Positions 1-64,000 of a stretch of 64,000 bases of DNA are shown here, one piece after another; position 1 is the stretch's first letter; the number at the start of each line of letters is the position of its first letter. Origin of the DNA: Rariglobus hedericola (GTDB lineage: Bacteria > Verrucomicrobiota > Verrucomicrobiia > Opitutales > Opitutaceae); NCBI RefSeq assembly GCF_007559335.1, contig NZ_VMBG01000001.1, positions 1,364,001 through 1,428,000 of the forward strand. Reading direction: 5' to 3'. The notes beneath the pieces are model-generated. The model saw only the letters and a program-made list of their open reading frames with translations. It did not search any database and had not been told where the DNA came from. The position numbers and the translations under genes are program-made.

Positions 1-1
1 C

Positions 2-742
2 GCCCGCTTCGAACGCATCGATCAGGCCTTCGTCGCCTGGGCACAAGACTGGCAAGCCGACATTGCTCAATTCCCCGCCTTGATCGCTTCGTCGACTCTT
101 TGCCACGCCGGTTATCCCGCTTCCTTTCCCCATTTGTTGATGAGCGCCTGCGCCTGCGCAGATCCCGCTCAACCACTGACACATTTACTGGCCTCCGAAA
201 ATCTCGCGCCCACCGACTGGCTACTGTCCCCCGCCGTCTGCTATCACGCTTACGCCCAATGGAGCGGACAACAACTACCTGAAGGCTCGGGCCGCATTTT
301 GACGGCCCGTGGCCGCTGCTTCCGTCGTGAAATCGAGTTCATCCCCGGACGTCGTCAGATCGAATTTGAAATGCGCGAGATCATCCTCTGTGGAGATCCC
401 GAATGGATGGAACCCTTCCTGACGAATGCTGTAACGCGTATCGACGAGATCGCTACATCCAGCAACCTCTCTGGGGTTTGGGCTCTCGCCGAAGATCCTT
501 TCTTTTTACCGGTCGCCCAAGGAAAAGCGCTCATCCAGCGGCTGCAGGAAACCAAAAAAGAATTCCTCGTTCGCTCAAGCGCTCAACTCGATCCGCTCGC
601 GATCGCCAGCATCAACCGTCACGGGACGTTCTTCGGCGAGCGCTTTGATCTTCGTCTCGCCAACGGAGCGCCCGCCCACACCGCCTGCATCGCCTTCGGA
701 CTTGATCGGTGGGCCTCTGCCACCGCCAACGCTGCCGCCTGA
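2..742 (+). CDS. amino acid:[carrier protein] ligase, class II aaRS-like (5' truncated by window)
   Basis: The frame is open to the first bases of the window, so the N-terminus is missing. The protein resembles the catalytic core of atypical seryl-tRNA synthetases. Family knowledge: homologues lack the tRNA-binding arm, activate a small amino acid (Gly or Ala in studied cases) and load it on the phosphopantetheine of a carrier protein. Visible family features are FPHL near 136-147, CYHAY (Cys codon 239-241), CFRREIEF (Glu codon 329-331) and HTACIAFGLDRW (Cys codon 686-688). The two Cys and one Glu match the three zinc ligands of the family, and FGLDRW is class II motif 3. The carrier protein gene begins 7 bp after the stop. 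The family call is firm; the amino acid used cannot be read from the sequence. Confidence 0.88.
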   Translation, partial: ARFERIDQAFVAWAQDWQADIAQFPALIASSTLCHAGYPASFPHLLMSACACADPAQPLTHLLASENLAPTDWLLSPAVCYHAYAQWSGQQLPEGSGRILTARGRCFRREIEFIPGRRQIEFEMREIILCGDPEWMEPFLTNAVTRIDEIATSSNLSGVWALAEDPFFLPVAQGKALIQRLQETKKEFLVRSSAQLDPLAIASINRHGTFFGERFDLRLANGAPAHTACIAFGLDRWASATANAAA

Positions 743-749
743 ACACCAC

Positions 750-977
750 ATGGAAACTTCCATTAAACTTCGTCTCGCACGCGTGTGCCCGACCCTCGCT
801 CCAAGACTTTCGCCCGACGTCCCGCTGATTGCCTGTGGCTTGGACAGTTTGGAGTTCGTCGAACTGCTGTGCGCCATCGAGTCCGAATTTCAAGTCCGTC
901 TCAGCGTAGACGATCTCACGCCTGAAACCACCGCCCGAAATCTTTTCGATCTCATCACCAACCGCATGATCCGCTAA
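750..977 (+). CDS. acyl/aminoacyl carrier protein
   Basis: A 75-residue carrier protein. The phosphopantetheine attachment motif is GLDSLEF, with Ser33 as the acceptor, followed by the usual acidic helix II (ELLCAIESEF). I use the ATG at 750, since the frame is open further upstream but a longer start would overlap the ligase deeply. Its position directly after the ligase gene suggests it is the ligase partner and the carrier on which an amino acid is held while downstream enzymes modify it. That role is inferred from context; the carrier-protein fold call rests on the motif and length. It is not placed beside fabF, so a role as the housekeeping fatty-acid ACP is less likely. Confidence 0.88.
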   Translation: METSIKLRLARVCPTLAPRLSPDVPLIACGLDSLEFVELLCAIESEFQVRLSVDDLTPETTARNLFDLITNRMIR

Positions 978-983
978 TTTCCC

Positions 984-1676
984 ATGACCTACGCCGATTA
1001 TCTTTCCCAGTCCGAACGCCAACGCTGGCTCATCGAAACCGACATCGACTGGGACAACGTCAACGCGCCCGCTTCGCTCACGCAGCCAGACTTGCTCAAA
1101 CGTCTGCGCGACGCCGCCCTCATCGAATCATTTTTCCCCATTCTCACGCCCCGTGTGCTCGACGTTCTCTGGGACGATCCCGCCGCCACCGCCATCTTCA
1201 GCGTTCAACTTTACGAAAGCTATAAACACTTCCACGTCTTCAATCTCTACTTGGAAAAAATCGGCTGGAATCCGCTCAACGACGACGACCTCGTGGCCGT
1301 CCGCCGTCGCAACATCGACCTGCATTACGATTCCCCCACCCGCGTCCTGACCCAGTATTTCATGAGCGAACATTTCGCTGCTCACGCGTTCTTCAAAGAC
1401 TCGCGGGCCGCACTCGATCCCGTTCTCAAACGCATTCTCCACCTCGTCGCGCAGGACGAAGTCCGCCACTCCCAATTCGGCTACGAATTACTCTCCGCCC
1501 GTATTGAGCGCCACCCAGCCGAGCGAGCCATCGTGATCGAAGCCGCCCGCTCCTACACGCACTTCGGTGCGTTAGTGGTGGACGAAGTTCCCATCGCCGA
1601 AAAAAACGACTTCACCGCGATCGTCGGACTCAACCAACGCCTCGTCCGTCTCTGCGGCGAGGGCATAGCCGTTTAA
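984..1676 (+). CDS. ferritin-like di-iron protein (putative oxygenase)
   Basis: A 230-residue, all-helical protein. Candidate di-iron ligands are spaced as in a four-helix ferritin-like bundle: Glu48, Glu78 with His82 (ESYKH), Glu129, and Glu159/His162 in the clear ExxH motif QDEVRH. The pattern resembles ribonucleotide-reductase-like or AurF-like oxygenases more than iron-storage ferritins, but no specific family is certain. It starts 6 bp after the carrier protein and is followed 11 bp later by a second di-iron protein, so it is probably cotranscribed. A reasonable inference is that it oxidises the carrier-bound amino acid or a product of it. The first histidine is one residue further from its Glu than the canonical ExxH, so this site may be irregular. 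Confidence 0.75.
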   Translation: MTYADYLSQSERQRWLIETDIDWDNVNAPASLTQPDLLKRLRDAALIESFFPILTPRVLDVLWDDPAATAIFSVQLYESYKHFHVFNLYLEKIGWNPLNDDDLVAVRRRNIDLHYDSPTRVLTQYFMSEHFAAHAFFKDSRAALDPVLKRILHLVAQDEVRHSQFGYELLSARIERHPAERAIVIEAARSYTHFGALVVDEVPIAEKNDFTAIVGLNQRLVRLCGEGIAV

Positions 1677-1687
1677 CTGGTCTCCGG

Positions 1688-2260
1688 ATGAATACCACCA
1701 CCCGCAACCTCGCCTGGAAACTCAATTGGTATCGGCAGAGCGAACTCGAGGGCGCACTGTTGCTCGGACGCATGGTGCGTTTCGCACCAGACGGAGATAC
1801 CGCCTCGCGCCTGCTCAAGCACTGTGCTGACGAGGCTCGTCACGCCCAACTCTGGAGCGAATGCATCGCCACACTCGGCCTGCCGCACGTGCGCATCCAC
1901 CGCAGCTATCAATCGCTTTTCGCCGATCACGGTGGCACGCCGGCCAACCTTACCGAAGTTCTGTCATTCACCCAAATCTTCGAGCGTCGCGTGCATAAAC
2001 GATTCACCACCGAGCGCACGCAACCCGAACTACCCGAAATCGTGCGGTCAACTTACGACATCATGATCCGCGACGAACATGATCACCTCGACTGGGTTCA
2101 CACGTGGCTGCTGTCCCAACCAGAGACGCAGGCCTTGATGAATCGTTATCTCCATATCGACGAAATCGTTTATCGCACCGTCCTCCCCCACGAAGCCGCC
2201 CTCTGGGAAATCACGGGGTTAGGCGATGAACTTAAATCGGCCGCGATTACCCATGAATAA
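1688..2260 (+). CDS. ferritin-like di-iron protein, second and distinct type
   Basis: A 190-residue helical protein with a textbook di-iron pattern: Glu21 then Glu49/His52 (DEARH) in the first half, and Glu99 then Glu130/His133 (DEHDH) in the second. Spacing within each half is about 28-31 residues, as in the ferritin, rubrerythrin and MiaE folds. It shares little sequence with the preceding di-iron protein, so the pair is not a recent tandem duplication. Its stop overlaps the start of the membrane methyltransferase gene, which implies translational coupling. The substrate is unknown; it may be a second oxidase or desaturase step, or a redox partner. Confidence 0.75.
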   Translation: MNTTTRNLAWKLNWYRQSELEGALLLGRMVRFAPDGDTASRLLKHCADEARHAQLWSECIATLGLPHVRIHRSYQSLFADHGGTPANLTEVLSFTQIFERRVHKRFTTERTQPELPEIVRSTYDIMIRDEHDHLDWVHTWLLSQPETQALMNRYLHIDEIVYRTVLPHEAALWEITGLGDELKSAAITHE

Positions 2261-3494
2261 TCTCTCCGCATTCGCGCTCATCATCACACCCGCCTTCACG
2301 TCGTGGTTTGTGCCCTGCATGCTGAATCATCGTCGCGGTGCCTGGACGTTCTCCGCGCTCTCGATGACCACCCTAAGTCTTATCGTTTTCCTTTTTGAGC
2401 CCACACTCATCTCCCGCGTTGCGATTCCGCTGATAGCGTCAGCCGTGTTTTTCGGATTTCTGGGCTGCATTTCATGCATCGTCGGTTTTCACGACAAACG
2501 CACATCAACGCCGTGGCTGCTCACGGCCTTCGTCTCGCTGGTTATAACTTTTTTCACAGCGTCCAAGGTCGCCCTATCGCTTATGATCATCTTCTCGTTG
2601 ATAGCCGTTTTGGTAGCGTGGTTTCAACGCGACACCGTTCAACACAACGACCAGCTTCCCGCACTAGCTGCAAATAATCGCACGCGGCGCGCCGGCAGCC
2701 TTCCTCGAAAATTTGTTCGCGAGGGCGCGTTCCATTGGCTGCCGATTTATGCGATTGCCCGACTGAGTGACCTTGCCCGAGAAGGCATTGAACATTCCGG
2801 CAGTTACCGTTTTGCCGATCACATTTATCGCAATGTCCCGTCTGGGCGCACCGCACTCGGACGCTGGATCGATGCACGTTTTCTGGCCTCGGCCGCATCG
2901 CGCGCCTTCCGCTTGCGCAACGACGAAGCCAGCCGCGCACTCGAAGCCGCCTGCGATTGCGATACCACCACCGACCGCACGGTTCGTATGCTCGCGGTTC
3001 CCTGCGGTCTGCCTCGTGATTTAAATTCGCTCGTCAAACGCCGCCCTGATGTCGCCTCGAAAATCGACTACCATGGTCTCGATATCGATCCCAATTTGCT
3101 CGGCCTGGCCGGGCAGTTCATCGCACCCAGCGCGGCTGCTGGCGCGAAGTGCACGTTTCACGAAGGCAACGCACTGAACCGCACGGATTATCCACGCAAC
3201 GATTTCGATGTGATCGTGAGCACGGGTCTCGGTGAATTTTTGGACGACGCGCAACTGGCACTTTTCTATCGGAATATCCATGCATCGCTTATTCCCGGCG
3301 GCCGATTCTTCACGAGTGCCACCCGCCGCGAAGCACGCACGGAAGCATTTTTAAAGGCATTCGAATTGGATACCAATTATCGCACCCAACCCGATCTCGA
3401 ACGTGCGCTCGCCTCGGTCGAACAACCGTGGTCACGACTCGAATTTACCACCGATGAAACCGGCCTCCAAACGTTCGTGATCGCCACCAAGTAG
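2253..3494 (+). CDS. membrane-anchored class I SAM-dependent methyltransferase-like protein
   Basis: About 413 residues. The N-terminal 120 are very hydrophobic with four or five predicted membrane spans. A linker rich in Arg and aromatic residues follows, then a Rossmann-like domain from about residue 240. In it, GLDIDP fits the acidic SAM-ribose site, EGNAL the adenine loop, and FDVIVSTGLGEF motif post-I. I chose ATG 2253, which overlaps the previous stop by 8 bases; ATG 2226 is possible and adds nine residues. As the last gene of this operon it suggests that the product is methylated at the membrane or is lipid-like. The methyl acceptor cannot be inferred. Confidence 0.72.
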   Translation: MNNLSAFALIITPAFTSWFVPCMLNHRRGAWTFSALSMTTLSLIVFLFEPTLISRVAIPLIASAVFFGFLGCISCIVGFHDKRTSTPWLLTAFVSLVITFFTASKVALSLMIIFSLIAVLVAWFQRDTVQHNDQLPALAANNRTRRAGSLPRKFVREGAFHWLPIYAIARLSDLAREGIEHSGSYRFADHIYRNVPSGRTALGRWIDARFLASAASRAFRLRNDEASRALEAACDCDTTTDRTVRMLAVPCGLPRDLNSLVKRRPDVASKIDYHGLDIDPNLLGLAGQFIAPSAAAGAKCTFHEGNALNRTDYPRNDFDVIVSTGLGEFLDDAQLALFYRNIHASLIPGGRFFTSATRREARTEAFLKAFELDTNYRTQPDLERALASVEQPWSRLEFTTDETGLQTFVIATK

Positions 3495-3526
3495 GTGTCA
3501 CGGCGGTTTAGCGGGTAACCAAGCCA

Positions 3527-3566
3527 TAAAAAAGCAGACGGTTCAAAACGAACACGTCTGCTTTTG
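3527..3566. terminator. bidirectional Rho-independent terminator
   Basis: The inverted repeat AAAAGCAGACG ... CGTCTGCTTTT has a loop of about 14 bases. It carries an A tract on the left and a T tract on the right. It lies between the convergent methyltransferase and phosphohexomutase genes and can serve both. Confidence 0.85.
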
Positions 3567-3597
3567 AATCAACGGACCGAATTCGCCGGTGTTCAGT

Positions 3598-5559
3598 TCA
3601 GCCTTCGGCGCGTTTTTGTGCGTCGGCCTCGATCAGTGCTTTTACACGATCGAGTTCGGCTTTCACCTGCATTTTCACGGTCGCGAGCTCGGCGGAGTTT
3701 TTCACCGGTGCGCTGGCGAACACGTAGAACTTCATCTTTGGCTCGGTGCCGCTGCCGCGCGCGGCAAAACTGTAGCCGTTTGATAGCGTGACCAGATACA
3801 GATCCTGCTTCGGAATCGCCTCGCCGTCGGCATCCATGAACACCTCGACACCGAAGTCCTGGAATTTCGTCACGCCCACATCGCCAAACACCTTGGGCGG
3901 AGCCGAACGATAGGTTTCGAGGATGCGCTTGATCTTGGCCGCACCCGTCGCGCCTTCGTAATACAGGTTGATCACGCCTTCCAGGTAGAAGCCGTATTTG
4001 AGATAAATCTCGTCGAGATACTCCGGCACCGTTTTGCCCTGAGCTTTCACGGCGGCACAGACCTCGGCAAACATCAGACAAGCGGCGTTGCCATCCTTGT
4101 CGCGCACCGCGTCGTTGGGGAGATAACCGTAGCTCTCTTCGCAGCCGAACGCATAAAACGTGCTGTATTTCTGAAGTAGTTTCGCACGCGCCTCGAACGA
4201 GGTCGCATCATAATCAAGAGCGATGCCCTGCTCTTTGAAAAACGCGCCCTTCAACTGCTCTTCGTAGCCCTTGATCTTGGAGGCGATCCATTTGAAACCT
4301 GTGAGGGTGTTGATGACTTTGACGCCATGGCCGTGGCCGATCGCGTCTTGCAGCGAGGTGGTCACAAACGTCTTCACAATCGCCACACGGTCGGAACCGG
4401 CCGCGGGGATCACGCCTGTCTCCTTGTATTTGGACAGACGATACTCGGCCATCAGCGAACCAATCTGGTTGCCGGTGAGCAGGTGCATCTGGCCGTCCGG
4501 TCCGCGCACCGCGCAGCCCATGCGATCACAGTCCGGATCGGTGGCCAGCACGAGATCGAGCCCCTTTTCGTCGGCCAGTTTGACCGCCAGCGAAAGCGCC
4601 TCGGCGTTCTCCGGATTCGGCGACTTGACCGTCGGAAAACGCGGGTCGTGAACCGACTGCGCGCCGACTTGGTGCACCTCGCAACCGGCGTGAAGCAGCA
4701 GCGGCACCGACATGATGTCGCCCGTCGCGTGGATGTTGGTAAACGCGATCTTGAGCTTGGTCTTCTTGAAGACACCCGGATCAATGGCCGCCTTGGTGGC
4801 AACCGCCAGATAAGCATCGTCCGCCGGACGACCCAGCGTGACCACGCGAGCCAAGTCTTTCTCCAAAAACACCGAGAGCCCGGAAAGCGGCACGGCGTTT
4901 ACTTCGTCGACGATGCCCTTGTCATGCGGGGCAACCACCTGCGCGCCGTCTTCGAAGTAGGCTTTGAATCCGTTGTCGTGCGGAGGATTGTGGCTGGCGG
5001 TGATGACCACACCGGCGTGGGCGCGCAGATAACGCACCGTGAAGCTCAGCTGAGGAGTCGAGCGCGGGCCTTCAAAAATATAGGCATTACCGCCGAGTTT
5101 CGTCCAAGCCGAGGCGGCCAGCTCGCAGAAATGACGCGAGAAATGACGCACGTCATGCGCGATCACCAGCACGGGCACATCCGCGCGACCGGACAGCGTC
5201 AGATAGCTCTTCGTATATTTGAACAGGCCGATCGTCGCGCGCGTGAGCGTGAAATCGTTGAGGATGTTGCTGCCGATGGCCGCGTGCGCAGGAGTGCCTT
5301 GGGCGCTCGGCGTGCCGATTTCGTCAACGGTCGGGGTGAAGCCAATCGTGCGGCCGCGAATGCCGCCGGTGCCAAACTCGAGGTCACGATAGAAACGGTT
5401 GTTGAGTTCTTCCCACGCACCTTTGGCAACGAGTTCATCGATGCTGGCGACCGCCCAGGCGGGGAGCGAAGCCCCGAGCCAGATGCCGAGGTTTTTGACG
5501 GTGTCGGGCAAAAGATTTCCGGCCTGGCCGGCGGCTTGGATGAGGGAGAGCGTGCTCAT
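3598..5559 (-). CDS. alpha-D-phosphohexomutase (phosphoglucomutase/phosphomannomutase family)
   Basis: 653 residues from the chosen ATG (MSTLSLIQ); the frame runs further upstream but overlaps the previous gene. All four family loops are present: TASHNPPHDNG with phosphoserine Ser189, the metal loop ATDPDCDRMG, the sugar loop GCEESYGYLPN, and the phosphate loop RGSGTEPKMK near the C-terminus. FGTGGIRG near residue 63 is the N-terminal signature. It interconverts hexose 1- and 6-phosphates in the cytoplasm. Its neighbours, a UDP-sugar pyrophosphorylase and glycogen phosphorylase on the same strand, point to glucose-1-phosphate handling in glycogen turnover. The length is nearer the long PGM2-like or PgcA-like subgroup; sugar preference is not decided by the sequence. 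Confidence 0.93.
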   Translation of the reverse strand: MSTLSLIQAAGQAGNLLPDTVKNLGIWLGASLPAWAVASIDELVAKGAWEELNNRFYRDLEFGTGGIRGRTIGFTPTVDEIGTPSAQGTPAHAAIGSNILNDFTLTRATIGLFKYTKSYLTLSGRADVPVLVIAHDVRHFSRHFCELAASAWTKLGGNAYIFEGPRSTPQLSFTVRYLRAHAGVVITASHNPPHDNGFKAYFEDGAQVVAPHDKGIVDEVNAVPLSGLSVFLEKDLARVVTLGRPADDAYLAVATKAAIDPGVFKKTKLKIAFTNIHATGDIMSVPLLLHAGCEVHQVGAQSVHDPRFPTVKSPNPENAEALSLAVKLADEKGLDLVLATDPDCDRMGCAVRGPDGQMHLLTGNQIGSLMAEYRLSKYKETGVIPAAGSDRVAIVKTFVTTSLQDAIGHGHGVKVINTLTGFKWIASKIKGYEEQLKGAFFKEQGIALDYDATSFEARAKLLQKYSTFYAFGCEESYGYLPNDAVRDKDGNAACLMFAEVCAAVKAQGKTVPEYLDEIYLKYGFYLEGVINLYYEGATGAAKIKRILETYRSAPPKVFGDVGVTKFQDFGVEVFMDADGEAIPKQDLYLVTLSNGYSFAARGSGTEPKMKFYVFASAPVKNSAELATVKMQVKAELDRVKALIEADAQKRAEG

Positions 5560-5578
5560 GCGGGTGGCGTTTGGGTGA

Positions 5579-7000
5579 TTATTCGAGATACAGACCGGCG
5601 GTGATGGCGGGCTTGGCCGGAAATTTATTCCAGGCATCGGCAAAAGAGTCTTCGTCGTAACCGAACAGCGGCGACACCTCGATGGCTACGGACGGCAGGC
5701 CCGTGTCATCGGTGGTGACTGCAGCATTGTTCTGCTTAAGCCAGCGTGCGAACTGGCGGAGCTGGTCGTCGCTGCAGGTCTTGGGAGAATCGAGACCCTC
5801 GGCATTTTTCACCGGGGAGAAATCGTCTTGGCGCCGCGTCTCGATGACCACGGGATTATTGGCAAAGGGCAGCGCATCGAAAACGAACATCTCGAATTTC
5901 ACGCCATTAGCCTTGTCGGGCTTCACAGGATTGCCGGCAGCATCCACGGTGGGAATCTTTTTATCTGCACGGTGGAAGGGCAGCGAATCGTCACCATGCG
6001 CCATGCGCCGGATAAATTTCGTATCCAAAATATGGATAGCTATGCTGCCGGCAATGTAGCGTAGCGCGCCGGTCACGGGGTCGATCTGCTCCTGATACTC
6101 CTTGGGCAGGTCGGAGTATTCGATCACGATATTCTTGCCGTGCTGGGTGCAGAAGTGCCCCACCTTTTCGCCCGCGTAGGCCTTGGCGACCATCTTGCTG
6201 GACATCTCGGAGCCGCGCAGGATGTGCCAGCCGATGAAAGTCGGATCGATGCCGCGCACCAGCGGGTTATCCACCTGGAAATAGCTGAGGATATCGATGC
6301 CTTCCTTGGCCATGAGATCGAGCGCGCCACTGCGATCCAAGGCGCGGAGCGAGCCGCCGTGTCCGTCGGGCGACATGGCAATGGTGCTCTTCGTTTCCAA
6401 CATGATTTTGCCCTCGATCGTAACGGCGGGCATGCGTCCCTGGCGGAAGAAATGAACGTGGTCTTCGGCCAGACCAAAGAAGCCGTTATCCTTGAAAAAC
6501 GACTCGGTCTGACCGTGATTCGCGTTGCTGGTCATGATGAACCAGTGGATCGGCTTGCCGTAGCGCACACCGGCGGCGCGGACCTTTTCAGCAAACACTT
6601 GGAAAAGCGTCTTCTGCTTGATGGGCGTCACCGGAAAGGTGCCCTTGGGTCCGTCATAACCGAGGCGCGTGCCCTGTCCGCCGGCAACCGTGAAGGCAGC
6701 GACTCGGCCGGCCTTGAGCGCGGCTTCACCGGTGGTTTTAGCCGAAGCCCAAGCTGCGGCATCGCCACCGTTTTCGGGACGGCACTCATACGGAGCGGGA
6801 GCGAGTCCGGTCAGATCGATGCCTGCCGTTGCGCCCTTGGCCAGCAACGTGCGCGTGAGACGATCAACCTCGGTGAGATCAATCTCGGCCGCCTCGGAGA
6901 GCAGATGCTGCTGCTCATTGGGGGTGAGTTCGTTATAAAACGCAAAAACGTGCCCCTGTCCGGCACGCTCAAATTCTTCGATCAACGGAGGTTTGGCCAT
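5579..7000 (-). CDS. UTP-dependent sugar-1-phosphate uridylyltransferase (UDPGP/UAP1 family)
   Basis: 473 residues from ATG 7000 (MAKPPLIEEF). The nucleotide-binding signature AGGQGTRLGYDGPKGTFPV is close to the eukaryotic UDP-N-acetylglucosamine pyrophosphorylase type rather than bacterial GalU. Further family motifs are MTSNANHGQT, the PDGHGG loop, and QVDNPLVRG, whose Asp should bind the metal. The reaction is UTP plus sugar 1-phosphate to UDP-sugar and pyrophosphate. Whether glucose or N-acetylglucosamine is used is open, though the gene lies between phosphohexomutase and glycogen phosphorylase, which favours glucose. The stop is 19 bp from the mutase start, so the two are probably cotranscribed. 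Confidence 0.9.
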   Translation of the reverse strand: MAKPPLIEEFERAGQGHVFAFYNELTPNEQQHLLSEAAEIDLTEVDRLTRTLLAKGATAGIDLTGLAPAPYECRPENGGDAAAWASAKTTGEAALKAGRVAAFTVAGGQGTRLGYDGPKGTFPVTPIKQKTLFQVFAEKVRAAGVRYGKPIHWFIMTSNANHGQTESFFKDNGFFGLAEDHVHFFRQGRMPAVTIEGKIMLETKSTIAMSPDGHGGSLRALDRSGALDLMAKEGIDILSYFQVDNPLVRGIDPTFIGWHILRGSEMSSKMVAKAYAGEKVGHFCTQHGKNIVIEYSDLPKEYQEQIDPVTGALRYIAGSIAIHILDTKFIRRMAHGDDSLPFHRADKKIPTVDAAGNPVKPDKANGVKFEMFVFDALPFANNPVVIETRRQDDFSPVKNAEGLDSPKTCSDDQLRQFARWLKQNNAAVTTDDTGLPSVAIEVSPLFGYDEDSFADAWNKFPAKPAITAGLYLE

Positions 7001-7067
7001 GATTGGAAGCAAGCAGTCAGCAAGGCGCACAGAGGCGGAGCAACGCCTTTTTGCACTTACATAAACA

Positions 7068-7097
7068 AGAAAGGCCCGACACGAGGTCGGGCCTTTG
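7068..7097 (-). terminator. Rho-independent terminator after glgP
   Basis: AAAGGCCCGAC pairs with GTCGGGCCTTT around a five-base loop. On the minus strand the hairpin is followed by a T-rich run. It lies 16 bp past the glycogen phosphorylase stop and before the pyrophosphorylase gene. Confidence 0.85.
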
Positions 7098-7112
7098 CAG
7101 GAACGAATGAAC

Positions 7113-9653
7113 TCAGATCGCCACCGAGGGCAGCGACCAGATGTCCTTGGCGTATTCGCGGATGGTGCGATCGCTCGAGAACTTGCCGACACGGGCCGTG
7201 TTGAGGATCGCCATCTTCGCCCAGCGCGAGGTGTCGCGATAAGCCGCATCGACCTTCTCCTGCGCCTGCACGTAGCTGCGATAATCGGCCAGCACCTTGT
7301 AGGGATCGCCACCGTCTAGCAGGCTGTGGTGCAGCGCGCCGAAGGCATGGCTTTCGCCCGGAGTGAAGTAATCGGAACCGAGCCAATCGACAATGGCGCG
7401 GAGTTCGTCGTCGGCACCGTAGTAGTTCCAAGGGTTGTAGCCCTCGGCGTCCAGTTTCTCCACGTCGGGCACCTTGAGGCCGAAGATGAAGATGTTGTCG
7501 TCACCGACTTCCTCGCCGATTTCGACATTGGCGCCATCGAGCGTGCCGATGGTGAGCGAACCGTTGAGGGCGAGCTTCATGTTGCCCGTGCCGGAAGCTT
7601 CCTTGCCGGCGGTCGAGATCTGCTCCGAAAGATCGGAGGCGGGAATGATCTTCTCGGCGAGCGAGACGCGGTAGTTGGGCAGGAAGGCGACCTTCAATTT
7701 CCCATTGATGCGGTCGTCCTTGTTGATGCGGTCGCCGATGACGTTGATCGCGCGAATAATGTTTTTCGCGAGGTCGTAGCCGGGAGCGGCCTTGGCGCCG
7801 AAGACGAATACGCGAGGCACGATGTCGAGCGACGGGTTCTGCAACAGGCGGCGGTAAAGCGTGAGGATGTGCAGCAGGTTCAAGTGCTGGCGCTTGTATT
7901 CATGGAGGCGCTTGATCTGCACGTCGAAGAGCGCATCGGGCGACACATCGACGCCGCAATCGGCTTTGATGACCGTCGCGAGGTCCTGCTTGTTGGCGCG
8001 CTTGATCGCCATGAACTCCTTCTGGAAGGCCTTGTCGTCGGCGAATTTTTCGAGTCCGCGGAGGACGTCGAGATCGCGGGCCCAGATGGTGGGCGAACCG
8101 AGTTTTTCGGTGATGAGTTTGGTGAGGCGCGGATTACAATCGAGCAGCCAGCGACGCGGCGTGATGCCGTTGGTCTTGTTCTGGAATTTGCCCGGGTAGA
8201 GATTGTCGAAATCGGGGAAGAGATCCTTCTTCAGGAGTTCGGTGTGCAGCGCGGCGACACCGTTGACGGCGTGCGAACCGACCACCGCGAGATTGGCCAT
8301 GCGGAAGGCCTTGGCACCGCCCTCTTCGACGAGGGAGAGGATGGCTTTCTTTTTGTTGTCACCCGGCCACTTGGCCTCGACCACTTCCATCAGGCGGCGG
8401 TTGATCTCGTAAACGATCTGGGTGTGGCGCGGGAGCACACGCGTGAAGAGCGGAACGCCCCACTTTTCCAAGGCTTCGGGAAGCAGCGTGTGATTAGTGT
8501 AGCCGAAGGTGTTGGTGACGATCGACCAGGCTTTTTCCCAAGCGAAATTATGTTCGTCGAGGAGGATGCGGAGAAGCTCGGCGACGGCGACGGCGGGATG
8601 CGTGTCGTTGAGCTGGACGGCGACCTTGTCGTCGAAGTTTTCCCACGAGTTGCCCTCGTGGCGGAAGTGACGGCGGATGATGTCGCGGAGTGAGCACGAA
8701 ACGAAGAAATACTGCTGCACCAGACGCAGTTCCTTGCCGTTCTCAGTCTTGTCATTCGGGTAAAGAACCTTCGAAACGGTTTCGCCGATGGCTTTCTCGC
8801 GGACGGCATCCACATAGCCGCCGCTGTTGAACGCCACCAAGTCGAATTCCTCGGTCGAGCGCGAGGCCCAGAGGCGGAGCAAGTTGACCGTGGCGGTGCC
8901 GTAACCGGCGATCGGAATGTCGTAGGGGACGCCGAGAATGGTCTTGGTGTCGGTCCAGCGCGGGTGTGAGTTGCCGTTGTTGTCGAAGACGTTTTCGACG
9001 CGGCCGTAGATTTTGACGTCGGTCGTGTATTCGGGACGGACGACTTCCCACGGGGTTCCGAAAATCATCCAGTTGTCCGGATGCTCCACCTGATGACCGT
9101 GGACGAACTCCTGCTTGAAGAGACCGAATTCGTAATGGATGCCGTAGCCGATCGCGGGGAAATCCAGCGTGGCGAGCGAGTCGAGGAAACACGCGGCAAG
9201 ACGGCCGAGACCGCCGTTGCCCAAGCCCATGTCCACTTCGCTCTCGCGAACGGACTCCCAGTCAACGCCGAGGTCTTTCAACGCGGTGCGGGCTTCATCA
9301 TAGAGACCGGTATTGTAGAGATTATTCTCAAACAGACGGCCCATCAGATACTCGAGGGAGAGGTAATAAAGACGGCGGACATTCTCTTTGTTATGGACGC
9401 CCTGGGTCTTGATCAGGCGGGTAAGGATCTGTTCGCGGACGGCCAGCGAGGTGGCGATCCACCAGTCACGCGGCTTGGCGGTGACCCGGTCACGAGCGAG
9501 TGCCGAAGTGAGGTTGCGAAGGATGGCCTGCTGCAAGGACTGCACGGGGTCATCCGTGGAGCGTCGCTGCGGAACCGCGGCCGGCGAGACCGGTGCGGAA
9601 GCAGGAGCAATGGCAGGAGCGGTCTTCGACGTGGATTTTTTAGGAGCGGGCAT
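7113..9653 (-). CDS. glgP: glycogen/alpha-glucan phosphorylase
   Basis: 846 residues, the normal length for the GT35 family. The pyridoxal-phosphate lysine is Lys693 in [14 protein letters not shown], which is followed by [22 protein letters not shown]-type sequence, NGITPRRWL and the [10 protein letters not shown]-terminal signature are also present. The first 30 residues are a Pro/Ala-rich extension ([12 protein letters not shown]), which is unusual but may be real since the only good start is the ATG at 9653. It releases glucose 1-phosphate from glycogen with phosphate. It heads a same-strand group with the uridylyltransferase and mutase, although a terminator after glgP suggests separate control of those two. 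Confidence 0.97.
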
Positions 9654-9770
9654 GCGTTATAAAGAAGGAAGTGATTAACCAAGAAGCGTGCCAGCCGGAA
9701 GCGGTTGGTCAGGTTCTTTCTACGATAAAAAATTTAAAACAGGCGGAAACCGGGGTGCGTCACCGAAATG

Positions 9771-11555
9771 TTACCGCTGAAAGCGTCGGGAAAGCTCCCC
9801 ATGACTGAATTCGATGTGGGTCGGCGTGCCGCCCGGACTGGTCAAAGGAGCCCGGCAGGCGAACAATTGAGCCACGAGCGACTGCATCGCCTCCTCGCTG
9901 ACAACCTCGCCCAGGCGAATCGCACGTGAGGCCGCCAGTCGTGCAAGTTGCTCCCGCGCGACATCGAGTTTGCGCTCCTGCAATTGTCCGTCTCGCAAAG
10001 CCCCCAGCAATTCACGCACAAAGGGCTCTGAATCGGCCGGCTCCATCCACGCCGGCACGCCTTCGATTCGGAAAAAATTACGGCCAAACTCAACGACTTC
10101 GAACCCGTGGCCGTTGAGAAACTCCAGCCGGTCCAGCAGCAACGCGCTCGCGATCGGGTCCAGCTCAACAGGAATCGGCAGCAGCAAACGCTGACTCGGC
10201 ACCGCGCCTTCACTAAACTGGGCCTGCAGGCGCTCGAACCAGATGCGTTCATGCGCCGCCCGACGATCCAGCAGCACGAGTCCGGCTTTCGTTTCAAACA
10301 GACCGTAGCTGCCGTGAGCCAAACCCAAGAATCGCCACGCCGGTGCCGAAACCACCGGCGGCGAAATCGGGCGAACGATTTCCGGCAAAACCTGCGGCGC
10401 CTGATCATCCATTCGTCGCTCCACGCGCGCTGGCAGGACCGGAGCGAGTTTCGGCGCAGTCGTCGGCGATGGCACAACCGGCGTTCTCATCGCAAAAGGC
10501 GGCAGCGTAATACTCCGCGCCGCCACCGGAACAAATACTTCGGGAGCAACCGGCACACTCACCTCGCCGAGCTCGCGCAACCGCATCAGCACACTGCGAA
10601 TAATGAAGCCACGCACTGCTGTTTCAGAGCGAAAACGCACTTCGCGCTTCGATGGATGCACATTCACGTCGACCGCCGCCGGATCGAGTTCAAAGAAGAC
10701 AAACGCCAGCGGATACCGCCCCTTTGGCAACGATTCATGGTAACTCTCGATCAACGCGTAGTTGATCGCACGGCTGTCCACAGGACGTTGGTTGATGAAC
10801 GTGATCATCTCATGGCGCGACGATCTCCCCTGCCCCGGCAAACCGATCAAGCCGCTCAAGCGCATGCCATTCTCCGAGACATCAATCGGGGTGAGCTGGC
10901 CGGCGAGCTGACGTCCAAAAATTTCCGTCACGCGTCCCAGCAGATCAACGCATTCCGGAGAACGAAAAATCACCCGTCCATCTTCGATCAACGTGAAGGC
11001 GACCTGCGGAAACGCCAAGGCGTAGAGCCGCACGCCGGTGATGATGTGCGCGGCCTCGGTCTGGTCGGTCTTGAGAAACTTGCGGCGGGCAGGAACCGAG
11101 TTGAACAGCTGCGACACCTCGATGCGCGTGCCCACCGGACGACCGCAGTCCCGCACGTGCACAAACTTGCCGCCGTTGACGAGAATCTCCGAACCCACGT
11201 CCGTGCCGGCCTCGCGAGTTTGTAGTATAAAACGGGATACACTCGCGATGGACGGCAGTGCTTCGCCGCGAAAACCGAAACTCGCGAGACGGTTGAGATC
11301 ATCGGCCTCGCTGATCTTGCTGGTCGCGTGGCGCTCAAGCGCGAGCAGCGCATCATCGCGCGACATGCCATGGCCGTTGTCCTCTACACTCATCAACGAA
11401 CGCCCGCCATGCCGGAACTCGACCTCGATGCGTGTCGCACCGGCATCGACTGCATTCTCGACGAGCTCTTTCACCACCGCTGCCGGACGCTCGATCACTT
11501 CGCCTGCGGCGATTTGATTGGCGACCCGGTCGGAGAGGATGCGGACTTTGGCCAT
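9771..11555 (-). CDS. mutL: DNA mismatch repair protein MutL
   Basis: 594 residues from ATG 11555 (MAKVRILSD). The GHKL ATPase motifs are intact: ELVENAVDAG (motif I), DNGHGM (II), RHATSKI, and GFRGEALPSIASVS (III). PVDSRAINYALIESY and VHPSKREVRF complete the N-terminal domain. The C-terminal dimerisation domain is present, but the endonuclease motif normally read DQHA is DRRA here. The terminal CPHGRP-type zinc site is also lost (SHGELS). The protein may therefore lack nicking activity although it would still act as an ATP-driven matchmaker. It is followed upstream on the same strand by argH, with a 35-bp gap. Confidence 0.96.
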   Translation of the reverse strand: MAKVRILSDRVANQIAAGEVIERPAAVVKELVENAVDAGATRIEVEFRHGGRSLMSVEDNGHGMSRDDALLALERHATSKISEADDLNRLASFGFRGEALPSIASVSRFILQTREAGTDVGSEILVNGGKFVHVRDCGRPVGTRIEVSQLFNSVPARRKFLKTDQTEAAHIITGVRLYALAFPQVAFTLIEDGRVIFRSPECVDLLGRVTEIFGRQLAGQLTPIDVSENGMRLSGLIGLPGQGRSSRHEMITFINQRPVDSRAINYALIESYHESLPKGRYPLAFVFFELDPAAVDVNVHPSKREVRFRSETAVRGFIIRSVLMRLRELGEVSVPVAPEVFVPVAARSITLPPFAMRTPVVPSPTTAPKLAPVLPARVERRMDDQAPQVLPEIVRPISPPVVSAPAWRFLGLAHGSYGLFETKAGLVLLDRRAAHERIWFERLQAQFSEGAVPSQRLLLPIPVELDPIASALLLDRLEFLNGHGFEVVEFGRNFFRIEGVPAWMEPADSEPFVRELLGALRDGQLQERKLDVAREQLARLAASRAIRLGEVVSEEAMQSLVAQLFACRAPLTSPGGTPTHIEFSHGELSRRFQR

Positions 11556-11590
11556 GAGCAATTGCCGCGACTGGTGCGGGCGGACTCCGG

Positions 11591-12991
11591 TCAGCCCAGC
11601 ACTTTGGCCCAACGCGCGAACTGCTTCTTCACTTGCGCGGGGCCGGGCATGCCGGTGCCGCGACGTTTTTCCATGGCGCGCTTCAAGTCGAACACCACGG
11701 CCCAGTCATCGCCATAGCCGGCGTGGATTTTTTTCACCTCGGCAGTGGGCAGTTTATCGAGAGGAAGCTTCAGCGTCTCGGCGAGTTTCACGACCGAACC
11801 CACCGCGTGATGGGCTTCGCGGAAAGGAACGCCGCGATCCACGAGATAATCGGCAAGATCGGTCGCCAGCAGCGCGGGATCGGCCACGGCTTCGGCGCAA
11901 CGCGCACGGAAAACTGTCAGTCCTTCGATCGTGCCGGCGAGCACATCGGCGGAGAGCGCAGTCTGGTCAAAGCTGTCAAACACCGGCGGCTTGTCCTCTT
12001 GCAAATCGCGATTGTAGGTAAGCGGCAGACCCTTCGTGAGGACGAAGAGCGTGTGAAGATTACCCTGAAGACGCGCCGACTTGCCGCGAAGAAGTTCGCA
12101 GGAATCGGGGTTCTTTTTCTGCGGCATCAACGAGGAGCCGGTGCAGAACGTGTCCGGCAGATCGATGAACTTAAACTCGACGCTGGACCAGATGATGAGG
12201 TCCTCGGCGATACGCGACATGTGCACGCCGAAGAGCGCGCAAGCCGTCGCAAACTCGATGAACAGGTCGCGGTCGGCCACCGTGTCCATGGAGTTCTGCG
12301 TGACGCGCGGACGACCCTTGGCATCAACGAACCCGAGTTGTTTCGCGGTGAATTCACGGTCGATGGGCAGCGTGGTGCCGGCGATGGCGCCAGACCCGAG
12401 CGGGCACCAGTTGGCATGATCGGCCACCTCGACGAAACGGGCGCGGTCGCGCTCCAGCATTTCAAGGTAGGCGAAGAGGTGATGCGAAAGGAAAACCGGC
12501 TGGGCGCGCTGGAGGTGCGTGTAACCGGGGATGAGCACGTCGCCGTCGCGTTTCGCCACGGAGAGGATGGCGCGTTGGGCGCCGAGAATTTTGTCGGCGA
12601 GGACGGCGCAAGCGTGTTTGAACCACAGGCGCATATCGGTCGCAACCTGGTCGTTGCGGCTGCGGGCGGTGTGTAATTTGGCGGCGGCGGGCACGTTTTT
12701 CGTGAGCGCCTGCTCGATGTTCATGTGAACGTCTTCGAGCTGCGTGCTCCAAGTGAACTTGCCCGCCGCGATCTGCGCGAGAATGGCGTCGAGGCCGGAG
12801 TGAATCGAATCGCGCTCCTTGGCGGTGATCAGGCCGACATGCGCCAGCATGGCCGAGTGGGCTTTGCTGCCGGCGATGTCGAACGGCGCGAGCCGGTGAT
12901 CGAACGAGACGGACTCGCTAAATTTCAACATCAGATCGGCGGGGCCGGCGGTGAACCGTCCGCCCCAGGTCGCTTGGGATTTCTTCGCCAT
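11591..12991 (-). CDS. argH: argininosuccinate lyase
   Basis: 466 residues from ATG 12991 ([13 protein letters not shown]), typical length. The fumarase-superfamily signature [12 protein letters not shown] with the catalytic Ser is at about residues 280-291. [12 protein letters not shown] and [11 protein letters not shown] are the other two active-site regions. It cleaves argininosuccinate to arginine and fumarate in the last step of arginine synthesis. No other arg genes are in the window. It is on the same strand as mutL and directly downstream of the sensor/regulator gene, but nothing suggests functional coupling. Confidence 0.97.
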
Positions 12992-13051
12992 AAAAATGAA
13001 CCGTGAGCACACGCGCCCGCCCCACCCTGCGCAATGCGAAATAAGCTCCGA

Positions 13052-14626
13052 TCAGGTGACGGTCTTGAAAAACCGGTTCACCTCGGCCAGTGCCTCGCTC
13101 ATCGCGAAGGGCTTTTGCAAGTAGCCTTTTGCGCCGGCCCGAAGGATCTCGGTCTTCAGATTCGCTTCCAAGTGTCCGCTCATGATCACCGCATTCACGG
13201 AGGGCGTATGATCTTTGATTTTCAAAAACGCCTCCCATCCGCTCATGCGCGGCAGGCCGAGATCGATCACCACGAGCGCGATGCGTTCGGCGTTGCGGGT
13301 GAACTCGTCCACCGCCTCCACGCCATCGCGGGCCTTCAACACCGTGAAACCGTTTCGCGTGAGCAAAAAGCTCAGCGCCTGCAGCAACGTGTCTTCATCA
13401 TCCACGACCAGCACGATTCGCTCGGGGGCCGACGCCGCGGGTGCCACCGGCACGGGTAACTCGGGTGCAGGCGCCGCCTCGATCAATGCCGGCAGATAAA
13501 GACGGAACACCAGCGCCGGCCCGGACCATGTGTCGATTTCCAAGTGAGCGCGGTGGCTGGCCATGATGCTGTGCACCACGAGCACCGCCAGATCGCGCCG
13601 GCGTTCGGAGAAACGCACCGCGGCATCCCAGGTCCCCGGATTCTCTCCTACGACAAACGCATCGACCGACGGCTCGACGCGCAACGTGAGCGTCACATAC
13701 GACGGCTCCCGCGCATCGGAAAACTTCGTGCGCACCTCGGCCCCGTCCACCTGGCGGGTCGTAAATGTAATGCGTCCCCCCTCGCCGGTAAGATCGCGCG
13801 CCTTCTGGCCGAGATTGGCGAGCACGTGGTGAAACTGTTGCGGATCGAGCGACACCGGCGGCAAATCCTGCGCCAGATCGAGCCGCACTTCGATACCCGG
13901 CGTCAGCGTCTCGCCGGCCATGCGAAAAAATTCGCGCACAAATTCGCCCACCGCGATGCGTTGAAAACACAGCTCGTCACGACGCGACAAGTGCAGCGTC
14001 TGGCGGATCAGATTGGCCGCACGGCGCACCGCGTGATCGATGCCACCAACCGCGGTGTTGAGACGGTTCACATCGAGCGTGCCGTCCTGCAAAAACGCCG
14101 TGTAGCCGAGGATGATCGAAAGCAGGTTGTTGAAATCGTTGCTGATGTCGGATGCCAGCGCGGTGAAGTTTTCCGCCTGCTGGTTCTGTCGCAACTGCTG
14201 CACGCCACCGACCTGCCGGCTGAGATCAATCAACGTCGTGACGCGATATACCCGACCATCCAGCGAGTGCACCCGCGTGTCGGAAGCATGCGCAAATAAT
14301 GGCCGCCCGCTGCGATGAAGATACGTGGTCTCCGCCGTGGCCTGATCATTTCCCGCGATGAACGATGCATGCGCAACCGAACCGCGCACCGCGGCCTCCG
14401 CCGCAAACAACCGCATGATGTGGAGCCCCGCCAACTCATCGACTGCGTAGCCCACCGCCTCGGCAAACGCAGTGTTCGTCGAAACGATGATCCCGCGGTC
14501 ATCCGTGAGACACAGTCCGATGGAGGAGCTCGCCCAGAATTCCGTGAGCATGCCGCCCAAGCCCGCCGGTGCACCAGTAGTCGCTACGCCTTGGACGGGC
14601 GTCGTCGTGATGAACGTTTTTTCCAT
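13052..14626 (-). CDS. PAS / degenerate histidine kinase / receiver hybrid protein
   Basis: 524 residues from ATG 14626, eight bases after the OsmC-family stop. Residues of about 25-135 form a PAS domain (FWASSSIGLCLTDDRG). A HisKA-like segment follows, but where the phospho-acceptor normally sits in AHDFNNLL the sequence reads SNDFNNLL, so the His is Asn163. The ATPase N-box is NLGQKARDL, with the key Asn replaced, and the glycine-rich G1/G2 boxes cannot be recognised. The C-terminal receiver domain looks intact: VLVVDDEDT, VVIDLGLPRMSG with the phosphorylatable Asp, and LQKPF with the Lys. The protein probably cannot autophosphorylate and may be a pseudokinase scaffold whose receiver is served by another kinase. 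Confidence 0.85.
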   Translation of the reverse strand: MEKTFITTTPVQGVATTGAPAGLGGMLTEFWASSSIGLCLTDDRGIIVSTNTAFAEAVGYAVDELAGLHIMRLFAAEAAVRGSVAHASFIAGNDQATAETTYLHRSGRPLFAHASDTRVHSLDGRVYRVTTLIDLSRQVGGVQQLRQNQQAENFTALASDISNDFNNLLSIILGYTAFLQDGTLDVNRLNTAVGGIDHAVRRAANLIRQTLHLSRRDELCFQRIAVGEFVREFFRMAGETLTPGIEVRLDLAQDLPPVSLDPQQFHHVLANLGQKARDLTGEGGRITFTTRQVDGAEVRTKFSDAREPSYVTLTLRVEPSVDAFVVGENPGTWDAAVRFSERRRDLAVLVVHSIMASHRAHLEIDTWSGPALVFRLYLPALIEAAPAPELPVPVAPAASAPERIVLVVDDEDTLLQALSFLLTRNGFTVLKARDGVEAVDEFTRNAERIALVVIDLGLPRMSGWEAFLKIKDHTPSVNAVIMSGHLEANLKTEILRAGAKGYLQKPFAMSEALAEVNRFFKTVT

Positions 14627-14634
14627 GCCTGAAA

Positions 14635-15045
14635 TCATTCGGCCCAATGAAACACCACCGGTTTATCCACCTGCGGATGGAGACTCTGATGCACCGGGCA
14701 GTGATGCGCGGCGTGCTCGAGCAGCTTTGCCAGGTCATCGGTGCGCGCGATCGGCAACCACACCGTCGTGGCGAGCCGCACGATGCGTCGCGGCGCATCG
14801 GTGGACATCTCTTTCGTCACTTCGTAACGCAGTCCCTTGAGTTCGACGCCGTGCTTGCGCGCGATGATCGCCATCGTCGTGGCGATACAAGTGGCCAGTG
14901 ACGTCGCCACCAAGTCCGTCGGGGAAAACGCTTCGCCGCGGCCCTGATTATCCTTCGGCGCATCGGTGACCAACATAGTTCCGGACGGTCCGTGCGTGGC
15001 GACGCAATGCAAGTCGCCCTGGTATTCGCCGGTGATTTTAACCAT
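14635..15045 (-). CDS. OsmC/Ohr-family protein
   Basis: 136 residues from ATG 15045 (MVKITGEYQG). The two reactive cysteines of the family are present, in ATSLATCIATTM and HHCPVHQSL. Members reduce organic hydroperoxides or have related thiol chemistry in the cytoplasm. FSPTDLVATSLATC is the hallmark helix. The gene immediately precedes the PAS/receiver hybrid and is likely cotranscribed with it, which might link that protein to oxidative stress, though this is inference only. The sequence is closer to the YhfA/OsmC-like branch than to Ohr; I would not assign a symbol. Confidence 0.92.
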   Translation of the reverse strand: MVKITGEYQGDLHCVATHGPSGTMLVTDAPKDNQGRGEAFSPTDLVATSLATCIATTMAIIARKHGVELKGLRYEVTKEMSTDAPRRIVRLATTVWLPIARTDDLAKLLEHAAHHCPVHQSLHPQVDKPVVFHWAE

Positions 15046-15097
15046 GCCGAAAAACCTCAAGTGTTTTGCGAAGCTGGCAACAGCCAACTTACGAAAA

Positions 15098-15174
<77 letters not shown>

Positions 15175-15276
15175 CCTTGAGAAGCCACCGAGCGTTATCG
15201 GTCCACCTCCCACGCGACAAGGGCAAAGGCGGGCGTTGACCGCGCGCGCCTCTCAACGATACCAACACGCTTCCTC

Positions 15277-15825
15277 ATGAGCGTTTCCCTGCCTCCTTGT
15301 CCGCACCTGCCCAAGCCCCGTGAAAAAATGGACTGGCGGGACTTCAACTCACACGGCGATTCGCGCGACATTGATTTCTATCTCACGGCCCTCGAATACG
15401 GCCACTACCTCTGGCAACAGGGTTACGCCGCCCGCGCGATCCTGTGCCTCGACCGCGCGATGGGCGCCGATGTGCGCGCCACCGACATCGCCGTTCAAAC
15501 CTGGCCGATGCCCTACGCCGCCATGGCCTGGTTCCTCACCCACACGCCGGCCGACGTGTTCATCGGCAACCCGCGCGTTCATTTCCAACACTACGCCGAT
15601 CGCCTCAAGGCCCCGCGTCGCGATGAACGTCGCTGGCGCGCCTGGGCCTGCTGGGCGCTCGCCCGTCGTTTGCTGCCCCACCTGCCCGCCGATCCCCGCC
15701 ACGCCGTGACCGAGCCCACCGAAAACGAAATCGCCACCGGCCTCGATCATCACGGACTGCCCGGCGAAACCACTGTTTGGCGCAGCGTCCTGCAAGGCTG
15801 CGAACCGTTTTCCGGGGCGATTTAA
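15277..15825 (+). CDS. conserved hypothetical protein
   Basis: 182 residues, not recognised. It is soluble, without signal peptide or membrane span, and rich in Trp, His and Arg. The middle portion (YLTALEYGHYLWQQGYAARAILCLDRAMGAD) looks like a single TPR-like helical pair. Codon use matches the neighbouring genes and the frame is clean, so it is very likely a real gene. It sits between tRNA-Arg and tRNA-Asp, with no neighbour that suggests a function. Confidence 0.75.
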   Translation: MSVSLPPCPHLPKPREKMDWRDFNSHGDSRDIDFYLTALEYGHYLWQQGYAARAILCLDRAMGADVRATDIAVQTWPMPYAAMAWFLTHTPADVFIGNPRVHFQHYADRLKAPRRDERRWRAWACWALARRLLPHLPADPRHAVTEPTENEIATGLDHHGLPGETTVWRSVLQGCEPFSGAI

Positions 15826-15854
15826 ATAAGAAAAGAAAACGTCCGAAAGGACGC

Positions 15855-15882
15855 TTGACAGTCGTTAATCGGATTCTACGTT
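15855..15882 (+). promoter_or_regulatory. sigma-70-type promoter of tRNA-Asp
   Basis: A perfect -35 box TTGACA at 15855-15860 is followed after 16 bases by TACGTT at 15877-15882. Transcription would then start about 13 bases before the mature tRNA 5' end at 15903. A small hairpin with a GAAA loop, GTCCGAAAGGAC, precedes it at about 15841-15852. Confidence 0.65.
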
Positions 15883-15902
15883 CAGCCCCCTTTCCCCTTT
15901 CC

Positions 15903-15979
15903 GGGGTGATAGCTCAGCTGGTTAGAGCGTCTGCCTGTCACGCAGAAGGTCGCGGGTTCGAGTCCCGTTCATCCCGCCA
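15903..15979 (+). tRNA. tRNA-Asp (anticodon GTC)
   Basis: The acceptor strands are GGGGTGA and TCATCCC with discriminator G and an encoded CCA. The D arm is GCTCAGCTGGTTAGAGC. The anticodon loop CTGTCAC gives GTC. The T arm is GCGGGTTCGAGTCCCGT. All parts fold normally. Confidence 0.98.
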
Positions 15980-15987
15980 TTTTGGCG

Positions 15988-16017
15988 AAGCCCGTTTCTC
16001 ACGAAACGGGCTTTTTC
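15988..16017 (+). terminator. Rho-independent terminator after tRNA-Asp
   Basis: AAGCCCGTTTC pairs with GAAACGGGCTT around a four-base loop and is followed by a T run. It lies 9 bp past the tRNA CCA end. Confidence 0.88.
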
Positions 16018-16217
16018 GTTTCCACCAGCCAGGCCGCCTTCGCGCGGGTGCTTCAAACCGTTTGGCCTGAGCACGAGTTACCATTAAATCACTTATTGCG
16101 GAGGTATCCATCGCGTGCGGCAGAACCGGCGGCGATAATCGAGGTCCAGATGTCCGTCGCCATGGAGCAGTTCCTGCTAACATCATCCGGCTTCAGACGA
16201 ATCGCTTCATTCCTATT
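16018..16217. other. intergenic region with no recognised feature
   Basis: Two hundred bases between the tRNA-Asp terminator and the transglutaminase-like gene. Short open frames occur but have no coding look. The promoter of the downstream gene presumably lies here; I see no convincing -35/-10 pair. Confidence 0.4.
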
Positions 16218-17144
16218 TTGATCTCTCCTCCCTTCGACCTCACCTTACGCGTCGGCTGCAGCCTCTCTTATGAGGTCACCGGCACAGCTTCGCTCCTCCT
16301 GAATTTGCAACCTCTCCCCGATCGCAATCATGCGGTCGTCTTCGAAGCACTCACGCTGGGCGACAACCTTCCCTCCGAGCAATTCACCGACAGTCACGGC
16401 AACCGCGTTCATCGCGTGAAGCTGGCGCCCGGCACCAATTTTTTCCGTCACGACGCCATCGTCGCCGTCTCTTCGCACCCCGACAACCAAGACCTGCCCG
16501 ACTCCGAGCCACTCGCGCCCGATGCCATTCCCGCCGATCTGCTCCGCTACGTTTTGCCGAGCCGCTATTGCGATTCCGACAAGCTGACTGATTTCGCGTG
16601 GCAGAAATTCGGCCAGGTTGAACACGGCTTGCCGCGCGTCACGGCCATCAGCCAGTGGATTCACGACAACATCGAGTATCGCTACATGTCGGGCCGCTCC
16701 GATCTCTCCGCGTGGGATATCCTGCAACGCGGTTACGGCGTGTGTCGCGACTTCGCCCATCTGGCCATCGCGCTCAATCGCACGTTCAACATTCCCGCCC
16801 GCTATGTCACCGGACACATGCCCGATGTCGGCGTCCCTGATCCGGAGAACCACATGGATTTCCATGCCTACGCCGAAGTCTATCTCGGCGGACACTGGTT
16901 CACGACGGACGCACGCTTTCACAAGCCTCGCATCGGTCGCATCAAAATCTCCTGCGGACAGGATGCCGTGGACGGCGCATTTTCCACCATCTACGGCGGT
17001 GCGATGCTCACTTACTTCCAAGTCTGGGCCTATCAAGTGGCCCGCGGCACGGTCGGCGTCGGCGACCCGCTCGATTTCTCGAAGCGGCTCGATAACCGCA
17101 CGACGGTGCAGACCGAGCCGCCCTACACCGTCAATCCGACCTGA
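16218..17144 (+). CDS. transglutaminase-like cysteine protease family protein
   Basis: 308 residues. The N-terminal half is the beta-rich domain often found before bacterial transglutaminase cores. The core has the Cys-His-Asp triad in order: GYGVCRDFAHL, MDFHAYAEVYL and FTTDARF. Family members are often linked to peptide ligase or ATP-grasp genes, but none is adjacent here. The first in-frame start is TTG at 16218, since I find no ATG before the conserved N-terminus, so the start is uncertain. No signal peptide is visible, so it is probably cytoplasmic. The substrate is unknown. Confidence 0.9.
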   Translation: MISPPFDLTLRVGCSLSYEVTGTASLLLNLQPLPDRNHAVVFEALTLGDNLPSEQFTDSHGNRVHRVKLAPGTNFFRHDAIVAVSSHPDNQDLPDSEPLAPDAIPADLLRYVLPSRYCDSDKLTDFAWQKFGQVEHGLPRVTAISQWIHDNIEYRYMSGRSDLSAWDILQRGYGVCRDFAHLAIALNRTFNIPARYVTGHMPDVGVPDPENHMDFHAYAEVYLGGHWFTTDARFHKPRIGRIKISCGQDAVDGAFSTIYGGAMLTYFQVWAYQVARGTVGVGDPLDFSKRLDNRTTVQTEPPYTVNPT

Positions 17145-17162
17145 GTCGGAAGACCCACGTAG

Positions 17163-17435
17163 TTAGAGACGCGCCAACTCTTCGGCCGTCGCCAGCTGAT
17201 AAGTGATCTTGCCTTCGGCAACTTCACGCAGCGCGGTGTCTTCCGGAGACAGTTTTTCCAATGACTCGACCAACGGACGGCTGCCACGGCGCAGTTGTTT
17301 CACGCGAAGCGAGATGACGTTGATCAGAATATTGGGGTCGGAAATGACCAACAGTGCGTTTTTCAGATAATCGTCTCTCATATAATCGGTAGGATTCAGG
17401 TATAATACAGCCGTGTTTTCGGCAGATTCGGCCAT
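17163..17435 (-). CDS. rpoZ: DNA-directed RNA polymerase omega subunit
   Basis: 90 residues. The segment NALLVISDPNILINVISLRV, the RQL-like motif KQLRRGSRP and the C-terminal TALREVAEGKITYQL match the omega subunit core. The arrangement differs from the proteobacterial form, with SDPNILINVIS in place of the usual AAKRARQ stretch. It assists assembly of the core polymerase around the beta-prime subunit. It is a lone gene, convergent with the transglutaminase-like gene. A TATATAT stretch at 17460-17467 lies upstream and may contribute to its promoter. The short, divergent sequence is the main reason for less than full confidence. Confidence 0.8.
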   Translation of the reverse strand: MAESAENTAVLYLNPTDYMRDDYLKNALLVISDPNILINVISLRVKQLRRGSRPLVESLEKLSPEDTALREVAEGKITYQLATAEELARL

Positions 17436-17545
17436 TTTAGAAATTAATCGTTATGAACACGATATATATCTGAAATCCGGGCGACGCTCGGCATGAATGG
17501 ATTGCGCGACCATGCGTTTAGCCGGTTTAATAACTGGCATCGCCA

Positions 17546-17917
17546 ATGCTTAATAGAGGCATGAAGCTCTGCGGACATTGGCTGTCCTTGCTCTGGGTCG
17601 CGGTCACCTTGATGTGCCCGCAGATTCAAGCTTCAACGTCGTCGCCCCGTGAGGAAACGACCCGCTGCCTGAATCAGCTTCAAGAGCGTCCGTTGCCCTT
17701 GATCAGCGACTTCACGCTTTCGGACCTTAAGAAAACCGAGGATAAAAAAAGCGAAGCAGACCGGCAACCGACCGGACTCATGCTCCCCGAACAGCCGGAC
17801 CGGTTCCCCGATCCCGCCTTCAGAATTTGCGGACGTATCAATGAACGTGAGTTCCACGCCCGATGCTTGGATGAAATCGGACTGCCGTTGATCTGCGGTC
17901 CGCCGGCCCTGGCCTGA
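17546..17917 (+). CDS. hypothetical small secreted protein
   Basis: 123 residues. The first 30 look like a signal peptide (MKLCGHWLSLLWVAVTLMCPQIQA) with cleavage plausible after IQA. The mature part is polar, charged and contains four Cys (TRCLNQL, FRICGRI, HARCLDE, LICGPP) that could form two disulfides. I recognise no family. A start at the internal Met6 is also possible. Codon usage is less biased than in surrounding genes, so this could be recent or non-coding. Confidence 0.45.
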   Translation: MLNRGMKLCGHWLSLLWVAVTLMCPQIQASTSSPREETTRCLNQLQERPLPLISDFTLSDLKKTEDKKSEADRQPTGLMLPEQPDRFPDPAFRICGRINEREFHARCLDEIGLPLICGPPALA

Positions 17918-18253
17918 GATAGCCCCCGCCGTTTACGCGGACGGAGCCTGTGCGCTCCGCTCCCTGCTCCTGTCAGCAACCGTCCTGAAATCGCATCAGG
18001 CAACCGCAGCATTCCACACCATGTCTTTTCTTTCTTCTCATCGTCTTCACTGGGGCGTTCACCACGAGCTCTCCGATAACTTCTGGGTTCACCTCCAGGA
18101 AATGGTCCAAGGTCCGGCGAACTCAGCCCACCTTTCAGCAGGCAACCCTGACACAGGTTCACCGAGCGAGGGCATCACCCACACCGGCGGGCTATCCGAG
18201 CCCGTCGCGCCCAGTCCCGAAGCACTCGGGCCCTGAGCGATCCCGGTCGCCGG
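17918..18253. other. 336-bp region with only a doubtful small ORF
   Basis: No recognised gene. A 71-codon frame at 18021-18236 (+) begins ATGTCTTTTCTTTCT and encodes a Gly/His-rich, non-hydrophobic peptide. A 160-codon frame on the other strand (17680-18162) overlaps the preceding gene and looks like a shadow. I looked for RNase P, tmRNA, SRP and 6S RNA motifs and found none. Confidence 0.35.
18021..18236 (+). CDS. possible small hypothetical protein
   Basis: 71 residues with reasonable codon choice in the first half (HHELSDNFWVHLQEMVQG) and low-complexity Ser/Pro/Gly sequence at the end. It ends 18 bp before the convergent CBS-domain gene. There is no signal peptide, membrane span or recognised motif. 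Treat as tentative. Confidence 0.35.
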   Translation: MSFLSSHRLHWGVHHELSDNFWVHLQEMVQGPANSAHLSAGNPDTGSPSEGITHTGGLSEPVAPSPEALGP

Positions 18254-19576
18254 TTATTCGGCGGCCGGAGCCAGTCGCTGCACTTTCACACGGCGCACGC
18301 GCTCGGCGTGAACATCGACCACGGTCACGAGATAATCTCCGACCGTGATTGTCTCGCCGCGCTTGGGCAGACCGCCAAATTGACGCTGCGTCCAGAGCGC
18401 GACCGTCTCCTTCGGTTGCCATTCAAACGTCCAGCCGGTTTCCGCCTGCAATTCGCGCATGGTGAGCGCGCCGCTCACGACGATGAACTGCTCGTTGAGC
18501 TCAAAAATCGGCCCGTGCTCGATATCGAATTCGTCGCGGATATCGCCGACGATTTCCTCGAGCACGTCCTCAAAGCTCACGATGCCCGCGGTGTTGCCCG
18601 CATCGTCGAGCACGAGCGCGAGGTGATTACGCGAGGAACGGAACAGCTCGAGCATCGTGTGAATCGGCGTCTTCAGCGTGAACGTGATCACCGGGCGCAC
18701 CAACGGCTCAAACGAGGCCTGCGGCCCAAGCGCGTGGATCTGCCACAACCACTCGCGCACGAGCAGCACGCCTTCCGCCTGGTCAAACGAATCGCCCCGG
18801 CACACCGGAAACCGGCTGTGGCCGCTCATCTGGGCGATGCGCAGATTTTCTTCCATCGGCTTATCAATCCACAACGCCACGATCTGTTCACGCGGACGCA
18901 TGATCTGGTGCGCGCGGATTTCACGCAGACGCAGCGAACGGATCATGAGTTTGTTGATCAACGAATCGCCCGGATGCGAATGACGCGCATGGCTCAACAC
19001 GTATTCCAGTTCCTCCGAACTGAACGCGCCCTCGCCCTCGCCCGCCGGATCAAGCCCCGCCCATTTTAGGAAAAGATTGGCGGTGCCATTCAGCGTCCAG
19101 ATGAACGGAAACAGAATGTAATAAAAAACGATGAGCGGTGCCGCCGTGGCCAGTGAAACCGCCTTAGGCCGCTGAATCGCCAGTGACTTCGGTGCCAGCT
19201 CGCCAAAAATAATGTGGAGAAACGTGATCACCAAAAACGCCACGATGAAGGAAACCGACGACACCGTGCTGGCCTCGGTGATACCAAACTTCCCCATCAA
19301 CGGAGCGATACGATGCGCGATAAACGGCTCGCCGACCCAGCCGAGACCGAGACTCGCCAGCGTGATGCCGAGCTGCGTGGCCGAGAGCGCGGCATCGAGC
19401 TTGTTGGTCGCGGCGAGCGCGAATTTCACCCGCCAGCCTCCGGTTTTCACCATCGGCTGAAGCTGGCTCGCGCGAACTTTCACGAGCGCGAATTCCGCCG
19501 CCACGAAAAAACCATTGGCGGCCACCAGGGCGAGGACGATGAAAACCTCCAACGCGATACCGAAAAAAGAGTGCAT
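18254..19576 (-). CDS. hemolysin-family membrane protein (CNNM-CBS-CorC)
   Basis: 440 residues. An N-terminal DUF21/CNNM membrane domain with about four spans starts at FFGIALEVFIVLALVAANGFFVAAEFALVKVR. The signature FGELAPKSLAIQRP is at about residues 120-135. Two CBS domains follow, with RPREQIVALW and FEDVLEEIVGDIRDE as landmarks. The end is a CorC/HlyC domain (GALTMREL ... GDYLVTVVDVHAERVRRVKV). Related proteins move or sense magnesium and other divalent cations at the inner membrane. It is single-gene and convergent with the preceding uncertain ORF. The substrate is inferred from the family only. Confidence 0.94.
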   Translation of the reverse strand: MHSFFGIALEVFIVLALVAANGFFVAAEFALVKVRASQLQPMVKTGGWRVKFALAATNKLDAALSATQLGITLASLGLGWVGEPFIAHRIAPLMGKFGITEASTVSSVSFIVAFLVITFLHIIFGELAPKSLAIQRPKAVSLATAAPLIVFYYILFPFIWTLNGTANLFLKWAGLDPAGEGEGAFSSEELEYVLSHARHSHPGDSLINKLMIRSLRLREIRAHQIMRPREQIVALWIDKPMEENLRIAQMSGHSRFPVCRGDSFDQAEGVLLVREWLWQIHALGPQASFEPLVRPVITFTLKTPIHTMLELFRSSRNHLALVLDDAGNTAGIVSFEDVLEEIVGDIRDEFDIEHGPIFELNEQFIVVSGALTMRELQAETGWTFEWQPKETVALWTQRQFGGLPKRGETITVGDYLVTVVDVHAERVRRVKVQRLAPAAE

Positions 19577-19717
19577 TAGTTAAAGAAAGATTGGCGGCTA
19601 AACCCGCGAGCCGTCGAGCGCCAACATGCAAGCCGCGCGCCACGTCGCGTCAGCTGAATGAGTTGAATGAACTTTCGCTTGGCGGCGCGGGCATTCGCAG
19701 GCCAACATCCGCGCTTC

Positions 19718-20398
19718 ATGTCACTCCCCACGCGCCCATCCAAGATCCACGGCCTGCGCGGCTGGCGTCGGGCTGCGCTCTGGCCGCTGGGTCTGCTCAT
19801 GCAGTTGTGGGGACGATCGCTGCACTTGGAAATGTCGCCGGAGTCACTTCGCGCCGTATCCAAAATCGACCAGCCCGTCGCTTTCACGCTTTGGCACAAC
19901 CGGCTCTTTATCACCGCCGAGATTTTCCGCCGCTATCGCCAGGGCCGGCCGGTTTACGGCTTGGTCAGTCCGAGTAAAGACGGCGCGTGGCTGGAAGCGT
20001 TCTTCTCCTTGATAGGCATCCGTGCCGTGCGCGGATCCAGTCATAAACTGGGACGTGAAGCCGTCACCGCGCTCGTTGACGTGATGAGGGCGGGCAACGA
20101 CATCGGCATCACACCCGACGGACCGCGCGGTCCCATCTACGAATTCAAAGCTGGCGGACTGATCGTCGCGCGCCGCGTGCAGGCACCGCTGCTGCTGTTG
20201 GGCTGTGCCTACGAAACTTCTTGGCAACTGCCGAGCTGGGACCGCTTTCACCTGCCGCGTCCTTTTTCACGCATTCGCGTTTACTGCGCTGAAGTGCCCA
20301 GCGCTACCTTGGGTGATCGCGAAGCAAGCGCCCTGACATTGCAGGCGCGCTTGCTGGCGATGAGCCCCGATCCCGTCGGCGGACGGGCAGTCGTTTAG
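19718..20398 (+). CDS. lysophospholipid acyltransferase family protein (DUF374)
   Basis: 226 residues from ATG 19718; an upstream ATG at 19667 would add 17 residues and has a slightly better ribosome-binding context. An N-terminal hydrophobic helix is followed by the acyltransferase-like active-site block FTLWHNRLF (His and an Asn in place of the usual Asp, as in DUF374) and ITPDGPRGP. DUF374 members are thought to act on the lipid A or Kdo region or on lysolipids at the inner membrane. The gene overlaps by four bases, end to end, with the convergent histone-like gene. The exact acyl acceptor is unknown. Confidence 0.87.
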   Translation: MSLPTRPSKIHGLRGWRRAALWPLGLLMQLWGRSLHLEMSPESLRAVSKIDQPVAFTLWHNRLFITAEIFRRYRQGRPVYGLVSPSKDGAWLEAFFSLIGIRAVRGSSHKLGREAVTALVDVMRAGNDIGITPDGPRGPIYEFKAGGLIVARRVQAPLLLLGCAYETSWQLPSWDRFHLPRPFSRIRVYCAEVPSATLGDREASALTLQARLLAMSPDPVGGRAVV

Positions 20399-20832
20399 AA
20401 CGAAGGAACCACCGAGGCCTTCACGCCGGACTCGGCGATAAAATCAGCACCCTCGGACCAGCTGAGGTCGTTGATGAGAAGTTTGTAGACCACGGGCTTG
20501 CTGGAAGCCGGAAGCGAGATGCTCCACTTGTCGTCGGAGACGCAGTCGAGCGCGATGCCCGCATCCCAGCTCAGGCCGGCACCTTCGCCGCGCACGTAAA
20601 GCGTGTTGCCGAAACCGATGTCGATGAGAGCAGTGATCACCGTGGCGGACTGCTTGGCGGCGGAGGCTTTCACAGCAGGTGCTTTGGCCGAAGGAGCCTT
20701 CTTCACCGCAGGAGCTTTGGCGGGAGCGACGGAACGCTTCACCGGGGCAGCCACCGGCTTTTTGGCGGCTTTGGCGGGAGCTTTTTTGGCGGTTGCGGTT
20801 GGCTTGGCGGCTTTGACCGTGGATTTCTTCAT
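20395..20832 (-). CDS. Lys/Ala/Pro-rich histone-like tail fused to a starch-binding-like domain
   Basis: 145 residues. Residues 1-62 are a disordered, highly basic tail of Lys, Ala and Pro (AKKAPAKAAKKPVAAPVK), like the tails of bacterial histone H1-like proteins. Residues 65-145 form a compact beta domain: TLYVRGEGAGLSWD, DKWSISLP and YKLLINDLSWSEGADF have the look of CBM20/CBM48 carbohydrate-binding modules, which share the pattern of G-LSWD and K-N-W. The tail suggests binding to nucleic acid or another polyanion. The domain may have a carbohydrate or purely structural role. No signal peptide. The function is unassigned and both halves are inferred from composition. Confidence 0.75.
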   Translation of the reverse strand: MKKSTVKAAKPTATAKKAPAKAAKKPVAAPVKRSVAPAKAPAVKKAPSAKAPAVKASAAKQSATVITALIDIGFGNTLYVRGEGAGLSWDAGIALDCVSDDKWSISLPASSKPVVYKLLINDLSWSEGADFIAESGVKASVVPSF

Positions 20833-21029
20833 GACTTCAATTCAGACGTTAATTTTTAATACGAGTCGGCCTGAGTGTTGGCCGTCAGTTTTGAGCTTCA
20901 ATAGCAAATTGGAGACCAAACCATCGCGGCGCGCATATTTTACCGTTCCGTCAAATTACTCAAAGCGAGCTCCTGAAAATTGATGTTTACTCGCACGAGT
21001 CGTCTCCCCAAAACATCCCCTTCCTGCAT

Positions 21030-21105
21030 GGGGCAGTAGCTCAGTTGATAGAGCGCGTCGTTCGCAATGACGAGGTCGTCGGTTTGATCCCGATCTGCTC
21101 CACCA
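21030..21105 (+). tRNA. tRNA-Ala (anticodon CGC)
   Basis: The acceptor strands GGGGCAG and CTGCTCC contain a G3-U70 wobble pair, the main alanine identity element, plus discriminator A and an encoded CCA. The anticodon loop TTCGCAA gives CGC. The D loop reads AGTTGATA instead of AGTTGGTA and the T loop reads TTTGATC instead of TTCGAAT. The normally invariant G19-C56 contact is therefore A19-U56, a compensated change that keeps base pairing. Confidence 0.9.
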
Positions 21106-21247
21106 TGATTTGTCGGCAATAATCCGACCCGGCCGGAGATTCCATCGGCCAACTAAAATCAGTTCAGGTATCATCTCTGCGAATGCAGGATTGTCTGTGG
21201 GCCGTTGATTGCGCAGAACGCTTCCAGCTCGATTCCATTTCCTGTCC

Positions 21248-21787
21248 ATGACTCACCAAGAAAAGCCGCTTGCGTCCTCATTTAGAGATCCGGCGGACCA
21301 TGTCGGCAGAGAATCTCGGGGTCATATCTCAGCGCAGCCGAAAACCGTTCTCTTGGTCGAAGATGGAGAAGACGAAATCCTGATTTTCAAAGTCGCCTGC
21401 AAGCGCGCCGCCGCCACGTTCGCCCTGCAATTCGCCCGCGACGGTCGCGAGGCGATTGAATACTTTTCGGGCACCGGCCCGTATGCCGATCGTCAGCAAC
21501 ACCCGATTCCCGCCTTGGTGATTTTGGACATCAACATGCCCTCCGTTTCGGGTTTTGAGGTGCTCGAATGGATCCGTAAGCATCCACAGTTTAAAAACGT
21601 GCCCGTCGTCATGCTAACGACCTCGATGTTCGATACCGATGTGTCCCGTGCGTATGCACTCGGCGCGAATTCCTATCTGGTAAAACCCGTCGATACCAAG
21701 GTGCTGGTTGAAATGATTCCGATGCTCGAACGCTACTGGATCGGCATGAACCGCGTGCCGGGCAACGTGCTCGACCAGCGTTCGTGA
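21248..21787 (+). CDS. single-domain response regulator (CheY/Rcp1-like)
   Basis: 179 residues from ATG 21248, after an N-terminal polar tail of about 30 residues. The receiver domain has the acidic pair in LLVEDGEDEILIFK, the phospho-acceptor Asp in VILDINMPSVSG, Thr in VVMLTTS, and Lys in YLVKPVD. There is no output domain, so it must work by protein contact. The relatively long region around ATFALQFARDGREAIEYFSGTGPYADRQQHP resembles Rcp1-type regulators paired with phytochrome-like kinases. No kinase gene is adjacent. Confidence 0.92.
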   Translation: MTHQEKPLASSFRDPADHVGRESRGHISAQPKTVLLVEDGEDEILIFKVACKRAAATFALQFARDGREAIEYFSGTGPYADRQQHPIPALVILDINMPSVSGFEVLEWIRKHPQFKNVPVVMLTTSMFDTDVSRAYALGANSYLVKPVDTKVLVEMIPMLERYWIGMNRVPGNVLDQRS

Positions 21788-21860
21788 GCCCTTCGCGCCC
21801 TCGGCACGCGGCTCGGTTTTTTGTTGGGCGCGAACGGAGTTCAGCTCCACGCTGCGCACC

Positions 21861-22655
21861 ATGTTGTTCTGGTTAAAGAAAGTCGCGGGCTACTGGCTCA
21901 TGCCGCTGCCGTTGTCAGTCGCATTGATCATCGGCGGCGTGGTGTTGATGCGTTTCACCCGGCGGAAACGACTCGGCCGCGGATTCGCACTGGTTGGCGG
22001 ACTCTGGCTGCTCGTGTGTAGCAACTCCGGTATCGGCACCTGGTTCGTGCGCGGACTCGAAGCCGAATACCCGTCGCAACCCACGCTCACGGCGGGCGCC
22101 CCCCTGCCCGATGATCTCGCGCGTTGCGAATTCGTAGTGGTGCTCGGCGGAGGCAATACCCATGCGCCGGAATGGCCGGCCAACAACCAGCTGAGCGCCT
22201 CGGCGTTGTCACGGATCGTCGAGGGTGTTCGATTGGTGCGACAGATGCCGCAGGCCCGCCTGATCGTGAGCGGGCCAAACGATGCAGCCATCGGCGGGCC
22301 GTCGCACGCACGCTTGCTGGCGGATGTCGCCGTGTCACTCGGCGTGCCGCGCGAGCGTATTTTGGAAATCTCCAGCGCACGCGACACCGAGCAGGAAGCC
22401 GTGGCCATCCGCGCACTCGCCGGCGACGCCCCCGTGGCATTGGTCACCTCGGCGTGGCACCTGCCGCGAGCAATGGCACTGTGTCGCCGCCAGGGAATCG
22501 ATGCAGTCGCCTGCCCGGCCGACTACGCGGGACGTGATATTCACCCCCGATTCTTTGATTTTTTCACATGGAATGTCGGCGGTTTGGAACGGAGCACCAA
22601 GGCGGTTTACGAGGTGATCGGGGCAACTTGGTCCCAGTTGCGGGGAAAGACCTGA
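21861..22655 (+). CDS. YdcF/ElyC-type DUF218 membrane protein
   Basis: 264 residues. Two N-terminal spans (about 12-34 and 41-56) precede a soluble domain with the DUF218 signatures VVVLGGGNTHAPEW, ARLIVSGPNDA, ERILEISSARDTEQEAVAI and ALVTSAWHLPRAM. Members of the family, such as ElyC and SanA, affect envelope integrity and lipid-linked precursor use. Their catalytic activity is not well defined. The soluble domain would face the periplasm. It is 58 bp upstream of the Pit operon on the same strand but unlikely to be functionally linked. Confidence 0.9.
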   Translation: MLFWLKKVAGYWLMPLPLSVALIIGGVVLMRFTRRKRLGRGFALVGGLWLLVCSNSGIGTWFVRGLEAEYPSQPTLTAGAPLPDDLARCEFVVVLGGGNTHAPEWPANNQLSASALSRIVEGVRLVRQMPQARLIVSGPNDAAIGGPSHARLLADVAVSLGVPRERILEISSARDTEQEAVAIRALAGDAPVALVTSAWHLPRAMALCRRQGIDAVACPADYAGRDIHPRFFDFFTWNVGGLERSTKAVYEVIGATWSQLRGKT

Positions 22656-22713
22656 ATCGGCCCAAAAAGCCGGTGTTTACAAATGTGACAGGACTGCTAC
22701 CGCATGACTTGCC

Positions 22714-23352
22714 ATGCTCTCGCTCAAAAAACTCTTTGGTAAAGACGAGAAGTTCTACGACCTTCTCGAAGCCAGCGCGGAAGAAGCGCTCACCAGCACC
22801 AAGCTGCTGGCCAGCTACCTCCAACGCAGCCAGGCCTTTACCTCGGCCAATGACCTCGACGAGTTCATCCAGAGCCGCCGCAAGGACAAGCGCATCACCC
22901 AGCAGATCACCGAGGAACTCTGCAAAACCTTCGTCACGCCCATCGAGCGCGAAGACATCGAATCCCTTTCCCTCGCCCTCTACCGCATCCCGAAGATCGT
23001 CGAGAAGCTGGTCGAGCGTCTCTCCATTTATCCCGGTCGCGTGCCCACCGAGGGTTTTCAGCGCCAGGCCGCCCTCCTCTGCCAGGCCGGCGAAGCGGTC
23101 GCCTTCATGGTGAAACAGCTGCGCCGCGGCGCAAAGTTGGAAAACGTGCAGGAAGCCAACGAGCGCCTGCAATTCGCCGAGGGCGAGGCCGACAAGGTCA
23201 TGCTCGGCCTGATCAAAGATCTCTACAACGGTCCGTATGACGCCAAGGAGACGATGATTCTCCAGGATCTTTTCGAAATGATGGAGAAAGCCGTGGATCG
23301 CTGTCGCGACGCCGGAGCCGTCGTTTTCCAGATCGTGCTGAAATACTCGTAA
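22714..23352 (+). CDS. DUF47 PhoU-like accessory protein of Pit transporter
   Basis: 212 residues, all helical, with family signatures FGKDEKFYDLLEASAEEALTSTKLL near the N-terminus and EGEADKVMLGLIKDLYNGPYDAKE in the second half. It starts 19 bp upstream of a Pit-family transporter, the usual arrangement. In this family the protein modulates phosphate uptake through Pit and is a distant relative of PhoU. The two genes form a pair with no other members. Confidence 0.93.
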   Translation: MLSLKKLFGKDEKFYDLLEASAEEALTSTKLLASYLQRSQAFTSANDLDEFIQSRRKDKRITQQITEELCKTFVTPIEREDIESLSLALYRIPKIVEKLVERLSIYPGRVPTEGFQRQAALLCQAGEAVAFMVKQLRRGAKLENVQEANERLQFAEGEADKVMLGLIKDLYNGPYDAKETMILQDLFEMMEKAVDRCRDAGAVVFQIVLKYS

Positions 23353-23371
23353 GCGTCCGCCCGTCCGTCCC

Positions 23372-24433
23372 ATGACGCTTTTCCTGATCGTTCTGTTCGC
23401 GGCCTTGGTGTTTGAATACATCAACGGTTTCCACGACGCGGCCAACGCCATCGCCACGGTCGTCTCGACCAAGGTGCTCACACCCCGCCAGGCCATCATG
23501 ATGGCGGCGTTTTTCAATCTGCTCGGCGCGCTCATGGGCACCGCCGTCGCCAAGACCATCGGCGGCGGCCTCGTGGATGCCAACGTCGCTACCATGCCGA
23601 CCATCCTGGCGGCGTTGATCAGTGCGATCATCTGGGGCCTCTTCACGTGGTGGCTCGGTCTGCCCTCCAGCTCCAGCCACGCGCTGGTCGGCGGCTTGTG
23701 CGGCGCGGCACTCGCCACCGCCAAGGGCAACTGGGGCGTGCTTCACTGGAGCGAGATGGTCGATGGCAAACACATCGGCATCTGGCCCAAGATCGTCATG
23801 CCGATGCTGCTCTCTCCGCTCATCGGTTTCGTCGGCGGCGGGTTGCTCATGCTGTTTCTCTACGCCGTGCTCAAGCGCGCGACGCCGCACTTCATCAACA
23901 AATGGTTTGGCAAGCTGCAGATCGTCAGCGCGAGCTGGATGGGCTTTTCCCACGGCACCAACGACGCGCAAAAAACCATGGGCATCATCGCCCTCGCGTT
24001 GTTCACCGGCACGCAGGCAGGCGCGTTCGACGATGTGCCGTCCTGGCTTCATTTTTTGCGCACGCCGGAGTTTGAAGTTCATCGCTGGGTCATGCTCACC
24101 TGCGCCATTGTGATGGCCGCGGGCACCGCCGGCGGCGGCTGGCGCATCATCAAGACGATGGGCCACAAGATGGTGAAACTTCAGCCCATCCACGGCTTCG
24201 CCGCCGAGACCACCGCAGCAGCCATCATCGGCGTGGCGTCGCACATCGGCATCCCGCTTTCGACCACGCACGTCATCTCGACATCCATCATGGGCGTCGG
24301 CGCCACCAAGCGCCTCAGCGCCGTCAAATGGGGTGTCGTTTCCCGAATCGTGTGGGCGTGGGTGCTCACCCTGCCGATCACCGGTCTGCTCGGTTATCTG
24401 GTCTGCCGCTGCTTGCACTCGGCTGGATACTAA
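23372..24433 (+). CDS. inorganic phosphate transporter, PiT family
   Basis: 353 residues with about ten membrane spans. The duplicated PiT signature is visible: GFHDAANAIATVVST near residue 20, and GFSHGTNDAQKTMGIIAL near residue 190. GLPSSSSHALVGGLCGAAL and GIPLSTTHVISTSIMG are the paired SS(S)SH motifs. It imports phosphate as a metal complex with low affinity, driven by the proton gradient. The region also encodes the high-affinity Pst system in the opposite orientation. A bidirectional terminator follows. Confidence 0.96.
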   Translation: MTLFLIVLFAALVFEYINGFHDAANAIATVVSTKVLTPRQAIMMAAFFNLLGALMGTAVAKTIGGGLVDANVATMPTILAALISAIIWGLFTWWLGLPSSSSHALVGGLCGAALATAKGNWGVLHWSEMVDGKHIGIWPKIVMPMLLSPLIGFVGGGLLMLFLYAVLKRATPHFINKWFGKLQIVSASWMGFSHGTNDAQKTMGIIALALFTGTQAGAFDDVPSWLHFLRTPEFEVHRWVMLTCAIVMAAGTAGGGWRIIKTMGHKMVKLQPIHGFAAETTAAAIIGVASHIGIPLSTTHVISTSIMGVGATKRLSAVKWGVVSRIVWAWVLTLPITGLLGYLVCRCLHSAGY

Positions 24434-24464
24434 AAAAGCGCGGCTTTCAAAGCCGCGCTTTTTT
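24432..24464. terminator. bidirectional terminator between Pit and phoU genes
   Basis: AAAAAAGCGCGGCT pairs with AGCCGCGCTTTTTT around a five-base loop. It has an A tract and a T tract on its two sides and serves the convergent pit and phoU transcripts. Confidence 0.92.
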
Positions 24465-24484
24465 GTGCCCGTATTGGCGAATGC

Positions 24485-25153
24485 TCAGCCCTTCTTGAGC
24501 TCTTCGCGGTGGCGGATGTCCTGGGCCTTCGCGAGGAACACCATTTCCTCGGCGATATTGCAGGCGTGGTCGGCGATGCGCTCGATCGACTTCGAGATGA
24601 ACATGAGTTCCAGCGCACGCGTGGTCGTAGCGGGATTCTCGATCATGAAGCTGCTCAGCTCACGGTAGAGCTGCTTGTTGATCGCATCGACCTCGGAGTC
24701 GCGACGAACGATGGCGAGCGCCTTGTCGGTGTCGCCGTGAAGGAAACAATCCATCGCGTCGCGCAGCATCTCGACCGCGATGTTGGCCATGCGAGGGATG
24801 TCGACGTAAGCCTTGAGCGGAGGCGAACCGGCGAGGCGCACGGCCCGCTTGGCGATCGTGGTGCATTCGTCGCCCACGCGCTCGAGATCGTGCGAAGCCT
24901 TCATGCCGACGATCACGAGACGCAGTTCGGTCGCGACGGGAGCGCGCAGGTTCATGTAGCGAATGGCCTCGTCGTCGATGCTCATCTCCAGGTTGTCGAG
25001 CTCGTCGTCGGCCGCGATCACGCGATCAGCCAGCGCCACGTCGGCATCGACGAGCGCCTTGAGCGAATCGCGCACCTGGCGGATGGCGGTCTCGCCCATG
25101 ATCATCAGATGGGAGCGGAAGGTTTCGAGTTCGGCGTCAAAAAAACGTTTCAT
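24485..25153 (-). CDS. phoU: phosphate transport system regulatory protein PhoU
   Basis: 222 residues of two PhoU helical-bundle repeats. Family motifs are VADRVIAADDELDNLEMSIDDEAIR at about 35-60, DLERVGDECTTIAKRAV in the first repeat, and the related ERIADHACNIAEEMVFL in the second. It represses the Pho response when phosphate is plentiful, through contact with PstB and the sensor kinase (family knowledge). It is the last gene of the pst cluster, 94 bp beyond pstB; the gap contains a hairpin-forming dispersed repeat. Confidence 0.96.
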   Translation of the reverse strand: MKRFFDAELETFRSHLMIMGETAIRQVRDSLKALVDADVALADRVIAADDELDNLEMSIDDEAIRYMNLRAPVATELRLVIVGMKASHDLERVGDECTTIAKRAVRLAGSPPLKAYVDIPRMANIAVEMLRDAMDCFLHGDTDKALAIVRRDSEVDAINKQLYRELSSFMIENPATTTRALELMFISKSIERIADHACNIAEEMVFLAKAQDIRHREELKKG

Positions 25154-25171
25154 AGAATAAATTGAAAATTA

Positions 25172-25239
25172 AACACAGGGGTCACGGAGAACACAGAGAC
25201 GGAAGTTTAAAACTCCGCGATCTCTGAGTCCTCTGTGTT
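25172..25239. repeat. imperfect palindromic intergenic repeat
   Basis: AACACAGGGGTCACGGAG... and ...CTCCGCGATCTCTGAGTCCTCTGTGTT form a long imperfect hairpin around TTTAAA. It is a 'cacagagnacacagag' type sequence that often recurs between genes in environmental bacteria. It lies between pstB and phoU. Confidence 0.6.
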
Positions 25240-25247
25240 AAGAAAAC

Positions 25248-26114
25248 TCAGCCAAAGCGACCCGAGACGTAGGCTTCGGTCTGGGGGTTGCCGGGGTTCA
25301 TGAAGATCGTGCGGGTGTCGGCATATTCAATCAACTTGCCCATGTAGAAGAACGCGGTCTTGTCGGAGCAACGGGCGGCCTGCTGCATCGAGTGCGTCAC
25401 GATGATAATGGTGAACTCTTTCTTCAGATCGTGGATGAGTTCCTCGACCTTGGCGGTCGCGATGGGATCCAGTGCGGAGCAAGGCTCGTCCATGAGGATG
25501 ACCTCGGGGGAAACGGCGATCGTGCGGGCGATGCAGAGGCGCTGCTGTTGTCCGCCCGAGAGGCCGAGGCCGCTCTCGTGCAGGCGGTCCTTAACCTCGT
25601 CCCACAGCGCGGCGCCGCGCAGGGATTTCTCAACCACTTCGTCGAGCTTTGCCTTGTTGGTTTCACCCTGGATGCGCAGGCCGTAAATGACGTTTTCGTA
25701 GATGGATTTCGGGAAGGGATTGGACTTCTGGAAAACCATGCCGACGCGTTTGCGCAGCTCGATGGAATCGACGTCGCGACCGTTGATGTCGACGCCGCGG
25801 ATCTTGACGCCACCGCGCTTCACGCTGGTGCCGTCGATGAGATCGTTCATGCGGTTGAGGCAGCGCAGCAACGTGGATTTACCGCAACCGGACGGTCCGA
25901 TGAACGCGGTGACGCGCTTGTCGTCGAGCTTCAGGTTGATGTCGAAAAGCGCCTGTTTGGCACCGTAGTAGAAATCGAAATTATCGATCTCAATGAGGGT
26001 GTCGGCCTTTTCTTTATCAGTGGCGCGGGTGGGCACCTGAAAAGAACGGGAGGCGGGAGTGGCGGAGGGAGTTTCCATGGGCGCGGCGGTGAGAAGTGTG
26101 GAGGCGGTTACCAT
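25248..26114 (-). CDS. pstB: phosphate ABC transporter ATP-binding protein PstB
   Basis: 288 residues. ABC motifs: Walker [11 protein letters not shown]-loop [15 protein letters not shown], signature LSGGQQQR, Walker [15 protein letters not shown] and the H-loop THSMQQ. The N-terminus is extended by about 40 residues compared with the common form; starting at 26114 overlaps pstA by a few bases, while the ATG at 26078 would shorten it by 12 residues. It powers high-affinity phosphate uptake with PstC and PstA. Confidence 0.97.
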
Positions 26115-27187
26115 TGGTAGCGGCTGCGGAGCTTGTTGCGGAAAATGATGGAGGCGGTGGCGATGAGGGCGACGATGCCCAGAAAGACGAAGGCGGTGCC
26201 GTATTGGACGCGTGCGGTGTATTCATTCTGCGGGATCTTCGAGGAGACCACGTAGATGTGATACGGCAGCGCCATCACGCCTTGGAAAAAGAAGTCGCTG
26301 ACCTTCTCGACGTCCCACGGCAGCTTGTCGCGGACGACGTAGGCGGCGGTGAACATGATCGGTGCGGTTTCGCCGGCGACACGGGCGATACCCAAAATGG
26401 AGGAAGTCAAAATGCCCGGGAGGGCGTAAGGCAGCACGTTCTTGCGGATCGTCTGCCACTTGGTGGCGCCGAGCGCGAGCGAGCCCTCACGGAAGCCCTT
26501 GGGCACGGCCTTGAGCGATTCCTCGGAGGCCGTGATGACCACGGGCAACACCATGAAAGCGAGCGTGAACCAGCCGGCGAGAAGCGAGACGTTCCAGTCG
26601 AAGAAAATGACAAACATGCCGAAGCCGAAGAGGCCGAAAACGATCGAAGGCACGCCGGCGAGATTGAGAATCGCGAGACGGATGAAGCGCACGACCGTCC
26701 CGTCCTTCGCATATTCATTCAGGTAGATCGCACTGCACACACCGAGGAAAAGCGCGATCGTCATCGAGCCCACCACGAGCAACACGGTGCCCACGATGCA
26801 CGGCCAGATCCCGCCCGCGGAGTAAACGTAGCTGGAGGATTTGAAGACCGGTGCGGGCTGTCCGGCAGAGGCGGCCTTGGCGGTTTCCGACTCACGGAAG
26901 GCGCGATACTCCTTGTCACCCATCTCCATCTTCTGGCCGTTGTGCTCGAAAACGTAGAGCGACTCAGGGGCTTCGAAGAGAAATGTGTTGGTGACGTAGG
27001 GAAACGACGAGGTGGTCTTGAATGCGTTGGTGACGGTCGGCAGGCCTTTGAAGATGATGTCGGCGAAAACGATGACGCCGCACAGCAGCACGAAATATGT
27101 CGCGAAGCGGAAAACGCCGAGAATGACCTTCTCGAAGGAACGGCTGCGGCTGGGCTTGGTGGCGAAAGGATTAATAGGAGTGCTCAT
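26108..27187 (-). CDS. pstA: phosphate ABC transporter permease PstA
   Basis: 359 residues. Six spans in the conserved permease domain, with the EAA-like loop [21 protein letters not shown]. Between the first span and the rest there is an extra periplasmic segment of about 85 residues ([19 protein letters not shown] ... [11 protein letters not shown]), longer than in E. coli PstA. It forms the inner-membrane channel with PstC. It overlaps pstB and is 10 bp from pstC, so these three are one transcript. Confidence 0.95.
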
Positions 27188-27197
27188 GGTAACAGGC

Positions 27198-28823
27198 TCA
27201 GCCGATGGACACGCGGTATTTGCGCACGATCTTTTGCGCGAGGAAGTTGATCAGCAGGGCGATGAAGAAAAGGACGAGGCCGACCATAAAGAGAGCGCGG
27301 TAGTGGATCTCACCACGGACCACCTCACCCATCTCCTGGGCAATGATGCCGGTCATGGTGTGCACCGGCTGGACGAAGGCGGTCAGGCCCTTGGTGAAGT
27401 CGGGAATCGCGATACGATTACCGGCGCACAGAAGCACGACCATCGTCTCGCCGATCACGCGACCGAGACCCAGAAGGATCGCCGAAACGATACCGGAGAG
27501 CGAAGCCGGAACGATGATGCGGAGAATCGTCTGCATGCGTGAGGCACCGAGGGCGAAGGACGCTTCTTTAAACGAACGCGGCACATTGTTCAGCGCATCT
27601 TCGGCGAGGGTGAAGATCGTCGGCACGGCGATGAGCGCGAGCAGACAGCCGGCGGTCAACGCATTGAGACGCTCGGAGAACGGAAAGCCTGGGACCCAGC
27701 TCAGTGCCTCGATCTGAGACAAGGCGCGGAGGACCTGGCCCAGCACGGCGATGCCGAAGAAACCGAGCACCACCGAAGGAATCGCCGAGATGAACTCGAT
27801 AGCGGGCTTGATGAGTTTTTGCTCACGGACACTGGCAAACTGGTTAATGTAGATCGCGGCGCCAACCCCGAGCGGCACGGCGAGGAAAAGCGCGATCACC
27901 GAGACCATCAGCGAGCCGATGAAGAGAGGAACGACTCCATACCAATCCTGCCAGAAGCTGGCGGTGAGCCATTCCTTGCCGAAGAGAAACCCGGTGACGG
28001 TGTCGAGGAGCGGAACAGGCTTCTGGTAGTCCCACGACTCCAGCTTGCGGCGTGTCTCGGGGAAGGTAGCGAGGTAGTCGGCGTTGAGCTCTTTGAAACG
28101 GGTCATGCGCGTTTCGAGTTCGGGCACGGACAACACGGGAGCGGTGGCGAGCACGTCTTTGATGGCGGTGGCCACACCATTGGCGGCCTCAACGTAGGCC
28201 GGGGTGACGCCAACCAAGGGAGCCAGCTCCGTCTTAAAATCGACGGTGATGATGTTCACCGCATCGGCCTCGGCGGTCATGCCGGCGGCGAGAAACTGGG
28301 CGCGTTCCTTCTTGGCGTCCTCGTTGATTTTATACTTTTCCTTGATGGCGACGGCGACATCGGTGAGTTCGGAAACGAGTCCGCGCACGGGCTCGATGGT
28401 GTCGCTGTAACGTCCGGAAAAATCGTCGAACGCGGCGAGCTTCGCATTGGCATCGGCCAGCGAGAGGCCTTCGTTTTCCGTCATCTGCTTCACGGCGCGC
28501 ATGCGAATATCGAAGAGATAACGCGTGAGTGCGGTGTGCCCTTCCTGGTCGGCGCGCATGTAGTCCACGTATTCGAGACCCGCGGTGCGGTAGAGAGTAA
28601 TGCTCTCACGGTTCTGACCGAAGAAGGCGGAGCCTTCGCGGAAAAGAAACACCGTGATCAGCGCGAGAACGACGACCGCCATGAAGGCGTTGCCGCCGAA
28701 AAAGGCGCGGATTGTCTCGTCCAGAGTGAGGCCGAAAAAGCGGGTGCGCTCCTTTTGAATAAGGAACGGCTTGGGCGGCAGAGGCTGCTTCTGCGGCGGA
28801 GGTGTGACGGGCGCGGTCAACAT
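27198..28823 (-). CDS. pstC: phosphate ABC transporter permease PstC with enlarged periplasmic insert
   Basis: 541 residues, well above the roughly 300-320 of E. coli PstC. The first span is at about residues 45-65. A charged, helical, mostly soluble segment of about 220 residues follows, then the standard permease core ([24 protein letters not shown], and the EAA loop [20 protein letters not shown]). It pairs with PstA. A terminator lies between pstS and this gene, so its expression is probably reduced relative to pstS. The insert has no family that I recognise. Confidence 0.94.
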
Positions 28824-28881
28824 GCGAAACGAGGGCGGCGAAAGTGGTGGAAAAGGGAGAATGGCGCGTAGTTGCGTCCGT

Positions 28882-28926
28882 TAAAAAAGCAGAGGCCCGC
28901 CTGAAAAACCGTCAAGCGGGCCTCTG
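28882..28926 (-). terminator. intra-operon terminator between pstS and pstC
   Basis: On the minus strand CAGAGGCCCGC pairs with GCGGGCCTCTG, followed by CTTTTTT. It lies 43 bp after the pstS stop and 59 bp before the pstC start. Partial readthrough would give more binding protein than permease. Confidence 0.85.
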
Positions 28927-28968
28927 TGACAATACCGTTACAAACCTACACAAAACACATGGAAACGC

Positions 28969-29775
28969 TTACTTGACCGGGATGAACCCGACCTTCTCGA
29001 CGATCTTTTGACCGGCTTCGCTGTGCGTGAACTCGATGAACTTCGCGGCTTCGCCGGAGGGTTCGCCGTTGGTGTAGTAGAAGTTCGGACGGGCGTAGGG
29101 ATACTTCTTGGAGAGAACCTCTTCCTTGGTGGGCAGGTGGCCTTCGATCGGGATCACCTTCACGCCGGGAGCGTGGATGTAGGCGACGCCGACGTAGCCG
29201 ATGCCGTTGGCATTCTTGCCGATTTCAGCGGCGATCTGCTCGTTGCCGGCCATCTTCTGGGAGGTGGAGGCGTAGTCGCGCTTCTTCATGGCGAGGTCCT
29301 TCCAGTCCGAGTAGGTGCCGGAGGAGGTGTTGCGGGTGTAGAGCGAGAACTTGCCGGGCTTGCCGCCGACAGCGGACCAATCGGTGACGTCGCCGGTGAA
29401 GATCTGTTCAACCTGGCGCTTGGTGAGCGTGGTGATGGGATTGTTCTCGTTCACGATGACAGCCATGCCGTCGTAGCAGACGATCGTGGGCTTCATGGCG
29501 ACGCCCTTGGCGGCGGCGGCGGAGACCTCGGTGGACTTGGCGCGGCGGGACGACATGCCGATGGCGGCGGTGCCGTCGGTGATGGCGGCGATGCCGGTGG
29601 TGGAACCTTCAGCGGCGATTTCGAACGAGACGCCGGGGTGGCTGGCCTTATACTCTTCGGAGAGCATGGGCACCAATTTTGCACCGAGGGTATCGGAGCC
29701 CTTGATGACGAGCTTCTGGGCCTGCACGGAAGCGGCGGCGACCAGGGCGGCGAGAATGACGAATGATTTTTTCAT
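28969..29775 (-). CDS. pstS: phosphate-binding protein PstS
   Basis: 268 residues. A signal peptide (KKSFVILAALVAAASVQAQ) precedes the mature start KLVIKGSDTLG, the ligand-contact loop. AEGSTTGIAAITDGTAAIGMSSR and TRNTSSGTYSDWKDLAMK are the other phosphate-contacting regions. It delivers phosphate to PstCA in the periplasm. It follows the porin gene, separated by a terminator, and both probably respond to phosphate starvation. There is no lipobox, so it should be soluble. Confidence 0.96.
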   Translation of the reverse strand: MKKSFVILAALVAAASVQAQKLVIKGSDTLGAKLVPMLSEEYKASHPGVSFEIAAEGSTTGIAAITDGTAAIGMSSRRAKSTEVSAAAAKGVAMKPTIVCYDGMAVIVNENNPITTLTKRQVEQIFTGDVTDWSAVGGKPGKFSLYTRNTSSGTYSDWKDLAMKKRDYASTSQKMAGNEQIAAEIGKNANGIGYVGVAYIHAPGVKVIPIEGHLPTKEEVLSKKYPYARPNFYYTNGEPSGEAAKFIEFTHSEAGQKIVEKVGFIPVK

Positions 29776-29799
29776 GATACGGAAAACTGCTCTTTTAAA

Positions 29800-29843
29800 T
29801 TAAAGGAAAACCAAGGCGCGGACTCGGAGCCCGCGCCTTGATC
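29800..29843 (-). terminator. Rho-independent terminator after porin gene
   Basis: On the minus strand CAAGGCGCGG pairs with CCGCGCCTTG with a short loop, then GGTTTTCCTTTAATTT. It lies 7-50 bp beyond the porin stop and before pstS, so pstS may depend on readthrough or its own promoter. Confidence 0.8.
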
Positions 29844-29850
29844 GTAAGGG

Positions 29851-31254
29851 TTAGAACTTGGCGGACAGGTCGATCTGGAGGACCTGGGCCTCACCGAGAC
29901 CGTTACCACGGGCGCCTGCCACGGAGGAAGGAACGCGGTTACCCTCGATGTTGAACGAGTTGAAGTAGGTGATGGTGGCGGTGATCGCGTTGGTCAGGCT
30001 GTAGGAACCCGAGAGGATAAATCCTTCGCCGTTCAGGAGACCGCCGTTGAAGTCGGAATCGAGCAGCAGCGACGAGTAGGAGCCGTTACCAACATGGCGG
30101 TATTCGCCGACCAACTGGTAATCACCGGCATTCTTGTTCTCACCGTAACGAACGCCCAAGTTATACATCTGGGAGTCATCATCGACCAGGTTCTTCTGGG
30201 CCGTGGTGACCGCAGAAGCTAGGCGCTGAGCGCGCTCCTCACCCTTGAAGTTATATCCGTAGGTGGCATACACCGCAGCGGGCTTGCTGCCCAACTTGAA
30301 GCTGTATTCGAAGGGCAGGAGAACGGTCGCGAGGTCATTATAGACAGCGGCGTCCGTGGACTGGGGATTGCCAGCGGGAACGTTGGTGTTCGCGAGACTG
30401 CGGTCATGATCGGACGGAGCGGCAAACGCGACAATCGTGGGAGCAACCTTCCACTTCTTGGTCGCATACTCGACCTGGCCCATCAGCAGCAACGAGGGGC
30501 TGACACTCTTGTTGACCGCACCGCCAGGGCCGGCACCCGAGTTGGCAGCGTTGTTATTCAAAACAAACTGGCCGGCACGCACTGAGAGGGTGGAGTCCTT
30601 CAGGCCGATGTCGCTGTAAACAACCTCTTGGGCGGCACCCTCAAAGTTGATATCGGAGTCGATCCAGAAACCGTTGACGCCGGGATTGAAGAACTTGTGG
30701 GGCAATTTGCCAAGACGCACATCGACGGAGTCAGCACCGAGAACGCCCGTGTCTTTGTAGTTCAAGTAGGCCTGACCAAAGAAAGCACCATCGCCGACTT
30801 TATCGAAGTTGTCAGTGCCGGCGCCGAGATCGGCATTGGTCGAGGTCGCGCTGCTGGCGGTCTCCAAGCGAAGACCGGCGGACCACTTGGGTCCGAGGTC
30901 AGCAAGGAACCCGAGGCGAACACGGTAACGATAGCGGTTACGATCGCGATCGCCTGCGGTGCTGGGGGCACCCGCCGTGTTGGGCTGCTCGTTGTCGTAT
31001 TGATAACGAACGCGGGCGTCACCGGCGATCTTGAGCTTGGTGACGGCGGAGGAAATTTCGAGTTTACCAGGGGACGTGGTGCCGAAGTCCTTCAGGAGTT
31101 CGACGCGGAGGTCTTCGCCTTCCTGGTCGGTCAGGATGCCCTTCTTGACGAGGGTATCGATAAGCGGACCGCTGTCCTGGGCAACAGCCAGGGAGGCCGA
31201 GCCGGCGGCGAGGCCGCCGAGCAGCGCGAGCCATTTGAGTGAGTTAAGAGCCAT
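29851..31254 (-). CDS. outer-membrane porin, OprO/OprP-like (putative phosphate-selective)
   Basis: 467 residues. A signal peptide (LKWLALLGGLAAGSASLAVAQ) is followed by a short helical region, VKKGILTDQEGEDLRVELLKDF, and then alternating beta-strand sequence from KLKIAGDARVRYQYDNE to the terminal QVLQIDLSAKF, which ends in Phe as outer-membrane barrels do. The family is the putative porin with an N-terminal coiled segment. Adjacency to pstS, and the upstream tandem repeat, suggest it admits phosphate through the outer membrane, but selectivity is inferred from position only. Confidence 0.88.
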   Translation of the reverse strand: MALNSLKWLALLGGLAAGSASLAVAQDSGPLIDTLVKKGILTDQEGEDLRVELLKDFGTTSPGKLEISSAVTKLKIAGDARVRYQYDNEQPNTAGAPSTAGDRDRNRYRYRVRLGFLADLGPKWSAGLRLETASSATSTNADLGAGTDNFDKVGDGAFFGQAYLNYKDTGVLGADSVDVRLGKLPHKFFNPGVNGFWIDSDINFEGAAQEVVYSDIGLKDSTLSVRAGQFVLNNNAANSGAGPGGAVNKSVSPSLLLMGQVEYATKKWKVAPTIVAFAAPSDHDRSLANTNVPAGNPQSTDAAVYNDLATVLLPFEYSFKLGSKPAAVYATYGYNFKGEERAQRLASAVTTAQKNLVDDDSQMYNLGVRYGENKNAGDYQLVGEYRHVGNGSYSSLLLDSDFNGGLLNGEGFILSGSYSLTNAITATITYFNSFNIEGNRVPSSVAGARGNGLGEAQVLQIDLSAKF

Positions 31255-31328
31255 GTTCTTCTTGGGTGTTGGTGTGTTAGCTGAACACGCACTAGGCCGT
31301 GCGTTTCAGGCCCCAAGATGACAGGCGA

Positions 31329-31372
31329 TTGTTACGGTTTCGTGGCGGCTTTGTTACGAAGCCGTCATAACC
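31329..31372. promoter_or_regulatory. tandem 11-bp repeats resembling a Pho box
   Basis: Four 11-base units in a row: TTGTTACGGTT, TCGTGGCGGCT, TTGTTACGAAG and CCGTCATAACC, sharing YYGTNRC. PhoB-type regulators bind head-to-tail 11-bp half-sites of TGTCA type. It lies 75-118 bp upstream of the porin start. The units read in the opposite direction to transcription, and a lone CTGTCAT occurs nearer the gene on the minus strand. Confidence 0.45.
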
Positions 31373-31408
31373 CCTCAATTTGAACGGATTTAAAACCCGT
31401 GCGTCTGA

Positions 31409-34087
31409 TTACGACGACTGCTCCGTCTCTTCCTGCGTCGTCGTGAGTTGCACCAGTTCGTGCAACGACGAGAAATGCCGGCTGAGATCGAAATCCCCAC
31501 CCAGCCCGCCCACGACCTTGTTGAAGAGATCCTTCTTCGACGCCTGCAGCGCCTGAATACGCTCCTCGATCGTGCCGGCCGTCACCATGCGATACACAAA
31601 CACCGTGCTCTTCTGGCCGATGCGGTGAACGCGATCGACAGCCTGCGCCTCGACCGCGGGATTCCACCACGGGTCGAGCAGGAAAACGTAATCCGCGGCG
31701 TGCAACGTGATGCCGGTGCCGGCGGCCTTAAGCGAGACGAGCATCACCGCGGCACCCTCGGCGCCCTGGAACGATTGCACGGGCTTGAGGCGGTCCAGAG
31801 TCATGCCAGTGAGCTCGTAACGCGGCAGGTCAGGGAAACTCTCCGCAAGAGCGGCGCGCACGCGGTCGAGCAACATCACGAACTGCGAAAAGATGACGAC
31901 CTTGTGACCGCTGCCGATGACCTCGGCGAGTTTCTCGACGAGCAGCGTAATCTTGCCGGAGTCGGACAACGGCGCGTGCAACCACGGCAGCATGTCGGGA
32001 TCGCAGCACACCTGGCGCAGGCGTGTGAGCAACGCGAGGAAGCCAAAGGACTTCTCACGCATGGCCGCACCGACGTCGTCACCGAGGCGGTTGAGACCCT
32101 CGGAGCAAATGCGCGCGTATTCGGAGCGTTGCACATCGGTGAGCGGGCACAGCAGGTCGATCTCGACCTTCTGTGGAAGCTCGGTGGCGACGGCGTTTTT
32201 GGTGCGGCGCAGGATGAACGGCGCGAGCTGCGCGCGGAGGCGATCCAGCGTGCCGGCGCGGTCGGCGTTGAGCGAAGCCTCAAACGTGACGCGCGTGCCG
32301 AGCAATCCGGGAAGCAGGAAACGGAAGATCGACCACAGATCGAGCTGGCGGTTTTCCAGCGGCGTGCCGGTGAGCACGATCCGATGGCGGGCGCGGATCG
32401 CGAAACACGTCTGCGTGACCTTCGCATCGGGGTTCTTGATGAACTGGCCTTCGTCGAGCACGGCGTAACCGAACTCGTGTTTGTCGAGCAGCGGGCGGTG
32501 CTTGCGGAGCTGCGTGTAGCTCGCGAGCCAGATGACCGGCTCCTTGCGCGTCGTGAAGTCGTTGCCGGTCTTCAGGACATCAACCGCGAGGTGCGGATAA
32601 AAACGCAGGATCTCCTCGCGCCACACCGGCACCACGCTGGCCGGACACACGATGATGCTCGAACGATCCGGCAGCGGCCGCGTCGCAAGCAGCGTGAGCA
32701 CCTGCAGCGTTTTACCGAGACCCATTTCGTCGGCCAGCAGACCGTGGCAACCGACGTCGCAGAGGTGATGCATCCACTCTACGCCGCGACGTTGATACGG
32801 ACGCAACAGCTCGGGCAGCGTGGGATTCGCCGCGGTGGCGGTAAGCACATTCTGGCGCCAGGCCTCCAACTCGGCGGAGAGCGTGAGTTTGACGCGGCTG
32901 TCGCTGTAGAGGGAAAAAATCAGGTAAGGCGAAAGCTCGCCCGTGCTGCGCGCCTCGGCGGCGGTGCGATGCCACGCGCTGATGGAAGCGAGGCGCTCGA
33001 CGGGCAACGACACGATGCCGATGTCGGGAATGATCATCGTGGACGTCGCCTTGCGCGTGAGCAGGGAAACTTCCTCGTCGGTCAGCATGCGTTCGCCGGC
33101 TTTGAAGATCCAGCGGAGGTCGAGCCCCTGCCCGTCCGTCTTGCCCTTGCGCGTGGTGGCCACGGCTTCGACGGAGATTTCCTTGGTGCCTTGGAGCAAC
33201 TTGCCGGACTGCGCGTCGAGCTCGACGGAGAACAATTTTTTCCACGCGGGCAGCGTTGTGCGCAGGAAGTTGGGAATCTCCACCACCGAGGCGAGGACGT
33301 AGAGGCCCGTGACCTGGTTGTAGGCGAAGTGGGCTTTGCGCGCGTAGGCCGCGAGGCCGATCAACTTCGCGCGTTCGCTGGAGCTGACGGTCGCATGACC
33401 CTGGCCGGCCGCTTGCGCGGCTTGTCCGAGGGCGGGCACGCGTTTCTTGTCGGGATTGATCCAGTTGGCTTGGAACGTGAGGCCGTCCGCCGTCGTCGTG
33501 AAAACGAGAATGAGCGTGCGTGAAACCGCGCGGGCGGCGGCACCCGCAGGTGTGCGACGCGAAGCGGCCGGTGCGCGGGATGCAACCGGAGCCGCCGGCG
33601 GATTGGCAAAGGCGTGGCCGTTGCCAAAGCCGTTGCCGTGATGCTGCACGCCGTTGCCAGCCGAGGTCGATGCGGCGGGCGCAGGCGGCGGAGCGTCGTC
33701 GGGCAGCGGTGAAATTTCATCGGCCACCAGTTCCTCGATTTCGTGCAGACCGGCCACGGCGAGGGAATGCGCGAGAGCGATGTCGGTGGACGACGATCGC
33801 ACGGAAACACCGGCGTCGTTCCACTCGATGACGGCGTATTCGTCCTTCTTGTCGATGCGACGGTGGATGATCGCGTCGGAGGCGGTCAGCTCGAGTTCGC
33901 GCACTTCGCCGTCACGGTAGATGCGATGGCCTTCCTCCAATTGGGAGTCGCTGAAGTGACGCTCCCAATCGTGTTCGAGTTTACCGAACCAAAATTCAAG
34001 CGACTGCGGAGTATAGACTCGTTTCGGGCCGTGCGTTTGCATCCAACGTAAAAGGTCCGACCGTAGGCCGCGCCGGAGGTCCGGCAA
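31409..34087 (-). CDS. SNF2/Rad54-type DEAD/DEAH-box helicase
   Basis: About 892 residues. The C-terminal half contains motif I DEMGLGKTLQVL, motif II DEGQ (the common form is DEGH or DEAQ), motif III TGTPLENR, motif IV-V VVIFSQFV and LVSLKAAGTGITLHAADYVFLLDPWWNPAVE, and motif VI DRVHRIGQ. The N-terminal 200 residues contain a Pro/Ala-rich linker (ISPLPDDAPPPAPAAS) but no recognisable SWIM zinc finger. The TTG at 34087, preceded by GGAG, follows the waaA stop by a few bases; an ATG at 34042 is a likely alternative. It is probably the last gene in the fabF-exosortase-waaA transcript. Substrate DNA or protein complex unknown. Confidence 0.93.
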   Translation of the reverse strand: MPDLRRGLRSDLLRWMQTHGPKRVYTPQSLEFWFGKLEHDWERHFSDSQLEEGHRIYRDGEVRELELTASDAIIHRRIDKKDEYAVIEWNDAGVSVRSSSTDIALAHSLAVAGLHEIEELVADEISPLPDDAPPPAPAASTSAGNGVQHHGNGFGNGHAFANPPAAPVASRAPAASRRTPAGAAARAVSRTLILVFTTTADGLTFQANWINPDKKRVPALGQAAQAAGQGHATVSSSERAKLIGLAAYARKAHFAYNQVTGLYVLASVVEIPNFLRTTLPAWKKLFSVELDAQSGKLLQGTKEISVEAVATTRKGKTDGQGLDLRWIFKAGERMLTDEEVSLLTRKATSTMIIPDIGIVSLPVERLASISAWHRTAAEARSTGELSPYLIFSLYSDSRVKLTLSAELEAWRQNVLTATAANPTLPELLRPYQRRGVEWMHHLCDVGCHGLLADEMGLGKTLQVLTLLATRPLPDRSSIIVCPASVVPVWREEILRFYPHLAVDVLKTGNDFTTRKEPVIWLASYTQLRKHRPLLDKHEFGYAVLDEGQFIKNPDAKVTQTCFAIRARHRIVLTGTPLENRQLDLWSIFRFLLPGLLGTRVTFEASLNADRAGTLDRLRAQLAPFILRRTKNAVATELPQKVEIDLLCPLTDVQRSEYARICSEGLNRLGDDVGAAMREKSFGFLALLTRLRQVCCDPDMLPWLHAPLSDSGKITLLVEKLAEVIGSGHKVVIFSQFVMLLDRVRAALAESFPDLPRYELTGMTLDRLKPVQSFQGAEGAAVMLVSLKAAGTGITLHAADYVFLLDPWWNPAVEAQAVDRVHRIGQKSTVFVYRMVTAGTIEERIQALQASKKDLFNKVVGGLGGDFDLSRHFSSLHELVQLTTTQEETEQSS

Positions 34088-34090
34088 CCT

Positions 34091-35389
34091 TTAATTCTCC
34101 AGCAACGCCAGTTCCTCGCGAATGACGGCCAGCGTGCGGCCCACCGCGCCTTGATTCGCCTGCCGCCAAACTTGCGCCGCCGCCGCCATGCGCGCCTTCG
34201 CGGGAGCATCCGCCCACAGCGAACGCACCGCCTCGCGCAAACCTGCGGCATCCGGCACCGAAAGAGCCGCGCCCATCTGGCGCATGTCGCGCGCGATCAC
34301 GCGGAAATTCGTGAGCTCCGGACCGAACACGATCGGTTTGCCCAACGCAGCCGCTTCGACCGGCGTCTGTCCTTCGTGATGCGGGGGCAGGCTCTTGCCG
34401 ACAAACACCAACTCGGCGAGTTGGGTCAACCGGCGCAACTCGCCCGTAGTGTCACCCACCGCTACATCGACCGACAGGCCGGCCGGAGCCGCGCCGCGCG
34501 AGCGGAAATGATACGTCAGCCCGCTGGTTTGCAGCAGCGCCTCGATCTCGGCACGACGTTCCGCATGACGCGGCACGATCAACAACCGCACCGCCCTGCC
34601 CTCGGCCCGCAACGTCTTGAAGCTTTCAATCAACGCCGCCTCTTCACCCGGCCACGTCGAGGAGCCGAGCAACACCGGGTCGGTTCCCGCGAAACCCAGT
34701 TCGGCGCGCAACGCGGACTTCTCGTCATCCGTGAGCAGCGGAATCGTCACGTCGAACTTGATGTTGCCGGTCGTGCTGATGCTGGCCGGATTAAAACCGA
34801 TCTGGCGGAAACGCTCCGCATCATGCTCTGAACACGCGAGCACACGCGTGATGCCACGAAACAGCAGTGCTGACACCGTGCGCAGTTTCATCATGCGACG
34901 GAAGCTGCGGTCCGAGAGACGTGCATTGACCGCCAGCACCGGCACGCCGCGCACCGCCGCCTGCCGCATGTGTTCGGGCCAGCGTTCGCCCTCGGTCAAA
35001 ATCACCAGATCCGGCGCGATACGTTTCCACGCACGCCGCGAGAACGCCCACCAATCCAGCGGAAAATACCCGAGCGCGATGACCAGCGATGAATAGCGTT
35101 CGCGAGCCAGCGCGTAGCCGGTGCTCGTCGTCGTGGTGAGGTAAACTTCCACCGCGGGGTCAGCACGCAGCGACTCCAGCAGCGGAGCGATCGCCAGCAT
35201 CTCGCCGACGCTCACCGCTTGCAGCCACACACGGCGCACACCGTCGCGTTTCGCCGGCAGCGCCGGAACCGCGCCGAAGCGTTGGCCGAAGTGTTCGCCG
35301 TAGCCGCCGCGGCGACGCATGCGAAGCAAGTAATACGGCGAGGCCAGCAACATCACCGGCGGAAACAAAAACCGATAGAGCCAGATCAT
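34091..35389 (-). CDS. waaA: 3-deoxy-D-manno-octulosonic acid transferase
   Basis: About 432 residues from ATG 35389 (MIWLYRFLFP); the frame allows a TTG at 35401 that overlaps the exosortase stop. The N-terminal anchor is hydrophobic. The catalytic Glu lies in QAVSVGEML, the family motif before the first Rossmann domain. FNPASISTTGNIKFDV and the C-terminal GQTPVEAAALGKPIVFGPEL are also diagnostic. It transfers Kdo from CMP-Kdo to the lipid A precursor on the cytoplasmic face of the inner membrane. It indicates that the organism makes LPS with a Kdo core. Confidence 0.95.
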   Translation of the reverse strand: MIWLYRFLFPPVMLLASPYYLLRMRRRGGYGEHFGQRFGAVPALPAKRDGVRRVWLQAVSVGEMLAIAPLLESLRADPAVEVYLTTTTSTGYALARERYSSLVIALGYFPLDWWAFSRRAWKRIAPDLVILTEGERWPEHMRQAAVRGVPVLAVNARLSDRSFRRMMKLRTVSALLFRGITRVLACSEHDAERFRQIGFNPASISTTGNIKFDVTIPLLTDDEKSALRAELGFAGTDPVLLGSSTWPGEEAALIESFKTLRAEGRAVRLLIVPRHAERRAEIEALLQTSGLTYHFRSRGAAPAGLSVDVAVGDTTGELRRLTQLAELVFVGKSLPPHHEGQTPVEAAALGKPIVFGPELTNFRVIARDMRQMGAALSVPDAAGLREAVRSLWADAPAKARMAAAAQVWRQANQGAVGRTLAVIREELALLEN

Positions 35390-35397
35390 CGCGTCGC

Positions 35398-36435
35398 TCA
35401 ACCCGTCTTGCGATTCGTCACCGGAGCGTCTTCGCCGTCGTGCGATCCGTCGCCCGATACAAACGTTAGATTAAAGAGCGGCAGCAGGCACAGCAGGCCG
35501 ATCACCGTGAGGCCGAGCACCGCGTAACCGGCGATATCGTGCACCTTGCCCTCGATCGCCTTGGGTCCGTAGTTATAAGCCCAAGCCGTCAGAAAAAGGC
35601 TGCGAATCAAATTGGTCATGAAGGCGAACACGATCGCCGAGGCCACGAGACCGACTTTTTTCCAGAGCTTGTCGAGGAACACCGCCGCGAGAAACGAGCC
35701 GGCGAACAAACACGCCGTGAACGAGCGAATACCCGAGCACGCCTCGGCCACGCCGACGTCGCCAAGGGGCAGCTTTAGCACGTTGCCCTGTTGCTCAATG
35801 GCGAGGCCGAGCGTGTCGAAGGTGAAGAACACCACCGAGGCCACGCGATTGAGCATGAAGAGACTCAGGTTGTTTTCGATGACCGACACCATCGGGGCCG
35901 ACACCAGCCACACCAGCGCGGGAAACAAAAACGGTGCGACCAACCGCACGCGTCCGTCTTCAAAAAAGCCCACCTTGCCCGTCGTCACGCCAGCCCCTGC
36001 TGCCGGCGTGGTCTCCGGTGTGTTGAGCAACAGCAACGGCAGGATCATCGCTCCCGTGCCGAGTGAGAGCGCGAGCGTGCCGGGATAGGACGGCCCCGCA
36101 CCGGCGCGATACAGCGCACCGATCAAAAACAACAACGCCCCGCCGGCCAGCGCGGCATACGTCAAAAAACTTAATGTGAATTGCGCTCCACCGGACACGC
36201 GCGGACTGCCGGGCGCGGCGCAGGCTTTCAGCGCGGCAAGAATTTTCGGCCAGCGGTCATACACCACGAACGCCACGAACGCCGGCACGAGCCAGCCGAA
36301 GCCGTAATCTTCCTTCGTGCTCCACCAGTGCGACTGGTCCCAGGCAACGAAGCCCATGAATCCCGCGCCAAGAAACAGCGCGCTCAAAAACGGGGCGGGC
36401 ACGGTGGCGGTCCATTGCTTCCAGAGGCGCGTCAT
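35398..36435 (-). CDS. exosortase/archaeosortase family protein
   Basis: 345 residues with about eight membrane spans. The catalytic triad of the exosortase family is visible: Cys233 in EACSGIRS, Arg278 in NLIRSLFLT, and His299 in GKVHDIAGY. Family members cut or transfer proteins carrying a C-terminal sorting tripartite signal (PEP-CTERM in many Gram-negatives). The start ATG at 36435 overlaps the DUF2238 stop as ATGA, and its end overlaps the waaA region. It is placed in a lipid/LPS operon, not beside exopolysaccharide genes. No sorting-signal protein is in this window. Confidence 0.92.
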   Translation of the reverse strand: MTRLWKQWTATVPAPFLSALFLGAGFMGFVAWDQSHWWSTKEDYGFGWLVPAFVAFVVYDRWPKILAALKACAAPGSPRVSGGAQFTLSFLTYAALAGGALLFLIGALYRAGAGPSYPGTLALSLGTGAMILPLLLLNTPETTPAAGAGVTTGKVGFFEDGRVRLVAPFLFPALVWLVSAPMVSVIENNLSLFMLNRVASVVFFTFDTLGLAIEQQGNVLKLPLGDVGVAEACSGIRSFTACLFAGSFLAAVFLDKLWKKVGLVASAIVFAFMTNLIRSLFLTAWAYNYGPKAIEGKVHDIAGYAVLGLTVIGLLCLLPLFNLTFVSGDGSHDGEDAPVTNRKTG

Positions 36436-37100
36436 GGGGAACGTTCGGATTGCCCGATCACCCGCCTCGCGGCCAGCACTTTCTCAATGGAGCGCGTGTG
36501 CAGTTTCGCCAGCAACACCACGGCGCACACCGCTCCGGCCAGCGCGAAGGCCATGTCCGACTGCGTGTCCCAGATGTAACCTTGCGTGCCGAGAAAACTT
36601 TCCGCGCCTTCACCGCTGAGCTCGGCCACCAGCCACTCGACCAACTCGTAAATCGCGCTGAATGCGAGGCACACGCTCACGACGAGAAATCCCAGCCAGC
36701 GGCTCGAGCGTCCGTCACCGCGATCGCGCAGCGGCGAGGTGCGCAACAAAATCTCCCGCGTCAAAATCGCCGGCACGAAGCCCTGCACAAAATGCCCGAG
36801 CTTGTCGTAGTTGTTGCGCGTCCCGTCCGTCACCTCGCGCAACCAGTCGAACGCCGGCACGAGCGCATAGGTATAATGCGCGCCCACCAGCAGCACCACG
36901 CAATGCACCCACGCGAGCCCGAGCAGCAGCGTGGACAACGGAAACCGTTTCCGAGTCGCCACCAGCAAAACCGCCGCGACCACGACCGGCCCCGCTTCCA
37001 ACCACCACGTGAACCGGTCGTGCGGCGCGATCCACGACCACGCGACCACCGGCGCAAGCAGCGCAAAGAACCAGAGCAGCCGTCGGTCGTAAGATTTCAC
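36432..37100 (-). CDS. DUF2238 (YjdF-like) inner-membrane protein
   Basis: 222 residues with six or so spans; the start is GTG (MKSYDRR). Family signatures are NNYDKLGHFVQGFVPAILTREILLR and AIYELVEWLVAELSGEGAESFLGTQGYIWDTQSDM, with conserved acidic and His residues facing the membrane interior. The activity of the family is unknown. It is located between fabF and the exosortase, seven bases from the fabF stop and overlapping the exosortase start, so it is cotranscribed with both. It might support exosortase or lipid processing, but this is a guess from position. Confidence 0.9.
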   Translation of the reverse strand: MKSYDRRLLWFFALLAPVVAWSWIAPHDRFTWWLEAGPVVVAAVLLVATRKRFPLSTLLLGLAWVHCVVLLVGAHYTYALVPAFDWLREVTDGTRNNYDKLGHFVQGFVPAILTREILLRTSPLRDRGDGRSSRWLGFLVVSVCLAFSAIYELVEWLVAELSGEGAESFLGTQGYIWDTQSDMAFALAGAVCAVVLLAKLHTRSIEKVLAARRVIGQSERSP

Positions 37101-37106
37101 GAATGG

Positions 37107-38432
37107 TTAAACCGCCGTGAACACCACCGAGCAGTTGGTGCCGCCGAAGCCGAAGCTGTTGGCGAGCGCGGCACGCACGGTTTTTTTGACTGCGACGTTG
37201 GGCGTCACGTTCAGGCCGAGCGCCTCAATTTCAGGATCCATCGTTTCCTGGTTGATGGTCGGAGGCACCAGGCCCTCGTGAATGGCTTTCACCGCGGCAA
37301 ACGCACCCATCGCACCCGCGCCGCCGAGCAGATGGCCGGTCATCGATTTCACGCCGCTCACGTGGAGCGTGGCCTTGTTCTCCGCAAACACCGCGGCGAT
37401 CGCGGCCGATTCCTCGCCGTCGCCGCCGGGGGTCGAGGTCGCATGCGCCGACACATAATCAATCGCTGTCGCCGGCAGTTCCGCATTCGCCAGTGCCGCG
37501 CGCATGGAGCGCTGCGAGCCTTCCGCACCCGGAGCGAGCGACGACAAGTGATAGGCGTCGGCCGACGCGCCATAACCACGTAGTTCGGCATAGATGCGCG
37601 CGCCGCGTTTCACCGCATGCTCATATTCTTCGAGCACAAACACCACGGCGCCCTCCGAGAGAACGAAGCCGTCACGGTCCTTGTCATAGGGACGCGAGGC
37701 TTTCTCCGGCGCGTCATTGCGGGTCGAGAGCGCGCGCATCTGGGCAAACGCACCGACCGCCAGCGGCGTCACCGTGGACTCCGCGCCACCCGCGATCATC
37801 ACCTCGGCATCACCGCGGGCGATGGCCGCCGCCGACTCGCCCAGCGAGTGCCCGCTCGTCGCGCAAGCCGAGGCGACCGCCATGTTGGGGCCGCGAAAAT
37901 CGAGCAACAGGCTCACCTGGCCGGCGAGCAGGTTGGGCGCGATTTGAAAAATAAAGTAGGGCGAGATTTTACGAAAGCCGCCGGTTTTAAAGGTTTCCTG
38001 CATCGCTTCGATTTCCGGCAAGCCGCCGAGACCGACGCCAAGATTCACGCCCATGCGTTCCGGATTGAGCGAGGCGCGATGGGCATCGAGGCCCGAATCC
38101 GCATAAGCCTCGACCGCCGCCGCCGTGCCGAGGTGGGTAAAACGGCCGAATTTCTTCGCATCCTTCAACGTGAAGGCCGACAGCACCGGTTCGCCTTGGG
38201 CACCGCGCGGATACAGCGGCTGGGCCAACGGCTTGGTCGGCTCGAAACCTTTAACCTCGCCGGCGATCTTCGCCGTGCAACCGCTCGCATCGAACCGCGT
38301 GATCGGGCCGATGCCGGAGCGCCCGGCGGCCATACCTTCCCAGGTTTCCCCCGCGGTTAAGCCCAACGGGCTGACCACGCCCAAGCCGGTGACCACTACG
38401 CGACGACGCACAACAGGTTTAAAAGCATGCAT
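37107..38432 (-). CDS. fabF: 3-oxoacyl-[acyl-carrier-protein] synthase II
   Basis: 441 residues. Catalytic Cys190 in SACATSGHSLGES, first His in VSAHATSTPGGD, Lys/His in VKSMTGHLLGGAGAMG. RRRVVVTGLGVVSPLG is the N-terminal signature. It elongates fatty acids by condensing malonyl-ACP with acyl-ACP. The Asn that usually precedes HGTST is Ser here, and HGTST reads HATST; these lie near the active site but do not replace catalytic residues. It heads the operon with DUF2238, exosortase and waaA. No acpP lies beside it. Confidence 0.96.
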   Translation of the reverse strand: MHAFKPVVRRRVVVTGLGVVSPLGLTAGETWEGMAAGRSGIGPITRFDASGCTAKIAGEVKGFEPTKPLAQPLYPRGAQGEPVLSAFTLKDAKKFGRFTHLGTAAAVEAYADSGLDAHRASLNPERMGVNLGVGLGGLPEIEAMQETFKTGGFRKISPYFIFQIAPNLLAGQVSLLLDFRGPNMAVASACATSGHSLGESAAAIARGDAEVMIAGGAESTVTPLAVGAFAQMRALSTRNDAPEKASRPYDKDRDGFVLSEGAVVFVLEEYEHAVKRGARIYAELRGYGASADAYHLSSLAPGAEGSQRSMRAALANAELPATAIDYVSAHATSTPGGDGEESAAIAAVFAENKATLHVSGVKSMTGHLLGGAGAMGAFAAVKAIHEGLVPPTINQETMDPEIEALGLNVTPNVAVKKTVRAALANSFGFGGTNCSVVFTAV

Positions 38433-38573
38433 GTTTTATAAGTAGAACCCCGATTCATCGCCGCACAAACCCGTCGCGACAATTTCAAATTACCGCAAAT
38501 ACCCGGCGACAGCCTGCGCACAGGGCTTTGACTTTGCCGCGGGCGGACTTTTACCTGTTCGTCCTTTTTACTG

Positions 38574-39068
38574 ATGTCGCAGCTCCATCCTTACTGGCGC
38601 ATGGAATATATCGAGGCGCCGCGCATGCCTGATCTCAAGCGGCCCTTTACCGAGTTGCCCGCATTGGGCGATGATCGCACCGCGTTCATCGTGCATCGCA
38701 GCTCCCTCTCCTACTTGATGCTCAACCGGTTTCCCTACAACCCGGGTCACTTGCTCGCGATTCCTTTACGCGACGTCACCGACATCGAAGAACTCACGCC
38801 CGCCGAGAGCGCAGATCTCTTCGCCATCATCACCTTCGGCAAAAAAGTCCTCAAAGCCGCCCTCAAGCCCGACGGCTTCAACATCGGCTTCAACCTCGGC
38901 TCGGCCTCCGGTGGCAGCATCCCCCACCTGCACGGGCACATCGTTCCGCGTTGGAACGGCGACAACAACTTCATGCCCGTTCTCGGCCAGACCCGCATCC
39001 TTCCGCAGGCACTCGAGTCCACGTGGGAACGCTTGTCCGCCGAAGCCGCCCGTCTCGCCTCCGCCTAA
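38574..39068 (+). CDS. HIT-family protein (histidine triad nucleotide hydrolase/AP4A phosphorylase-like)
   Basis: 164 residues. The histidine triad HLHGHIVPRW is at about residues 118-128, with NIGFNLGSASGGSIPHLH before it. MLNRFPYNPGHLLAIPLRDV is the N-terminal nucleotide-binding strand. Members hydrolyse or phosphorylyse dinucleoside polyphosphates. The start is ATG 38574, divergent from fabF. It is followed 15 bp later by phoH on the same strand, a likely operon. Confidence 0.94.
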   Translation: MSQLHPYWRMEYIEAPRMPDLKRPFTELPALGDDRTAFIVHRSSLSYLMLNRFPYNPGHLLAIPLRDVTDIEELTPAESADLFAIITFGKKVLKAALKPDGFNIGFNLGSASGGSIPHLHGHIVPRWNGDNNFMPVLGQTRILPQALESTWERLSAEAARLASA

Positions 39069-39083
39069 ATCATACGCACCCGC

Positions 39084-40067
39084 ATGGCGTCCAAGACCCT
39101 TCACTTCCCTTCCGCCCGCCACCTTCACCAGCTCTACGCGAGCCGTGAGGAAAACCTCGCCGTCATTGAGAAACACCTCGGCGTGACCCTCGTTAGCCGC
39201 GACGACTGGCTGCAGATCGACGGTCCCGACGCCGCCATCGCGCAGACCGAATCGTTACTCGGCTTCCTTAACGAGGCCCGCACCCAAGGCGTGCAAATCC
39301 GCAGCACAGATCTCACGCGCTTCGTCGAGATGATTGCCCGCGGTGAATCCGACCAGTTGAAGGAGCTCTTCGGCAAACCCCTCGTCGTCGCCACCAATCG
39401 CAAGACGATCGTCCCTAAAACCCTGGGCCAAAAACTCTACCTCCAGTCGATCCAGACGCACTCGCTCGTCTTCGGCATCGGCCCAGCCGGCACTGGCAAG
39501 ACTTACCTCGCCATGGCTGCCGCGGTCTCGGCGCTCCTTAAAAACCAGGTCCAGCGCATCATCCTCACCCGCCCCGCCGTCGAGGCCGGCGAAGCTCTCG
39601 GGTTCCTACCCGGCGATCTCAACGAAAAAATCCTGCCTTACCTCCGCCCACTCTATGACGCGATGGGCGACATGTTGGACAACGAAGACGTCGCCCGCCT
39701 CACCGAAAAAGGCGTCATCGAAATCGCCCCGCTCGCCTACATGCGCGGACGCACCTTGAGCAACGCGTTCATCATTCTCGACGAGGCGCAGAACACCACA
39801 CCCGAACAGATGATGATGTTCCTCACCCGTCTCGGCGAAGAATCCCGCATGGTCGTCACCGGTGACATCACCCAGATCGACCTGCCCCGCGCCAAACAAT
39901 CCGGCCTGCTTGAGGTCCAACGCATCCTGCGCGACGTTCCCGGCATCGAATTCCATCAGTTCAGCGGCGCCGACGTGGTCCGCCATCCGCTCGTCCTCAA
40001 AATCATCGAAGCCTACGAGCGCTACAAGAATCCCATCGCCGGCGACGAGAGCGGCTCCACTCGTTAA
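39084..40067 (+). CDS. PhoH-like ATPase
   Basis: 327 residues. Walker A GPAGTGKTYLA, Walker B FIILDEAQNTTPEQM, and sensor VVTGDITQIDLPR mark the superfamily-1-like ATPase domain. The N-terminal KH-like segment is typical. PhoH-like proteins in this gene order (phoH, 7TM-HD, ybeY) are linked to ribosome and RNA metabolism. It begins 15 bp after the HIT gene and ends 6 bp before the 7TM-HD gene. Confidence 0.95.
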   Translation: MASKTLHFPSARHLHQLYASREENLAVIEKHLGVTLVSRDDWLQIDGPDAAIAQTESLLGFLNEARTQGVQIRSTDLTRFVEMIARGESDQLKELFGKPLVVATNRKTIVPKTLGQKLYLQSIQTHSLVFGIGPAGTGKTYLAMAAAVSALLKNQVQRIILTRPAVEAGEALGFLPGDLNEKILPYLRPLYDAMGDMLDNEDVARLTEKGVIEIAPLAYMRGRTLSNAFIILDEAQNTTPEQMMMFLTRLGEESRMVVTGDITQIDLPRAKQSGLLEVQRILRDVPGIEFHQFSGADVVRHPLVLKIIEAYERYKNPIAGDESGSTR

Positions 40068-40073
40068 ATCCAG

Positions 40074-42452
40074 ATGCTCGCCTTCCTCCACAAGCTGCTC
40101 GATCGCAACCAGCCTCGCACCCGCAAGACCGCCGTGGTCTCGGGCACCGTCGAGTTCCTGGAGACGAGCCGTCTCGTCACGATGTTGATCTTCACCGCGA
40201 CCACCGCGGCCATCGTGCTCATCAGTTTCGTTGGCATTTCCACCGCCAACCTCCCGGTGCTGGAAAATCAAATCGCCAGCCTGCGCATCGTCTCCAGCGC
40301 GCCTTTCACCTACGCCAGCAAAGAAAAAACCCGTCTCGCCGGAGAACAAATCCGCGACCGTCTCCCGCCGGTTTACCGCCTCGACTTCGAATCCTTCAAC
40401 CAGTTCGAAACCCACATGCGCGAGCTCCTCGTCGCGCTCGACGCCTTCGATAAACGCCAGGCCGAGGACGTTATCCTCCCCGCCAAGCGCAAGGAGGACT
40501 TCACCGCATTGGTCGCCGCCTTCAACGCCAAGGGCCCCTACCAGGTCTCGCCCACCGACATCACCGTCCTCCACAAGTCGGGTCCTTCCGCTACCCGCAC
40601 CGCGCTCGTCGAGAGCGGGCTGCGCGTCCTGCGCGACATTTATAACGACGGTATTCATGATGGCCATACACTCGCACCCGACTCGGCCGGACGCGTAACG
40701 GTCACCCAGGTCGTCGGCACGGACGGCTCCATCACCCGCCGCTCCTCCGCCTCATTGGAGCAGGCGTTCACCGCACTGCGCATCAATCTCGCCGCCGAAG
40801 CCGGCGGACGCGAACTCGGCCTCCCGCTTTTCCGCATCTTCCGCAACGGCGTCACCACGAACCTCATCTTCGACCTCGAAGCCACCCGCCGCCTCCAGGA
40901 AAACGCCCTGCGCGAACTCAGCCCGGTCATCGTCGAAGTCGCCCGCGGGCAGACGCTCATCGAACCCGGCATCCGCGTCTCCGCCGAGCAATACGAGATG
41001 CTCAACGCTCACCGGAAGTATCTCCTCGAACACGGCGAAATCGCCCTCGAAGAAGGCCTGCAACTCTTCGGCCGCGTGCTGCTCGTGCTGGCCATGGTGA
41101 TCGCGAGCGTTCTCTACATTCGCATCGAGGACCGCGAAACCCTTCTCAGCAACGGACGCCTCGGCCTGCTCGCGCTCGTCGTTATTCTCAACCTCGCGTT
41201 GGTCCGCGCGACCTACGCGCTCGGCAGCCTGCCGTTCTTTATCGGCAACTCCTCGGCCGCCTCGATGCTGCCGTTCCTCGCGCCAGTCGCGATCGCGCCG
41301 CTCATCGTGGCCATCCTCATCAATGCCGGCTCCGCCATCTTCATGGCGTTGTTCATCTCGATTTTCACGAGCGTCATTTACGGCAACCGCCTCGACATCC
41401 TGGTGCTGACGTTCCTCGCCTCGGTGGTAGCGATTTTCTGCAGTCGCAACACCCGCAAGCGCGGCAACGTCGTGCGCGCCTCGGTCTTCGCCGGAATCAC
41501 CGTCGCCGCATTCGCCCTGCTGATCGGTTTCGTCGACCGTCTGGAATACATCACGATTCTCAAACACATGGCCGCCGGCCTCGCGACCGGTCTGCTCACC
41601 GGCGTGATCGTGGTCGGTCTGCTGCCCGTGCTGGAAGGTCTTTTCAAACGCACCACCGACATCACCCTGCTCGAGCTCACCGACTACAACCATCCGTTGT
41701 TGCGCCTCATGCAGCTCGAAGCACCTGGCACCTACCATCATTCGCTCGTCGTCGCGCAACTCTCCGAGAATGCCGCCGCCGAGATCGGCGCCAACCCGCT
41801 CCTCGCCCGCGTATGCGCGCTTTTTCACGACATCGGCAAGACCGCCAAGCCCGAGTATTTCGCCGAGAACCAGCGCGACGGAGTCAACCCGCACGACCTG
41901 AGCAACCCGTCGTTGTCCGCCCTCATCATCAAGAGCCATGTGAAGGACGGCGTGGACCTCGCCCTCAAGCATAAACTTCCCCGCTCGGTGATCGATGTCA
42001 TCCAGCAGCACCACGGCACCAGTCTCATCCGCTATTTCTACCATCGCGCCGTGAGTCACACGCGCCCGCCCATTCCGGTTCCAAGCTCCAGCACGCCCTC
42101 CAAGGATCCCTTCATCCCCGCGCTTCCGGGACTCGGCCCTGTTCCCGTGAGCGAAAGCACTTACCGTTACGACGGTCCCCGCCCCCGCTTCAAAGAGAGC
42201 GCCATCATCCATCTCGCCGACGGCGTCGAGGCCGCCTCGCGCTCCCTGCGCAAAGTCACGCCGCAACACCTCGGCGAGATCATCGACCAGATTTTTCTCG
42301 ATCGCATGGAGGACGGCCAGCTCGACGAAGCCCCCGTCACGTTTGAGGAACTCGCCAAGATCAAGACGAGCTTCACCTTCACGCTCCTCAATATGCTCCA
42401 CGGCCGCGTCGCCTACCCGAAGGCCGACGAAGAAGCTCCCGCCAACGCCTGA
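40074..42452 (+). CDS. 7TM-HD family phosphohydrolase (c-di-AMP phosphodiesterase-like)
   Basis: 792 residues: an N-terminal cytoplasmic piece and a span, a large extracytoplasmic helical region (about 60-320), seven membrane spans (about 330-530), then an intracellular HD domain. HD residues are in THYHHS-type TYHHSLVVAQLS, LFHDIGKTAKPEYF, IKSHVKDGVDLALKH and QQHHGTSLIRYFYH. DGVEAASRSLRKVT is the family C-terminal motif. Related PgpH enzymes degrade c-di-AMP. A Pro-rich insert SSTPSKDPFIPALPGLGP lies inside the HD domain before the YRYDGPRP block. It is followed ten bases later by ybeY. Confidence 0.94.
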   Translation: MLAFLHKLLDRNQPRTRKTAVVSGTVEFLETSRLVTMLIFTATTAAIVLISFVGISTANLPVLENQIASLRIVSSAPFTYASKEKTRLAGEQIRDRLPPVYRLDFESFNQFETHMRELLVALDAFDKRQAEDVILPAKRKEDFTALVAAFNAKGPYQVSPTDITVLHKSGPSATRTALVESGLRVLRDIYNDGIHDGHTLAPDSAGRVTVTQVVGTDGSITRRSSASLEQAFTALRINLAAEAGGRELGLPLFRIFRNGVTTNLIFDLEATRRLQENALRELSPVIVEVARGQTLIEPGIRVSAEQYEMLNAHRKYLLEHGEIALEEGLQLFGRVLLVLAMVIASVLYIRIEDRETLLSNGRLGLLALVVILNLALVRATYALGSLPFFIGNSSAASMLPFLAPVAIAPLIVAILINAGSAIFMALFISIFTSVIYGNRLDILVLTFLASVVAIFCSRNTRKRGNVVRASVFAGITVAAFALLIGFVDRLEYITILKHMAAGLATGLLTGVIVVGLLPVLEGLFKRTTDITLLELTDYNHPLLRLMQLEAPGTYHHSLVVAQLSENAAAEIGANPLLARVCALFHDIGKTAKPEYFAENQRDGVNPHDLSNPSLSALIIKSHVKDGVDLALKHKLPRSVIDVIQQHHGTSLIRYFYHRAVSHTRPPIPVPSSSTPSKDPFIPALPGLGPVPVSESTYRYDGPRPRFKESAIIHLADGVEAASRSLRKVTPQHLGEIIDQIFLDRMEDGQLDEAPVTFEELAKIKTSFTFTLLNMLHGRVAYPKADEEAPANA

Positions 42453-42461
42453 TTTCTCCCC

Positions 42462-42932
42462 GTGCCTCGCTCACTCGACATCCACAACGCCCACCCGCGC
42501 CTGCGCATCGACAAAAAGGCCATCAGCCGCGTCATCACGATTCTTGATGAACATCGCGCCAAGTTCCTCGGCGGCTGTCCCGACGGCGAACTCTCCTTGG
42601 CGTTCCTGACCGACGCCAAACTCGCCAAGCTCCACGACGACTTCCTCGACGATCCCACCACGACCGACGTGATCACGTTCGAAGGCGAGCCGGGCTTCGG
42701 AGTCGCCGGCGAGATCTGCGTCTCGGCCGACACCGCCGGCACGTATTCAAAAACCAACGACCGCGACTTCAGCGAAGAACTCACGCTCTATATCGTCCAC
42801 GGCTGGCTGCACCTCGCCGGCTACGACGACCTCGAGCCCGCCAAAAAGCGCAAGATGCGCGCAGCCGAAGCCCGCGCCATGAAGCTGCTCCACGCCGCCA
42901 AATCCGTCCCCGACTTCACTCTGAAGCGCTGA
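42462..42932 (+). CDS. ybeY: endoribonuclease YbeY-like, 16S rRNA maturation
   Basis: 156 residues from a GTG start. The zinc-site motif HGWLHLAGYDDLEP matches HGxLHLxGYDH of YbeY except that the third His is Asp. FLDDPTTTDVITFE is the conserved strand before it. YbeY trims the 3' end of 16S rRNA and takes part in 70S quality control. The gene order phoH-HD-ybeY supports the call. Whether Asp still binds zinc is not decidable from sequence. Confidence 0.9.
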   Translation: MPRSLDIHNAHPRLRIDKKAISRVITILDEHRAKFLGGCPDGELSLAFLTDAKLAKLHDDFLDDPTTTDVITFEGEPGFGVAGEICVSADTAGTYSKTNDRDFSEELTLYIVHGWLHLAGYDDLEPAKKRKMRAAEARAMKLLHAAKSVPDFTLKR

Positions 42933-42976
42933 CGCTCCGTCCGTATTCCGTCCTCGGTCAGTCCCGTCCTCCGTCC

Positions 42977-43597
42977 GTGCCCGGCCCTCCCCTTACCACC
43001 GAAGCGTTCGTCCTGCGTCACTGGCCGCCGACCGATACCTTCCAGTCCTTCACCGTCTTCACGCCGGAACACGGCGCGCTTCGCATCATCCAGCGCCTGC
43101 CCGCTAAAAAGCCCTCAGCCGCCCACCTCGCGATCGATCTCTTCGACGAGGTCAACCTGCTCTTGGAAGGCACGCCATCCGGCGACGCTTGGTTCGTGAA
43201 GGAAGCGACGCTCATCACCCGCCACGCCGGCATCGGCCGCCGCTACGAATCCCTTCTAAACGCCTCGTCGTTGGCCTCGTTTATCGCGCGTAATCCGGGA
43301 GCCGACGAAAGCCACGGCACCATCCACGCGTTGTTGCGCACCGCCTTCACCGCTTTTGCGGCCTCGGATCGCCCCGACATCGTGTATTTGAAAAGCCTCT
43401 ACTGCTTCGCGCGCGACGAAGGTCACCCGTTAAAACAGCAGTGGTTCCCCGCCCTGCCCGAAGCCGATCGCCCTCTCGCCATCGCGCTCATCAACCAGCC
43501 GCTCGCCACGCAAACCGCCGCCCCCGCCGACGTCGCCCGCCTCCTCCACCGCCTCGAGGACTACCTCCGCCAGCACACCGAAATCCATTTGGATTAA
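42977..43597 (+). CDS. recO: DNA recombination mediator RecO
   Basis: 206 residues from a GTG start (MPGPPLTTEAFVLRH). The N-terminal OB fold (VFTPEHGALRIIQRLPAKKPS) and the helical C-terminus (PDIVYLKSLYCFARDEGHPLKQQWF) resemble RecO. The cysteine zinc finger found in many RecO proteins is absent, as in several phyla. It loads RecA on gapped DNA with RecR. It is the last gene of the HIT-phoH-HD-ybeY-recO run. Confidence 0.82.
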   Translation: MPGPPLTTEAFVLRHWPPTDTFQSFTVFTPEHGALRIIQRLPAKKPSAAHLAIDLFDEVNLLLEGTPSGDAWFVKEATLITRHAGIGRRYESLLNASSLASFIARNPGADESHGTIHALLRTAFTAFAASDRPDIVYLKSLYCFARDEGHPLKQQWFPALPEADRPLAIALINQPLATQTAAPADVARLLHRLEDYLRQHTEIHLD

Positions 43598-43640
43598 CCG
43601 GCCTTCGCACCCGCGCCGACCCAACATCCGATCAATCCCA

Positions 43641-43663
43641 TTTGTAACTTAATAAGTTACAAA
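43641..43663. repeat. 23-bp perfect AT-rich palindrome, copy 1
   Basis: TTTGTAACTTA, a central A, then TAAGTTACAAA. It stands out in a GC-rich genome. A second copy with one change is inside the helicase gene at 44589-44611. It could be a mobile palindrome or an operator site just upstream of the helicase gene. Confidence 0.7.
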
Positions 43664-43676
43664 CTGCCTTTCAGTT

Positions 43677-43733
43677 CTTTTACGCCTGACGGCTTTCTTT
43701 CGTGTATTTCGTGAGTTTCGTGGTGAACTTTTC
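43677..43733. repeat. dispersed-type intergenic repeat
   Basis: TTTCGTGTATTTCGTGAGTTTCGTGG is a run of 'TTTCGTG' units of the type that recurs between genes in many environmental genomes. It lies just before the helicase gene start and has no coding look. Confidence 0.35.
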
Positions 43734-43747
43734 CCTTTCGCCCACGC

Positions 43748-46252
43748 ATGGACTTCGACCTCGATCAACGCACCGCCTCGCTGAGCATCGGCGAGTTCTC
43801 CGCGTTCACCATCGGTCCGCGTGAACCCGGCGACTCCTCCGGCAACCAAGGTCTTTGGCGAGCCCGTCTCGGCATGCGCTGGCACCAGGAACTGCGCACG
43901 TCCACCGCCGCCATCACGCCGGCGGCCACCTTCGAAGTGCCGATCACCGGACGCGTTTTTCACGGCGGCTGGACGCTCACCCTCACCGGTCGCATCGATC
44001 AGTTTCTCCCTGCCACCAAGACTTCGCCCGCGATCCTGCGTGAAATAAAAACCACCCTCGATCCGCTCCCCGCGGCCCCCGAGGACCTGCGTGCCGCGCA
44101 TCCCGAATATTTTGCGCAACTCGCCACTTATCTCGCCCTGCGCCACATCGCCGATCCTGCCGAAAAAATCCGCGGCGAACTCGTCTTCGTTGAAGCCGGC
44201 AGCGGTCTCATCCAGACGATCGCCTTCAACGCGATCGATGAAGCCCCTTTCCGCGTTCAACTCGAACGAGTCGCCGAATTCCTCAGCCTTCGCTTGCGCG
44301 CCCGTGAGCGCCTGCGTGGCCTCGCCTACCACTCTCCATTCCCAGAGTTGCGCGCCGGTCAGCAGACGACGCAGGCCGACCTCGCCGCCGCGCTCGCCAG
44401 TCATCAACACGTGCTCTTCACCGCGCCCACCGGCTTCGGCAAAACCGGCGCGCTCCTCGAATGCGCGCTCGGTGCCATGAAGTCCGGTCGCTACGCCCGC
44501 CTGCTCTACCTCACCAGCAAAGCCACCGGCCAACTCCAGGTGTTGCGCACCCTCCGCGACATGACCACCGCGTCCGCCCCAAAACCGGTTTGTAACTTAA
44601 TAAGTGACAAACCAGCTGGAGCGTCATCCGTCGAGACGTCCGCCACGCCGGTCGCCGCGTGGCATGTGCGGCCGAAACACGAGCACTGCCTCGATCCCGT
44701 GTGCTACTGCCAGCGCCGCGAATTCACGCATCCCGACACGATCGCGCAGCGTTGGACGGCGCACGGTTTGTCCCGCTTTTATCTGTTCGAAGACGAGGCT
44801 CGCGATCTCCCCGCCCTCCGCTCCGCCGGTCGCACCGCACAAATTTGTCCCTACGAGATCACCCGCACCGCCCTCGCGTTTCAGGATGTCTGGATCGGCG
44901 ACTACAACTACGTCTTCGCTCCCGCCAATCGCGGTCTCTTCTACAACCAGCCCGGCTTTAATCCCGCCGAGACGCTGCTCGTCATCGACGAGGCTCACAA
45001 CTTGCCCGCCCGCGCGGCCGACGCTCGTTCGCACGCCGTTCTCGCCGACGATGCCCGTCGCGTCCTGTCCGAACTCGATCACGTCCGCGCCCCGTCCGCA
45101 CTCCAGCGCGCTTGGGAAACCTGGACACTTCTCCTCGCCTCGCTGCCTGTGTGCGAAGCACTCGATCTCGCCCTCGAGGATGACGTTGCCGACACCCTCC
45201 GCCGCCTCGCCGAGTTGATCACGTTACAGCCGCTTCCTTACGAGGAAATCGAACAGCCCGTCCGCGAACTTCTCTGGCAAATCCCGTCGCTCGCCGAGTG
45301 GTTCACGCAACCGTTTCCACGTCTCGTGTGGAGCCCGCGCGCCGGCGAACTCCGCCTCACGTGTCTCGACGCCGCGATTCCCACTGGCGAGATCCTGCGC
45401 GACTACGCCGGTGTGATTTTTGCCACCGCCACGCCCGGTCCCGCGCAAACCTTTTCCGAAGCCTGCGGATTGTCGGAGAACCTGAAACCCGACACGCGAA
45501 ACCTGAAGCTCCAGTCCTCCGCATCCGTCTCCCCTGCCTCAGGTTTCAAGTCCCCGATCTCAGGCCTCTCCGCCGTCACCGCGCACACGCCGTGGCGCGA
45601 CGATGCCTACGACATCGCGTATGACGTGCGCGTGGACACGACGTTCCAGCAACGCGCCCGCCACGCCGGCACCACCGCCGACACCATCGCCGCACTCCAC
45701 GCCGCCGCGCAGGGTCCGGTCGCGGTTTTCTTTCCCAGCTACGCCTACGCCGAGGCCATCGAGAAAACCCTCCAGCAACGCCAGCCACACTTGCGCGCTT
45801 CGCTGCAACCGCGTCTCTCCGACCTCGCCGCGCAAACCGCGTGGGTGGACCAATCCCTCGCCTTCTCAGACGCGCTTTTTCTCGTGCTCGGCAGCAGTTT
45901 TGCCGAGGGCATCGACACGCTCGGCGGACGCATCAGCCACGCCATGGTCGTCGGCCCCGCTCTGCCCGAGGTCAACGCTGTGCAAAAGGCCCGTCTCGAT
46001 GCGCTTTCCACCCACACTCGCGAAGCCGCTTTCCAACGTGTCTATCAGGTCCCCGGCATCCAAAAAGTGAATCAGGCCCTCGGCCGTCTCGTGCGTGCGC
46101 CCGGCCAGCGCGCCAAGGTCATCATCCAGTGCCGCCGCTTCATAGAGCCCGCTTACGCCTCGCTGCTCGACCACGATTACCAGTTCGGCACCACGCTCAC
46201 GAGCGAGACCGGTTTGCGCGCATGGTTGCAAGCACCGCAAGTTTCTCCCTGA
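43748..46252 (+). CDS. PD-(D/E)XK nuclease - XPD/DinG-type helicase fusion
   Basis: 834 residues. N-terminal PD-(D/E)XK-like domain: His46, Asp84 (GRIDQF), Glu99-x-Lys101 (REIKTT) and Gln124/Tyr128 (QLATYLA), as in Cas4/RecB-type nucleases. Helicase from residue 200: Walker A APTGFGKT (Lys232), DEAH box 414-417 (IDEAHNLP), and SSFAEGIDTLGGRISHAMVV to VNQALGRLVRAP at the C-terminus. Four cysteines (314, 319, 321, 367) fit the Fe-S cluster of the XPD family. Two palindromic sequences sit in frame, at 44589-44611 and 45476-45570, in poorly conserved linkers. Likely DNA repair; substrate unknown. Confidence 0.9.
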   Translation: MDFDLDQRTASLSIGEFSAFTIGPREPGDSSGNQGLWRARLGMRWHQELRTSTAAITPAATFEVPITGRVFHGGWTLTLTGRIDQFLPATKTSPAILREIKTTLDPLPAAPEDLRAAHPEYFAQLATYLALRHIADPAEKIRGELVFVEAGSGLIQTIAFNAIDEAPFRVQLERVAEFLSLRLRARERLRGLAYHSPFPELRAGQQTTQADLAAALASHQHVLFTAPTGFGKTGALLECALGAMKSGRYARLLYLTSKATGQLQVLRTLRDMTTASAPKPVCNLISDKPAGASSVETSATPVAAWHVRPKHEHCLDPVCYCQRREFTHPDTIAQRWTAHGLSRFYLFEDEARDLPALRSAGRTAQICPYEITRTALAFQDVWIGDYNYVFAPANRGLFYNQPGFNPAETLLVIDEAHNLPARAADARSHAVLADDARRVLSELDHVRAPSALQRAWETWTLLLASLPVCEALDLALEDDVADTLRRLAELITLQPLPYEEIEQPVRELLWQIPSLAEWFTQPFPRLVWSPRAGELRLTCLDAAIPTGEILRDYAGVIFATATPGPAQTFSEACGLSENLKPDTRNLKLQSSASVSPASGFKSPISGLSAVTAHTPWRDDAYDIAYDVRVDTTFQQRARHAGTTADTIAALHAAAQGPVAVFFPSYAYAEAIEKTLQQRQPHLRASLQPRLSDLAAQTAWVDQSLAFSDALFLVLGSSFAEGIDTLGGRISHAMVVGPALPEVNAVQKARLDALSTHTREAAFQRVYQVPGIQKVNQALGRLVRAPGQRAKVIIQCRRFIEPAYASLLDHDYQFGTTLTSETGLRAWLQAPQVSP
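44589..44611. repeat. 23-bp AT-rich palindrome, copy 2 (inside coding sequence)
   Basis: TTTGTAACTTAATAAGTGACAAA differs from copy 1 by a single base. It is flanked by GG and CC, which extend the palindrome to 27 bp. It encodes part of a linker between the helicase motif Ia region and the Fe-S cysteines. Confidence 0.75.
45476..45570. repeat. imperfect inverted repeat inserted in frame
   Basis: The left arm at 45476-45509 (GAGAACCTGAAACC...CGAAACCTGAAGC) pairs imperfectly with the right arm at 45536-45570 (GCCTCAGGTTTC...CTCAGGCCTCTC). It encodes a Ser/Lys/Asn-rich low-complexity stretch with no counterpart expected in helicases of this family. It has the form of a palindromic repeat that kept the reading frame open. 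Confidence 0.6.
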
Positions 46253-46281
46253 TCAGCACCGGCCCGCAAAGGCCCGCGACC

Positions 46282-46683
46282 ATGCAACACCTGAGCGCCC
46301 TTTCCCTGCTGGTCCGCGACTACGACGAAGCCCTCGCGTATTACACCGGCAGCCTCGGGTTCACGCTCATCGAAGACACCCCGATGACTCCGGAAAAACG
46401 CTGGGTGGTCGTCGCTCCGCCCGGCTCTCGCGAAACCCGTCTGCTCCTCGCCAAGGCCAAAAACGCCTCCGAACTCGCCGCACTCGGCAATCAATCCGGC
46501 GGACGCGTTTTCCTCTTTCTCCAAACCGACGACTTCGACCGCGATTACCGCGCTTACCTCGCGAAGGGTGTTAAATTTCTCGAAGCTCCACGCCACGAGA
46601 CCTACGCCACCGTCGCCGTCTTCGAGGATCTCTACGGCAACCGCTGGGACCTTCTTCAGCTCAACCCGTCAACACCCCGCTGA
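46282..46683 (+). CDS. VOC-family (glyoxalase/bleomycin resistance-like) protein
   Basis: 133 residues from ATG 46282. The fold pattern is SALSLLVRDYDEALAYYTGSLGFTLIED at the start and AVFEDLYGNRWDLLQL at the end, with the terminal Glu (ATVAVFED) and the early His near QHLSAL plausible metal ligands. Members include glyoxalase I, extradiol dioxygenases and resistance proteins; the substrate is unknown. The frame extends upstream through the helicase end, but the chosen ATG gives the usual length. It starts 29 bp after the helicase stop. Confidence 0.9.
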   Translation: MQHLSALSLLVRDYDEALAYYTGSLGFTLIEDTPMTPEKRWVVVAPPGSRETRLLLAKAKNASELAALGNQSGGRVFLFLQTDDFDRDYRAYLAKGVKFLEAPRHETYATVAVFEDLYGNRWDLLQLNPSTPR

Positions 46684-46744
46684 GCCCGCACCACGTCATC
46701 TATTTCAGATACCTTCAGCCCGCGTCCGCGTCTTTCCCTTCACC

Positions 46745-48265
46745 ATGAACGTCTCTTCCTCCTTCGCTGCCAGACTGCTCGCCGGTCTGTTGTCCCTGTG
46801 CATGGTTTCCCTCCCGAGCTTCGCCACCTGCGGCGGCGGTGGTGGCGGTGGCAAGGGCGGTGTCGTCCCCAACTCAAAACCGACCGATACCTTCCGCGTC
46901 TCGTGGAAAAGCCTCCCGCCCGGAAAACCCGCGCCCAAGGACGCCGGCGTTTCCCTCGTCATTCTGTGGTTCCCCGTCGCGCTTGATGTCGCCGCGACTT
47001 CACCGCTGCAACGCTCCGCCGAACTCACCGCGCTCGGTGCGCGTTGCGTGTTCACCGGCTTGGTGACGCCCGGCAATCGCGAGCTGCGCAAAGCCCACGG
47101 CATCGCCGATGACAAGGAAGCCGTTGTCATCACCACGCGCGAAGGCGTGGAGCTCAACCGCGTCGTCGCCACGCCTGATCCCGTGCTGACGCTTGAGCAG
47201 GTCGAAGGGCTCACCCGCAGCGCCCTCGCGTCGCGCGAAGCCCAGCTCGAAGCCTTGTTCGCCAGCGCCGCAAAAAAGAAATCCGCCGGTGACACCGCAG
47301 GCGCCGCCGCCGATTTAAAAACCATCTGGGCCGAACGCTGCCTCTTCGCCCCGCAGGCCCAGCGCGCCGCCGATGCCCTCAAGGTTCTCGGCATCATCGT
47401 CACCGCGTCCGCCTCCGATCAACGCCTGCTCGATCCCGCCTTTGCCCCGCTCACCGGCCCCGCGCTTCAAACCGTGCGCACCGCCCTCGAGTCCGGACTC
47501 AAAGCGGAACTCGAAGCCCGTTACGCCGAAGCCGAGGAACACTACGTCCACGCCGTCACGCTCGCTCCGAACGATGCGACCGCGCTCCGTTTTCTCGGCG
47601 AATTCTACCGCCATCAAACCGGCCAGTGGGACCGCGCCGGCCGTCTCTTTAATCGCATCCTCGAAAACCCATCCGACCCGATCGCCCGCGCCGTCGCGTT
47701 GCATGGCTTGGGCAAGATGACGATTCACGCCGGCCGCTTCGCCGAGGGTCTCGCGATGTTCGAGCAATCCCTCGATGCCTACCCGTTGCCCATCACCTAC
47801 CGGAATCTCGCCGTGTATTGGTTCTCCGAAAAACAAAGCGACAAGGCAGCCGGCTACATGCGCCAGGCTCTCGCGCTTGATCTCGCGGACACCTACAACC
47901 AGATCTTCGCCGCCGTATATTTGGCCGCAGCCGGACAAACCGAGGACGCGCTCAAAGTTGCCCGCGCCAACGAGCATGTCCTCGAAGCCAGTTACAATCT
48001 CGCCGCCATCTGGGCGCAGGCCGGTGACCGCGCGAAAGCCATGGAACTGCTCCGCCGCCAGTTCTACACCTACGAGCAATACGACGCCGTTCGCGCCATG
48101 GAGATGAAGGAAGCGCGCGAAGATTACATGTTCACCAGCCTGCACGCCGACGCCGCGTTCGACACGCTCACGAAGGACGCCAAAAACGCGTGGATGATCG
48201 GCCGCGAATTCTGCGCCCCCGACCAACTCATCCCGCTCACCGCCGCGCCGGGGCCGCGCATGTGA
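46745..48265 (+). CDS. secreted tetratricopeptide-repeat protein
   Basis: 506 residues from ATG 46745. A signal peptide (ARLLAGLLSLCMVSLPSFA) is followed by a Cys and a run of seven glycines, then KGGVVPNSKP. The C-terminal half contains several TPR-like helical pairs (AEAEEHYVHAVTLAPNDATALRFLGEF, then ADTYNQIFAAVYLAAAGQTEDALKVAR). The middle third has an alpha/beta thioredoxin-like look (VSLVILWFPVALDVAATSPLQRSAELTALGARCVFTG). The lipobox is not standard, so lipidation is uncertain. Likely periplasmic. I recognise no specific family. Confidence 0.8.
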   Translation: MNVSSSFAARLLAGLLSLCMVSLPSFATCGGGGGGGKGGVVPNSKPTDTFRVSWKSLPPGKPAPKDAGVSLVILWFPVALDVAATSPLQRSAELTALGARCVFTGLVTPGNRELRKAHGIADDKEAVVITTREGVELNRVVATPDPVLTLEQVEGLTRSALASREAQLEALFASAAKKKSAGDTAGAAADLKTIWAERCLFAPQAQRAADALKVLGIIVTASASDQRLLDPAFAPLTGPALQTVRTALESGLKAELEARYAEAEEHYVHAVTLAPNDATALRFLGEFYRHQTGQWDRAGRLFNRILENPSDPIARAVALHGLGKMTIHAGRFAEGLAMFEQSLDAYPLPITYRNLAVYWFSEKQSDKAAGYMRQALALDLADTYNQIFAAVYLAAAGQTEDALKVARANEHVLEASYNLAAIWAQAGDRAKAMELLRRQFYTYEQYDAVRAMEMKEAREDYMFTSLHADAAFDTLTKDAKNAWMIGREFCAPDQLIPLTAAPGPRM

Positions 48266-48290
48266 TTCGATAAACTCCCCGCCCGCACCC

Positions 48291-48704
48291 ATGCCCGACT
48301 CCACGCCTCCTTCGATCTCCTTGCCCGCCATGGGCGAGATCGTCCCGCTCCCCCAAATCAAGGAAATCTGCGCCTTCTACGGACTCACCACGCTCTGGAA
48401 AAAAATCGAGTCCGATCCGCCCGTGCGTCCGTTCAAAAGCGACGGCTGCACCGGTTGGGTCAACGAGTGGAAGGGCATCAGCATCTACTCCGCCGGCTTT
48501 CTTCACGACTTGAAGTATTGGGCTGGTTATCCTGACGAAGACGTCGAGCGCCTCGTCGCCGATGCCGAGCTCATGATCGACGTGGCGCGTCTGCTCAAAG
48601 CCACGACCATGGCCGAGACGATGTTTCACGGCGTCCGCATCGGCGGACACGAACACTTGCAGGCCGGCTTCTCCTGGGGTTTCGGCCGGCGGCCGGTTGT
48701 CTAA
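48291..48704 (+). CDS. hypothetical protein with a phospholipase-A2-like HD motif
   Basis: 137 residues without signal peptide or membrane span. FKSDGCTGWVNEW followed by FLHDLKYWAGYPDEDVE is reminiscent of the DG-C...HDxxY block of phospholipase A2 and related lipolytic folds. The cysteine pair needed for the classic PLA2 fold is missing, so this is only a resemblance. It is located between a TPR protein and an NYN-LOTUS protein. I would annotate it as unknown. Confidence 0.6.
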   Translation: MPDSTPPSISLPAMGEIVPLPQIKEICAFYGLTTLWKKIESDPPVRPFKSDGCTGWVNEWKGISIYSAGFLHDLKYWAGYPDEDVERLVADAELMIDVARLLKATTMAETMFHGVRIGGHEHLQAGFSWGFGRRPVV

Positions 48705-48767
48705 TAAGCACCCTCGCGCCCGTAATCAGCCATCGCCATCGGCCTCCGCACACCTAGCCTCCCCGCC

Positions 48768-49577
48768 ATGACATCGCACGATTCGACCTACACCCTCGCG
48801 GTTTTTCTCGATCTCGAAAACATCGCGCTCGGCGCCCAGGACGCCCGCTTCCCCCAGTTCGATATCGCCAAGGTCTTCGAGCGCCTGCTCATCAAGGGCA
48901 ACATCGTCGTCAAAAAAGCCTACTGCGACTTCGCCCGCTACGAGGCCTTCAAGCGCCCGCTGCACGAGGCCGCCTTTGAACTCATTGAGATTCCCCACGT
49001 GCGCCAGTCTGGCAAAAACTCCGCCGACATCCGCATGGTCGTCGATGCCCTCGACCTTTGTTACACCAACGAGCACGTCGACGCGTTCGCCATCATCAGC
49101 GGCGATTCCGACTTTTCCCCGCTCGTCAGCAAACTCCGCGAGAACGGCAAAACCGTCATCGGCGTAGGCGTTAAAAACTCCACGTCCGACCTGTTCATCG
49201 CCAACTGCGACGAGTTCATCTACTACGACGACCTCGTCCGTGTCGCCCCGGCCAAGACCACCCCGCGCTCCACCAAGGCCGCCAGCGCCGCGCCGAAAGC
49301 CGCCGCCAACACCAATTCCGAGCCCAAGCGCCCCGATCCCGCCAAGGCACTCGATCTCGTCCTAGCCACGGTCAACGCCTTGATCGACGAGCGCGGTGCC
49401 GACGAGAGCATCTGGGCGTCCATGGTCAAGCAGGCCATCAAGCGCCAAAACCCCGGTTTTAACGAGCGCGCCTACGGTTTCAGCGCCTTCACCGACCTCC
49501 TCCGCGAGGGCCAGAAACGAGGCCTGTTGAAGCTCGAGGAAAAGGCCGGCAACTGCATGGTCCGCCTGGCGGATTAA
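48768..49577 (+). CDS. NYN (PIN-like) nuclease domain with C-terminal LOTUS/OST-HTH domain
   Basis: 269 residues. The NYN domain (about 8-160) has the conserved acidic residues in AVFLDLENIAL, SADIRMVVDALDL and FAIISGDSDFSPLVSKLR, the pattern of a magnesium-dependent ribonuclease. A disordered Ala/Lys/Pro linker follows. The last 75 residues (KALDLVLATVNALIDERG ... FSAFTDLLREGQKRGLLKLEE) are a winged-helix OST-HTH/LOTUS domain, which in eukaryotes binds RNA or RNA helicases. It lies directly upstream of pyrR but nothing links it to pyrimidine metabolism. Confidence 0.92.
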   Translation: MTSHDSTYTLAVFLDLENIALGAQDARFPQFDIAKVFERLLIKGNIVVKKAYCDFARYEAFKRPLHEAAFELIEIPHVRQSGKNSADIRMVVDALDLCYTNEHVDAFAIISGDSDFSPLVSKLRENGKTVIGVGVKNSTSDLFIANCDEFIYYDDLVRVAPAKTTPRSTKAASAAPKAAANTNSEPKRPDPAKALDLVLATVNALIDERGADESIWASMVKQAIKRQNPGFNERAYGFSAFTDLLREGQKRGLLKLEEKAGNCMVRLAD

Positions 49578-49612
49578 ACAGGGCGGATTTCCCGCTTGTC
49601 CGCCCCTGCGCA
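49578..49612. other. short inverted repeat before pyrR
   Basis: CAGGGCGGA pairs imperfectly with TCCGCCCCTG around the sequence TTTCCCGCTTG. No T tract follows, so it is not a standard terminator. I did not find the conserved PyrR-binding loop of Bacillus-type attenuators here. Confidence 0.4.
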
Positions 49613-49632
49613 CACCGGCACAACCAACCGCT

Positions 49633-50166
49633 GTGCCCGCACCGAAAAGCCTACCCGCCGCCGAGATCCAAGCCGCCATCGACCGGCTCGCCCAAGCCAT
49701 TGGTGAACGCCACGCCAAGACCAAGTCGCTGATTCTCCTCGGAATCGCCAACGGCGGCATCGAGCTCGCCCGCCGTCTTGCTCTAAAACTGGGCGTCAAA
49801 TCCGGCGTCCTAGACATCTCGTTTCACCGCGACGACATCGACCGCAACCCGATCCCCAAGGAGTTCGTTCCCACTCTCATTCCCGTCGATGTCACCGGCG
49901 CCACCGTCGTTCTCGTCGACGACGTCCTGTTCTCCGGCCGCACCGTCAAAGCCGCCCTCGATGAACTCTTCGACCACGGCCGTCCTGCCAAAGTCGAACT
50001 CGCCATCCTGATCGACCGCGGCGGCCGCAAGCTGCCCGTCGCCGCCGACTACACCGGTCTCACTTTCGACGTCACTTCGGCCTGCAAGATCGTCGTCCAA
50101 CTCGACACCGCCAAGCCGCCTCGCGACTCCGTCACGATCCTCCCTTCCAAACCCGCCGCCAAGTAA
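49633..50166 (+). CDS. pyrR: bifunctional pyr operon regulator / uracil phosphoribosyltransferase PyrR
   Basis: 177 residues from a GTG start. The PRPP-binding motif VVLVDDVLFSGRTVKAAL and LDISFHRDDIDRNP are typical of PyrR. GIANGGIELARRLA is the N-terminal loop. PyrR converts uracil to UMP and in many bacteria regulates pyr transcription by binding mRNA. It is followed by pyrB and pyrC. No attenuator upstream is obvious, so regulatory function is possible but unproven. Confidence 0.93.
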   Translation: MPAPKSLPAAEIQAAIDRLAQAIGERHAKTKSLILLGIANGGIELARRLALKLGVKSGVLDISFHRDDIDRNPIPKEFVPTLIPVDVTGATVVLVDDVLFSGRTVKAALDELFDHGRPAKVELAILIDRGGRKLPVAADYTGLTFDVTSACKIVVQLDTAKPPRDSVTILPSKPAAK

Positions 50167-50231
50167 CGTAGCTCGCCTCCGACTACTCACGACTCGCGAC
50201 CCGCCACCCACTCCTTCTCCTCCGCCCTCTC

Positions 50232-51173
50232 ATGCCCTGGACCCGCCGCCATCTCCTCACCCTCGAGGAACTCTCCCTTCACGAGATCGACCAGATCCAC
50301 GCCACCGCCGCCGCGTTTAAAAAAATCCTCGGCCGCAGCGTGAAAAAAGTCCCCGCTCTCCGCGGCAAGACCATCGTCAATCTCTTCCTCGAACCCAGCA
50401 CGCGCACCCGCATGGCGTTTGACATGGCCGCCAAGCGCCTCAGCGCCGACGTCATCTCGCTCGACGGCTCCAGCTCTTCGACGACCAAGGGCGAGACGCT
50501 TCGCGACACGGCGCAAAACATCGAGGCCCTTCAGGCCGACATGATCGTCATCCGCCACTCCGCGGCCGGCTCGCCGCTCTATCTCTCCAAGATCCTCGGC
50601 ATCCCCGTCATCAACGCCGGCGACGGTTCCCACGAGCATCCCACGCAGGGCCTGCTCGACACGTTCACGATGCGCGAACACCTCGGCTCCCTCAAGGGCC
50701 GCAAGGTCGTCATCCTCGGTGACATTCTCTTCAGCCGCGTCGCCCGCTCCAACATCCACGCGCTCACCAAGTTTGGCGCCAATGTCACCATCGTCGGCCC
50801 GTCGACTCTCGTCCCGCGCACCTTCGAGGCCCTCGGCGTCACCGTCTCCCACGACTTGAAGAGCGCGCTCTCCGACGCCGATGTCGTCATGCTCCTGCGG
50901 ATACAGCACGAGCGCCAGACCGCCGGCATGTTCCCTTCCCTCGGCGAATACACCGGTCTCTTCGGCCTCAACAAAACCCGCGCCAGCTGGCTCAACCCGA
51001 AGGCGATCATCATGCACCCCGGCCCCATCAACCGCGGCGTCGAAATCGACAGCGAACTGGCTGACGGCAACAACAGCGTCATCCTTGAACAGGTCACCAA
51101 CGGCATCGCCGTCCGCATGGCCGTCCTCTACCTCTGCTCCGGCGGCCAGCCCGAGAGCGTCGTTTCAGCCTAA
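50232..51173 (+). CDS. pyrB: aspartate carbamoyltransferase catalytic subunit
   Basis: 313 residues. Carbamoyl-phosphate-binding motif FLEPSTRTRMAF, then SSSTTKGETLRDTAQN, IVIRHSAAGSP, and HEHPTQGLLDTF, all in order. LLRIQHERQ and HPGPINRGVEID complete the aspartate domain. It forms N-carbamoyl-aspartate, the second step of UMP synthesis. No PyrI regulatory subunit is nearby. It is followed by pyrC 18 bp later. Confidence 0.97.
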   Translation: MPWTRRHLLTLEELSLHEIDQIHATAAAFKKILGRSVKKVPALRGKTIVNLFLEPSTRTRMAFDMAAKRLSADVISLDGSSSSTTKGETLRDTAQNIEALQADMIVIRHSAAGSPLYLSKILGIPVINAGDGSHEHPTQGLLDTFTMREHLGSLKGRKVVILGDILFSRVARSNIHALTKFGANVTIVGPSTLVPRTFEALGVTVSHDLKSALSDADVVMLLRIQHERQTAGMFPSLGEYTGLFGLNKTRASWLNPKAIIMHPGPINRGVEIDSELADGNNSVILEQVTNGIAVRMAVLYLCSGGQPESVVSA

Positions 51174-51191
51174 TTTAAATTTTCCCGCGCC

Positions 51192-52484
51192 ATGCCTTCC
51201 CTCTGGATTTCCAACGCCCGCGTCATCGATCCCGCCTCCAAGCGCGACGCCGTCGGCGACCTCTTCATCTCCAACGGCAAAATCGTCGCCTCGCTCTCCT
51301 CCGCCGAAAAGAAAAAGGCCAAAAAGATCGATGCCAAGGGCCTTGTCGCCTGCCCCGGCCTCGTGGATATCCACGTCCACTTCCGCGAGCCCGGCCAGAT
51401 GCACAAGGAGACCATTGAAACCGGCTCCCGCGCCGCCGCCGCCGGTGGTTTCACCTCGGTCGTCTGCATGCCCAACACCGCCCCGGTCGCCGACACCGCC
51501 GGCACCATCCAGCAGATCAAAGACGCCATCGCCCGCACGGCCTGCATCAAGGTTTACCAGACCGGCTGCATCACCGTTGGCATGAAAGGCCAGGCCCTCG
51601 CCCCCATCGGCTCGCTCAAACGCGCCGGCGTCATCGCCATCACCGACGACGGTGATTGCGTGCAATCGAACGACCTCATGCGCCGCGCGTGCGAATACGC
51701 CAAGATGTTCGACCTGCCTCTCATGGATCACTGTCAGGACCACTCCATGACCGTCGGCGCCGTGATGAACGAGGGCGTCGTCTCCACGCGTCTCGGCCTC
51801 AAGGGTTGGCCCAACGCCGCAGAAGACATCATCGTCTCGCGCAACGTGATTCTCGCCACCTACACCGGCGCGCACATTCACATGCAGCACATCTCGTCGA
51901 AGGCCTCCGTCGAGCTGCTCCGCCGCGCCAAGGCCCGTGGCGTCTCCGTCACCGCCGAGGCCACCCCGCACCATATCGCCCTCACCGACGAGGCCTGCGG
52001 CACCTACGACACGCATTTCAAGATGAACCCGCCCCTCCGCACCGAGGAGGACCGCATCGCCATCATCGAAGGTCTGCGCGACGGCACGCTCGACATTCTC
52101 GCCACCGACCACGCCCCCCACACCGACTACGAGAAGGACAAGGAATTCGACTACGCGCCCAACGGCATCCTCGGCCTTGAAACCGCCCTCGCCGTCTCGC
52201 TCGAAATCCTCGTGCGCAAAAACAAGTTCAAGCTCGCGACGGTCGTTGATCTTTTCACCCGCAAGCCCGCGCAACTCCTCAAGCTCGAGGCCGGCACCCT
52301 CGCCGATGGCGCCCCTGCCGATGTGTGTCTCTTCGATCCCAACGAGAAATGGGTTTACGACGCGAAGGCCGGTTTCAGCAAATCCAGCAACAGCCCCTGG
52401 CACGGGCAGGAACTCCGCGGTCGCGTGAAGACCACCATCGTCGACGGCAAGGTGGTTTTTAACAACGGCAAGATCTCTGCCTGA
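51192..52484 (+). CDS. pyrC: dihydroorotase (long, class I type)
   Basis: 430 residues. Zinc-site motif DIHVHFREPGQ, then MPNTAPVADT, and ATDHAPH for the last zinc ligand. GLVACPGLVDIHVHF and FTRKPAQLLKLEAGTL are further family marks. It cyclises N-carbamoyl-aspartate to dihydroorotate. The 430-residue length fits class I dihydroorotases. pyrR-pyrB-pyrC form a pathway operon; pyrD lies elsewhere in the window on the other strand. Confidence 0.97.
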   Translation: MPSLWISNARVIDPASKRDAVGDLFISNGKIVASLSSAEKKKAKKIDAKGLVACPGLVDIHVHFREPGQMHKETIETGSRAAAAGGFTSVVCMPNTAPVADTAGTIQQIKDAIARTACIKVYQTGCITVGMKGQALAPIGSLKRAGVIAITDDGDCVQSNDLMRRACEYAKMFDLPLMDHCQDHSMTVGAVMNEGVVSTRLGLKGWPNAAEDIIVSRNVILATYTGAHIHMQHISSKASVELLRRAKARGVSVTAEATPHHIALTDEACGTYDTHFKMNPPLRTEEDRIAIIEGLRDGTLDILATDHAPHTDYEKDKEFDYAPNGILGLETALAVSLEILVRKNKFKLATVVDLFTRKPAQLLKLEAGTLADGAPADVCLFDPNEKWVYDAKAGFSKSSNSPWHGQELRGRVKTTIVDGKVVFNNGKISA

Positions 52485-52530
52485 TCCGTCCCTCTTTCTC
52501 CGCAACGCTCCCGTCCGCTTCATCCATACT

Positions 52531-53427
52531 ATGTTCGCTCGCCTCCTCGGCCGTTCCGGCCTGCTGATCGCCCTCTCCTGCGCTGCTTCCGGTCTGTTCG
52601 CCCAAGAGCAGCCCGTCGTCGAAGCACCGCAGCAAGAAACCTTCGTCCAGGCCCTCGAAGCCAACGGCATCAAACTCGCCGCCAGTCCTGCAAAGGTAAA
52701 GCTGGGCGACATTGCCGAGATCACGCTACCCGAAGGTTTCCACGCCGTGGAGCGTGGCTCGTTGAAAAAATTCTACGAGTTCACCCGCAATTCCATGGGT
52801 GGCAGTGAAGTCGGCGTGCTCATCGCCCCCGGCGGATGGATGCTCTTCTTCGATTACGACGACTCGGGCTACGTAAAGGACGACGACAAGAACTCCCTCG
52901 AAGCCCCCAAGCTCATGAAGTCGATGACGTCCAATCAGGACGCGGCCAACAAGGAGCGCGTGAAGCGTGGTTGGGACGAAATGAAAATCGCCGGCTGGGC
53001 CGCCGAGCCGCATTACGACACCAAGACCAACAACCTCAAGTGGGCCATCAAGCTCACCTCTTCGCGCGACAACCACCAGAGCTACTGGATTAACGAAAGC
53101 ATCCGCCTGCTCGGTCGTGGCGGCGTCATGGAAGTCACCCTCGTGACCGACAACGAGACCTTCGCCGCCGACTCCGCCGCCGCCGATTCCCTGCTGACCA
53201 ACCGCTACACCTATGTCTCCGGCCAGCGTTACGCCGAATTCAAGGAGGGCGACAAAATCGCCGAATACGGTCTCGCCGCCCTCGTGCTCGGCGGTGCCGG
53301 CGCCGTCGCGCTCAAACTCGGTTTCTTCCAGAAATTCTGGAAGTTCCTCGTCTTCGGTGCCGTCGCCCTGTTCGGCGCCATCGGCAAACTCTGGAACAAG
53401 ATCACCGGGCGTAATCCCGACGCCTGA
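52531..53427 (+). CDS. DUF2167-family membrane protein
   Basis: 298 residues. A signal peptide (GLLIALSCAASGLFAQ) is followed by a soluble region with the DUF2167 marks LGDIAEITLPEGFHAVE, GVLIAPGGWMLFFDYDDSGYVKDDDK and VKRGWDEMKIAGWAAEPHYD. The C-terminus has two spans (about 250-285). Members are integral proteins of unknown function in many Gram-negative bacteria. It is 47 bp downstream of pyrC and may be cotranscribed. Confidence 0.9.
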   Translation: MFARLLGRSGLLIALSCAASGLFAQEQPVVEAPQQETFVQALEANGIKLAASPAKVKLGDIAEITLPEGFHAVERGSLKKFYEFTRNSMGGSEVGVLIAPGGWMLFFDYDDSGYVKDDDKNSLEAPKLMKSMTSNQDAANKERVKRGWDEMKIAGWAAEPHYDTKTNNLKWAIKLTSSRDNHQSYWINESIRLLGRGGVMEVTLVTDNETFAADSAAADSLLTNRYTYVSGQRYAEFKEGDKIAEYGLAALVLGGAGAVALKLGFFQKFWKFLVFGAVALFGAIGKLWNKITGRNPDA

Positions 53428-53444
53428 TCTTGGCGTCCGCATCC

Positions 53445-54626
53445 ATGTCCTCCGAATGGTGGTCGATCCTTGCTGTATTCTGGGGTCTCTACCTTGCGGA
53501 TGGACTGCGTGGCGGCCGGCGTGACCGCCTTTTCTTTTACGCCTGGTTTGGCGATCGCACCTCGCACCTGCGCGTCACGCAGAGTTCATGGTTTTTGATT
53601 CCGCCGTTGTCCGATGCGTGCGCGCTGATCGCCGAGGATCTCCCCGCTTCACTGGCACCGGAAGGCCTCACCAACTGGCCGTCTGTCTCCGCCTCGCGTC
53701 CACCACCCTTGCCCCAGCATGTCGCGATTTTTCGCTGGGAGGATATCCAGCGCATCGAAGACCGGAGCGGCTGGATTTTCATCAATGAACGTCGCTTCAC
53801 ACCGGCCTCACCCGGCCTTACAGCCAAAGCGCTCGAAGCACTCGCCCGAGAACTCGCACCGCTATCGCCCGAGGCGCGCACCACACGATTGACCGCGTGG
53901 CAGACAGGCCGGTTTTCCAGCGCCCGCCTTCGCCGCCGCTTCCAATCCATCATGGTGCGCAGCCGCAGTCTCGCTTTTTTGAATACGGTGCAGCTGCTGT
54001 TTGCCGCCGGTCTGAGTGCGTATGTGTTGCTCGACGTTCCGTCGCACATTCCGCCCGTAATGCACGACGCACTCGTCGGCGTGCTTCCGGTCTATCTGGT
54101 CGCCTACGCGGCGGCTCACGTCACCGCATTGGTATTATTTTACCGGCTGCACCGGCGCTTTTTTCCAAAGGCCGGACAAGAGCGCGCCAGTGCCTTGTTC
54201 ACCGCCCTGCTCGTTCCTCCGCAAGCCTTACGTCTGCGCCTGCACCTGACCGCCAAGCTCGCCGGTGGTCTTCATCCGCTGGCGGTCGCGCTGGCCTGCT
54301 CCCGCCCCGGTGTCGCGCAGACCTTTGCCGCCGACACTCTGCGTGATCTGCATTGGCCACTCAGGCCCGCCGGACTTCCAGCCGATATCAGCGCGCTTGC
54401 AGATTCGTCCGCGCGACTCCTTGAGCCGGTCGTGCTCGCCGCGTTTGCGAGCCAGACTCCGCCGGTTTCCCCTGATGATTTACTGGCGCCACCACTGCGC
54501 GAATCGCCGGAGGCCTGCGCGTATTGTCCACGTTGCGGCGACCAATTCACGCGGCCCGACTCGCATTGCAGCCACGGCGTTGCGCTCTTGCCGCTCCCGC
54601 CGATTATTAACGACCGCCGCTCCTGA
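53445..54626 (+). CDS. hypothetical membrane protein with C-terminal zinc-ribbon-like motif
   Basis: 393 residues from ATG 53445. One span at the N-terminus and three spans in about 190-260. The sequence WWSILAVFWGLYLADGLRGG is typical for small membrane anchors. The last 40 residues contain CAYCPRCGDQFTRPDSHCSHG, with five Cys and one His spaced as for a zinc finger or ribbon. No homology recognised. It is directly upstream of the CPBP protease, with a two-base gap, so they likely act together. Confidence 0.7.
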   Translation: MSSEWWSILAVFWGLYLADGLRGGRRDRLFFYAWFGDRTSHLRVTQSSWFLIPPLSDACALIAEDLPASLAPEGLTNWPSVSASRPPPLPQHVAIFRWEDIQRIEDRSGWIFINERRFTPASPGLTAKALEALARELAPLSPEARTTRLTAWQTGRFSSARLRRRFQSIMVRSRSLAFLNTVQLLFAAGLSAYVLLDVPSHIPPVMHDALVGVLPVYLVAYAAAHVTALVLFYRLHRRFFPKAGQERASALFTALLVPPQALRLRLHLTAKLAGGLHPLAVALACSRPGVAQTFAADTLRDLHWPLRPAGLPADISALADSSARLLEPVVLAAFASQTPPVSPDDLLAPPLRESPEACAYCPRCGDQFTRPDSHCSHGVALLPLPPIINDRRS

Positions 54627-54628
54627 CC

Positions 54629-55501
54629 ATGCCCGATCCTGTCAATCCGCCCACTTTGATCATCGTTGCCGAAATCGGCTGCTGGCTGGCTGGATTGCTT
54701 TTGCTGGTCCGACTGTTCACGGGACGGCTTGGTTCACACCGGCCTACGCTCAGGCCTTGGACTGTATCCGTAGAGGGCTTTGTCATGAGTATTCTGCTGG
54801 TCGTCGCCGGCGGACTTTTACTGCCGCACGCCGCAACCTACCTGAACGACGACATTCTCGGTCCCGCCGCCCGCAACGGAGACTGGTGGCAAATCGTGCA
54901 AGGCGCCGCTTTTCAACTAGGTATGCTTGGCGGCGGTTTCATCAGCATTATTATCTCACGCTTTGCCAAGACCAGCCAGCCACCGCCGCTGCCGGAACCC
55001 GCCGTCACCGCATCCGCTGCGCGGGCACCAGCACCACGCACGCCCAATTTTCTCATAGCCGGCATCGCTACATTTGCGATCGCCCTGCCGGTGATCGGCG
55101 GCATCGGCTTCGTCTGGAAAATCGTGGTCGAGTCACTCGGTTTCCCCATGGAAGAACAGGAAATGGTCGATCTGTTTCGCAATGCCGAAAGCCCGTCCTT
55201 CCTAGTGGCGATGATCGTGCTGGCGTCCGTAATCGCCCCCGTCACCGAGGAGATGATTTTTCGCGCCGGACTGTTTCGCTACTTGCGCACCCGTATTCCG
55301 CGCTGGCTCGCGCTCATCCTGCCCGCAGTGATCTTCGCAGTCCTGCACGGCAACGTCGTCGCCTTCCTGCCGCTCTTTGCGCTCGGGCTTTTTTTCGCCC
55401 TGGCCTACGAGCGCACCGGCAACATCGCGGTGCCGATGATCGCCCACGCGCTCTTCAACCTGCACACCATCGTCCTGGTGATGGCCGGAGTCACCGCTTG
55501 A
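54629..55501 (+). CDS. CPBP-family intramembrane protease (CAAX-like)
   Basis: 290 residues with about eight spans. The three CPBP motifs are visible: EEMIFRAGLFRYL (EExxxR), FAVLHGNVVAF (His) and IAHALFNLHT (HxxxN). The family includes CAAX proteases and bacteriocin self-immunity proteins. The N-terminal half is less conserved. It starts two bases after the preceding zinc-ribbon protein. Confidence 0.92.
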   Translation: MPDPVNPPTLIIVAEIGCWLAGLLLLVRLFTGRLGSHRPTLRPWTVSVEGFVMSILLVVAGGLLLPHAATYLNDDILGPAARNGDWWQIVQGAAFQLGMLGGGFISIIISRFAKTSQPPPLPEPAVTASAARAPAPRTPNFLIAGIATFAIALPVIGGIGFVWKIVVESLGFPMEEQEMVDLFRNAESPSFLVAMIVLASVIAPVTEEMIFRAGLFRYLRTRIPRWLALILPAVIFAVLHGNVVAFLPLFALGLFFALAYERTGNIAVPMIAHALFNLHTIVLVMAGVTA

Positions 55502-55532
55502 TTCCCGCCACCGCTTGTCCTGTGTAAATAGC

Positions 55533-56480
55533 GTGCACCCCTTCACCGCCAACACCGCCGATTCCGTCAGCTCGCTGGGAGAGCTGCGTTTGATCGCGGC
55601 GATCCGGCGCTGGTTGGGCAAGGCCACACCTCCATCACCGTTTGGCATCGGCGACGACTGCGCCGTGCTGCCGGCCTCGCGCCATCCGCAATTGGTAACC
55701 GTTGATCCCGTAGTTTACGGCGAACACTTCGACGATTCCATTCCTGCGCGCGCCGTCGCCGCCAAGCTCCTCAAGCGCAACCTCAGCGACATCGCCGCGA
55801 TGGGCGGACACCCGCGCGCCGCCGTGATCGCCCTCGCGCTCGATCCGAAGGTAAGCACGCGCTGGCTTGAACAATTTTATCGTGGTCTCGCCGCGACCGC
55901 ACGCAGCTACGGCGTGCCCATCGCCGGCGGCGACATCACGCGCCAACAGGGCGGACTCGCCGCAACCCTCACCCTCATCGGCGAAGCCCGCGGTCCCCGC
56001 GCCCTCACGCGTCGCGGCGCGAAAATCGGCGACTGGATCTACGTCACCGGCACACTCGGCGGCAGTATCCTCGGCCACCATCACAGGTTCACTCCACGCC
56101 TCGCCGAAGGCAGCTGGCTCGCCGATCGTCGCGACGTGCGCTCGCTCATGGACCTCAGCGACGGCCTCGCCAAAGATCTGCACGCCCTCACTCCAGAACG
56201 CGCAGTGCCATCACTCATCGGGGCTGCGATTCCCATCAGCGCCGCCGCACGCACGCTCGCCAAACGCGACCAACGCTCCGCGCTTACCCACGCATTATCC
56301 GACGGCGAAGATTTCGAATTGTTGTTCACCGTTGCCGCACGCACCGATCGCTCCGCCTTCGAAACGGCCTGGCGCAAAAAATTCAAGACCCGCCTCACCT
56401 GCATCGGCCGCTTTACGCGCACGCTCGAGGCCGGCGCGCTTAACCCCGACGATTTCACCGGCTATGAGCATCTTCGCTAA
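55533..56480 (+). CDS. thiL: thiamine-monophosphate kinase
   Basis: About 315 residues from a GTG at 55533 (HPFTANTAD); a TTG at 55515 would add six residues. Family motifs are GELRLIAAIRRWLG, FGIGDDCAVLP, LLKRNLSDIAAMGG, IAGGDITRQ and a C-terminal SDGEDFELLF. It phosphorylates thiamine phosphate to thiamine diphosphate with ATP. The stop overlaps the tsaE start by 17 bases, so expression is coupled. No other thi genes are nearby. Confidence 0.94.
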   Translation: MHPFTANTADSVSSLGELRLIAAIRRWLGKATPPSPFGIGDDCAVLPASRHPQLVTVDPVVYGEHFDDSIPARAVAAKLLKRNLSDIAAMGGHPRAAVIALALDPKVSTRWLEQFYRGLAATARSYGVPIAGGDITRQQGGLAATLTLIGEARGPRALTRRGAKIGDWIYVTGTLGGSILGHHHRFTPRLAEGSWLADRRDVRSLMDLSDGLAKDLHALTPERAVPSLIGAAIPISAAARTLAKRDQRSALTHALSDGEDFELLFTVAARTDRSAFETAWRKKFKTRLTCIGRFTRTLEAGALNPDDFTGYEHLR

Positions 56481-56901
56481 ACTCCGCGAGGGCGTCACCA
56501 CCGCGTCCGCCGCCGAGACGCATGCGCTCGCGCGCGAACTCGCCGCCGCGTTGCCACCCGACAGCACGCTCGCACTTCACGGCGATCTCGGCGTGGGCAA
56601 AACGACCTTTGTGCAAGGCCTAGCACGCGGCCTTGGGGTGACTGATCCGGTGACGAGCCCGACGTTCAACATCTTCACGCTCTACAAAGGCGGCGCGCGC
56701 ACGCTCGTGCACATGGACGCCTATCGCCTCGAAAACGACTGGCAGATCGATGCACTCATGCTCGAGGATTTTCTGGTGAGCCCGTGGTGCCTCGCCGTTG
56801 AGTGGCCCGAAAAAATCGCCGCGTGGATTCCCGCCAACGCGCTTCATCTGGAACTCGGTATCACCCCGGACCAGCGCCACACGATTCGCCTGCTGGGTTG
56901 A
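56464..56901 (+). CDS. tsaE: tRNA threonylcarbamoyladenosine biosynthesis ATPase TsaE
   Basis: 145 residues from ATG 56464. P-loop [20 protein letters not shown], then [13 protein letters not shown], the acidic HMDAYRL and VEWPEKI. TsaE hydrolyses ATP to complete a TsaB-TsaD cycle that makes t6A at position 37 of tRNAs reading ANN codons. A terminator is 11 bp downstream. Confidence 0.95.
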
Positions 56902-56911
56902 TCAAATAAAA

Positions 56912-56938
56912 AAAGCCGCCCGTTTCAGGGCGGCCTTT
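56912..56938. terminator. bidirectional terminator
   Basis: AAAGCCGCCC pairs with GGGCGGCCTTT around a six-base loop, with an A run on the left and a short T run on the right. It separates the convergent tsaE and RG-rich protein genes. Confidence 0.8.
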
Positions 56939-56972
56939 GAAACTCACAATCGGCTTCAGCGATCAGCGGATT

Positions 56973-58802
56973 TTATTCCGATGCAGGAGCGGATTCGGTA
57001 GCGGGAGCCTCGGGGAAGTTCTCCGGATCGTGCTCGGCGCTCTCGATTTCCTTCTTGCGCGACTCAACCACGGGGGCCGGTGCGAACAGACGTCCATCGA
57101 TGAACTCGGTGACGTAGCCTTCGCTCACCAACCAGCGCAGGTCGCCATTGAGGCGGTTGAGCTTGGCGGACTGTTCCGGGCTGAGCGCGGGCGCGGCCGG
57201 AGCAACTGTCTCGGGCGCGGCACCTTCCGCGGCCTTCGCCGGAGCGGCAGGAGCGGAGAAGCCGAGGAACTTGTCGGACAGTTCGCTAGCCTTGATCATC
57301 GGATGAGTCTCGATGAACGCGATCAGCGCGCCGATGGAATCGGAGAACGTCTGGTTCGGGATGCGGAACTTACGCTTCACCGCGCAGACGTAGCTGATGC
57401 CCTTCGAGCCCTTCTTGAAGATCGTGAAGCTCTCACGACGCAGACGGCCGCGGAGCGCATTGGCGGTATCTAGCGGGAACCGGCGCTGACGCTCGAGTGC
57501 GCCTTCGATCGTGCGGCGGAGTTCGCCGGCGGGAAGGTTTTCGAGGTTCTTGCCGGAGAAGCGCAGGGACTCGACCGTGCGGACGATCTTATCCTTGGCG
57601 GTGCCGAGCAGATATTCGCGGGCTTCTTCGAGCGAATCGAATGAAGGAGCTTGGGGAGCCTCGGGAGCCGAAGGCACCTCGGCGGCAACTTCAGGCGCAG
57701 CGGCTTCACCTTCGGCGGGCGCAACGGCATCGGCGGAAGCCTCGACCGCAGGAGCCGGAGCCGCGACCGCAGCGACGGCGGACGAAGCGAGCTTCAACGT
57801 ATAACGCGTGGCCTTCTTCATCTTCTCCAGCCACTGCGCGATCACCTCGGGCTCACGGACGGACTCGATCTTGTTACGATACACCTCGAACGGCAGCTTG
57901 ATGTTGGCTGCATGGTGCTGCTGCACGATCTGGTTGTAGCGGTGGTAATTGGGAGGTCCGAGCAATTCACCGGTGACGGTGCACTTGTTAATGACCTGGA
58001 AGTTGCCCTTGGGCGCATCGATCTCGACCTCGGCGGAGTCAAAGAACTGGCCGAGATGTTTCTCGAGGACGTGATTGATGGCGGCCTCTTCGTTTTCGAA
58101 GGGAATGCCATCCGGCACGGAGATCGCGAACGGAGCGGGCTTGGTCGCGGGAGCGGCACCCTCGGAGGGCTTGTGCTGAACGACGGCGATGAAGCGGTCG
58201 TTCTTGCCGATGATCACGCGGGCGATCTCAAAGAGCTCGTAGGTGCGGCAGGAGGCGCGAATCGCCTTGGCCAGCGCGGAGAAGCCGGTGTCTTCCGGAT
58301 AGAAAGTAACGTTGAAAAACGGGCTGATATAGGGGCCCTGCTCGCGGGGAGCGAAGCCGCCTTCGCGGGGGCCGCCGAAACGGGGACCACCACCCTGGCC
58401 GCCGCCGCGGTATTCACCACGGGGAGCACCGCCGCCGGGACCCTCGCGACGCGGGCCGCGGGAATCGAAGCCACCTTCACGACGTTCGCGAGGGGCTTGG
58501 GACGGAGCAGCAGAGTTGTCACCTGCGGGAGCCGAAGAAGGTGCGCCACCTTCAACCGGACCGGCGGGCTTGCGGAAACCGCGACGATCGCGGGGCGCGC
58601 CGGCGGAATCGCCTTCACGGCGGGGACGGTCATCGCGACGCGGACGGTCGTCACGACGTGGTTCACGTGAGCCTCCCGAGTTGCCGGCGGGGTCGGCTTT
58701 GTCTTGGGACCATTGCGTGCCAAAGCTGAAGCTTTGGAGTTGGGCCAAATCGATTTTGTTAAAATCTTTGGCCGGTTTATCGTTGGGAGGCGTCTCGGAC
58801 AT
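56973..58802 (-). CDS. RG/RGG-rich lineage-specific protein, putative RNA-binding
   Basis: 609 residues from ATG 58802 (MSETPPNDKP). About residues 40-170 are rich in Arg-Gly, Asp-Arg and Pro (EYRGGGQGGGPRFGG), typical of disordered RNA-binding tails. Two conserved-looking regions flank an Ala/Glu-rich spacer: GPYISPFFNVTFYPEDTGFSALAKAIRASCRTYELFEIARVIIGK, and a long helical region with VIAQWLEKMKKATRYTLK, ALRGRLRRESFTIFKKGSKGISYVCAVKRKF. I do not recognise the family. Codon use matches the rest of the chromosome. Confidence 0.8.
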   Translation of the reverse strand: MSETPPNDKPAKDFNKIDLAQLQSFSFGTQWSQDKADPAGNSGGSREPRRDDRPRRDDRPRREGDSAGAPRDRRGFRKPAGPVEGGAPSSAPAGDNSAAPSQAPRERREGGFDSRGPRREGPGGGAPRGEYRGGGQGGGPRFGGPREGGFAPREQGPYISPFFNVTFYPEDTGFSALAKAIRASCRTYELFEIARVIIGKNDRFIAVVQHKPSEGAAPATKPAPFAISVPDGIPFENEEAAINHVLEKHLGQFFDSAEVEIDAPKGNFQVINKCTVTGELLGPPNYHRYNQIVQQHHAANIKLPFEVYRNKIESVREPEVIAQWLEKMKKATRYTLKLASSAVAAVAAPAPAVEASADAVAPAEGEAAAPEVAAEVPSAPEAPQAPSFDSLEEAREYLLGTAKDKIVRTVESLRFSGKNLENLPAGELRRTIEGALERQRRFPLDTANALRGRLRRESFTIFKKGSKGISYVCAVKRKFRIPNQTFSDSIGALIAFIETHPMIKASELSDKFLGFSAPAAPAKAAEGAAPETVAPAAPALSPEQSAKLNRLNGDLRWLVSEGYVTEFIDGRLFAPAPVVESRKKEIESAEHDPENFPEAPATESAPASE

Positions 58803-58996
58803 TCGGAGCGATGCGGGCTTATAAGCCTGCGTAGGTGTTTGACTGAAGGCGGTCTTGGGAGGCGCTAATGCGCTCGGGCAGTCTCCATGCGCGCGGAGGA
58901 GTAGCAAGCTGTTTCCCGACGTGAGAAAAATGCATTTCGGGGCTTTACACGGCCCGAGAGATTTATCTTAGTCCGCCTTCCCTTCGTTAGAAACAT

Positions 58997-59081
58997 GCTC
59001 GGGTGGTGGAATTGGTAGACACACACGTTTGAGGGGCGTGTGCCGAAAGGCGTAAGGGTTCGAGTCCCTTCCCGAGCACCA
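58997..59081 (+). tRNA. tRNA-Leu (anticodon GAG)
   Basis: The acceptor strands are GCTCGGG and CCCGAGC with discriminator A and an encoded CCA. The D arm reads GGTGGAATTGGTAGAC. The anticodon loop TTGAGGG gives GAG. A long variable arm (TGCCGAAAGGCGT) follows, as expected for Leu. The T arm is AGGGTTCGAGTCCCT. Confidence 0.96.
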
Positions 59082-59090
59082 TTTTAGAAC

Positions 59091-59117
59091 CCGCACTTTT
59101 ATAGTGCGGTTTTTTTA
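59091..59117 (+). terminator. Rho-independent terminator after tRNA-Leu
   Basis: CCGCACT pairs with AGTGCGG around a small AT-rich loop and is followed by a run of Ts. It lies about ten bases after the CCA end and overlaps the end of the convergent hisA gene. Confidence 0.85.
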
Positions 59118-59894
59118 TGCCTGCTCCGGACGCTGGTTCCACAACACCAAGTCTGTGTAGCACACACCTCGACCGCCGAAGATATCCAGCGCACTACCCA
59201 CGGTGAGATCGAGTTTTCCGCCGCTGGCGTGCTCTACTTTTAAAACGTCATCCATCGTGGCGACGCCGCCGGCGTAGGTCATGGGAATCTTTCCCCATCC
59301 GCCCAAAAGGGCGACGAGGTCGGCGTCGATGCCGCCACACAGTCCTTCAACATCCGCCGCGTGAATCAGAAACTCCGCGCAACTCCCCGCCAGACGGTCG
59401 AGTATCTCCGGCGTCACGTGCAAATCCGTCAGCGTCTGCCAACGGTTCATGGCCACCGTCCAGCCACTCGCGGTGCGACGGCAACTGAGATCGAGCACGA
59501 GGCGCTCCGCGCCCACGCGGCGCTTCAGTGTTTCCAGCCGGTCGTCGAGAAACCGTCCGTCCGCATCAAAGAGCCACGAGGTCACGATCACATGGCTCGC
59601 GCCCGCTTCCAGCCACTGCGTCGCATTGTCAGCGTTGATACCACCACCAATGTGAAGCCCGCCCGGAAACGCCGCCAGCGCCTCGCGCGCAGCCTCGTCG
59701 TTGCCCTGCCCCAGCTTGATGACATGCCCGCCGAACAGCCCGTCAGCCTGGTAACGCGCGGCAAACGAAGCTGCGCTTTCATCGCTCACAAAATTCTCGC
59801 GCAGCCCCGCGCCATCATCGCGCAACGAACCGCCGACGATCTGCTTCACTTTACCGTCGTGGAGGTCGATGCAGGGGCGGAACTTGGTTGGCAT
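59115..59894 (-). CDS. hisA: HisA-type isomerase of the eukaryotic HIS6 form
   Basis: 259 residues from ATG 59894 (MPTKFRPCIDLHDG). The N-terminus FRPCIDLHDGKVKQIVGG, ending in GG-SL, and GGHVIKLG, GLHIGGGINADNA, VIVTSWLF, and FLIHAADVEGLCGGID match the eukaryotic type of the HisA isomerase rather than the usual bacterial HisA. The two catalytic Asp positions are Asp9 (CIDLHDG) and the Asp in HAADVEG. The enzyme opens the ProFAR ribose in histidine synthesis. It is the only histidine gene in the window. Confidence 0.88.
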   Translation of the reverse strand: MPTKFRPCIDLHDGKVKQIVGGSLRDDGAGLRENFVSDESAASFAARYQADGLFGGHVIKLGQGNDEAAREALAAFPGGLHIGGGINADNATQWLEAGASHVIVTSWLFDADGRFLDDRLETLKRRVGAERLVLDLSCRRTASGWTVAMNRWQTLTDLHVTPEILDRLAGSCAEFLIHAADVEGLCGGIDADLVALLGGWGKIPMTYAGGVATMDDVLKVEHASGGKLDLTVGSALDIFGGRGVCYTDLVLWNQRPEQA

Positions 59895-60057
59895 AGAAGA
59901 AAACACCGCACCGTAGGTCCGCCGACGCGTTAGGCAATGCAGCTTTCAGCCAACCGTTTTCGGTGCCCTCCCACCGGCGCCGCGAGCAAGCGCGGTCTTC
60001 ACCGTCTCGCATCTGGATTTGACCCCGCGCCCCCCCGCGTGGAATGTCCGCCATCCC

Positions 60058-60996
60058 ATGACGTTGGACGACATCACGAAGGCACTGCTCGCCTCCTACG
60101 AAACCGAGGGCGGCATCAACCACCTCGACGGCATCAACCTGCCCTCCGACGAATCGGTGAACCGCCTCGCGTCCGATTTCATGCACCTGCTTTTCCCGGG
60201 GTTTTTCGAGCAAAAGCCCGTCACGAAGAAAGAGGTTCCCGCGCTCACCGCGTCGCGTCTCGGCGCGATTCAGACCAGCCTTTCGTCCAACATCGAGAAG
60301 GCCCTTTCGCACGCCCGCACCGAGGACGCCTCCGTCCGCGCCGCGTCGATCACCACCGAGCTCCTCAGCCGCCTGCCCGACATCCGCCGTATCGTGCAAA
60401 CCGATGTGCAGGCCGCCTACAACGGCGACCCCGCCGCCCGCAGCACCGAGGAAATCATCCTCGCCTACCCGTGCGTCCTCGTGATCTCGCTCCAGCGCAT
60501 CGCCCACGAACTCTACAAACTCGGCGTGCCCATCCTCCCTCGCATGCTCACCGAGTATGCCCACGAACGCACCGGCACCGACATCCATCCGGGCGCGCAG
60601 ATCGGCACGCACTTTTTTATCGATCACTGCACCGGCGTTGTCATTGGCGAGACCGCCCGCATCGGCAACCACGTCAAGATCTACCAAGGCGTCACCCTCG
60701 GCGCGAAGTCCTTCGAGGTCGATAACGACGGCAACCCGATCAAGGGCGTGAAACGCCATCCCGACATCGACGACAACGTCACCATCTACGCGCACGCCAC
60801 CATCCTCGGCGGCGACACCAAGATCGGCGCGCACTCCATCATCGGTGCCAACGTCTGGATCCTCGAACCGGTTCCCTCGAACAGCATCGCCTACTACAAA
60901 AACGAGAACCTCGTTATCCGCTCGCGGCGTAAAAAAGAAAAAGCACTCGAGTGCCGCGAAGCCGCCGAGATGCAGGCGTGGGATTGGAGCATCTGA
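60058..60996 (+). CDS. cysE: serine O-acetyltransferase
   Basis: 312 residues from ATG 60058. An N-terminal helical region precedes the hexapeptide left-handed beta-helix: IHPGAQIGTHFFIDHCTGVVIGE, ARIGNHVKIYQGVTLGA, and ILGGDTKIGAHSIIGANVWIL. The His and Asp of the active site lie in DHCTG and in the earlier QTDVQAAYNGDPA block. It acetylates serine with acetyl-CoA for cysteine synthesis. The long N-terminal form fits the EpsC/SrpG-like branch. Divergent from hisA with a spacing of about 160 bp. Confidence 0.93.
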   Translation: MTLDDITKALLASYETEGGINHLDGINLPSDESVNRLASDFMHLLFPGFFEQKPVTKKEVPALTASRLGAIQTSLSSNIEKALSHARTEDASVRAASITTELLSRLPDIRRIVQTDVQAAYNGDPAARSTEEIILAYPCVLVISLQRIAHELYKLGVPILPRMLTEYAHERTGTDIHPGAQIGTHFFIDHCTGVVIGETARIGNHVKIYQGVTLGAKSFEVDNDGNPIKGVKRHPDIDDNVTIYAHATILGGDTKIGAHSIIGANVWILEPVPSNSIAYYKNENLVIRSRRKKEKALECREAAEMQAWDWSI

Positions 60997-61019
60997 GCGG
61001 CGCAGCGCCTCTCAAAAGT

Positions 61020-61089
61020 AGCGAGTAGCGGGTAGTGAGTAGCGAGCATTCAAACCTCAGCGCTCCCGAGTCCGAACCTACCCGCTACT
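61020..61089. repeat. short iterated repeat with inverted arm
   Basis: AGTAGCGAGTAGCGGGTAGTGAGTAGCGAG is a run of 'GTAGCG' units. AGTAGCGGGTAG at 61024-61035 pairs perfectly with CTACCCGCTACT at 61078-61089. It lies between cysE and pyrD and could be a dispersed repeat that also acts as a transcription-end hairpin. Confidence 0.5.
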
Positions 61090-61096
61090 TCCCGCG

Positions 61097-62161
61097 TCAG
61101 CGCCGCTGCCGATCCGCCACTCCCCGCGCCAGCTCCTTCGCAAAAAACGGCCCGCGATAAATCATCCCTGAGTAAACCTGCACCAACGTCGCGCCTGCAT
61201 CGAGTTTCTCGGACGCACCGCGCGTGTCGCAGATTCCGCCCACGCCGATAATCGGCAGCTTTCCGTCCGTCGTGCGCGAGATGTATTTCACGATCTCCGT
61301 GGACTTGCGCTCCACCGGACGCCCGCTCAGGCCACCCATCTGGTTCACGTCCGCAAAATACCCCGGCCGCGCCAGCGTTGTATTCGTCGCGATCACGCCC
61401 GCGAGTCCGAATTCCGCGATCACGCCCAGCGCCGCGTCGATCTGCGGCCACGTGAGATCGGGCGCGATTTTCAAGAGCACCGGCAGCAACGCCCCGCCCT
61501 TTTTCGCCGCGCGCTCGCGGTTCGCCGCCATGATCGCGCCCAGCAACTCACGCAGCGGTTTTTCGTCCTGCAGCGTCCGCAACCCGGGCGTGTTCGGACT
61601 CGACACATTCAACACCAGATAATCCGCGTAATCCGCCAACCGTGCAAAGCTCGCCAGATAATCCGCCGTCGCGCCGTCGAGCGGGGCAACCTTCGATTTG
61701 CCCAGATTCACGCCCAGCGGAATGCGACGCATGCCCACGCCCGGTTGTTTCGCGAGACGCGCCGCGACCGCCTCGGAGCCCTCGTTGTTGAAGCCCATGC
61801 GGTTGATCACCGCCTCTTCCGACGGATAACGGAACATGCGCGGCTTCTCGTTGCCCGGCTGCGCGAGCGCCGTGACCGTGCCGATTTCAACGTGACCAAA
61901 ACCGAGCGCCGCCGCCGCTTCCCAGGCGCGCGCGTTTTTATCGAAACCCGCCGCGAGCCCGATCGCGTTGGGAAACTGCAGCCCGAACGCCTCGACCGGT
62001 TTGTAGAGCGAGGAAGGCAGTTGGTTGCACGCCTCCATCAGGCGGCACAACGGCGTGAGCTTGCCGAGCAACGCCAGCGCGTTGACGCCAAATTCATGCG
62101 CAGGCTCCGAGTCCATCTTGAACAAAAACGGGCGCATTACCTTCTCATAGAAAAAATCCAT
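61097..62161 (-). CDS. pyrD: dihydroorotate dehydrogenase (class 2, quinone-linked)
   Basis: 354 residues from ATG 62161 (MDFFYEKVMRPFLF). The N-terminal helical arm that docks in the membrane is present. FMN and orotate motifs are NAIGLAAGFDKNARAWE, EIGTVTALAQPGN, NRMGFNNEGSEA, VLNVSSPNTPGLRTLQ and IIGVGGICDTRGA with VQVYSGMIYRGP. The active Ser/Asn region SSPNTPG fits class 2, in which Ser acts as base. It oxidises dihydroorotate to orotate and passes electrons to quinone. The rest of the pathway, pyrB and pyrC, is at 50-52 kb. Confidence 0.95.
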   Translation of the reverse strand: MDFFYEKVMRPFLFKMDSEPAHEFGVNALALLGKLTPLCRLMEACNQLPSSLYKPVEAFGLQFPNAIGLAAGFDKNARAWEAAAALGFGHVEIGTVTALAQPGNEKPRMFRYPSEEAVINRMGFNNEGSEAVAARLAKQPGVGMRRIPLGVNLGKSKVAPLDGATADYLASFARLADYADYLVLNVSSPNTPGLRTLQDEKPLRELLGAIMAANRERAAKKGGALLPVLLKIAPDLTWPQIDAALGVIAEFGLAGVIATNTTLARPGYFADVNQMGGLSGRPVERKSTEIVKYISRTTDGKLPIIGVGGICDTRGASEKLDAGATLVQVYSGMIYRGPFFAKELARGVADRQRR

Positions 62162-62338
62162 AGATGTGCGCACACTGGTAATCACCGCCCTAAAAATCAA
62201 GTATCGCGCCATCCGTTTCCATCTACGTTCCCCACGGGGCCCGCGACAGGCCGGAAAACTTTTCAAGAAAGTTGTTTTCGCGGTTTGACTCCTTCACTCC
62301 ACGCGCTCTTTGCTCCGACCAATCTTTCAGAAACCCGT

Positions 62339-63154
62339 ATGGCAAAATCCTCCGCAACTCTCGACTGGTGCATCGTTCGTCTAGGTGAAGACCACAACTG
62401 GTGGGTCGACGAAGTCAGTGACTCCGTCCGTTGGGACGTCGATGGCCTCAGCATCATCGACCCCCGCCAGATGTCCCACCTCATCGACCTCGTCGAGCCC
62501 CTGCGCGACTACGGTTTCGACCAGGACATGATGGAAGCCGCGTTTATCGCCTTCCGCATCGAGAAGGAAGCCGGCGAACAACGCGTGCGCCTCAAGCGCG
62601 TCAAAGACTCCTTCTTCGAGTCCGAGGAAAAACTCTTCGCCCTAGCCGACATCCTCGACGAAGAAAACGGACCCTACGCCGACCTCTTGGACCATCTCAC
62701 CCGCTGCCGCGTGAAGATGCTCAACGACATCTTCGACTTCGAGTCGAAGCTCACCGTCGATGAAGTCGAGGACGAGATCCGCGAAGACCAGAACACCAGT
62801 TTCATTGAAGGCAAAGCCATCCACACCTTCGACGAACTCAGCGCGATCCTGGACTACGTCCCCGCCGGCTGGGAATCCGAAGAAGGCGAAGAGCGCGCCA
62901 GCAAGGGCGACGACGACATCGACGAAGACGATCTCCCCGACCTCGACGAAGAGGACGAAAAGTCCCTCGAAGGCGACTCTTCCCTCAAGTGGGATGAAGA
63001 TGACGAGGACAAGGACGACGAAGACGGCGTCAAAAAGAAGTCCGGCGACGACGACGAAGACGAGGATTCCGACGACGACGAAAAACCGTCGAAAGACGAT
63101 GATGACGACGACGAGGACGAAAAGCCCAAGCCCGCCAAAAAGAAGAAGCGCTAA
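62339..63154 (+). CDS. hypothetical protein with a long acidic tail and basic C-terminal end
   Basis: 271 residues from ATG 62339. Residues 1-170 are a mostly helical, conserved-looking domain (LDWCIVRLGEDHNWWVDEV ... YVPAGWESEEGEE). From about 185 the sequence is dominated by Asp and Glu, ending in the basic PKPAKKKKR. The tail resembles acidic histone-chaperone-like or nucleic-acid-mimic tails. I recognise no named family. It stands alone between pyrD (divergent) and hemB (convergent) and is followed by a terminator. Confidence 0.8.
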   Translation: MAKSSATLDWCIVRLGEDHNWWVDEVSDSVRWDVDGLSIIDPRQMSHLIDLVEPLRDYGFDQDMMEAAFIAFRIEKEAGEQRVRLKRVKDSFFESEEKLFALADILDEENGPYADLLDHLTRCRVKMLNDIFDFESKLTVDEVEDEIREDQNTSFIEGKAIHTFDELSAILDYVPAGWESEEGEERASKGDDDIDEDDLPDLDEEDEKSLEGDSSLKWDEDDEDKDDEDGVKKKSGDDDEDEDSDDDEKPSKDDDDDDEDEKPKPAKKKKR

Positions 63155-63156
63155 AC

Positions 63157-63187
63157 AAAGAGCGGCTCCCCAAAGGAGCCGCTTTTT
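63157..63187. terminator. Rho-independent terminator
   Basis: AGCGGCTCC pairs with GGAGCCGCT around a five-base loop and is followed by a T run. It ends the acidic-tail gene transcript. Confidence 0.88.
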
Positions 63188-63234
63188 TGTGCCTAAAGGT
63201 GGAGAGCGTTGTCCCTAACGCGCTGGCTCGCCCC

Positions 63235-64000
63235 TCACCTCAACTCCGCCGCCATCTCCTTCGCGAAATAAGTGAGGATCATGTCCGCCCCCGCCCGCTT
63301 GATCGCCAGCAACGACTCGTGGCGCGTCTTTGCCAGATCCAGCCAACCCAGCTGCGATGCCGCCATGATCTGCGCATATTCGCCCGACACTTGATACGCC
63401 GCCACCGGCTTCTTCGTCGCTTCGCGCACCTCACGGATGATGTCCAGATACGCGCCCGCCGGTTTCACCATCAACACATCCGCGCCCTCGGCTTCATCCA
63501 ACGCCACTTCGATCAGCGCCTCGCGCCGATTCGCCGGATTAAGCTGATACGTGCGCTTGTCGAGGCCACGCGTCCCAGCGGCCGCCGCGCTACCCACCGC
63601 ATCACGAAACGGCCCGTAATACGCCGAGGCGAACTTAGCCGAATATGCCATGATCGACGTCTGCGTATTACCCGCAGCATCGAGCGCCTGCCGGATCGCC
63701 CCGATGCGCCCGTCCATCATGTCCGACGGCGCCACAAAATCCACCCCCGCTCCCGCGTGCAGCACCGCCATCTTGGTCAAAATTTCCACCGTGGCATCGT
63801 TCGCCACATCGCCCCCATCCGCCGTCAGCACGCCGTCGTGCCCGTGCGTCGTGTAAGGATCGAGCGCGATGTCCGTCATCACGACCAACTCCGGCAACGC
63901 CTTCTTCACCGCCCGCACCGCGCGCAAAATCAGCGCATCTTCATCCAACGCCGCCGTGCCCGTGTCGTTCTTGAATTTCTTATCCAGCTTCGGAAACAGC
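63235..64000 (-). CDS. hemB: delta-aminolevulinic acid dehydratase (N-terminus beyond window)
   Basis: The frame is open to the window edge and the N-terminus is missing. The Schiff-base lysines are in YSAKFASAYYGPFRDA and MVKPAGAYLDIIR. The metal region reads DIALDPYTTHGHDGV, where zinc-type enzymes have three Cys; here they are Ala, Asp and Asp, so this is a magnesium-type enzyme. FVAPSDMMDGRIGAIRQALD follows. It condenses two aminolevulinate molecules to porphobilinogen in heme synthesis. It is convergent with the acidic-tail gene. Confidence 0.96.
   Translation of the reverse strand, partial: LFPKLDKKFKNDTGTAALDEDALILRAVRAVKKALPELVVMTDIALDPYTTHGHDGVLTADGGDVANDATVEILTKMAVLHAGAGVDFVAPSDMMDGRIGAIRQALDAAGNTQTSIMAYSAKFASAYYGPFRDAVGSAAAAGTRGLDKRTYQLNPANRREALIEVALDEAEGADVLMVKPAGAYLDIIREVREATKKPVAAYQVSGEYAQIMAASQLGWLDLAKTRHESLLAIKRAGADMILTYFAKEMAAELR

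Follow-up and report, generated by a model that had tools for sequence, protein, structure and literature searches.

The window examined here, a stretch of 64,000 nucleotides (G000:C1:1364001-1428000), opens inside an eight-gene plus-strand operon that we interpret, with a probability of roughly 0.55, as a self-contained, horizontally acquired pathway to an oxidised, methylated small molecule or lipid combining an amino acid and an acyl group. Positions 2-3494 hold the last five genes of the operon; the window edge cuts off the rest, which was read from locus L002 of the same genome. The gene order is a KAS III-like synthase (KAS), a thioester-reductase-like SDR, a carrier protein (ACP1), an aaRS-like ligase, a second carrier protein (ACP2), di-iron protein 1 (DI1), di-iron protein 2 (DI2) and a methyltransferase (Table 1). 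Intergenic spacing ranges from -35 to +11 bp across the whole operon in the window genome; inside the window, neighbouring genes either overlap or lie 6-11 bp apart. The operon starts after pyruvate dehydrogenase genes, has a phosphoglucomutase gene downstream on the opposite strand, and includes no transporter or regulator. A preliminary description based on the window alone had reported five tightly spaced or overlapping plus-strand genes and anticipated further members before the window; the five genes recur in the same order in six genomes, and extension upstream recovered three more (KAS, SDR and ACP1).

Table 1 Features of the operon, with positions in the window unless prefixed by locus L002
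Feature	Position	Strand	Remarks
KAS III-like protein	L002:9636-10607	+	upstream of window
SDR, NAD_binding_4/thioester-reductase type	L002:10604-11653	+	upstream of window
Carrier protein ACP1	L002:11650-11997	+	upstream of window; overlaps ligase gene
aaRS-like amino acid:[carrier protein] ligase	1..742 = L002:11987-12742	+	3mey homology, PRK07080, invariant residues
Carrier protein ACP2, fatty-acyl type	750..977	+	PP-binding; TIGR00517/PRK00982
DI1	984..1676	+	putative ligands invariant in six genomes; model nearest acyl-ACP desaturases
DI2	1688..2260	+	putative ligands invariant in six genomes; model nearest aldehyde-deformylating oxygenases
Class I SAM methyltransferase, Methyltransf_20 type; last operon gene	2226..3494	+	PF12147; N-terminal hydrophobic domain
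Terminator-like inverted repeat and T run after operon	3528..3568	+	by eye: AAGCAGACGGTTC..GAACACGTCTGCTTTT

The same eight genes, in identical order on one strand, are present in five other Verrucomicrobiota, with operon proteins mostly 35-60% identical to those of the window genome. This synteny of 8/8 genes in six genomes is far beyond chance, and the possibility raised at the outset that the genes might be unlinked in relatives can be set aside. When 388 Verrucomicrobiota genomes were searched with DI1, three relatives at 58-60% identity and no weaker matches were recovered; these represent other families within the same class, and in each case the surrounding 20 kb contains all eight genes. 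Searching the 388 genomes with the ligase or with DI2 gave the identical set of four genomes that carry DI1, a further ligase match in genome G221 having been discounted (19.6 bits, internal stop). A genome-wide motif scan covering one genome for each of 84,980 species added two loci, both from Verrucomicrobiota MAGs and both retaining the full operon order, with one ending at a contig edge inside the KAS gene. Since the scan needed exact short motifs, distant versions of the operon may have been missed. DI1 is the best conserved operon protein (57-60% identity between the window genome and the others, up to 90% among the others). Searches of plasmids with DI1, DI2, KAS and the methyltransferase gave no match, nor did a search of PHROGs. 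The flanks differ and no flanking gene was found common to all operon loci, indicating that the unit consists of these eight genes. Loci L009 and L010 have one strong neighbour in common.

The operon is absent from congeners, in which its two neighbours nearly abut, and it therefore arrived in the window genome as one unit. The distance from the pdhC stop to the phosphoglucomutase end is ~80-200 bp in four congeners and 1.6 kb in a fifth, compared with 6.1 kb, filled by the operon alone, in the window genome; on its right side the insertion ends close to the terminator-like repeat. The GC3 of the operon is 0.62-0.73 versus 0.74-0.83 for the pdh genes, and the ligase was absent from all 93 relatives searched in the order. 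Together, insertion as a unit, lower GC3 and the absence of the ligase from the order support a horizontally gained, self-sufficient pathway.

The closest solved relative of the ligase is Bll0957 (PDB 3mey; E 4e-34 over the catalytic core), representing amino acid:[carrier protein] ligases reportedly characterised by Mocibob in 2010 and 2013. The protein has 251 residues, of which the C-terminal 246 lie inside the window (ATG 14 bases upstream of its edge), and lacks a tRNA-binding domain. As previously claimed, three zinc-ligand residues are present; these (C85/E131/C234) are invariant in all six copies and we take them to align with C131/E176/C279 of Bll0957, the tag offset of 20 being our own reading. 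The class II motif 2 and 3 residues R113xE115 and G238xxR241 are likewise invariant. Core homology, the Cys-Glu-Cys ligands and the class II motifs place the protein in the broad amino acid:[carrier protein] ligase family, and it scores 135 bits against PRK07080, under the cutoff of 357 for that NCBIfam equivalog. By analogy, Gly or Ala is the predicted substrate, to be loaded on a carrier protein. Phylogenetically the operon ligases form a group of their own, with long branches and modest supports, apart both from ligases associated with acyl-CoA dehydrogenases and from those associated with AurF-type oxygenases. They have in common with the Bll0957 type a SerRS-like class II core, zinc ligands and an adjoining carrier protein, but are shorter and constitute a separate clade. 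Bll0957-type loci partner the ligase with an acyl-CoA dehydrogenase-like protein, DUF1839 and a glycosidase, in contrast to the KAS, SDR, second ACP, two di-iron proteins and methyltransferase found here.

Against a profile built from nine carriers of mixed type that adjoin such ligases elsewhere, ACP1 scored 44-49 bits and ACP2 15-31 bits, with ACP1 higher in all six genomes. The ligase partner is thus probably ACP1, as judged from sequence, and we rejected the initial assignment of that role to the window's own carrier. Partnership of ACP2 with the ligase had been suggested by one weak PRK07081 match (18.7 bits). ACP2 scores 42 bits against PP-binding and matches AcpP-type models (TIGR00517/PRK00982); its phosphopantetheine serine is present, as first described (LDSLEFVELL; DSMDTVELL in most relatives). 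On the basis of the partner-profile scores and the AcpP-type matches, the amino acid would be carried by ACP1 and an acyl chain by ACP2.

The KAS III-like enzyme retains Cys133 and, in every full-length copy, has T/N at the position of FabH His244 and His at that of FabH Asn274, and so lacks the Cys-His-Asn triad of FabH-type KAS III. The changed His/Asn pair argues against ordinary FabH chemistry. The SDR matches NAD_binding_4 (99 bits) and TIGR01746 (69 bits) and has YxxxK together with a thioester-reductase-like SKWxAE motif; it could alternatively be a ketoreductase or epimerase. Two carrier types, a KAS III-like fold family and an SDR superfamily that includes ketoreductases such as OleD would suit a malonyl-dependent route, in which KAS condenses aminoacyl-ACP1 with malonyl-ACP2, the SDR reduces the 3-oxo group, and oxidation and methylation yield a short amino-polyketide. 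We regard this route as improbable, given that the His/Asn pair is altered in every full-length relative and that the operon has no malonyltransferase.

DI1 and DI2 were originally described as two unrelated ferritin-like di-iron proteins, and this is consistent with our analysis: both models have a ferritin-like fold, and an origin as paralogues was rejected for want of profile similarity (hhalign probability 0.3%). The putative ligands of DI1, listed from sequence and helix positions only, are E48, E78..H82, E129 and E159xxH162, all invariant in six genomes. Its second-helix motif, E78SYK81H82, is an unusual ExxxH rather than ExxH, leaving E159xxH162 as the sole canonical motif where desaturases have two. 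The DI1 model, of moderate confidence (pLDDT 80.6; five models 52-81), is nearest to acyl-ACP desaturases over the whole protein (Z 18.1, rmsd 3.5, 221 residues, 16% identity), in a type of comparison where helical bundles generally score high, and the sequence scores 14.5 bits against PF03405, under the cutoff of 22.7. For DI2, the putative ligands E19, E49xxH52, E99 and E130xxH133 are invariant in six genomes. Its model (pLDDT 91) is nearest to aldehyde-deformylating oxygenases (Z 17.8, rmsd 2.5, 169 residues), with the fold and the six-ligand pattern (E, ExxH, E, ExxH) of that group, and there was no match to the ADO profiles PF11266/TIGR04059 up to E 1. The operon resembles the alkane pathway of acyl-ACP reductase and aldehyde-deformylating oxygenase in its predicted reductive release and the ADO-like fold, and differs in that DI2 matches no ADO profile and in its extra ligase, KAS and second di-iron protein.

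An AurF/CmlI-type N-oxygenase identity was rejected for both di-iron proteins. AurF-type proteins have a seventh ligand, in an HxxxExxH motif on the last helix, for example H225/E229/H232 in Dob3 (PMC13061610); the corresponding position is invariantly V155 in DI1 and M126 in DI2. This bears on a reading in which the operon follows the logic of the ham/pvf clusters (fragin, valdiazen) in disassembled form. The ligase, ACP1 and SDR would equal an A-T-R module, the di-iron proteins would N-oxidise the tethered amino acid, and KAS and ACP2 would add an acyl group, giving an N-oxidised signal (hydroxylamine, azoxy or diazeniumdiolate). Both systems would tether an activated amino acid to a carrier, oxidise it by di-iron chemistry and have a reductive release domain; in the Ham system, HamD includes a reductase domain and the di-iron protein HamC acts on tethered L-Val, which it oxidises (PMC11659414). 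Further points for this reading are the azoxy synthase VlmB as top Foldseek row for DI1 (E 4.8e-3, a weak match), and the association of similar ligases in other phyla with AurF-type oxygenases and nitronate monooxygenases. However, VlmB reaches Z 14.8, below the 18.1 of the desaturases, the extra His of HxxxExxH is missing from both proteins, and the operon has no cupin or NRPS. The ham/pvf clusters encode an NRPS A-T-R protein, an AurF homologue and a haem-oxygenase-like protein, without KAS III (PMC11659414), whereas the operon has a discrete ligase, ACP and SDR, and di-iron proteins not of AurF type, and does not classify as a ham/pvf cluster. We consider this reading unlikely; the ham cluster is the nearest logic in the literature, and the operon is built from different families.

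Clusters in Tistrella, Streptomyces and Agrobacterium vitis also combine a ligase, a carrier and an AurF-type di-iron oxygenase, with or without a nitronate monooxygenase, and that of Tistrella has, like the operon, a methyltransferase. They differ in that the ligase belongs to another clade and the adjoining di-iron protein has all seven AurF ligands; no homologues of KAS, SDR, DI1, DI2 or the operon methyltransferase adjoin the ligase in these clusters. To our knowledge, they have not been described.

The methyltransferase scores 42.7 bits against Methyltransf_20 (PF12147), passing the curated cutoff of 21. Its earlier characterisation as membrane-anchored is correct for the window genome and does not apply generally, the membrane domain (~residues 1-140) being absent from all five relatives. 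In this phylum, complete Methyltransf_20 proteins carry a fused hydrolase, and full-length genes of the family in relatives adjoin genes for cytidylyltransferase, acyltransferase, PAP2/DSP phosphatase and MGDG synthase; the family context elsewhere in the phylum is phospholipid-type loci. This lipid linkage, and the membrane domain gained in the window genome, would fit a modification system in which aminoacyl groups pass to a membrane lipid or protein acceptor that is then methylated. Related ligase loci lie near liposaccharide genes, and a peptide role for them has been doubted (PMC2922099). A system of this kind is very improbable, as it would not need KAS, SDR and two di-iron proteins, and the membrane domain is not conserved.

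Synteny, co-occurrence, unit insertion, conserved catalytic residues and family resemblances are the direct evidence for the preferred reading, a self-contained pathway to an oxidised aminoacyl-acyl product, and from these we infer the reactions, the order of steps and the substrates being guesses. The ligase would adenylate a small amino acid, by analogy Gly or Ala, for loading on ACP1, with an acyl chain on ACP2. KAS would take the cargo of one ACP as a Cys thioester and link it with that of its counterpart, acting more probably as an acyltransferase or through another non-standard condensation than in the manner of FabH. DI1 and DI2 may act on the intermediate, whether tethered or already released, in an O2-dependent desaturation, hydroxylation or N-oxidation, after which the SDR would release the product reductively as an aldehyde or alcohol and the methyltransferase would methylate it. 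The resulting small molecule or lipid could possibly serve as a signal. The preliminary scheme, in which an amino acid is tethered, oxidised and methylated, correctly identified a conserved operon pairing these families and was incomplete: with a KAS III-like enzyme and a thioester-reductase-like SDR encoded alongside, the pathway comprises more than those three steps.

We know of no pathway with this eight-gene set, and none was found in the open literature searched, a limited negative. The operon is real, conserved and horizontally transferred, and is apparently an undescribed, new variant of carrier-protein-based biosynthesis. More tentatively, at somewhat under even odds, it may represent a new kind of natural-product or lipid pathway in which an aaRS-derived ligase, a rearranged KAS III-like enzyme and two unrelated di-iron oxidases generate a new class of oxidised aminoacyl products. 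For aaRS-derived carrier-protein ligases, whose part in pathways has seldom been established, a compact, mobile operon of conserved gene order offers a unit that can be tested whole in a host. It defines a separate ligase clade and indicates which carrier protein suits loading assays, and it offers two uncharacterised di-iron families together with a KAS that has an altered active site.

The operon methyltransferase carries a lineage-specific N-terminal hydrophobic domain of ~140 aa (window 2226-2650) that is missing in five of five relatives. Elsewhere in Verrucomicrobiota (L063, L064), bifunctional hydrolase/Methyltransf_20 proteins lie within a phospholipid-type locus of CTP transferase, acyltransferase, PAP2/DSP and MGDG synthase.

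Only a short leader precedes the first operon gene (9590-9640 of L002, the window genome's locus extended upstream), in which TTGACA, located by eye within the palindrome-like GTTGACATATCAAC, marks a possible promoter and operator. The two di-iron genes overlap or almost touch in other genomes, but in one relative (L009) a 288-bp gap separates them (about 9596-9880).

On a Streptomyces clavuligerus megaplasmid (L013), a ligase, carrier-like protein and PPTase set (8839-11023) has condensation-domain and phytanoyl-dioxygenase genes nearby. Clusters of aaRS-like ligase, ACP and AurF-type (seven-ligand) di-iron oxygenase recur in other phyla, often accompanied by nitronate monooxygenase and PPTase, and look like N-oxidation pathways acting on a tethered amino acid.

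Clusters of aaRS-like ligase, ACP and AurF-type oxygenase
Locus	Coordinates
L017	6628-10938
L014	7761-12407
L018	6720-9457
L021	6085-9641
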